From: Nostocoides sp.
Lineage (GTDB): Bacteria > Actinomycetota > Actinomycetes > Actinomycetales > Dermatophilaceae
Direction: 5' to 3'
NCBI GenBank assembly: GCA_025929465.1
Contig: JAICMC010000005.1
Coordinates: forward strand, 1-37,857
Length of the DNA: 37,857 nt
The position numbers and the translations under genes are program-made. Each line of letters starts with the position of its first letter. Position 1 is the stretch's first letter. This document shows positions 1 through 37,857 of this stretch, piece by piece. The notes below the pieces were generated by a model that saw only the letters and a list, made by a program, of their open reading frames with translations, was not told the DNA's origin and made no database searches.

Positions 1-144
1 CACGACACCGATGACGAGAGCGGCCGCGCCCAGCACGCCGCTGGCCATGGACACGAACGTGATGCGACCGATCGGACCGACCCGTGCGGCCGGCGAACGG
101 GTCGCAGACTGGGCCGGGGTGGTGCGGGCTGGGGTGGTCATCAT
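1..144 (-). CDS. N-terminal part of a putative membrane protein, truncated by window edge
   Basis: Minus-strand reading from cat at 142-144: MMTTPARTTPAQSATRSPAARVGPIGRITFVSMASGVLGAAALVIGVV; hydrophobic stretch; runs off the window. Confidence 0.45.
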   Translation of the reverse strand, partial: MMTTPARTTPAQSATRSPAARVGPIGRITFVSMASGVLGAAALVIGVV

Positions 145-309
145 GGTCTCCCCTGTCCTGGCCGTCCGTGGTGGTCGGCCACCGGCACCACGGTCGCGGT
201 GAACGGCTCTGCTCGCCCCGTCCAGATGGCCGGGTTCGCGAGTCCCGTCGCTCCGGTCAGAGCGGGGGTATGCCGCTCCGACCGCTCGCGCCAGCGGTAC
301 GGTCGGCTG

Positions 310-3060
310 GTGCTACACGGCCGTGAGCCCGAACGCGCGCACCTCGCCGCCCTGGTGGAGCAGGCACGCGCCGGAACCGGCGCCGTCCTGGTCGTCCTGG
401 GCGAGCCCGGCGTCGGCAAGACCGCCCTGCTGCGCGACCTGACCACCCTCCAGCAGCGTCCTGGTCAGGGTGGGAACGTCCGGGTGCTGCGTACTGCCGG
501 CGTCGAGTCGGAGTCACCGTTTCCGTATGCCGCGCTGCACCGCCTGCTCCGTCCGGTCACCGACGCCGACCGGTTGCCGGCTCCTCAGGCGAGGGCGCTG
601 CGGGTCGCGTTCGGCCTCGAGGACGGACCCGCCGTCGAGCCGTTCCTGGTCGGGGTCGCCACGTTGTCCGTGCTGACCGACGCAGCCGAACCGGGCGCAC
701 CCCTGCTGTGTGTGATCGACGACGCGCACTGGCTGGACTCGGCATCCGCGGACGCGTTGCTGTTCGCTGCCCGACAGCTGGCCGCGGACCCCGTGGCCAT
801 GATCTTCGCGGCCCGGACCGGTGACGCGGGCGGACGACCGTTCGCCCCTCCAGGGCTGCCCGTCCTGGAGGTCAGCGGCCTCGACGACGACGCGGCCCGC
901 CAGCTCCTCGACGAACGCGGCGACGACCCACTGTCCGGTGAGGTCGCCGAGCGCCTGGTCCGGGATACCGGCGGGAACCCGCTCGCCCTGCTGGAGCTGC
1001 CCACAGAGCTCAGCCCCGCCCAGCTGCACGGCGAAGCGCCGCTGCCGCAACAGCTCACCTTGACCGCCGGGGTGGAGCGCGCGTTCCTGGACCGATGCCG
1101 TCGCCTGCCGCAGCAGGTGCAGACGCTGCTGCTGGTGGCCGCCGCCGACTCCACCGGACGCGTTGCTACCGTTCGGCTGGCAGCCGCGACTCTGGGTGTC
1201 GACGCGACCGCGTGGGCGGACGCTGAGCGGTCGAACCTGCTGACCATCGCCGGCGACGTCGTGACGGTTCGGCACCCCTTGGTCCGGTCCGCCGTGTACC
1301 AGGCTGCCACCAGCTTCGAGCAGCGCCAGGTCCACCGCGCCCTCGCTGGGGCGGTCGGCCCCGACGACCCGGACCGGGCGACGTGGCACCGTGCCGCGGC
1401 AGCCGACGGACCGGACGCCGACATCGCCGACGCGCTCGAGGACGTGGCCGTTCGCGCTGAACAGCGTGGCGGCCACGTCGCCGCAGCCGACGCGTTCGAA
1501 CGCTCCGCCACCTTGACTGTGAACGAACAGGACCGGGCCACACGGCTGTTCGGCGCCGGGGGCGCGGCGTGGGCGGCCGGGCAAGTGGTCCGCGCCCGCA
1601 CCCTGGCCTCCTGCGCCCGCGAGCTCGCGGTCGACCCGCTGGAGCGAGCAGACATCGACCGGCTGCGGGCCCGTATCGAGGTCAACGTCGGTTCGGCCGT
1701 CGACGCGCACCGCATCTTCACCGTCGCTGCCCGCACGGTCGCCGACCACGACACCGGGCGCGCCCTGGAGATGGCGTGTGCGGCCGCCCTGAACCGCACC
1801 TACGGCGCCGACAGCGGAGCCACCCTCGGCGTCGGGGTGCTGACCAGGCTGCTCACCCCGGCCGAGCATGACACCGAACGCACCGCGTGCCTGCGCCTGC
1901 TGTTACGCACCCTGACGGCGTCCGGGGACCAGGACTGGTCCCGGGCCGCTCCCGCGCTCGCGCAGGCACTCGACGCTGGACGCCAGGTCGAGGACCTGGA
2001 CGTGATGAGCAACCTCGGCAACACCGCCCTGCACCTCGGCGACGACGAAGCTGCTCGGTCCTCCTACTCGGCCCTGGTGTCCACCGCCCGTGAAGCCGGC
2101 GCTGGAATGGTCGTGCTCTACGCGCTGGAACGGCTCATGTTCGCCCAGCTCCCCACCGGACCGTGGACGGCCGTGCGCAGCTCCGCCGACGAAGCGCTCA
2201 CCTTGGCGCGCAGCGTCGGCCAGCCCGCCCTGACCGCGGCCCCACTGGCCGCGTTGACCCTGCTGGCTGCCCTGACCGGCAGTGATGACTTCGACCACCG
2301 CCTGGCAGCCCTCGAGGACGTCGCCACCAGGTATCCGTTGGGCATCCTGACCGGCCCGACGAACGACGTCACCAGGTGGGGCAGGGGCACTCGCGCGGCC
2401 GCGCAGGGCGACGCCCCGGGAGCGCTGCACCACCTGTCCGGGATGCGGGTCCCCGCCCTGCGCCGGCTGGCCACCCTCGACCGGCTCGAAGCAGCCGTCC
2501 GGGCCGGCGACACCGGCCAGGCCCTGGCCGGGGTGGACGAGCTCGCCCCGTTCGCGGCCGGGACCGGCCGCCCGTGGGCCCTCGGCGCCGTCCAGCTGGG
2601 TCTCGCACTGACCACGCCGGCCCCCGCCGACGCGACGGCGGCGTTCGAGCGCGCGGTCGGCCACTACCGGGACGCGTCACGGCCGTACGACCTGGCGCGG
2701 ACCCGGCTCGCCTACGGTGAGTTCCTCCGCCGCACCAACCGCCGAGTGGACGCCCGCACCCAGCTGCGGGCGGCACTGGAGACGTTCGCCGACCTGGGTG
2801 CGGCCCCGTTGGCTGGGCGCGCCACCCAGGAGCTGCGTGCGTCGGGCGAGACCGCCCGCAGACGCGACCCGTCCACCCTGCTGGACCTGACCCCGATGGA
2901 GCTCAGGGTCGCCCAGCTGGTCAGCACCGGCCTGTCGAACAAGGACGTCGCCGCCCAGTGCTGGGTGTCACCGCGCACGGTGGCGTTCCACCTGCGCAAC
3001 GTGTTCACCAAGATCGGGATCAGCTCCCGGGCCGCGCTCGCCCAGCTCGACTTCAGCTGA
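310..3060 (+). CDS. LuxR-family transcriptional regulator, large ATP-binding (LAL) type
   Basis: ORF 199..3060; Walker A GEPGVGKTALL, Walker B LLCVIDDAHWLD, C-terminal LuxR HTH (LTPMELRVAQLVSTGLSNKDVAAQCWVSPRTVAFHLRNVFTKIGISSRAAL). Start probably GTG 310. Confidence 0.9.
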   Translation: MLHGREPERAHLAALVEQARAGTGAVLVVLGEPGVGKTALLRDLTTLQQRPGQGGNVRVLRTAGVESESPFPYAALHRLLRPVTDADRLPAPQARALRVAFGLEDGPAVEPFLVGVATLSVLTDAAEPGAPLLCVIDDAHWLDSASADALLFAARQLAADPVAMIFAARTGDAGGRPFAPPGLPVLEVSGLDDDAARQLLDERGDDPLSGEVAERLVRDTGGNPLALLELPTELSPAQLHGEAPLPQQLTLTAGVERAFLDRCRRLPQQVQTLLLVAAADSTGRVATVRLAAATLGVDATAWADAERSNLLTIAGDVVTVRHPLVRSAVYQAATSFEQRQVHRALAGAVGPDDPDRATWHRAAAADGPDADIADALEDVAVRAEQRGGHVAAADAFERSATLTVNEQDRATRLFGAGGAAWAAGQVVRARTLASCARELAVDPLERADIDRLRARIEVNVGSAVDAHRIFTVAARTVADHDTGRALEMACAAALNRTYGADSGATLGVGVLTRLLTPAEHDTERTACLRLLLRTLTASGDQDWSRAAPALAQALDAGRQVEDLDVMSNLGNTALHLGDDEAARSSYSALVSTAREAGAGMVVLYALERLMFAQLPTGPWTAVRSSADEALTLARSVGQPALTAAPLAALTLLAALTGSDDFDHRLAALEDVATRYPLGILTGPTNDVTRWGRGTRAAAQGDAPGALHHLSGMRVPALRRLATLDRLEAAVRAGDTGQALAGVDELAPFAAGTGRPWALGAVQLGLALTTPAPADATAAFERAVGHYRDASRPYDLARTRLAYGEFLRRTNRRVDARTQLRAALETFADLGAAPLAGRATQELRASGETARRRDPSTLLDLTPMELRVAQLVSTGLSNKDVAAQCWVSPRTVAFHLRNVFTKIGISSRAALAQLDFS

Positions 3061-3270
3061 CCCTTCACGGCGTCGGTCCAGCGTGCGCCATCCGGGCCGT
3101 GCAGCCAGCCGGCAGCGCACTGCCGGGGTGCCCACACACTGTCGGACGCCCTATGCACCCCGGCCATCTGACCGGCGCGAAGCCCAGGCGTTCCGGCAAC
3201 CGTAGGGCTCACCACCGCCCCGGCGGTGCGACCACAGCTGAGCCTCACCAAGACCGCCCTAGGAGCTGCC

Positions 3271-4794
3271 ATGCACGCCAGGCCCGCCGAACCGCTCGCG
3301 GCCCACACCGCCAGCACACCGCACACCTCGACCGACACGACCAGAGACGGCCAGGCACTCGACCCCCACCCGCACGGCGACACCGACGACGGACCGCGCA
3401 CGTCGTGGGCCGTCCTGGCGCTGGCCCTCGCCGCCCAGATTCTCGTCGTCCTGGACATCTCCGTCGTCAACACGGCACTTCCGTCCATCGGACGCGCGCT
3501 GCACCTGGACGGGGCCGACCTTCAGTGGGTCGTGACCGCATACCTGATGATGTCCGGCGGCGGGCTGCTGTTCGGCGGCCGCATCGCCGACCTGCTGCCC
3601 CGCAAGTGGGTGTTCCTGACCGGGTTGACCGTGTTCACCGTCGCGTCCATCCTCAGCGGGTTCGCCGGCGGGGCAGGCGAGCTCATCGCTGCCCGCGCCG
3701 GACAGGGGCTGTCCGCCGCCCTGATGACGCCTGCCGCGATGTCCATCATCATGACCACCTACTCGGGCGCGCAGCGCCGCCTCGGGCTCACCCTGTGGGG
3801 GGCCGTCGGCTCCCTCGGCGTCATCGCCGGCGTCCTGCTCGGCGGCGCCCTGACCACGTGGGCCGGCTGGCAGACCATCTTCTGGATCAACGCCCCCATC
3901 GGCGCCGTCGCCCTCCTGGCCGGCCTCAAGCTCATCCCGGCCGCCCCGACACCGCGCGTCACGGTCAAGCAGTTCGACGCGGCGGGCGCCACCACCGTCA
4001 TCGGCAGCCTCGCCGCCCTCGTCTACGGACTGGGTGCCACCGGGCAACACGGCTGGCTCTCCGCCCGCGTCCTGGTCGCCTTCGCCAGCTCGGCGGTGCT
4101 CGCGGTGGCGTTCAAGCTCCGGGAGGACAAGGCTGCGCACCCGCTCGTCCCGACGCATACGTGGAAGGTCGCGTCCCTCGTGTCCGGCACCACGGTCATG
4201 CTCGGCGTCACCGGCATCCTGGTGGGGACGGTGTTCCTGGCGTCCATCTTCGTCCAGACCGTCATGGGGTACTCCGCCATCACGGCGGGCGTCGCGTTCG
4301 TGCCGTTCGCGCTGGCCATCACTGTCGGGACCGTCGTGGCCCGGCACGCGATGGCTCACGGCACCCCGCGGACCATCGCTGCCGTCGGCCTGCTCGTCGT
4401 GGCCGGTGGAGCGGTCCTGCTCGCCCAGGCATCCGCCGGCTCCGCCTTCGCTACCGGCGTCCTGCCTGGTCTGGCCATCATCGGACTCGGGGTCGGCCTG
4501 GTCTTCGCCCCCGTCTCCGTGAGCGCGATGGCCGGCATCCCGCCGCGGCACGCTGGCATGGCGTCGGGGTTGCTCATGACCGGACACGAGGTGGGTGCCG
4601 CCCTCGGCGTCGCCGTCCTGTCCGCGGTCGCGAACAGTGCCGGCAGCCTGGCCAGCGCAACCGGCGTCGTGAACGGCGTCCCCCGCGGGTTCGCCACCGC
4701 CGCCGGCATCGCCGCAGTTCTCGCCGGCTTCGCGTACCTGCGGATGCCCGCAGCCCGCGTCGCTGCTGGCGCCGGCATGCACATGCACCACTGA
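3271..4794 (+). CDS. MFS transporter, DHA2 (EmrB/QacA-like) drug:H+ antiporter family
   Basis: ORF 3226..4794; ILVVLDISVVNTALPSIGRAL...LQWVVTAYLMMSGGGLLFGGRIADLL; many TM segments. Confidence 0.92.
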   Translation: MHARPAEPLAAHTASTPHTSTDTTRDGQALDPHPHGDTDDGPRTSWAVLALALAAQILVVLDISVVNTALPSIGRALHLDGADLQWVVTAYLMMSGGGLLFGGRIADLLPRKWVFLTGLTVFTVASILSGFAGGAGELIAARAGQGLSAALMTPAAMSIIMTTYSGAQRRLGLTLWGAVGSLGVIAGVLLGGALTTWAGWQTIFWINAPIGAVALLAGLKLIPAAPTPRVTVKQFDAAGATTVIGSLAALVYGLGATGQHGWLSARVLVAFASSAVLAVAFKLREDKAAHPLVPTHTWKVASLVSGTTVMLGVTGILVGTVFLASIFVQTVMGYSAITAGVAFVPFALAITVGTVVARHAMAHGTPRTIAAVGLLVVAGGAVLLAQASAGSAFATGVLPGLAIIGLGVGLVFAPVSVSAMAGIPPRHAGMASGLLMTGHEVGAALGVAVLSAVANSAGSLASATGVVNGVPRGFATAAGIAAVLAGFAYLRMPAARVAAGAGMHMHH

Positions 4795-4954
4795 GCCACG
4801 GCCCGTCGCCCGCACGACCAGCCACCCACCAGACCGGCGCAGTCCTATCGGTCGCCATCGTCATCGGCGTCGTGCCATGGCGCCACGTGGCCCGGACGTT
4901 CCTCACCGCCCGCGGCGAGCCTTGGCGAGAACAGCGCGCCGTGGGGCCGCTGGC

Positions 4955-5908
4955 TCAGGCCTCGTTGTTGCGACGCTCGGCCCGGCGACCCAGAGTGGTC
5001 AACCGGTCCAGCAGCCCGGAGGACAGCTTCGAGCGCGCAGCTCGCCCTTCCACCGGGCCGGCCCCGCCCCGCTCGGGAGCGTCTGGAAGCAGCCGGTTCA
5101 CCCGGCCCATCAGCCGGATCGTCGTCGCCGGCGCCAACCCGCGGAAGCGGATCCCCAGCCAGGTCATCGGAGTCAGGACGACCATCGGGCGACCGGCGAG
5201 CACCCCCGCGACGATGCGACGGGCAGCTCTGTCGGCATCCATGGACAGCAGCGGCAGCGATGCGGCCGTCGCGAACCACCGGTACTCCTCCTGCCGGTCC
5301 CCGGTGAACCGGGCCCGGCCGTGCGACCCGGTCCGCATCAGCCCCGGCACGACCGTGGTCGCCGTGATACCGGTGCCGCTCAACGCCGCTGCCAGGCCGT
5401 CGGAGAACCCCACCGCGCCGAACTTCGCCGTGGCATACGGCAGCAGGTGTGGCGGGGAGACCATGCCGCCGATCGAGGTGACCGTACCGATCCGGCCGTG
5501 ACCGCGCCTGCGCAGGTGCGGCAGGACGGTGAGGGCGGCGTTGATCGGCCCCCACGTCATCGTGCGGACGGCGTCGTCGAAGTCGCTCACCCGCATCGAC
5601 TCCAGCGGGCCGGCCTGGATGACCCCGGCCACGGTGAGCAGGACCTCGATCGGACCGACGCCGGCCTCGACGTCGCCCACGACCGCACCCACCTCGTTGA
5701 TGTCTCCGACGTCGCAGACCCGAGCCTCCACCGGGCCGAACGGGTCGAGCATCGTCGTGGCCCGAGCCAGCTCGTCCCGGTCCCGGGCGGTGATGACCAC
5801 CGTGAACCCGCGCTTCAGCAGCTCGCGCGCAGTGAGGAGTCCCAGGCCCCGCGAGCCGCCCATGACCAGTGCGACGGACGCCTGTGGCGGCTGCGTTGGC
5901 GGTGCCAT
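4955..5908 (-). CDS. SDR family NAD(P)-dependent oxidoreductase
   Basis: VALVMGGSRGLGLLTAREL Rossmann start; YATAKFGAVGFSDGLA catalytic YxxxK. Confidence 0.9.
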   Translation of the reverse strand: MAPPTQPPQASVALVMGGSRGLGLLTARELLKRGFTVVITARDRDELARATTMLDPFGPVEARVCDVGDINEVGAVVGDVEAGVGPIEVLLTVAGVIQAGPLESMRVSDFDDAVRTMTWGPINAALTVLPHLRRRGHGRIGTVTSIGGMVSPPHLLPYATAKFGAVGFSDGLAAALSGTGITATTVVPGLMRTGSHGRARFTGDRQEEYRWFATAASLPLLSMDADRAARRIVAGVLAGRPMVVLTPMTWLGIRFRGLAPATTIRLMGRVNRLLPDAPERGGAGPVEGRAARSKLSSGLLDRLTTLGRRAERRNNEA

Positions 5909-6795
5909 CAGACGACCGGGTTCAGGCGCAGGGTGCGGGTCTCGTCGCTACGGACCTGGACGCGTCCGTCGACCACGCGAGTCTGGAAGATGGCCGCCGG
6001 TCGCGTCGCCGGTCCACGGGCCACCGAGCCGTCGGTCACCTCGAAGCGCGAGCCGTGCCACGGGCACTCGACGCAGCCATCGCGGACCGGGCTCTCGTGC
6101 AACGGCCCCCCGCGGTGCGTGCACCTGTCCCCCAGGGCCAGGACGCGCCCACGGTCGCGCACGACGAGGACCGGAGTCTGGTCGACCGTGACCGAGACCG
6201 GCACCCCGTCGACCAGGTCGGTCTCGGCAACGACATCGGTCCACTCCATCGGCGGCCGGAGGAAGGCGGTCGTGTCCACGCCGACACCGAGCGCGTATGC
6301 CAGGTGCCCACCGAGCCAGCCGCCGACACCCATCAGCGCCAGGCCGGCCACCGAGCTCGTGACCGCCCGCTTGGGCCGTGCGCCGTTCGCGCGAGCCACC
6401 CAGGACGCCGCCACGAGCGCCAGTCCGGCCGAGTTCGCCACCAGGTGCGCCAGTCCGACGCGCCGCTCCGGCCCGTCGGTGTCGCTCCAGTCGACCAGTC
6501 CCGAAGCGATGGCGACGGGGCTGGCGAGCAGGCCGAGCCCGAGCAGTCGCCGGGCCGTTCCGGGGTCGCCACCGGTGGCGTCCAGGTAGGCCAGACCGAC
6601 CAGCGCTCCCACGGGGACGGTGACGAGGACGGGGTGCAGTGGGTGCGCGGCGGCCACACCGGACAGTGCGTCCTTGAGCCGTCCGGGGCCGAGCCTGGAC
6701 ACGATGCCGTGCAGCGCCTCGGCCGGGGCGTCCAGGACGGTGGCGCCCTCGATGGCGAGGGCGGCGCGGTTGGCACGTCGAGCGATGACAGACAT
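5908..6795 (-). CDS. Rieske (2Fe-2S) protein with DUF2231-like N-terminal membrane domain
   Basis: C-terminal CTHRGGPLHESPVRDGCVECPWHGSRF Rieske motif; N-terminal LHPVLVTVPVGALVGLAYLD. Overlaps the SDR start (ATGA). Confidence 0.88.
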   Translation of the reverse strand: MSVIARRANRAALAIEGATVLDAPAEALHGIVSRLGPGRLKDALSGVAAAHPLHPVLVTVPVGALVGLAYLDATGGDPGTARRLLGLGLLASPVAIASGLVDWSDTDGPERRVGLAHLVANSAGLALVAASWVARANGARPKRAVTSSVAGLALMGVGGWLGGHLAYALGVGVDTTAFLRPPMEWTDVVAETDLVDGVPVSVTVDQTPVLVVRDRGRVLALGDRCTHRGGPLHESPVRDGCVECPWHGSRFEVTDGSVARGPATRPAAIFQTRVVDGRVQVRSDETRTLRLNPVV

Positions 6796-7111
6796 GCCGG
6801 CTCCATACCCCGACGCGCGATGCTTCACACCGTCCCGGTGCGATGGGACGCCGCCGTGAGCCAGGTCGCCTTCCGCGGACGTCTCCAGCGACCCGCTGCG
6901 GGCGTGTCCCGTCGAGCGCTCGCTCCGGGAGCTCGACGGGTATGCCGCGACCGTCCTCGCACCGGCTCAGGTGTGTGTAGGGCTGGGCGTGACGGGTAAG
7001 GGGGTCGATGGCTGCGAGTGACCCTCGACGGCGAACCGGAGCGTACCGGCCGGTCACTGCGCCACCAGATCTCCGGCCTGTGCGCCGGCCGTCCGACCTC
7101 AGGAGCGAGCG

Positions 7112-8302
7112 ATGAAGGCTTTGACGTGGCAGGGCAGACGGGACGTGTCCGTCCGCGACGTTCCGGACCCTCGAATCGAGCAGCCCACTGACGCGGTGAT
7201 CAAGGTGACCAGCACCGCGATCTGCGGCTCCGACCTGCACCTCTACGAGGTTCTCGGACCGTTCCTGACGCCGGGGGACGTGCTCGGGCACGAGGCCATG
7301 GGCATCGTGGAGGAGGTCGGCTCGGACGTGCGCGGGATCACGGTGGGGGACCGCGTGGTCATCCCGTTCAACATCTCCTGCGGGTCGTGCTGGATGTGCC
7401 GCCGGGGGTTCTACGCGCAGTGTGAGACCACGCAGGTCCGGCAGCAGGGCAAGGGAGCGGCGCTGTTCGGGTATACGTCGCTCTACGGGTCGGTCCCGGG
7501 GGGTCAGGCCGAGTACCTGCGAGTCCCCCAGGCCCACTTCGGCCCGATCCCCGTGCCGGACGGGGCCCCGGACGAGCGGTTCCTGTTCCTGTCCGACATC
7601 CTGCCGACGGCCTGGCAGGGCGTGCAGTACGCGGAGCTGGACGAGGGCCAGACGTTGGCCGTGGTCGGCCTCGGGCCGGTCGGCCAGCTTGCTGCCCGGA
7701 TCGGGAGACGCGCGGGACTGCGGGTGATCGGCCTGGACCGGGTCCCCGAGCGGCTGGCCCTGGCGCGCAGCTGGGGAGTGGAGGACATCGACATCGACCA
7801 GTTCGGCTCGGTCGACGAGACGGCGGACGCGATCCTGTCCCTGACCAGCGGGCGCGGGGCGGACGGCGTGGTGGAAGCCGTCGGAATGGAGGCGCACGGG
7901 TCACCCGTGGCCGAGGCCGCGATCCGGGGGGCAGGGCTGCTGCCCGATGTCGTCGCCAAGCCGCTGATCGAGCACGTCGCCGTCGACCGCCTCGCTGCCC
8001 TCTTGGTGGCCATCAAGGGCGTCCGGCGTGGGGGCACGGTGTCGGCGCTGGGCGTCTACGGCGGCAAGGTGGACCCGCTGCCCCTCATGGAGGTCGTCGA
8101 CCGGGGGATCGGGCTGCGCTTCGGCCAGTGCCACGTGCGGCGCTGGACCGACGACCTGCTCGCGATCCTGTCCGAGGACGACGACGTCCTGGGCGTGGAG
8201 TCGCTGCCCACCCACACCCTCCCACTGGAGCAGGCGCCAGCGGCATACGAGATGTTCCAGAAGAAGCGCGACGGATGCGTCAAGGTCGTCCTCAAACCGT
8301 GA
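7112..8302 (+). CDS. Zinc-dependent alcohol dehydrogenase family protein
   Basis: CGSDLHLYE...GHEAMGIVEEVG; structural Zn site CGSCWMCRRGFYAQCE; VVGLGPVGQLAARIGRRAG. Confidence 0.92.
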   Translation: MKALTWQGRRDVSVRDVPDPRIEQPTDAVIKVTSTAICGSDLHLYEVLGPFLTPGDVLGHEAMGIVEEVGSDVRGITVGDRVVIPFNISCGSCWMCRRGFYAQCETTQVRQQGKGAALFGYTSLYGSVPGGQAEYLRVPQAHFGPIPVPDGAPDERFLFLSDILPTAWQGVQYAELDEGQTLAVVGLGPVGQLAARIGRRAGLRVIGLDRVPERLALARSWGVEDIDIDQFGSVDETADAILSLTSGRGADGVVEAVGMEAHGSPVAEAAIRGAGLLPDVVAKPLIEHVAVDRLAALLVAIKGVRRGGTVSALGVYGGKVDPLPLMEVVDRGIGLRFGQCHVRRWTDDLLAILSEDDDVLGVESLPTHTLPLEQAPAAYEMFQKKRDGCVKVVLKP

Positions 8303-8435
8303 CCGCCGAGGCGTGCGGGTCGGTCGTGCCTCGGTGAACACGAGCCGCAGGCGCACCCGTTGCAGGACGCCCGCGCATATCCGGCGCAGAACCGGGCAAG
8401 GTGTGGGTGTCATCTCTTCCACGATCGGAGACACC

Positions 8436-8621
8436 ATGTCGAGCCAGCCTGGCTTCGTGCCCGCTGTACCGCTCAACCCGTTGGCCGCCGCCAACGACGA
8501 GGAGCCGGTGAACCAGGACGAGGGCGTGCCCGTCGGTGCCTCCGATGTCGAAGCGGACAAGCAGAACGCAGAGGAACGCAGCGAGTCGTCCTCGGCGGAG
8601 GAGGAGAAGAAGTCCTCGTAG
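8436..8621 (+). CDS. Small acidic low-complexity (probably disordered) protein, 61 aa
   Basis: ATG 8436 preceded by ggag; MSSQPGFVPAVPLNPLAAANDEEPVNQDEGVPVGASDVEADKQNAEERSESSSAEEEKKSS. Confidence 0.6.
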   Translation: MSSQPGFVPAVPLNPLAAANDEEPVNQDEGVPVGASDVEADKQNAEERSESSSAEEEKKSS

Positions 8622-8716
8622 CCGGACACAGCGCGCACGGCCTCCGGCCACTGCTTGCCATGGCGTGAACGCGTCCTTGGTCCAGCGCTCATCACCGCCG
8701 CAGACAGGAGGGGCGG

Positions 8717-9466
8717 TCAGCTCCCTCCTCCGCCGAGCGACCCCACGGCGCGGGCGACGACGATGAGGGAGGTGAGCAGCGCTGCCGTTGCCTCGGTCCC
8801 CATCAGCAGCTTGGCGCGCGAGGTCAGCGGCATCGTGTCGGTCGGGCTGAAGGCGCTGGAGTTGGTCAGCGAGACGTAGAGGTAGTCCAGGAAGATCGGC
8901 ACCCACCCGGCGTCCTCGCTCGAGCCGCGGCGGACCTCCCCGACGGTGTCGTGGTCCTCGTCGTGCGAGAACCGCAGGTCGGCCAGCGGCAGCTCGGACC
9001 GAGGCAGCTCGCGCCGGGCCACCGGCCCACCACGGTCGAGCTCCCAGAACAGCAGGGCGAAGCCGATCAGGTTGGTGAACCAGACCTGCATCGCCGCGAC
9101 CAGGAGCGAACCGGCGGGGGACTTGGGGTCCGCCACGGTGTTGACCAGCAGGCCGAGCGAGACCAGGTTGGTCAGGACCATCAGCCCGGCCAGGGCCAGG
9201 GAGACCACGCGTGACCAGCGGCTGGCCCGGACCATCCGGATCGGGTTGGTCGCGACGAGGGCGACCAACAGGGCCACCTCCACGGCCGGGATGATGTAGC
9301 GCGGGCCCAGGGTCAGGCTGCTGGGCAACGTCGCATAGACCACCCCGGCGACCAGGACCGCCGCCGCCGGAGGGAGGCGATGCTCACCCTGATGAGTTCG
9401 ACGCGTCGGGTCAGCGGCACCGAGCTCCTCATCCTCGCTCGCGCGACTGTTGTCCGCATCGGCCAT
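8717..9466 (-). CDS. Integral membrane protein, DUF1345-like
   Basis: Multiple TM segments; C-terminal LDYLYVSLTNSSAFSPTDTMPLTSRAKLLMGTEATAALLTSLIVVARAV. Start taken at MADADNSRAS (9466). Confidence 0.7.
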   Translation of the reverse strand: MADADNSRASEDEELGAADPTRRTHQGEHRLPPAAAVLVAGVVYATLPSSLTLGPRYIIPAVEVALLVALVATNPIRMVRASRWSRVVSLALAGLMVLTNLVSLGLLVNTVADPKSPAGSLLVAAMQVWFTNLIGFALLFWELDRGGPVARRELPRSELPLADLRFSHDEDHDTVGEVRRGSSEDAGWVPIFLDYLYVSLTNSSAFSPTDTMPLTSRAKLLMGTEATAALLTSLIVVARAVGSLGGGGS

Positions 9467-9546
9467 GGCGGCATCCTCCCAGCACCCGCAGGCCACCGGC
9501 CGCATCTCGTCCGCGCGTTGCGCCCTCGACCGGGCAACGCGACCCG

Positions 9547-10080
9547 TCAGGTCGCCTCCGCCAGCGAGTCCAGCAGGGCACGCGTGAACGCCGGGAGGTC
9601 AGCCGGCTTGCGACTGGTGATGAGCGAGCCGTCGACGACGACCGCCTCGTCGACCCAGTCCGCACCGGCGTTGACCAGGTCGGTCTTCAGGCTCGGCCAC
9701 GACGTGACCCGCTTGCCGGACACTGCGCCGGCCTCGATGAGCGTCCAGGGGGCGTGGCAGATGGCGGCCACCGGCTTGCCCGAGGCGACGAACTGCTTGA
9801 CGAAGGACACCGCGTCGTCGTCCAGGCGTAGCGCGTCGGGGTTGGCCACGCCGCCGGGCAGGACGAGCGCGACGTAGTCCTCGACCGAGGCGTCGGCCAC
9901 CACGGCGTCGGCATCCTGGGTGGCGGCCTGGTCGAGGTGGTCGAACAGCTGCACCGGCCCCGACGCCGGACTGAGCAGCGTGGCCGCGTAGCCGGCGTCG
10001 ACCACGGCACCCCACGGCTCGGTCAGCTCGACTCGCTCGACGCCCTCGGCTGCGGTGAGAAAAGCGATGGTCCGGGTCAT
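9547..10080 (-). CDS. DJ-1/PfpI family protein (type 1 glutamine amidotransferase-like)
   Basis: ALVLPGGVANPDALR...VKQFVASGKPVAAICHAPWTLIEAGAVSGKRVTSWPSL. Confidence 0.92.
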   Translation of the reverse strand: MTRTIAFLTAAEGVERVELTEPWGAVVDAGYAATLLSPASGPVQLFDHLDQAATQDADAVVADASVEDYVALVLPGGVANPDALRLDDDAVSFVKQFVASGKPVAAICHAPWTLIEAGAVSGKRVTSWPSLKTDLVNAGADWVDEAVVVDGSLITSRKPADLPAFTRALLDSLAEAT

Positions 10081-10179
10081 CGTGGTCCTTTCGTGGTGGG
10101 TGTGCGCCCTCCAGTGCTACCCGTCGCCACCTCGCCCAAACCTCCGGGCGGGCCGGGCGGCGGCCGCGGCGCGGCGCGG

Positions 10180-10920
10180 TCACTGTCCCGCGAGCCTGGC
10201 CAGCTCGCGCTGCAGGCCCCACGCGTTGCGCACCGCATGGCCGTGGCCGTCGTTGTTGAAGTAGGCGAACACCTCGCGACCGTCCCGCTCCCACTCGGCG
10301 ATCCGCAACGCCCACCAACGAAGGTCGGCCTCGCTGTAGGAACCGGCATACATGGTGCCCGGGTCCGGACCGTGCAGCCGCACGTACACCCAGGGCGCGG
10401 TGGCCCGGAGCACGCACGGCAGGCCGGCGCCGCTCATCACGCAGTATGCCGCGGAGCGACGTTCCAGCAGGGCGAAGACGTCCTCGTGGTGCCAGCTCGA
10501 CGTCCGCAGCTCCACGGCGACTCGCATCCACGGCGGCAGCCGGGCCAGGAAGCCATCGAGCCGGTCGTCGTCACGCTCGTCCTGCGGACCGAGCTGCACG
10601 AGCAGCACACCGCGCCGGTCTCCCAGCTCGTGCCAGCCCGAGGTCAAGCGCTGCACCCAGACCTCGGGGTCGCGCAGCCGGCGGGCGTGGGTCAGTCCCC
10701 GAGGCGCCTTGACCGACATCAGGAAGCCGTCGGGCAGGACTCGCCGCCAGGTCGCGAACGTTCGGTCGGCGGGCCACCGGTAGAAGCTGGCGTTGAGCTC
10801 GACGGTCCGGAAGCGTTCGGTGTAGAGGTCACGTCGCCTGGCGACTGGGGTGCCCGGCGGGTAGAGCACCCCCTCCCAGTGGGGGTAGCTCCATCCCGAG
10901 GTGCCGATGTGGCTCGTCAC
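10180..10920 (-). CDS. DUF72 domain-containing protein
   Basis: IGTSGWSYPHWEGVLYPPG...RFRTVELNASFYRWP...VYVRLHGP; GTG start. Confidence 0.9.
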   Translation of the reverse strand: MTSHIGTSGWSYPHWEGVLYPPGTPVARRRDLYTERFRTVELNASFYRWPADRTFATWRRVLPDGFLMSVKAPRGLTHARRLRDPEVWVQRLTSGWHELGDRRGVLLVQLGPQDERDDDRLDGFLARLPPWMRVAVELRTSSWHHEDVFALLERRSAAYCVMSGAGLPCVLRATAPWVYVRLHGPDPGTMYAGSYSEADLRWWALRIAEWERDGREVFAYFNNDGHGHAVRNAWGLQRELARLAGQ

Positions 10921-10976
10921 GAGCCCTGCTGGCCCTGCAAGGCCGGATCCATGGCTCCACTCACCACCGCGCGCGC

Positions 10977-11474
10977 TCAGGCGATGACGGCGTCGATCGT
11001 CTTCTTCAGGGCGCTGGGCTGGGACGGCTTGTGGGGGGCCGCCTTCTTGGCCGCGAGCAGGGCCTCACCCAGCTCCTGCAGCCGGTTGCGCCCCAGCCCC
11101 TCGCGGACCTTGGGGAACCAGTCCTGCTCCTCCTCGTCCATGTGGTGCGTGACGTTCTCGATGAGCACGGTGGTCTTGGCCTCGAACCGCTCGTCTCCCG
11201 GTTCCATCGTGGACAGCTCGGTGACCAGCAGGTCCGCCACGTGGTGCTCCTCGTAGGACTCCAGGATGTCCGCCTCGAGCTCGGGCAACATGATCCGGAC
11301 CTGCGGGTACATCACCTCGTTCTCGATGTAGGTGTGCACGGTGAGGAGCTCGATGACCTTCGTCACGATGGCGCCCTTGCGCGCGGTGGTCGTCGAGGAC
11401 TTCTGGAACTCGCGGAACAGCGCGCGGACCTGCTTGTGGTCGTCGCGCAGGATGACGATGGCGTCGTTGGACAT
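10977..11474 (-). CDS. Hemerythrin HHE cation-binding domain protein
   Basis: DAIVILRDDHKQVRALFREF...HTYIENEVMYPQV...YEEHHVADLL...HHMDEEEQDWFPKV. Confidence 0.92.
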   Translation of the reverse strand: MSNDAIVILRDDHKQVRALFREFQKSSTTTARKGAIVTKVIELLTVHTYIENEVMYPQVRIMLPELEADILESYEEHHVADLLVTELSTMEPGDERFEAKTTVLIENVTHHMDEEEQDWFPKVREGLGRNRLQELGEALLAAKKAAPHKPSQPSALKKTIDAVIA

Positions 11475-11580
11475 GGTGCTCCCGGGGTTTGGGTCGAGGG
11501 GGACGCCCGCTCCTTACCCCACCAGGGCCTGCCCCATCCGCGGCCAGGGCAGGCCATTGCGTCCCCGCGGGTGATCCGGG

Positions 11581-13197
11581 TCACCCGGGCCGCGGGACCG
11601 CCTCTGCGGTCCGGCTGGGCCCGAGCCGCCCCAGCCGGGCGTGCGCCAGCGCCGCTCGCGCGGCATTGGCTCCGCACGCACCGTGGACGCCACCACCGGG
11701 ATGAGCCGACGCGGAAGCCAGGAAGAGCCCACGGACGGCGGTCTCGGCTCGCCCGAGCCCCGGCGTCGGCCGGAACACGAGCTGCTGGTGCAGCTGGGTG
11801 GTTCCGCCGTTGATGGCGCCGCCCACCAGGTTGGCGTCCCGTTCCTGGAGCTGACGGGGGCCGAGGACCCGCCGCGCGATGATCCGGCTGGCGAAGTCCG
11901 GCGCGTACCGCTCGACCTGTGCCTGCATCCGGTCGGCGAACCGTTGGCAGTCGTCGTCGTCCCAGGTGCCGCGCACCGAGCCGTCGCCCGCATCCTCCCG
12001 CACGTGTTGCGGGACATGGGTGTAGGCCCACATCGACTCGGTTCCGGGGGGCGACCGCGTCGGGTCCGTGGTCGTCATCTGCCCGGCCAGCAGGAACGGG
12101 TCGGCCGGGAGGCAGCCGGTGCTCACCTGGGACAGGGCGTGGTGGATCCCCCGGGCCGAGCTCGCGAGGTGCACCGTACCGGGCAGGTGCGAGGGCCGCA
12201 CAGCCCAGGGGACGGGCCCGTCCAGGGCCCAGTCCACCTTCACGGTCCCCGGGTCCCAGTCGAACCGGCGTATGCCGCGCGCCACGCCGGGCGGGACGTC
12301 CGCTGGGTCGAGAAGCTGCTCGTAGAGCGCGGGCGCCACGACGTCGGCCAGCACCGCGCGTCGCGCCGGCACCCGCGACCCGTCGTCCAACCGGACCGCG
12401 ACGGCGCGACCGTCGGCGACCTCGATGCCGACCACTGCGGTGCCGCAACGGATCTGCCCGCCGCGAGCCTGGAGTCGCTGGGCGAGGACCTCGGTGAGTC
12501 GCCCCGCACCACCCTCGGGTACGGGGAAGCCGACATGCTGGCCCAGCATGGCCATGAGCACGCCCATGAGTCCGGACCCCGGTGCGTCCAGCGGTATGTC
12601 GGCGTGGCCGGCGTTGCCGAGGAGGAGGGCCCGCGCGGCGTCGGAACGAAACCTCGACTCGGCCAGGTGCACCGCCGGTTCGAGGAGCATCCGGACGAAC
12701 CCCAGGCCCCCCACGCGCGGCAGCCGGGCGAGCAGTCCGGCGCCTGCGCGAACCGGGGGGAAGGGCGTCATGAGCGCGCGGACGAGAGAGGGACCCACGA
12801 CATCCCACGCCCTGCACAGGTCGAGCCAGGCCTCGCCGTCACCGGGCGCTGCCGCCTCCAGGCCAGCGGCGGTGAGCTCGCGCTGACGGTGCAGCAGTCC
12901 CCAGGTCCCGTCCGGCAGTGGATGTCCCACGACCGCGGGGGCGTGCGTCCAGACCAGGCCGTGCTGCGGCAGGTCGAGCGAGGCGATCGCCGGTGAGGCG
13001 ACCCCGAGCGGGTAGAAGGCGCTGAACGTGTCGTGGACGAAGTCCGGGTGGACCTCCCGGTCGCTCCGGCAGGCGCCGCCGACCCGGTCCTGCTGCTCGA
13101 TGAGCAGGACGCTCCAGCCGGCGTCGGCCAGCCGGTTGGCCGCGACCAGGCCGTTGGGGCCGGCGCCCACGACGACGGCGTCCACCGCGGCGGTCAC
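11581..13197 (-). CDS. FAD-dependent NAD(P) oxidoreductase, phytoene-desaturase-like
   Basis: DAVVVGAGPNGLVAANRLADAGWSVLLIEQQDRVGGACRS; C-terminal GLFLASASAHPGGGVHGACGANAARAAL. GTG start at 13197. Confidence 0.9.
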   Translation of the reverse strand: MTAAVDAVVVGAGPNGLVAANRLADAGWSVLLIEQQDRVGGACRSDREVHPDFVHDTFSAFYPLGVASPAIASLDLPQHGLVWTHAPAVVGHPLPDGTWGLLHRQRELTAAGLEAAAPGDGEAWLDLCRAWDVVGPSLVRALMTPFPPVRAGAGLLARLPRVGGLGFVRMLLEPAVHLAESRFRSDAARALLLGNAGHADIPLDAPGSGLMGVLMAMLGQHVGFPVPEGGAGRLTEVLAQRLQARGGQIRCGTAVVGIEVADGRAVAVRLDDGSRVPARRAVLADVVAPALYEQLLDPADVPPGVARGIRRFDWDPGTVKVDWALDGPVPWAVRPSHLPGTVHLASSARGIHHALSQVSTGCLPADPFLLAGQMTTTDPTRSPPGTESMWAYTHVPQHVREDAGDGSVRGTWDDDDCQRFADRMQAQVERYAPDFASRIIARRVLGPRQLQERDANLVGGAINGGTTQLHQQLVFRPTPGLGRAETAVRGLFLASASAHPGGGVHGACGANAARAALAHARLGRLGPSRTAEAVPRPG

Positions 13198-13302
13198 CCT
13201 GGCCGCCCCGGTGCACGGTGGCCCGCGGCGGCGACTGGGTTCCGGCCCGGTCCCATCACGGTCGGCGAACGCCCAGCAGCCGATCCGGCCGGGTCGGGGC
13301 AC

Positions 13303-13830
13303 TCATGACTGGCTCTCCGGCGACGACCAGAGAGGGTCCGCGTCCGGCGAGGGGGATGCTGCCGAGCCGTGGCGGCGGGACCGCTCGGCGCCCCCTTCGG
13401 CGAGCATGGCCAGCCGTCGCAGCGACTCCCGGTTCCGCCAGCTGATCAAGGGGTTCTCCACGAGACCGGGCAGTAGCCTGCCGGGACCGCGGACGAGCGT
13501 CTCGCACAGCTGCACCCGCGTGCGGCGCGGGCCGCCCTCGGTGAGCCGGATGTCGACGTGCGCCTCGCCCAGGGGCCATCCCCGGGCGCGCAGCTGCAGG
13601 TGCGATCCGGGCACCACACGCAGCACCTCAGTCGAGTCGTGCGCCAGGACCGGCCAGACCCCGAAGGAGTGGTGCAGGTGCGAGCCGACCTCCGGCCAGG
13701 TCGTGTCGACCTGCCTGATGCTGGCAGCACCGACGACCCACAGGGGGTACAGCCAGCCATCGGCGAGCACTCCCCATACCTCGTCCGTCCCGGCCTCGAC
13801 AAGCCGCTCGACACACGGCATACGGCTCAC
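13303..13830 (-). CDS. SRPBCC family protein
   Basis: VERLVEAGTDEVWGVLADGWLYPLWVVGAASIRQVDTTWPEVGSHLHHSFGVWP. Confidence 0.8.
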   Translation of the reverse strand: MSRMPCVERLVEAGTDEVWGVLADGWLYPLWVVGAASIRQVDTTWPEVGSHLHHSFGVWPVLAHDSTEVLRVVPGSHLQLRARGWPLGEAHVDIRLTEGGPRRTRVQLCETLVRGPGRLLPGLVENPLISWRNRESLRRLAMLAEGGAERSRRHGSAASPSPDADPLWSSPESQS

Positions 13831-13964
13831 GCGGGTCCACCGCAGGTCGCGGACACTGGCCTCGGTCGCATGGTTACCCTCCCTGTTCCTGGGCCTGCCG
13901 GAGTGGACGGCAGGCAGACCAGCGTTACCCAGCGCCGGTCGCAGGCAAACACCGCTGACCGGTC

Positions 13965-14110
13965 AGAACCCGGCAGCTCGCTGCCGCCGTCGGCAGCCGC
14001 GCGGCCATCGAGCAGGCCAAGGGCATCATGGGCGGTCAGGGGTGAGCGAGGGCCGTGCGGTTCGGCCTGCTCCGCCAGCAGTCCCGGCCAGGACGGATGA
14101 CCTCACCCCG
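13965..14110 (+). pseudogene. Remnant of an ANTAR-domain regulator, frameshifted
   Basis: RTRQLAAAVGSRAAIEQAKGIMGGQG* (13965-14045), then GVSEGRA and FGLLRQQSRPG in the two other frames: consecutive pieces of one ANTAR domain. Confidence 0.65.
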
Positions 14111-14551
14111 GCGGCGCCGCCTCGTGATGTGCCGCGCCGGCCGTCCGACGGTCCTCCTTCATCTCCGCCTCGTGCAGATGGCGCCGGCCCCCGGCCAGGC
14201 GGCTGCGCGCCCGCTCCTCCAGCCGCCGGAAGGTGGCGTAGTAGCCGTCGTCGTACTCCTCGACGATCTGGAAGGTCCAGCGCCCCTGGAGCACGTTGCG
14301 CCCGACGAGGACCTCGTCCAGCTCGTCGGCGATGTCGTCGTGACCGGCGGCCCGCAGCTCCTCGACCGCGCGGCCCAAGGTCAGGTCGGCGGTGCCGGTC
14401 AGCCGGTGGAACGCGTAGAGGTCGCCGCGTGCCTGCTCGGTCGCCTCCAGCGCCTCCGACAGGCTGCCGAGTGCCTTCACCGTGGCGTCGTCGACCCCGG
14501 CCGGCCGCCGGTGCTCGGGTGTCGGTCGGTCCGGGCCTGAGCTGTCGTTCA
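14103..14551 (-). CDS. Conserved hypothetical protein
   Basis: MNDSSGPDRPTPEHRRPAGVDDATVKALGSLSEALEATEQARGDLYAFHRLTG...LDEVLVGRNVLQGRWTFQIVEEYDDGYYATFR. Confidence 0.75.
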
Positions 14552-14747
14552 TGGTCTCCCTTTCTCGAGCGCCGGACGACCCCATCGACCTCGGGTCACG
14601 GAACCCGGACCAGGTCCTGCGGAGCGGACTGCTCGCACAGGAGGGTGCAGCCGATCTGCATCGTGGCTCCTGTCGTGGTGGTGGGTGGCCCGGCCTGGTG
14701 CGACGGCGACCCAGGGAGGCCCGCCGCCGAGCCGTCGGCCGGGCCGG

Positions 14748-15287
14748 TCATGACCTGCGGTTACCCCGGTCCGGGCGCTGCGAACCACCGCGGGTCGCGC
14801 GGCGCAGGACGACGAGGGGCAGGACCAACCAGCCACCGGCGAACATCACCAACGCGCCCGCAGCCGCGACGGCGGCCGCCGCGTTGCCGAGCACCACGCT
14901 CACGATGAGGAAGACGACCATGGTCACGGTGAGCGCCAGCGTCGTCAGGCCCAGCTTCGCCAGGACGTCCGCGAGGCCGACGAGGACGTCCTTCTCGTGC
15001 TTGCGGAAGAGCAGGCGGTGCGAGCTCACCGGCGCCACGAGCAGGCCCGTGGAGACAGTGGCCAGCAGGAAGGCCACGAGGTAGACCCGTCGCTGGAAGG
15101 CGGTGAGCTGGACGAAGCGCTGTTGGAAGGGCACGGTCAGCAGGAGCCCGGACAGCACCTGCACGCCGGTCTGGGTCACCCGGAGCTCCTGGAGCAGCTC
15201 GCTCCAGTTCCGGTCCATCCGCTCCGCCCGGGTCTCGTCCCGCTGGTCCTCGGGGGAGTCGTCATTCCGGTCACCGGCCATGGGCAC
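14748..15287 (-). CDS. DUF6328 family membrane protein
   Basis: WSELLQELRVTQTGVQVLSGLLLTVPFQQRFVQLTAFQRRVYLVAFLLATVSTGLLVAPVSSHRLLFR. Confidence 0.82.
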   Translation of the reverse strand: MPMAGDRNDDSPEDQRDETRAERMDRNWSELLQELRVTQTGVQVLSGLLLTVPFQQRFVQLTAFQRRVYLVAFLLATVSTGLLVAPVSSHRLLFRKHEKDVLVGLADVLAKLGLTTLALTVTMVVFLIVSVVLGNAAAAVAAAGALVMFAGGWLVLPLVVLRRATRGGSQRPDRGNRRS

Positions 15288-15614
15288 CCGGCCGCTAGGC
15301 GACGAGCGCGTCGTCCGATGAGTCCGGTGTGCCGGGCGGGCTCGGGGACGTGGGCCGGGGGTCGCTGCTCAGCAGGACGAGTGCGTCGGTCGGCATGTGT
15401 GCTCCTCGGGCCGGGTCAGGTGTGCACGTACCCCGCCGCGCCCGGCGACAAACCAGGACGCCACGGCCTCGTCCGACGTTACCTTTCAGTCAGGGCGAGC
15501 GGGCCTGGGCGCTGCCCTGCCCGGAGCCAGGGCTCGGCGCGGGTCGGCCGGTCTCGCTGGCCGATCTCGCTGGCCCACAACCATTCTGGATCCGTTCCAA
15601 GAGAGGCGGACGGG

Positions 15615-15643
15615 TTGACGTGCCGATAACCATTCCGTAGAGT
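15615..15643 (+). promoter_or_regulatory. Candidate sigma70-type promoter for the NCS1 permease gene
   Basis: -35 TTGACG (15615-15620), 17-nt spacer, -10 TAGAGT (15638-15643), upstream of ATG 15764. Confidence 0.55.
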
Positions 15644-15652
15644 GACTTTTTA

Positions 15653-15669
15653 CTTCCACAGAGTGGAAG
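15653..15669. promoter_or_regulatory. Perfect dyad CTTCCAC-AGA-GTGGAAG, candidate repressor operator (IclR-like)
   Basis: Perfect 7-bp arms with 3-nt centre just after the candidate -10. Confidence 0.5.
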
Positions 15670-15763
15670 ATCCGTATGGTTTACTGGTTGCGTCGTCGTC
15701 GGGTTCGCCACTCGTCGCCCCGGAGCCGTCCGGTCCGGCGACCGCAGAAATGAGGGAAGACGC

Positions 15764-17365
15764 ATGGATGAGAGTCGGACAGGTGCTCAGCCTCCCGCAG
15801 CCCGGGCTCAGGGTCAGCGCCACCACCACGGACACCCCGAGGACGAACACATCGACGACGCGCTGCTGCATCACTCGGCCACACTGGTGGGCGTCGACGT
15901 CGATCCGGCGTTGTTGGCCGGGCTCAGCCCCCGGCTCTACAACTCCGACCTGGCCCCCACCAAGCGCGCTGGCCGGCGCTGGGGCTCCTACAACATCTTC
16001 GCGCTCTGGGCCAACGACGTCCACAGCCTGGGTAACTACGCCTTCGCCATCGGGCTCTTCGCGATCGGGCTGGGCGTCTGGCAGATCCTGCTTGCCTTCC
16101 TGGTCGCAGCGTTCCTGCTCTTCGCCCTGCTGAGCCTGTCGGGCTTCATGGGCGAGAAGACCGGCGTGCCCTTCCCGGTCATGAGCCGGATGGCCTTCGG
16201 CATTCATGGTGCTCAGATCTCGGCCATCATCCGAGGCGGCGTCGCCATCGTCTGGTTCGGTATCCAGACCTACCTCGCGTCGGTCGTGGCCAGGGTCCTG
16301 CTCATCGCGCTGTGGCCCTCGTTGAAGACACTGGACACGAACAGCATCCTCGGGCTGTCGACGCTGGGCTGGTTGGCGTTCGTCGCCCTGTGGGCCATCC
16401 AGGTGGTCATCGTCAGCTACGGCATGGACCTGATCCGCAAGTATGAGGCCTTCTCCGGTCCGATCATCCTGGTCACCATGCTCGCCCTGGCCATCTGGAT
16501 CCTGTCCGAGGCGGACTGGTCCATCGCCTGGTCCACCTCGCACAGCCTGACCGGTGGCGCGATGTGGCGCCAGATCTTCGCGGGTGGGGCGCTGTGGGTC
16601 TCCATCTACGCAACCTTCGTGCTGAACTTCTGCGACTTCACCCGGGCCGCCAAGAGCCGGTCTGCCATCACCCGCGGGAACCTCGGCGGGATTCCGGTCA
16701 ACATGTTGTTCTTTGCCGCCATCGTGGTCGTCCTGGCCGGAGGCCAGTACCGGATCAACGGCCGGATCATCACCAGCCCTGCCGACATCGTCCAGTCCGT
16801 CCCCAACACCGCCCTGCTGGTTCTGGCCAGTCTGGCCTTGATCATCCTGACGGTCGCAGTGAACCTGATGGCGAACTTCGTGGCCCCGATCTACATGCTG
16901 GCCAACCTGTTCCCCCGCTTCCTGAACTTCCGGCGCGCGGGCTGGGTCAGCGCCGTCATCGGCCTGCTCCTGCTGCCCTGGAACCTGTACAACTCACCGG
17001 TCGTGATCGAGTACTTCCTCGGTGGCCTGGGTGCCCTGCTGGGGCCGCTCTTCGGGGTGATCATGGCCGACTACTGGGTGATCCGGAGGGCTCAGGTCAA
17101 CGTGCCCGACCTGTACCGGGAGGAGGCGACGGCTGACTACCACTACCGCAACGGCTTCCACCACCAGGCCATCATGGCTCTTGTGCCCGCAGCAGCCATC
17201 GCCATCGTGCTGGCGCTGGTTCCGGTGTTCCACGAGGTCAGCCCCTTCTCCTGGTTCTTCGGGGCCGCGCTCGGGGCCATCTTCTACCTGCTTCTCGTCC
17301 GCGCGCGGACCCTGCCGATCCGGGACGTCTCCGGCGAACCGATCGCCGTCCCCAGCGTGCACTGA
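15764..17365 (+). CDS. NCS1 family nucleobase:cation symporter (purine/cytosine/allantoin/hydantoin permease)
   Basis: TKRAGRRWGSYNIFALWANDVHSLGNYAFAIGLF...GVPFPVMSRMAFGIHGAQISAIIRGGVAIVWFGIQTYL. Confidence 0.93.
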   Translation: MDESRTGAQPPAARAQGQRHHHGHPEDEHIDDALLHHSATLVGVDVDPALLAGLSPRLYNSDLAPTKRAGRRWGSYNIFALWANDVHSLGNYAFAIGLFAIGLGVWQILLAFLVAAFLLFALLSLSGFMGEKTGVPFPVMSRMAFGIHGAQISAIIRGGVAIVWFGIQTYLASVVARVLLIALWPSLKTLDTNSILGLSTLGWLAFVALWAIQVVIVSYGMDLIRKYEAFSGPIILVTMLALAIWILSEADWSIAWSTSHSLTGGAMWRQIFAGGALWVSIYATFVLNFCDFTRAAKSRSAITRGNLGGIPVNMLFFAAIVVVLAGGQYRINGRIITSPADIVQSVPNTALLVLASLALIILTVAVNLMANFVAPIYMLANLFPRFLNFRRAGWVSAVIGLLLLPWNLYNSPVVIEYFLGGLGALLGPLFGVIMADYWVIRRAQVNVPDLYREEATADYHYRNGFHHQAIMALVPAAAIAIVLALVPVFHEVSPFSWFFGAALGAIFYLLLVRARTLPIRDVSGEPIAVPSVH

Positions 17366-17406
17366 GGCTTTGCCGTCGTGGTCCGACACCATAGGAGGAA
17401 GTAGAC

Positions 17407-18129
17407 ATGCGCATCCTGGTCGTCAACGTCAACACCACCCAGTCGATGACCGACAGCATCGGGCGAACGGCCCGGTCGGTAGCCGCCCCCGGGACCGAGA
17501 TCGTGCCCCTCACCCCACTGTTCGGGGCCGACTCGGTCGAGGGGAACTATGAGAGCTACCTGGCCGCGATCGCGGTGATGGAGACCGTCCGCCACTACGA
17601 CCAGCCGTTCGATGCTGTCATCCAGGCCGGCTACGGCGAACACGGACGAGAGGGTCTCCAGGAGCTGCTGGAGGTACCCGTCGTCGACATCACCGAGGCA
17701 GCAGCGAGCACTGCCCAGTTCCTGGGACACAAGTACTCGGTCGTGACCACGCTGGACCGCGCCGTGCCGTTGATCGAGGACCGGCTCAAGCTGGCCGGAC
17801 TGGACGCCCGGTGCGCCTCGGTCCGGGCCAGCGGCCTTGGGGTCCTCGAGCTCGAAGCCGACCCGCAGGCGGCAGTCGAAGCCATCGCTGCCGAGGCCGT
17901 CCGCGCGGTCCAGGACGACCACGCCGAGGTGATCTGCCTGGGCTGCGGCGGAATGGCCGAGCTCAACGAGCGCGTCGCAGCCCGCACCGGGGTTCCCATC
18001 GTGGACGGCGTCGCAGCGGCGGTGACCATCGCCGAGTCGCTGGTCCGGCTGGGTCTGAAGACCTCCAAGGTGCGCACCTACGCACCGCCCCGTCCCAAGA
18101 CCTTCAAGGACTGGCCACCCCGGACCTGA
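17407..18129 (+). CDS. Aspartate/glutamate racemase superfamily, hydantoin/allantoin racemase-like
   Basis: MRILVVNVNTTQSMTDSI...AVIQAGYGEHGREGLQELLEVPVVDITEAA...AEVICLGCGGMAEL...GVPIVDGVAAAV; directly downstream of NCS1. Confidence 0.9.
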   Translation: MRILVVNVNTTQSMTDSIGRTARSVAAPGTEIVPLTPLFGADSVEGNYESYLAAIAVMETVRHYDQPFDAVIQAGYGEHGREGLQELLEVPVVDITEAAASTAQFLGHKYSVVTTLDRAVPLIEDRLKLAGLDARCASVRASGLGVLELEADPQAAVEAIAAEAVRAVQDDHAEVICLGCGGMAELNERVAARTGVPIVDGVAAAVTIAESLVRLGLKTSKVRTYAPPRPKTFKDWPPRT

Positions 18130-18283
18130 CCGACGGCTGTCCCGTCCCGGAGACCGACGGCGCCAGTCACGCGGCATACTCCTGCACCGGACGGCAGGAC
18201 GACCTGCTCCCCGTTCAGACCGTCACCCACCAGGCATCGCGCACCGGAGATGCGGGCCACCTCTTGCTCAAGGAGAACGCACA

Positions 18284-19174
18284 ATGCGCTACATCATCGG
18301 GTACGCACCGAACACGCACGGCGCCGAGGCCGTCGCCCTGGCGTCCGCGCTGGCGTCGACGCAGGACGCCGAGCTGAAGATCATCAACGTCCTGGACAGG
18401 CCTGCTCCCGCCGACGCGGCACTCCTCCAGGAGCGGGCCGTCCAGGAGACACGGGCCGGATGGGCAGCCGAGCGGCTCTCCGAAGCGCTCGCGTCCGTCG
18501 GCGACGACGTGCCGGCAACCGCTGAGGTGGTGTTCGCGGACTCCGTCGCCGAAGGTCTGATCGACGCGGCCCGCGACGCCGGCGCCGAGCTCATCATCGT
18601 CAGCGCCGCCCGGAACGGGCCGCTGAAGCGCTTCACGATGGGTTCGGTCGCGAACGCACTGCTGCATGCCTCACCCGTCCCGGTCGCCCTCGCCCCGTCC
18701 GGCTACGAGCGACCATCGCGGATCAGCCGGATGACGGCCGCGGTCGGGTCGCGCGAGGGCGCACACACCCTGCTCGAGGTGGCGGTCGAAGCGGCGGCTC
18801 GTCGGCACGTTCCGCTCCGTCTGGTGTCGCTGATCGCGCTCGACTTCGACGAGGGGACGGACCAGGAGTTCGCGCTCGCAGCGGCGCGGCTGCATGCCCG
18901 GACGGTCCTCGACGAGGCGGTCGCATCGGTCGGCGTCCGCACCGAGGTCACCGCGACGGTTGCCGAGGGAACCACGATCGAGGACTCGGTCGAGGGTCTG
19001 TCCTGGAACGAGGGTGAGATCGCGATCATCGGCTCGAGTCGACTCGCCGGCCATCGACAGATCTTCATGGGGAGCACGGCGAACAGGCTGCTGCGCGCCC
19101 TGCCCATCCCCCTCATCGTGGTGCCACGGTTCCTGGACGAGGAGGAACCGGACCGGCAGACCCTGCAGGTCTGA
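18284..19174 (+). CDS. Universal stress protein, tandem UspA domains
   Basis: Two Usp halves, each with the nucleotide-binding signature: SAARNGPLKRFTMGSVANALLHASPVPVALAP and GSSRLAGHRQIFMGSTANRLLRALPIPLIVVP. Confidence 0.92.
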   Translation: MRYIIGYAPNTHGAEAVALASALASTQDAELKIINVLDRPAPADAALLQERAVQETRAGWAAERLSEALASVGDDVPATAEVVFADSVAEGLIDAARDAGAELIIVSAARNGPLKRFTMGSVANALLHASPVPVALAPSGYERPSRISRMTAAVGSREGAHTLLEVAVEAAARRHVPLRLVSLIALDFDEGTDQEFALAAARLHARTVLDEAVASVGVRTEVTATVAEGTTIEDSVEGLSWNEGEIAIIGSSRLAGHRQIFMGSTANRLLRALPIPLIVVPRFLDEEEPDRQTLQV

Positions 19175-19214
19175 GCCGACCTCGACCCGGCCCGCACCGC
19201 CGTCTGACCGCTCG

Positions 19215-20111
19215 TCAGGGCTTGTGGGGCCCGGCTCGCGGGGGTGGCCACTCGGTGCCGGGCGACCACGCCGAGCCCTCGGCCACGACGAGCTCCAGTG
19301 CAGCCCACGGCAGCCGCGGCTGGTAGCCGTGGCACGGGTCGACCCCGACGATGACCCCTCCGTCGAGCCGGGTCGTCTCGATCTTGGTCGCCGGGTCGCC
19401 CCGGGTCCGGAAGGTCACTTCCATCGCGCCGCGCTTCATCCCCCGCTGCCAGTCGTGGACCGCGGTGTGCCCGTGCACCTGGTTGAACGGCATACGGGTC
19501 CCCAGCCAGCTCGGGACGAGCTCGTTGGGCGCACTCGCCCACAGCGGCCCCGCGGACCACCGCGGACCTGCGCAGCCGAGCATCTCGCCGGCCTGATGGA
19601 GAACCTCGTCGCGCACCCCGGCGAGGGCATTGAGGGCGTATGCCGTGTCGCCGGCCGACGAGGGGGCGCCCAGCTCCTCGCGCCAGAACGTCGAGGTCAG
19701 CCCGGCATGGGTGACCAGGTGGTCCCCGGTCGTCGACGGCACGGCGACGGCCACCCGCATCAACCCGGTGGACCACCACCGACGCAGCACGTCGGCCACC
19801 GAGGAGTCCAGCCGCTCGGGCCACTCGAAGGCACGCTCACGCAGGTACTGTGCCTCGTGGTTGCCGACGAGCTGCACCCACTGGCCCGGTTGCCGCGCGA
19901 GGTAGTCGTCCACCAGCGCCACCACACCGGCGGAGTCCGGCCCACGGTGGACCAGGTCGCCGACCTGGACCACGACCAGGTCGGTGGGCAGGGCGAGCGT
20001 CGACGCGTCGGCTCCGAGGCGCCGCAGCTCGGCGACGAGCGCGTCGCGGTGCCCTCCGATGTCGCCGATGACCGCGACCCGCCGGGGACCCGCGTGCTGC
20101 GCCCCGGTCAC
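19215..20111 (-). CDS. Metallophosphoesterase (calcineurin-like)
   Basis: VAVIGDIGGHRDAL, VVQVGDLVHRGPDS, VQLVGNHEAQYL, VHGHTAVHDW; GTG start overlaps the upstream stop (GTGA). Confidence 0.9.
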   Translation of the reverse strand: MTGAQHAGPRRVAVIGDIGGHRDALVAELRRLGADASTLALPTDLVVVQVGDLVHRGPDSAGVVALVDDYLARQPGQWVQLVGNHEAQYLRERAFEWPERLDSSVADVLRRWWSTGLMRVAVAVPSTTGDHLVTHAGLTSTFWREELGAPSSAGDTAYALNALAGVRDEVLHQAGEMLGCAGPRWSAGPLWASAPNELVPSWLGTRMPFNQVHGHTAVHDWQRGMKRGAMEVTFRTRGDPATKIETTRLDGGVIVGVDPCHGYQPRLPWAALELVVAEGSAWSPGTEWPPPRAGPHKP

Positions 20112-21985
20112 GAGGGCACCGGCCGGTTCCACTCCTCGGTCGGGAGGAAGGAGGCGACGTTGGTCATCCGCTTCTGTACCGCCGCGATCTCCCGGACCGC
20201 CTGGGCGACGACGCTCCGGTCGATCGGGGACATGCCCTCCACCATCAGCTCGTCGGAGGGACGGACGCCGCTCTGGTGCTGCATGAGCTGGTAGCGCAGC
20301 CGCAGCCGCTGCAGCACCTCGAAGATCTCCACGAGGATGCGGGCCTGTTCGTCGGGCAGCATCGTCGAGCCGGCCGCGACCTCCAGCCGTTCGACGGTGG
20401 GCAGGACCGAGGACCCGACCGACAGGGCCGCCCAGCGGGCGATGTTGACGATGGGCAGCAGCGCGTACGACTTCACGTCGAACAGACCGGGCCGGCGTGC
20501 GAGCAGGTCGCGCAGGTCGCGGTACGAGCGCAAGCGGGCCCGCCGGGCCAGCGAGTCCTGCAGCAGCAGCCGCATCGTTGCCGGGTGGTCGCGCAGCTCG
20601 GTGAACACCTCGGTGACCGCAGGAAGCCCGTGGTCACCGTAGATCGGGCGCCCGTCGACGAGCAGCGAGGTCATGATCGCGCCCTGGTCGTCGACCGGTG
20701 AGGCGAGCCACGAGGTCGCCGCCGCCCGCCACTGCGCGTTGGTCCGCGCGAAGGCCCGCCGGCTCGCCGTCGCACCGTGGTCGTCGCTGCTCAGGCCGGC
20801 TCTGGAGAGGGTCGCATGCACCTCACCGAACGCCGAGAGGTAGGCGGAGACCTCGGCCTCCGACGGTGTGCCGGCGAAGGCCACCGCCGAGTCGATGTCG
20901 GAGGACAGGACCGCCTCGCGGCGGCCGTTGCTGCCGAGCGAGAGCCAGGTGAAGGCGTCGAGCGAGAGGGCCGGATGCGCCCGGAAGGTCAGCTCCACCG
21001 CTCGTCGGACGACAGCGTCGACGATGGTCGAGTGGACGGCGATGACCTTGCCCGACGCCAGACCGCGGGAGAGGAGGTCACCCAGCAGGAAGGGGATCCG
21101 CCGGGCCCGCTCGAGCAGGTCGTCGACCGTCTCGGCATGCCGGAGCTGGGCGTGGAGCGAGACGTCGGCCGTGGTCGGCGACAGGGTGAACTCGGTCGTC
21201 GTGACGACCCCGCGCAGCCGTTGTTCCCGGTCGACGACGAGGACGTGGTCGGCCTGTGCCTCGAGCATCGCGATGAGCGCCTCCGCGGCCGAGTCGCCGA
21301 GCATGGCCAGTGGCGTCACGTCGGCACACAGCCGCGACGCCGGCGTCGATCCCGGCAGGGCCCCGGCGACGACCCGCACCCGGATCGTCTCGTCGGTCAC
21401 CAGCCCGTAGTCCCCCTCTCCACGCCGGACCACCGCATACCCGCAGCCGGACTCGGTCATCCGGCGGGCCACCTCCAGGACCGGGTCCCCCGGGGCGACG
21501 ACGAGCGGCTCACCGGCGATCAGCTCGTCGACGGAGCCGTAGGCCGGTGTCAACGGCCGAGCCGCGGTGACCGCGAACATGCTCTCGGCGAGGAAGCGGG
21601 CGCCTCGCTTGGAGGCGAAGGCGGCGGAGGCGGCGTCGCCGGGAATCCGCGCGACGGACACGGCTGTCCCCGCCACCGCGCGGGGGCCCACCGACCGCTC
21701 GGTGAGCATGGCCGAGAAGCCGAACAGGCCGCCGGGCGAGAGGCTCTCGTCCGGCTCGGAGGTCAGGCCGTCGGCGTCGTTCCACAGGTCGACGCGGCCG
21801 GAGAGCAGCACGAACACCTCGACCGAAGGGTCCCGGAAGGCGTCGAGGATCAGGTCCCCCGGCTCGTATGCCAGCTGCTCCGCCGCCGCGGCCAGCCGCT
21901 CGACGGCCTCACGGGCCAACCCGTCGAAGGGCGGGTGATCCGCGAGGAACGAGGCGAGCTCGGGGACGTCCATGGACGCCATCAT
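20108..21985 (-). CDS. Cyclic-nucleotide-binding / CBS / DUF294 putative nucleotidyltransferase protein
   Basis: N-terminal cNMP-like (AYEPGDLILDAFRDPSVEVFVLLSGRVDLWN); CBS pair; TWLSLGSNGRREAVLSSDIDSAVAF nucleotidyltransferase motif; DUF294 C-terminus. Confidence 0.88.
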   Translation of the reverse strand: MMASMDVPELASFLADHPPFDGLAREAVERLAAAAEQLAYEPGDLILDAFRDPSVEVFVLLSGRVDLWNDADGLTSEPDESLSPGGLFGFSAMLTERSVGPRAVAGTAVSVARIPGDAASAAFASKRGARFLAESMFAVTAARPLTPAYGSVDELIAGEPLVVAPGDPVLEVARRMTESGCGYAVVRRGEGDYGLVTDETIRVRVVAGALPGSTPASRLCADVTPLAMLGDSAAEALIAMLEAQADHVLVVDREQRLRGVVTTTEFTLSPTTADVSLHAQLRHAETVDDLLERARRIPFLLGDLLSRGLASGKVIAVHSTIVDAVVRRAVELTFRAHPALSLDAFTWLSLGSNGRREAVLSSDIDSAVAFAGTPSEAEVSAYLSAFGEVHATLSRAGLSSDDHGATASRRAFARTNAQWRAAATSWLASPVDDQGAIMTSLLVDGRPIYGDHGLPAVTEVFTELRDHPATMRLLLQDSLARRARLRSYRDLRDLLARRPGLFDVKSYALLPIVNIARWAALSVGSSVLPTVERLEVAAGSTMLPDEQARILVEIFEVLQRLRLRYQLMQHQSGVRPSDELMVEGMSPIDRSVVAQAVREIAAVQKRMTNVASFLPTEEWNRPVPS

Positions 21986-21996
21986 GGCGCGGGCGG

Positions 21997-22863
21997 TCAG
22001 CCCCCGACGGCGGGCGGGCTGGGGATCCTGTAGCCGGAGCCACCCACGGTCTTGTCCAGGGCGGACTTCCAGGCGCCGGAGGAGATGTACTCCTTCAGGG
22101 CCGCGTTGACCTTGCCGACCATGGCCGTGTCGCCGAGCTTGACGCCGATGCCGTACTTCTCGTCGGTGAACCCCTTGCCGACCACCCGGAGGATCCCCTT
22201 GTACTGCGGCTCTGCAGCGAACCCGGCCAGGATCAGGTCGTCGGTCGAGACGGCGTCGACGTCACCGTTGGCCAGGTTGCGGACACACTCCGAGAACGTC
22301 GGCACCTGACGCAGGGTGATCTTCCCGAGATAGTTCTTCTTGATGTAGTCGGCGGACGTGGTCCCCGAGGCCTCGCAGAGGATCTTGCCGTCCAGGGTCT
22401 CCGGACCGGTGATGGACACGTCGTTGCGACGGATGAGCAGGTCCTGGTGCGCCACGAAGTAGGGACCTGCGAAGGACACCTGCTTGGCCCGTTCGGGGGT
22501 CATCGAGAAGGTGGCGATGACCAGGTCCACGTCGCCGTTCTGCAGCGCCGAGATGCGCTCGCCGGGGTCGACCGGCTTCCAGGTGATGTTGGCCGAGGGC
22601 ACGCCGAGCTTGCCCGCGACGTACTGAGCGGTCTCGATGTCGAAGCCCGCGTAGCCCTTGCCGGACTTGACGCTCACACCGGGTTCGTCGTCGGCGATCC
22701 CGATGGTGAGCTTGCCGGTGCCGGAGGCGCCGTTGTCGGTCGTCGGGGCGGTCGACCCCGAGGAGCAGGCAGCGACCGCACCACCGGTGAGAGCCACGAC
22801 GGCGGCCGTGACGACGGCCCGGCGACGTATGCCGAGCCTGCTGCCACCGCGTCCGCGGGCCAT
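21997..22863 (-). CDS. Glutamate/polar amino acid-type solute-binding lipoprotein
   Basis: Signal sequence and lipobox VVALTGGAVAAC; KLTIGIADDEPGVSVKSGKGYAGFDIETAQYVAGKLG...NGDVDLVIATFSMTPERAKQVSFAGPYFVAHQDLLI. Starts inside ATGA overlap with the permease. Confidence 0.88.
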   Translation of the reverse strand: MARGRGGSRLGIRRRAVVTAAVVALTGGAVAACSSGSTAPTTDNGASGTGKLTIGIADDEPGVSVKSGKGYAGFDIETAQYVAGKLGVPSANITWKPVDPGERISALQNGDVDLVIATFSMTPERAKQVSFAGPYFVAHQDLLIRRNDVSITGPETLDGKILCEASGTTSADYIKKNYLGKITLRQVPTFSECVRNLANGDVDAVSTDDLILAGFAAEPQYKGILRVVGKGFTDEKYGIGVKLGDTAMVGKVNAALKEYISSGAWKSALDKTVGGSGYRIPSPPAVGG

Positions 22864-24419
22864 CAGGACCGTCCTCCCGCGAGCGCGTCCGGGTCGGCAG
22901 CCGCCCGAGGACCGTACGTGGGTCCGTCGTCGGACCAGACCGCCTTGAGCCGGTCGCCGGTGTTGGCGACGACCTTGTGCTTGACCACCCGCCAGCCGAC
23001 CTCGAGGAGCACGACAAGGGCCGGGATCCCGATGATGACCACGATGAAGTCGGTCTTGTGCCAGAAGTACGGGGAGGCCTGCCACCCCGAGACCGCCATG
23101 CCGACCAGGACGAGCACGAGGAAGACCAGTCCGACGTAGCTGGTCCAGGGCGATCCTGGCGCCTGGAAGCTGCTCGCCGGGATGACCCCCCTGTCGCTGA
23201 GCCGCCGCAGCCGCAGCTGGCACAGGAAGATCGTTCCCCACGTGAAGAGCACCCCGATGGCAGCAGCCTCGAGGGCGATCTCGAAGGCGTCCGGGGTCAA
23301 CGCGTTGAGCACGGCACCGAGGACGAACACGACCGAGGTGAAGACGATGCCCGCCCAGGGGACACCCGACGAGCTCATCTTCAGGGTGAACGTCGGAGCC
23401 TGCTTGGCCATGCCGAGGCTGCGCAGCACGCGCCCGGTGGAGTACAGGCCCGAGTTGAGGCTCGACATGGCCGCGACGATGAGGACGACCTGGATGAGGT
23501 CGGCCATCCAGCCCAGCCCCATCCGGGAGAAGATCGTCACGAACGGGCTGATCCCGCCCTTGAAGTCGCTCGTCGGCAGCATCGAGACGAGCAGCAGGAT
23601 CGAGCCGCAGTAGAAGACGGCGATCCGGAAGATGACGGCGTTGACCGCCTTGGGCACCTCCACCTTGGCGTCGGCCATCTCGCCGGCCGCGATACCCACC
23701 ATCTCGATCGCGGCATACGCAAAGACGACCCCCGACATGACGAGGATCGGTCCGTACCAGGCGAAGTCGCCCCCGGACGGCCAGAACCCGCCCGGGTTCC
23801 GCCACATGTTGCTGAGGCCGGCCCGGTGGCCACCGATGTCCAGCCGGAGACCGACGACGACGACTCCCACGAGCAGGAAGATGATGATCGCGCCGACCTT
23901 GGCGATGGCGGCCCAGAACTCGAACTCGCCGAAGGCCCGGGCCGACAGCAGGTTGATGACGAGGACGACCGCGAGGGCGATGAGCACGGTGATCCAGGTC
24001 GGCATCGTCGGCCACCAGTGCTGGACGTAGAGGCCGACGGCAGACAGCTCGGCGATGCCGGTGAGAGCCCAGTTGAACCAGTACAGCCAGCCGGTGACGA
24101 AGGCCGCCTTCTCGCCGAAGAACTCGCGCATGTAGGAGACGAACGCACCGGAGGTGGCCCGGTGCAGGACGAGCTCACCGAGGGCCCGCATGAGGAAGTA
24201 GGCGATCACGCCCACGAAGGCGTAGCTGAGCAGGAGCGCCGGACCGGTGCTGTGCAGCCGGGACGCCGACCCGAGGAACAGGCCGGTTCCGATGGCTCCG
24301 CCGATGGCGATCATCTGGACGTGGCGTCGGCTCAGTGACTGTTTGTACCCGACCTGCTCGGCGTCGAGGGAGTTGTGCGGCTCGCCGCGCTCGGCAACCT
24401 CGATCGTGGTGTCGCTCAT
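22863..24419 (-). CDS. APC superfamily amino acid permease
   Basis: YKQSLSRRHVQMIAIGGAIGTGLFLGSASRLHSTGPALLLSYAFVGVIAYFLMRALGELVL; about 12 TM. Confidence 0.92.
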   Translation of the reverse strand: MSDTTIEVAERGEPHNSLDAEQVGYKQSLSRRHVQMIAIGGAIGTGLFLGSASRLHSTGPALLLSYAFVGVIAYFLMRALGELVLHRATSGAFVSYMREFFGEKAAFVTGWLYWFNWALTGIAELSAVGLYVQHWWPTMPTWITVLIALAVVLVINLLSARAFGEFEFWAAIAKVGAIIIFLLVGVVVVGLRLDIGGHRAGLSNMWRNPGGFWPSGGDFAWYGPILVMSGVVFAYAAIEMVGIAAGEMADAKVEVPKAVNAVIFRIAVFYCGSILLLVSMLPTSDFKGGISPFVTIFSRMGLGWMADLIQVVLIVAAMSSLNSGLYSTGRVLRSLGMAKQAPTFTLKMSSSGVPWAGIVFTSVVFVLGAVLNALTPDAFEIALEAAAIGVLFTWGTIFLCQLRLRRLSDRGVIPASSFQAPGSPWTSYVGLVFLVLVLVGMAVSGWQASPYFWHKTDFIVVIIGIPALVVLLEVGWRVVKHKVVANTGDRLKAVWSDDGPTYGPRAAADPDALAGGRS

Positions 24420-24547
24420 CCGTGTTGTCCCTCGCGTCGTCGGTTCCGGGCCTCGCTGGCGGCCGGCTGAATGACCTTCCTGACAGGCGTCAAGAACTAT
24501 CTCCCTGTGATGCGGGTCACCGCAACCGGAGTCTCACTGCGTGTGTT

Positions 24548-25546
24548 TCACGGTCGCGTGTCGTCAGGTCCCTCCTGCGGCTCGTCCTCGAAGGTCACCT
24601 CGATCCGTTCGTAGCCTTTGGTGCGCATGGAGCGGGCCAGGTTGGCGTAGGTCAGCTTGTCGGCTGCGGTGAGGCAGACGTCGTCGGTGAACGGCGTGAG
24701 CAGCGCGCGGGGATAGAGCTTGCCGGCCCGCACCGCGCTCATCTCGGCGGAGATGACGACGATGACAGCGGCCAGGTAGACGAAGGCCAGCAGGCCCAGC
24801 ACGAAGCTGACCACCCCGTTGCTGGCCGACGCGTGCTTGATGACGCGGGCGACGTAGACCACGCCGAAGGTCTGCAGCAGCTGCCACCCGACGGCCGCCA
24901 TGACCGCGCCGGGCAGCAGATGGCGCCGCCGCACCGCGCCGACGCCGATCCGGTAGCACAGCAGGACGACTCCGGTGTTGGCGATGAGCGAGGCGACCGC
25001 GACGAGGACCTTCTGCCAGACCCCCCAGCCGGAGGTCGCGGCGGCGAACGTGGAGATCACCGTCGTGGCCGTCACGGCCATCCCGGCGATGAGGACGAGC
25101 AGGAGCGAGCGCGCCCTGGCCAGGATCGGGTTGGGACGGCTGTTGCGCGGCACCGCCCAGACCGTGTTCATCGTGTACTGCAGGGCGTTGCCGACACCGA
25201 GGGCACCGTAGGCCGACACCAGGGTCCCCACGATGACCCCGGTCGGCCCCCCGGACAGCGACCTGGGGTCGCCGAGCTGGTCGCCCACGACGGGGAACTG
25301 GCTGACTGCCGAGCTGAGCACGTCCTGCTGCCACGCCGGGTGGTTGCGCAGCAGGACACTGAGGATCGTCGCGAGGAGCAGCAGGAGGGGGAACATCGAG
25401 ACGAACGCGTAGTAGGTGAGCAGGGCCGCGAGGTAGCCGCCGGTGTCGTCGAAGAACTTGTAGAGGACGGCGATCGGGAACCCCAGCACCGGGTAGCGGC
25501 GCTGCAGGTCGTCCACCCGGTCGACGAGGGTCACGTGACCGATCAT
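24548..25546 (-). CDS. YihY/virulence factor BrkB family protein
   Basis: YKFFDDTGGYLAALLTYYAFVSMFPLLLLLATIL...LLPGAVMAAVGWQLLQTFGVVYVARVIKHASASNGVVSFVLGLLAFVYLAAVIVVISAEMSAV. Confidence 0.9.
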   Translation of the reverse strand: MIGHVTLVDRVDDLQRRYPVLGFPIAVLYKFFDDTGGYLAALLTYYAFVSMFPLLLLLATILSVLLRNHPAWQQDVLSSAVSQFPVVGDQLGDPRSLSGGPTGVIVGTLVSAYGALGVGNALQYTMNTVWAVPRNSRPNPILARARSLLLVLIAGMAVTATTVISTFAAATSGWGVWQKVLVAVASLIANTGVVLLCYRIGVGAVRRRHLLPGAVMAAVGWQLLQTFGVVYVARVIKHASASNGVVSFVLGLLAFVYLAAVIVVISAEMSAVRAGKLYPRALLTPFTDDVCLTAADKLTYANLARSMRTKGYERIEVTFEDEPQEGPDDTRP

Positions 25547-25615
25547 GGCGCATGCCGGTTCGTATGCCGTGGAGCGCGATGTCGTCGTGGGCCCCGTTGC
25601 CGGGCGCCCGGCAGG

Positions 25616-28410
<2,795 letters not shown>

Positions 28411-28420
28411 CGATCCCCCC

Positions 28421-28487
28421 GTCAACGAACCTACCCAAAGTCGAGTGCTGCAGGCCGTAGTACTCGACTTCGGGTAGGTTCGTGGAC
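28421..28487. terminator. Long hairpin downstream of guaB1
   Basis: Arms 28421-28446 (GTCAACGAACCTACCCAAAGTCGAGT) and 28462-28487 (ACTCGACTTCGGGTAGGTTCGTGGAC): 24/26 complementary, 15-nt loop; starts 11 nt after the stop. No U-tract. Confidence 0.6.
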
Positions 28488-28489
28488 CA

Positions 28490-28830
28490 CCCTGGTCGTG
28501 TGGTCTGAAGCCACGATGAGCAGTTGCCGGCTGTCCGGCGACCAGGCGAGCGCGCCTCGCCGAACGACGACGTCAGGGATGCTGGCACCTGACGGCGCGT
28601 CCCGCTCGTGGGGTCGATGACGAGAAGGCACCAGCCGTCGGCCAGGGCGACCGCAACGGCAGCGAACCGCCCGTCGGGGAGATCCGGCCCGCGGCGTTCG
28701 GCGCCAGACCGGGGCCGAGGGCGGCGTGCCGGGCACCATCGTGATGGAAGGCCCGGCCGTCCCGGTGGCCACCGAGACGGTCGGCGCGCGCGAGAACGCC
28801 GATCAGTGGCGCCCGCCACGTCGTGGCCGG
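28490..28830 (-). pseudogene. Degraded beta-propeller (TolB/WD40-like) gene remnant
   Basis: Protein-like pieces split across minus-strand frames: ATGTAGPSITMVPGTPPSA, LPDGRFAAVAVALADGWCLLVIDPTSGTRRQVPA, SIPDVVVRRGALAWSPDSRQLLIVASDHTTRVV. Confidence 0.5.
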
Positions 28831-28869
28831 CCCTTGGGCCGAACCCTGGTCAGTCGGTGACCGCGAACG

Positions 28870-28934
28870 TACGGAGGGTGGGGAGCGGATCCTGAGGGTC
28901 CCCACCCCGGCAACCCGCTCCCTACGGTGGCGTA
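28870..28934 (+). repeat. Left copy (L) of ~65-bp hairpin repeat
   Basis: TACGGAGGGTGGGGAGCGGATCCTGAGGGTCCCCACCCCGGCAACCCGCTCCCTACGGTGGCGTA; aligns with the reverse complement of 29999-30064, with 20 identical bp at the inner end. Confidence 0.85.
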
Positions 28935-29917
28935 GCCCGGGGAACCACGCAGTCCCTGCGCCGACACGGCGTCGCCCGACCGGTCCAGCCGCGTGACCGG
29001 AAGAGGGCATCGCACTCCATCGCGGTGCGACACGGGGTGATCGCACAGTCCGGCCAGAACACCCGCACCGTGAACCAGCCGTCGCCACCCACCTCCCGGT
29101 CGCGCTGCCCATCCCGGGTCCGGTTCCGCCAGCCCTCGTGGCCCACCCGGCCGTCGACCTCGACGATCACCTTCGCCTCCGCGTAGCCGTTGTCGTGGTA
29201 GCGGCGCCGCCCGGAGTCGGTAGCCAGCTGCCTGGTCCCGACGGGCAGACCGTGCGCCCGCTCGACGTCTCGAATGAAGCGCACCTCGGCGGCGCTCTGC
29301 GCTCCGTCTGCCACGTCGGCGAGCGCCTCGGTGAGGAGCACGAGGTGCCGGTGCCGGGGCCGGCGACGCAGCTCGGCGAGCAGCTCACCCGCCGACACGC
29401 GTTCGGTCCTCACCGCTTCGGCCAGCAGACCGACCGCCCCGTCGATCCCAGTCCCGTGGGCCAGATCGAGCAGGGTGACGGGCACCGTGGTGCGCCAGGG
29501 ATATTCGGTGTCGTGCACGAATGCGTCCCATCGCCGCACCTGCCTGACCTCCACCCCCGTCGGGGCATCGACCCGTCGTCCGTGTGGGACGGCCAGACTC
29601 ACGACGGTCGGGTCGTGGTCGGTGAGGCCCCACAGCCGCGCGGCCGACCCGCCGCGGAATGCCACGGTGGCCCTCGGCACGGCCGACTCGAGCTGAAGGA
29701 ACGCCGTCATCGCGGTGACCGCCCAGCCGCCGCGACCCGGCGTGGTCAGGTAGACGCCGCGTCCCTGCGCGGTCCATCGACCCGTCGCCAACCGCCACTG
29801 GACAAGGGCATCGGTGAGCCCGGCGGTCCGGCACTGCGTCCGGGTGACGAGCGCGTGCTGCTGGTCGGCGTTGCGTCGCAGGGCACCCCAGTCCGGACTG
29901 CGGGTCGTGGCTGCCAT
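28922..29917 (-). CDS. AbiEi-antitoxin-like N-terminal domain + DUF559 (endonuclease-fold) protein
   Basis: LVTRTQCRTAGLTDALVQWRLATGRWTAQGRGVYLTTPG; RGGSAARLWGL; C-terminal EAKVIVEVDGRVGHEGWRNRTRDGQRDREVGGDGWFTVRVFWPD. TAG stop lies within repeat L. Confidence 0.82.
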   Translation of the reverse strand: MAATTRSPDWGALRRNADQQHALVTRTQCRTAGLTDALVQWRLATGRWTAQGRGVYLTTPGRGGWAVTAMTAFLQLESAVPRATVAFRGGSAARLWGLTDHDPTVVSLAVPHGRRVDAPTGVEVRQVRRWDAFVHDTEYPWRTTVPVTLLDLAHGTGIDGAVGLLAEAVRTERVSAGELLAELRRRPRHRHLVLLTEALADVADGAQSAAEVRFIRDVERAHGLPVGTRQLATDSGRRRYHDNGYAEAKVIVEVDGRVGHEGWRNRTRDGQRDREVGGDGWFTVRVFWPDCAITPCRTAMECDALFRSRGWTGRATPCRRRDCVVPRATPP

Positions 29918-29998
29918 CGGCACACCGTGCCCGATCCGCGCGGCACGGGTCGCCGCCTGTCCACAGGCACCCGGCATACGAGCTCCGAGCAGACCACT

Positions 29999-30064
29999 TA
30001 CGCCACCGTAGGGAGCGGATCGTCCGCGTCCCCACCCCCAGGATCCGCTCCCTACGGTCCCGTA
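29999..30064 (-). repeat. Right copy (R) of ~65-bp hairpin repeat, inverted relative to L
   Basis: Perfect 17-bp stem ACCGTAGGGAGCGGATC (30005-30021) / GATCCGCTCCCTACGGT (30042-30058), 20-nt loop; shares TACGCCACCGTAGGGAGCGG with L in inverted orientation. Confidence 0.9.
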
Positions 30065-30229
30065 TGCCGGGCCGCGCGGTCAGTCCGTAGCGGCCCGAAC
30101 GCTCGTGCCGATCGGAACCGCTCCATGACCGCCGCTGTCCCCACGAGACATCGCCGCAGCGGGTGACAGGATGAGTCGCATGGTTTTCGGCACTGCGGCA
30201 CGAGGCACCTCCGGCGAGCGGACCCGCTG

Positions 30230-31288
30230 ATGGCGCACGCTCCCGAGCCCCTCGAGGCACCGGTCGACCCGCCTGTGGCACTGCGCCGGGTCGCCTACCT
30301 GATGGAACGGTCCCGGGCCGGTTCGTACCGGGTGGACGCCTTCCGCAACGCCCTGGCCCTGCTCAAGGCGATGGCGTCGCACGAGCTCAGCGCCCATCTG
30401 GAGAACGGGACGATCCAGTCGGTGAGCGGGATCGGCGCGTCCACGGCCGAGGTCATCGAGCAGGCGTATGCCGGTGTGCTCCCCGCCCGGCTGGTCGCTC
30501 TGCAGGACACCGCGAGCACCCCGCTGGCCACCGGCGGCGAGCAGCTCTGGGCGGCGCTCAGGGGCGACTGCCACGCCCACTCGAACTGGTCCGACGGCGG
30601 CTCGCCGATCGACGAGATGGTCCTTGCCGCCATCGAGCTGGGTCAGGAGTGGCTCGTGCTCACCGACCACTCACCCCAGTTGCGCGTCGCGAACGGCCTG
30701 ACCGTCGAGCGGCTGCGCAAGCAGCTGGCCATCGTGGACGCCATCAACAGCGGGCTCGGGTCGGGGTTCCGGCTGCTCAAGGGCATCGAGGTCGACATCC
30801 TCGACGACGGCTCGCTCGACCAGACCGAGGAGATGCTGGGTCGGCTGGACGTCGTCACCGCATCGGTCCACTCCAAGCTACGGATGAACGAGTCGCCGAT
30901 GACCAGGCGGATGGTCACGGCGGTGTCGAACCCGAGGGTCAACGTGCTCGGGCACTGCACCGGGCGCCTCGTCGAGGGCGGTCGGGGCACCCGCCCGCAG
31001 TCCGACTTCGACGCGTATGCCGTGTTCTCGGCCTGCCTGGAGCACGACACGGCGGTGGAGATCAACAGCCGTCCCGAGCGCTGTGACCCGCCGGACGAGC
31101 TCATCGTCATCGCCCGCGACCTGGGCTGCCTGTTCGCCGTCGACTCCGACGCCCACGCGCCGGGACAGCTGGAGATGAAGCAGTACGGCTGCGCCCGGGC
31201 CGAGCGGCTCGGCATCGACCCGGAGCGGGTCATCACGACCTGGGACGCGGACCGGCTGCTCGCCTGGGCCGGACCCGCAGCGGGCTGA
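30230..31288 (+). CDS. PHP domain phosphoesterase with N-terminal helix-hairpin-helix-like region
   Basis: YLMERSRAGSYRVDAFRNALALL...QSVSGIGASTAEVIEQAYAG; RGDCHAHSNWSDGGSPIDEMVLAAIELGQEWLVLTDHSP; SDAHAPGQLE. Confidence 0.88.
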   Translation: MAHAPEPLEAPVDPPVALRRVAYLMERSRAGSYRVDAFRNALALLKAMASHELSAHLENGTIQSVSGIGASTAEVIEQAYAGVLPARLVALQDTASTPLATGGEQLWAALRGDCHAHSNWSDGGSPIDEMVLAAIELGQEWLVLTDHSPQLRVANGLTVERLRKQLAIVDAINSGLGSGFRLLKGIEVDILDDGSLDQTEEMLGRLDVVTASVHSKLRMNESPMTRRMVTAVSNPRVNVLGHCTGRLVEGGRGTRPQSDFDAYAVFSACLEHDTAVEINSRPERCDPPDELIVIARDLGCLFAVDSDAHAPGQLEMKQYGCARAERLGIDPERVITTWDADRLLAWAGPAAG

Positions 31289-31398
31289 CCACGCCACGGC
31301 CACCGTTTTGGCGGTTGGCGGAGCGACCCGTATGCTTTCGCAAGTCCTCGACGGATCCGAGCCTGGCTCGCCAGCGACGGGCTCTGTCCTCGGACCGG

Positions 31399-31471
31399 GT
31401 CCCCATCGTCTAGCGGCCCAGGACCCCGCCCTTTCACGGCGGTAGCACGGGTTCGAATCCCGTTGGGGATA
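31399..31471 (+). tRNA. tRNA-Glu (anticodon TTC)
   Basis: GTCCCCATCGTCTAGCGGCCCAGGACCCCGCCCTTTCACGGCGGTAGCACGGGTTCGAATCCCGTTGGGGATA folds as a cloverleaf; loop CTTTCAC. Confidence 0.95.
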
Positions 31472-31497
31472 CGCAAGTCAGGCCTTGCACACCACGA

Positions 31498-31574
31498 GGC
31501 CCCGTAGCGCAGTTGGTTAGCGCGCCGCCCTGTCACGGCGGAGGTCGCCGGTTCGAGCCCGGTCGGGGTCGCCA
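31498..31574 (+). tRNA. tRNA-Asp (anticodon GTC), CCA encoded
   Basis: GGCCCCGTAGCGCAGTTGGTTAGCGCGCCGCCCTGTCACGGCGGAGGTCGCCGGTTCGAGCCCGGTCGGGGTCGCCA. Confidence 0.95.
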
Positions 31575-31730
31575 CACCGACGGGGCCCCGGCCCCCGGGC
31601 AGATGAGGAGTCTGTCGGGGGTTGCGGCCCCGGTCGCGCGCTCGGGACTGTTCCGCCGAGCCAGTGGCGAACGCTGCGAACCGCTCCGTCGATCTGCCGG
31701 CCCGAGACGCCGTTGCGGGCCACCATGACG

Positions 31731-31751
31731 TAAGATTTCGGCATACGGAAT
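31731..31751. promoter_or_regulatory. Candidate -10 (TAAGAT) and overlapping CATACGGAAT operator-like site upstream of iclR-type gene
   Basis: TAAGATTTCGGCATACGGAAT, ~27-47 bp before ATG 31778; shares CATACGGA with the other two loci. Confidence 0.35.
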
Positions 31752-31777
31752 CCCGTTTCCCGATTTGAGGAGTGTCC

Positions 31778-32602
31778 ATGGTGGCGCAGACGACGAAGGT
31801 GCGGCCGGCACCCAGCGACGGTCCTCAGGTCGTGGCGGGGGCCAAGCCGCCGCGGGCCGGAGGGGGCGTGCAGTCCCTGGAGCGTGCCTTCACCATCCTG
31901 GAGACGCTGGCCGACGCCGGTGGCGTCACCGGGCTGTCCCAGCTGGCGGCCGACGCGGAGCTGCCGCTGCCGACGATCCACCGGCTGGTGCGCACCCTCG
32001 TCGACCTGGGCTACGTGCGCCAGGAGGCCAGCCGCCAGTACTCGCTGGGTCCCCGCCTCATCCGGCTGGGCGAGATGACCTCCAAGATGCTCGGCACCTG
32101 GGCCAGGCCCTACCTCGCCGCCGTCGTCGAGCAGCTGGGCGAGTCGGTCAACCTGGCCATGCTCGACGGCGACGAGGTCGTCTACGTGGGCCAGGTCCAG
32201 GGCTCGCGCAACTCGATGCGAATGTTCACCGAGGTGGGTCGTCGCACCCTGCCGCACGCGACTGCGGTCGGCAAGGCGATGCTCACCCAGGAGCCCGACG
32301 CCGAGGTCCGGGAGCTGCTCAAGCGCACCGGTATGCCGCGGCACACCGAGCACACCCTGACCACCCCCGACGCGTTCGTCGCCGCCGTCGCCGAGGCCCG
32401 GCGCCTCGGCTACGCTCTCGACGACGGTGAGCAGGAGCTGGGCGTGCGCTGCGTGGCCGTGCCCGTTCTCGACGCGCCCCGCCTGCTCGCCCTCTCGGCG
32501 TCCGGTCCGGCGCCGCGGATGACCGACGAGTTCATCGCCGGAGCCGTGCCACTCCTGCAGGACGCCGCTCGCCAGATCAGCGCCGAGGTCGCCCGACGCT
32601 GA
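31778..32602 (+). CDS. IclR family transcriptional regulator
   Basis: VQSLERAFTILETLADAGGVTGLSQLAADAELPLPTIHRLVRTLVDLGYVRQEASRQYSLGPRLIRLG; effector domain. Confidence 0.93.
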   Translation: MVAQTTKVRPAPSDGPQVVAGAKPPRAGGGVQSLERAFTILETLADAGGVTGLSQLAADAELPLPTIHRLVRTLVDLGYVRQEASRQYSLGPRLIRLGEMTSKMLGTWARPYLAAVVEQLGESVNLAMLDGDEVVYVGQVQGSRNSMRMFTEVGRRTLPHATAVGKAMLTQEPDAEVRELLKRTGMPRHTEHTLTTPDAFVAAVAEARRLGYALDDGEQELGVRCVAVPVLDAPRLLALSASGPAPRMTDEFIAGAVPLLQDAARQISAEVARR

Positions 32603-32695
32603 TCGAACTCTGCCCGCTGGCGGAGCGCACCAACCGCACGAACCTCTATAGGATCGTCGCGAGCGGCGCCGACGGGGTCCGCGGAGGGAGCAAAG

Positions 32696-33097
32696 ATGCT
32701 CGGTTGGGTCGGGAACATCGAGGCGGAGACCGTCCAGAACGCCAGCTTTCGCCGGGTTCTGTTCACGGGCAGACACCTGCAGCTGACGGTGATGCGGCTC
32801 GCACCGGGTGAGGAGATCGGCATCGAGCAGCATGCCGATCTCGACCAGTTCATCCGGGTGGAGGGTGGCCGGGCGCTGGTCACGATGGGGACCGAGCGCG
32901 ACCAGCTGGAGCAGCACCACGACCTGCTCGACGACTGGGCAGCCATCATCCCGGCCGGCACCTGGCACAACGTGGTCAACTCCGGCGACGGTCACCTGTC
33001 GATCTACTCCCTCTACGCGCCACCGGAGCACCCGGACGGGGCGGTGCACGAGACCAAGGCCGACGCCGACGCCGCCGAGGCCGGCCACCACCACTGA
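32696..33097 (+). CDS. Cupin domain-containing protein
   Basis: GEEIGIEQHADLDQFIRVEGGRALVTMG...AAIIPAGTWHNVVNSGDGHLSIYSLYAPPEHPDG. Confidence 0.9.
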   Translation: MLGWVGNIEAETVQNASFRRVLFTGRHLQLTVMRLAPGEEIGIEQHADLDQFIRVEGGRALVTMGTERDQLEQHHDLLDDWAAIIPAGTWHNVVNSGDGHLSIYSLYAPPEHPDGAVHETKADADAAEAGHHH

Positions 33098-33270
33098 GCG
33101 CCGTCGTGGACACCCCGGGAGGTCTCCGCGAGCCCGAACGGCACACGCTCACCGTGTCGCTGCCGTCGCCTCGCGCACCAGCACCTGGGATCTGCTGCGC
33201 CCAACCACACCCTCTTCGCCTTCCCCGACAGCGGCGCGGAGGACCGAGACCAGATATATCCGCTGAGAGT

Positions 33271-33315
33271 TTGAAGCTTCCATCTAGCAAAATGTAGTCT
33301 CCACCATACGGAAAT
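33271..33315 (+). promoter_or_regulatory. Candidate promoter plus ACCATACGGAAAT operator-like site upstream of malic enzyme gene
   Basis: TTGAAG (33271-33276), 16-nt spacer, TGTAGT (33293-33298); ACCATACGGAAAT at 33303-33315; AT-rich patch. Confidence 0.4.
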
Positions 33316-33341
33316 GTCGCAGTAGCCGAGAGGACCGCCCA

Positions 33342-34730
33342 ATGTCGCGCCCCACCCCAGGTCATGCCATCACCATGCGGGTCTCAGCCCCCGCGGGATT
33401 CACCGCCACCACCGAGCTGGCAGCCGCGGCCGCGGCCGCAGGTGCCGAGATCACCGCCTTGGACGTCATCGAGTCGACGCACGAGAACGTCATCGTCGAC
33501 ATCACCTGCAACACCGCCGGTGACGAGCACGCCAAGCAGGTCGCCGACAGCGTGGACGCGATCCCCGGCGTGCAGGTCCGCAAGGTGAGTGACCGTACCT
33601 TCCTCATGCACCTCGGCGGCAAGCTCTCGGTCGAGCCGAAGGTCGAGCTGCGCACCCGCGACGACCTGTCCCGGGCCTACACCCCGGGTGTGGCCCGGGT
33701 CTGCCTGGCCATCGCCGCCAACCCCGGCGACGCCCGCCGCCTGACGATCAAGCGCAACACCGTCGCCGTGGTCACCGACGGGACGGCCGTGCTCGGGCTC
33801 GGCGACATCGGGCCCGCTGCCGCGCTGCCGGTCATGGAGGGCAAGGCCGCCCTGTTCAAGCGGTTCGCCGGCGTCGACGCCTGGCCGGTCTGCCTGGACA
33901 CCAAGGACACCGAGGAGATCATCGCCATCGTCAAGGCGATCTCACCGGTGTACGGCGGCATCAACCTGGAGGACATCTCGGCCCCCCGGTGCTTCGAGAT
34001 CGAGCGCAGGCTGCGCGAGGAGCTGGACATCCCGGTCTTCCACGACGACCAGCACGGCACTGCCATCGTCGTCCTGGCCGCCCTGATCAACGCCCTCCGG
34101 GTGGTCGGCAAGACGATCGAGGACGCGCGCGTCGTGGTGAGCGGTGCCGGCGCCGCCGGCCACGCGATCATCCAGCTGCTGCACGCCCAGGGAGCCGGCC
34201 ACATCGTCGCCTGCGACCGCTCGGGCGCGATCCACCGCGGTCAGACCTACGCGGACTCCCATCGTCAGTGGATCGCCGACAACACCAACACCGAGGGCGT
34301 CTCGGGCAGCCTGCACGACGTGATGGCCGGCGCCGATGTCTTCATCGGGGTCTCGGCACCCAACGTCATCGGTACCGAGCAGGTGGCCTCGATGGCCGAC
34401 GGAGCCATCGTGCTGGCCCTGGCCAACCCCGACCCCGAGATCCACCCCCTCGACGCCGCCCAGCACGCCACGGTCGTGGCCACCGGTCGCAGCGACTTCC
34501 CCAACCAGATCAACAACGTCCTGGCCTTCCCGGGACTGTTCCGCGGGCTGCTCGACGCCGGTGCGAGCGACATCACCACCGAGATGCTCGTGGCCGCCGC
34601 CAAGGCCATCGCCGACTGTGTCACCCCGGCGGAGCTCAACGCCAGCTACATCGTCCCCAGCGTCTTCGACCCGCGCGTCGCTCCCGCCGTGGCCGAAGCC
34701 GTCGTCGCCACCGCCTCCGCCGCCTCCTGA
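33342..34730 (+). CDS. NAD-dependent malic enzyme with N-terminal ACT-like domain
   Basis: [87 protein letters not shown]. Confidence 0.94.
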
Positions 34731-34754
34731 CTCCGACCTGCAAAGGACTCACTG

Positions 34755-36350
34755 ATGACTCTCGAGCTCACCGACCCCAACCCCGTCAGCGGGGCGCAGG
34801 AGATCCTCACCCCGGAGGCGCTGGCCTTCGTCGAAGCCCTGCACGCGAAGTTCGCCGGCCGTCGCGACGAGCTGCTCGCGGCCCGAGCCGGTCGACGCGA
34901 GGAGATCGCGCAGACCGGCCGACTGGACTTCCTGCCCGAGACCCGGCACGTCCGCGAGTCCGAGTGGACCGTCGCGCCCGCCCCGGACGCGCTGCGTGAC
35001 CGGCGCGTGGAGATGACCGGTCCCGCCGTTCCGGCCAAGATGGCCATCAACGCCCTCAACTCCGGCGCCAAGGTGTGGCTCGCCGACATGGAGGATGCTG
35101 CCTGTCCCACCTGGCCCAACGTGGTGTCCTCGATCATCAACCTGCGCGACGGCGCCCGGGGGACCCTCTCGTTCACCAACGAGGACGGTCGTGAGTACCG
35201 GCTGCGCACCGACGCCCCCCTCGCCGTGGTCGTCACCCGACCGCGCGGCTGGCACATGGACGAGGCGCACGTCCTCATCGACGGACGGCGCGCAGTCGGC
35301 GGCCTCGTCGACTTCGGACTGCACTTCTTCCACCTGGCCCAGCTGCTCATCGACAACGGACACGGCCCCTACTACTACCTGCCCAAGATGGAGAGCCACC
35401 TCGAGGCGCGTCTGTGGAACGACGTGTTCACCTTCGCCCAGGCCGAGCTCGGCATCCCGCACGGCACGATCCGCGCCACGATGCTCATCGAGACGATCCC
35501 GGCGGCCTTCCAGATGGAGGAGATCCTCTATGAGCTGCGCGAGCACGCGGCCGGACTGAACGCCGGTCGCTGGGACTACCTGTTCAGCGTGATCAAGTAC
35601 TTCCGCGACGCGGGACCGGACTTCGTCCTCGTCGACCGCGGCGACATCACCATGCGCGCACCGTTCATGCGCGCCTACACCGAGCTGCTCGTCAAGACCT
35701 GCCACCAGCGGGGTGCCTACGCGATGGGCGGGATGGCCGCCTTCATCCCCAGCCGCGACCCCGAGGTCAACGCCGCCGCCTTCGAGAAGGTCCGCTCGGA
35801 CAAGACCCGCGAGGCCGGCGACGGCTTCGACGGCTCGTGGGTGGCCCATCCCGGGCTCGTCGAGGTCTGCCAGGAGGTCTTCGACGGCGTCCTCGGCGAC
35901 CGCCCCAACCAGCTGGACCGGCTCCGCGAGGACGTTTCCGTGACAGGCGCCGACCTGCTCGACGTCCGCTCCGCACCAGGCAGCAACACCGAGACGGGTC
36001 TGCGCAACAACCTCTACGTCGCCCTCGCCTACACCGCCGTGTGGCTCTCCGGCAACGGCGCCGTCGCGATCCACAACCAGATGGAGGATGCCGCCACCGC
36101 CGAGATCTCCCGCTCCCAGGTCTGGCAGCTCATCTCCAACCAGTCGGTCCTCGCCGACACCGGCCAGCCGGTGACCCGTGAGCTCGTGGCGACCCTCCTC
36201 GAGGAGGAGGCCGAGCGGCTGCGCGGCGAGGTGCCCGCGGAGACCTTCGAGCGCTACTACGTGCCGGCCAAGGCGCTCATCGCCGACCTGTGCCTCGACG
36301 AGGGCTTCGTCGACTTCCTCACCCTGCCGGCATACGAGCAGGTGATCTGA
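34755..36350 (+). CDS. aceB: Malate synthase A
   Basis: GPAVPAKMAINALNSGAKVWLADMEDAACPTWPNVV; RPRGWHMDEAHVLIDG; GPYYYLPKMESHLEARLWNDVF; YAMGGMAAFIPSRDPEVN. Confidence 0.96.
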   Translation: MTLELTDPNPVSGAQEILTPEALAFVEALHAKFAGRRDELLAARAGRREEIAQTGRLDFLPETRHVRESEWTVAPAPDALRDRRVEMTGPAVPAKMAINALNSGAKVWLADMEDAACPTWPNVVSSIINLRDGARGTLSFTNEDGREYRLRTDAPLAVVVTRPRGWHMDEAHVLIDGRRAVGGLVDFGLHFFHLAQLLIDNGHGPYYYLPKMESHLEARLWNDVFTFAQAELGIPHGTIRATMLIETIPAAFQMEEILYELREHAAGLNAGRWDYLFSVIKYFRDAGPDFVLVDRGDITMRAPFMRAYTELLVKTCHQRGAYAMGGMAAFIPSRDPEVNAAAFEKVRSDKTREAGDGFDGSWVAHPGLVEVCQEVFDGVLGDRPNQLDRLREDVSVTGADLLDVRSAPGSNTETGLRNNLYVALAYTAVWLSGNGAVAIHNQMEDAATAEISRSQVWQLISNQSVLADTGQPVTRELVATLLEEEAERLRGEVPAETFERYYVPAKALIADLCLDEGFVDFLTLPAYEQVI

Positions 36351-36351
36351 G

Positions 36352-37638
36352 ATGGCCCAGCCGGCCCTCTCCGAGCAGACCCTGGGCGGCATCGACGAGG
36401 CACTCGCCGCGACCGACACCTTCCTCGCCGAGAACTACCCGGGCGAGGACGGACGGCGTCAGCCCGTCCACACGGTCTACGTGCCGGCGGACCGCTACAC
36501 CCCTGACCTGCCGGCCGAGTGGGGGCGCACCGCCCTCGACCTCGTCGAGGAGCACGGCGGGATGGCCTCGGTGTGCGCCGGGGTGGGCCTCAGCGACGAG
36601 ATCACCGCGCAGGTGGCCGACCGGGTGTCCGCCAAGCTGGCGGCGAGCCCGATCGAGGACCTGCGCCTGGACTTCGAGGACGGCTACGGTGACCGCGGCG
36701 ACGAGGCCGAGGACGCCGACAGCGACGCCGCGGCGGCCGCCATCGCGGCCGCCCTGACCGACGGGATGTCGCCGGCGTTCATCGGGATCCGGTTCAAGTG
36801 CTTCGAGGAGCCGACCCGCCGCCGCGGCATCCGGACGCTCGACCTGTTCCTCGCCGGACTCCTCGACCGCCTGGGCGAGCTGCCGCCCGGCCTCGTGCTC
36901 ACCTTCCCCAAGGTGAGCACGGTCAGCCAGGTGACGGCCATGGTCGAGGTATGCCGGGCGCTGGAGGCGGCGCACGGCCTCCCGTCCCGGGCGCTCGGCT
37001 TCGAGATCCAGGTCGAGACCCCCCCGCTCATCCTCGGCGCCGACGGCACCGCACCGGTCGCCGCGGCCATCCACGCCGGGGACCATCGCGTGACCTCCCT
37101 GCACTACGGCACCTACGACTACAGCGCGTCGCTGCAGATCTCGGCGCAGTACCAGGCCGCCGACCACCCGGCCGCCGACCACGCCAAGCAGGTCATGCAG
37201 CTCGCCGCGGCCGGCACCGGCGTGCACCTGTCCGACGGGTCGACCAACATCCTGCCGATCGGCAGCCCCGAGCAGGTCCGCGCGGCGTGGCAGATCCACT
37301 TCGACCTCGTCGGCCGCGCCCTGCGCCGGGGGGTCTACCAGGGCTGGGACCTGCACGCCGCACAGCTGCCGACCCGCTACGCGGCCACCTTCGCCTTCTA
37401 CCGCGAAGGCTTCCCACGCGCCGCGCGCCGGCTGGCTGACTACGTCGGCAACACCGGGTCGGGGATCCTCGACGAGCCCGCCACGGCCCGAGCCCTGGCA
37501 CGCTACCTGCACCGTGGCTACGCCTGCGGGGCGGTCGACGAGGCCGAGCTGCGCGACCAGGTGGGTCTCGACGGCACCGCGCTGGACCTGCTGTCGCGCC
37601 CCCGGTCCGACACCGAGTCGATGCGCAGGAGCGGCTGA
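36352..37638 (+). CDS. DUF6986 family protein (HpcH/HpaI aldolase-citrate lyase-like)
   Basis: LRLDFEDGYGDRGDEAEDADS; LVLTFPKVSTVSQVTAMVEVCRALE; LGFEIQVETPPLILGADG; HYGTYDYSASLQISAQYQAADHPAADHAKQVMQLAAAGTGVHLSDGSTNILPIG. Starts immediately after the aceB stop. Confidence 0.85.
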   Translation: MAQPALSEQTLGGIDEALAATDTFLAENYPGEDGRRQPVHTVYVPADRYTPDLPAEWGRTALDLVEEHGGMASVCAGVGLSDEITAQVADRVSAKLAASPIEDLRLDFEDGYGDRGDEAEDADSDAAAAAIAAALTDGMSPAFIGIRFKCFEEPTRRRGIRTLDLFLAGLLDRLGELPPGLVLTFPKVSTVSQVTAMVEVCRALEAAHGLPSRALGFEIQVETPPLILGADGTAPVAAAIHAGDHRVTSLHYGTYDYSASLQISAQYQAADHPAADHAKQVMQLAAAGTGVHLSDGSTNILPIGSPEQVRAAWQIHFDLVGRALRRGVYQGWDLHAAQLPTRYAATFAFYREGFPRAARRLADYVGNTGSGILDEPATARALARYLHRGYACGAVDEAELRDQVGLDGTALDLLSRPRSDTESMRRSG

Positions 37639-37703
37639 CCCACCGCTGCGCCAACGCTGCCCGGAGACCCGCCCAGCGCAGAACCACGAGAAGGAGCTCG
37701 CAC

Positions 37704-37857
37704 ATGACCACCACCAGCAGCTACTACGCACCGGCTGGGGGGCTGCCGCCGCAGACCCAGCTGACCACCGACCGGGCGGTCTTCACCGAGGCCTACGCGG
37801 TGCTGCCCCGGGGCACGATGACCGACATCGTGACCAGCCTGCTGCCGTTCTGGGAGC
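37704..37857 (+). CDS. (S)-ureidoglycine aminohydrolase-like protein, 5' part only
   Basis: MTTTSSYYAPAGGLPPQTQLTTDRAVFTEAYAVLPRGTMTDIVTSLLPFWE; AAGGAG-type RBS at about 37691; runs off the window. Confidence 0.7.
   Translation, partial: MTTTSSYYAPAGGLPPQTQLTTDRAVFTEAYAVLPRGTMTDIVTSLLPFWE

Follow-up and report, generated by a model that had tools for sequence, protein, structure and literature searches.

The window, a 37,857-nt stretch of contig JAICMC010000005.1 from Nostocoides sp., contains an intact nuclease-like gene bracketed by two copies of one palindrome of approximately 68 nt. Bracketing of this kind is general in the Intrasporangiaceae/Dermatophilaceae. The hairpin–nuclease gene–hairpin unit (~1.1–1.2 kb) is probably a mobile palindrome system that resembles REP/RAYT and uses a non-HUH nuclease. 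An earlier note on this DNA had proposed a unit that moves or persists via its repeats, and recurring hairpin pairs, empty sites and solo hairpins support that proposal.

The window locus and its closest relatives

The features of the locus are given in Table 1. The left (L) and right (R) hairpins align as inverted copies, as the earlier note had described. Their 62-nt arms (28873–28934 and 29999–30060) are 79% complementary over 1064 nt, and the inner 20-nt ends (28915–28934 and 29999–30018), when read from the sequence, are the exact inverted copies that were claimed. Each hairpin being a palindrome in its own right, L and R can equally be aligned as direct repeats (78%). R is the perfect 17-bp hairpin reported previously, with pairs at 30005–30021/30042–30058 and 23-nt arms (91%). 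Its DNA fold has a z-score of −5.7, and none of 200 shuffles is equally stable. L overlaps the last codons and the stop of the nuclease gene. It is degenerate by itself (z = −1.1), as had been noted, yet it is a clear member of the hairpin family with a covariance model (CM) score of 72 bits. With a flank-matching score of 29.5, this locus lies well beyond the cross-locus 99th percentile (19.7), and the bracketing greatly exceeds chance expectation. L and R are the only copies of the hairpin in the window's own genome, which is incomplete (2.5 Mb, 73% complete).

Table 1. Positions of the hairpins, the nuclease-like gene and the adjoining features in the window.
Feature	Position	Strand	Description and basis
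Left hairpin copy L	28870–28936		Degenerate palindrome of the GTAGGGAGCGGATC family; self-alignment, CM
Right hairpin copy R	29997–30066		17 perfect pairs plus outer TACG/CGTA pairs
AbiEi-wHTH + Vsr/EDxHD-like (DUF559) gene	28922–29917	−	331 aa, intact; Pfam, structure, alignment, dN/dS
5′ leader of the nuclease gene	29918–29998	−	Carries GGCATACGAG...
Remnant of propeller/lipoprotein-like gene	28482–28788	−	Matches L059:5313–5567 and 6156–6201
Site of the G002 MFS gene, missing from the window	30101–30157		G002 comparison

A separate inverted repeat with 29-nt arms (90% complementary) and a 9-nt loop is located directly after the IMPDH gene (28421–28487) and is probably an ordinary terminator. 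Two tandem tRNA genes (31399–31571) are located downstream of PHP. The Rfam search returned only tRNAs, and a known structured RNA was rejected on that basis.

In the sister genome G002 (Intrasporangiaceae bacterium Centralia_MAG_384), the orthologous gene is likewise bracketed by both hairpins, and three solos occur elsewhere. G002 also contains a minus-strand MFS gene between R and PHP. The placement of R between divergent genes is therefore correct for the window but is probably secondary, and its use as evidence against a terminator was dropped, as R in G002 lies beside the 3′ end of the MFS gene. The G002 MFS gene lies at about 7750–9000 of L059, and its reading frame (L059 7608–8984) continues through R, which gives the protein a hairpin-encoded C-terminal tail. 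The propeller/lipoprotein-like gene, a remnant in the window, is intact in G002 (L059, about 5241–6512), where it adjoins the left hairpin. Part of the leader of the nuclease gene is repeated beside the same hairpin (L059:6458–6519). Approximately 45–60 nt adjoining the hairpin (GGCATACGAGACNCCCCANGNGGACC; window 29937–29998, L059:6458–6519) is present at both G002 hairpins, so the repeated element may extend past the hairpin.

In G001, the third genome of the genus, the window site is empty and the IMPDH–PHP gap is 64 bp. This genome carries its own unit, with its own matched hairpins, at another site. The IMPDH–PHP interval across L168–L177 is 15–64 bp in some relatives and 1.3–3.9 kb in others, which marks it as a variable insertion site. 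A strict search for the window hairpin pattern in 84,980 species returned no genome beyond the window's own and G002. The Y1 transposase (PF01797) is absent from all three genomes of the genus (G000, G001 and G002) and was detected in the positive-control genomes; RAYT/IS200 membership was rejected on the basis of this absence.

Matched hairpins flank homologs across the family

The homologous gene was found in 25 of the 53 genera of Intrasporangiaceae/Dermatophilaceae. In other genera, the CM of the window hairpin matches both immediate flanks of homologs. The first impression from BLASTN alone, a small dispersed repeat restricted to one genus and independent of the gene, was rejected for this reason. 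A hairpin finder that ignores sequence also places matched hairpins around many homologs, and the hairpin sequence varies from locus to locus.

Upstream and downstream flanks were aligned with one another at 69 loci from 65 genomes, with the cross-locus 99th percentile (19.7) as the cut-off; the genomes are mostly one per species. The median score is 28.5 for a locus's own pair of flanks versus 11 for mismatched pairs. The flanks match above the cut-off at 48 of the 69 loci and fail at the remaining 21. Pairs therefore recur around DUF559 genes, as the earlier note had anticipated. The contrary patterns that it named, an arrangement limited to a single locus and hairpins widespread without DUF559 genes, do not hold; the arrangement recurs family-wide. 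The control genes show no such matching. For PHP in relatives, own and cross scores are both 10 and none of 30 exceeds 20. For cysG (n = 13), the maximum is 15.5.

Seven genomes (G178, G023, G139, G182, G151, G201 and G031) contain two or three well-matched units each. The hairpins differ between paralogous units, and each matches its own partner and not that of the paralog. The exception is G137, where one flank of the second unit resembles the first unit (27.0).

No plasmid was found to carry the unit, and none was found in viral genomes of IMG/VR. A homolog with 49% identity, flanked by matched hairpins, is present in a 14-kb "phage" record (MT835975.1; L261) from human faeces. This record is unverified and may be a bacterial contig.

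Stem turnover and apex

Ten homologs (nine from genus g32 and one from g30) occupy one syntenic site, yet their hairpins have different stems, for example GACTCTGAAGGATC, GTCTTTGAGCGGTT, GAGTTTGAAGCG, GAGTCTTCGGAA and GTCTTTGAGGGATC. Within each unit at this site, the two hairpin copies agree with one another, as do their four arms. Among 14 hairpins from the site, 90.3% of stem cells are paired, and in 19 of 22 stem pairs both partners have changed. Covariation scores 0.60, compared with 0.22 for shuffled and at most 0.154 for slid alignments. Covariation within a hairpin can stem from quasi-palindrome correction without selection. For the left and right hairpins to agree, the two copies must exchange sequence.

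For units at different sites, hairpin similarity and protein similarity are uncorrelated (Spearman 0.02; 177 of 500 permutations as high). Long-range co-evolution of hairpin and protein across sites is thus not demonstrated by the correlation test, and the result indicates that stems turn over fast. The apex is more constant than the stem. Of 80 strong hairpins, 41 have a core of the CCTGG/CCAGG/CCTGA/TCAGG/CATG type where 6.7 would be expected, an excess that is descriptive, as the list of cores was made after the loops were viewed.

Inversions and empty sites

The unit is flipped relative to its flanks (76–89% identity), with breakpoints at the hairpins, in five comparisons: L082 with L077 and L080, L090 with L129, L089 with L092, L094 with L095, and L157 with L165. 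These represent four site groups because L089/L092 and L094/L095 are the same site. Some of the flipped units may instead be independent insertions in opposite orientation. The gene is 65–73% identical in the inverted pairs, lower than the flanks.

In genus g74, where the flanks are 90–96% identical, some species have the unit and others (G197, G198 and G199) have neither unit nor hairpin scar. Together with the empty window site in G001, these are the empty sites that the earlier note had proposed to look for.

Solo hairpins

Solo hairpins, also raised in the earlier note, exist in G002, G177, G173 and G172. With one mismatch allowed, the stem GCGACTCTGAAGGAT occurs in the unit of G177, G173 and G172 and additionally in four, two and one solos of these genomes, respectively. 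Seven genomes of the same genus that have other stems or no unit lack it (G171, G176, G170, G174, G175, G179 and G033). G178 has a single partial match that does not form a hairpin, and reversed-pattern controls give 0–1 matches. At strict match, no solos were found in G086/G087. The counts of 0–4 solos per genome are lower bounds, as the strict pattern missed the cysG copies in G173 and G172. Solos occurred only in genomes whose unit bears the same stem, except for one decayed inherited copy in the cysG of G171, whose resident unit has a different stem.

Ten solos were classified (three from G002 and seven from g32) with gene calls that are our own estimates from codon usage: four lie between convergent genes, three are within reading frames, two adjoin a single gene 3′ end and the remaining one has divergent genes on either side. 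Two of the in-frame solos are in the same CoA-ligase/fdrA-like gene (G177 and G173) and the third is in cysG of G177. The fdrA-like gene has a hairpin-encoded linker in two species (L221 and L222). In an alignment of cysG from 13 genomes, a 57-nt in-frame hairpin insertion is present in G177, G173, G172 and G171, and the empty site is clean in the other nine.

The nuclease-like protein

The first-listed open reading frame starts at 29977. The likely start is the ATG at 29917, which gives the protein length in Table 1. AbiEi-like and DUF559 parts had been read from the gene between L and R, and Pfam agrees, with matches to AbiEi_4 and AbiEi_1 and a weak match to DUF559. AbiEi_4 matches 26 of 27 homologs, and PADLOC AbiEi models also match the protein. 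Nine residues are invariant in the 27-homolog alignment (E253, D255, H260, D269, R272, D273, C296, C318 and C323).

The AlphaFold2 model (pLDDT 91) is similar in Foldseek searches to the AbiEi antitoxin 6y8q (E = 3.6e-8) and to the catalytic domain of I-Bth0305I, 3r3p (E = 0.02–0.03, probability 1.00, TM 0.75–0.77 to the target). Pfam positions are the basis for placing the AbiEi fold N-terminally and the nuclease fold C-terminally. The model, Foldseek and the alignment agree that an EDxHD/Vsr catalytic fold and a conserved acidic/His motif are present. A DUF559 protein of Caulobacter has been reported as a Vsr-like nuclease (PMC12907096). The dN/dS ratio is 0.23 between the window gene and its G002 ortholog and 0.12–0.52 across nine pairs. 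No AbiEii (DUF1814) toxin adjoins the gene in the window or in G002; the neighbours are IMPDH, PHP, MFS and lipoprotein-like genes. Palindrome reading has a precedent in AbiEi antitoxins, whose own promoters contain 23-bp inverted repeats to which they bind (PMC7319586).

Proposed mechanism and alternatives

In the mechanism that we propose, the AbiEi-type winged-helix domain would read the unit's own palindrome and the Vsr/I-Bth0305I-type (EDxHD, DUF559) nuclease domain would nick it. Through cutting followed by repair at the palindromes, the two bracketing copies would stay alike and the unit would occasionally flip in place. A lone palindrome would sometimes be deposited elsewhere, at gene 3′ ends or in frame within genes. 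Binding and cutting of the hairpins by this protein, and their dispersal by it rather than by another recombinase, are inferred. The full version of this mechanism, in which every protein is specific for the hairpin of its own unit, makes the bracketing pair uniform, flips it and inserts single hairpins at new sites, including in frame within genes, is tentative and falls slightly short of an even chance.

The evidence counted for the REP/RAYT-like reading comprises the matched hairpins, the unit-specific stems, the covariation, the inversions, the present and absent sites, the stem-specific solos and the one precise filled/empty site. It also includes the peptides encoded by hairpins within the fdrA-like gene, the conserved apex, the AbiEi and I-Bth0305I folds, the invariant nuclease-motif residues, the dN/dS values and the lower conservation of the gene relative to its flanks, a trait reported for rayt as well (PMC2817692). 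The evidence counted against it comprises the low number of solos (0–4, versus tens to hundreds for REPs), the 21 of 69 loci below the cut-off, the null correlation between hairpin and protein, covariation that can derive from correction, and the missing target-site duplication. In addition, terminator-like selection could also account for the four of ten solos that are located where gene 3′ ends converge.

Under one alternative, the gene product is an orphan AbiEi regulator whose winged-helix domain binds the palindromes as operators and so represses its own gene, the nuclease domain acts elsewhere (e.g., in defence or mismatch repair) and the copies spread passively. The promoter binding of AbiEi antitoxins, the hairpin just upstream of the gene and the PADLOC matches are congruent with this explanation. 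However, the second matched copy is 3′ of the gene, where an operator is unneeded, solos are found at convergent gene ends or within the cysG and fdrA-like reading frames, and full hairpins of ~50 nt with a conserved apex are retained. We consider this explanation unlikely.

Alternatively, the hairpins could be MITE-like elements moved by an unrelated transposase, with the nuclease gene a passenger between two copies. In favour are the few-copy dispersed palindromes inserted at scattered sites and the low copy number. However, the stem tracks the resident unit, stems differ between paralogous units of one genome, and solos are absent from congeners whose unit lacks that stem. The gene, found in 25 of 53 genera and bracketed at 48 of 69 loci, is bracketed too often for a passenger, and the three genomes of the window's genus contain no Y1 transposase. 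This explanation is improbable. Both the operator and the passenger explanations are disfavoured because of the 3′ copies, the in-frame insertions and the unit-specific stems.

Bidirectional terminators or insulators around a foreign gene, with inversion by passive recombination between hairpins, would account for the strong stems, the many copies 5–65 nt after stop codons and the several solos between convergent genes, but are highly improbable, as terminators need no sequence that matches the gene's other end and differs from that of the next unit, insertions in frame within genes are not terminators, and the PHP and cysG control genes show nothing similar.

If the palindrome-dispersal mechanism is correct, the question of what moves palindromes could be put to the test with a single purified protein and the hairpin that belongs to it. 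Proteins annotated merely as AbiEi-like or DUF559 would also gain a candidate role.

Comparison with known systems

REP-like palindromes are widespread, and to our knowledge the HUH-type RAYTs are the sole dedicated enzyme family tied to them. We know of no mobilising gene assigned to the Rickettsia palindromic elements (RPEs). No literature linking DUF559 or AbiEi to bracketing hairpins was found.

The nuclease-like protein shares its catalytic-domain fold and motif with I-Bth0305I, other EDxHD homing endonucleases and Vsr. EDxHD homing endonucleases are found in introns and inteins or are free-standing and lack bracketing hairpins. Vsr repairs T:G mismatches. The nuclease domain here is fused to an AbiEi domain. 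The N-terminal fold is shared with the AbiE type IV toxin-antitoxin system, from which the unit differs in the missing AbiEii toxin, the added nuclease domain and the hairpins on both sides. With respect to insertion sequences and MITEs, the cysG filled/empty alignment, which represents one site, has no obvious target-site duplication.

In the published description of RAYT genes, two inverted REPs always flank the gene and co-evolve with it, and the gene evolves faster than its neighbours (PMC2817692). The units described here are similar in that a nuclease gene lies between two matched, unit-specific palindromes (48 of 69 loci), cognate solo palindromes are present in gene-bearing genomes (G002, G177, G173 and G172), and the gene is kept under selection and, in the inverted pairs, shows lower conservation than the sequence around it. 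They differ in four respects. RAYT is a Y1 (HUH) tyrosine transposase, whereas the protein here combines AbiEi with an EDxHD/Vsr fold. REPs have a GTAG/GTGG head, whereas these are symmetric palindromes with a CCWGG-type apex. REPs are far more numerous than the solos. Finally, the units are inverted in place and solos also occur inside genes. The resemblance to REP/RAYT is one of kind and not of membership because there is no Y1 transposase and the copy number is low. A different nuclease family with RAYT architecture, whose palindromes change together at the two ends and leave clean filled and empty sites, would mean an independent origin of the arrangement.

RPEs also occur in frame within protein-coding genes (PMC10969869). 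They are approximately 150 bp long and are found in Rickettsia; the hairpins described here are linked to a candidate gene. If the proposed mechanism is correct, AbiEi–EDxHD/Vsr proteins would be the type of mobiliser to seek behind orphan palindromic elements such as RPEs.
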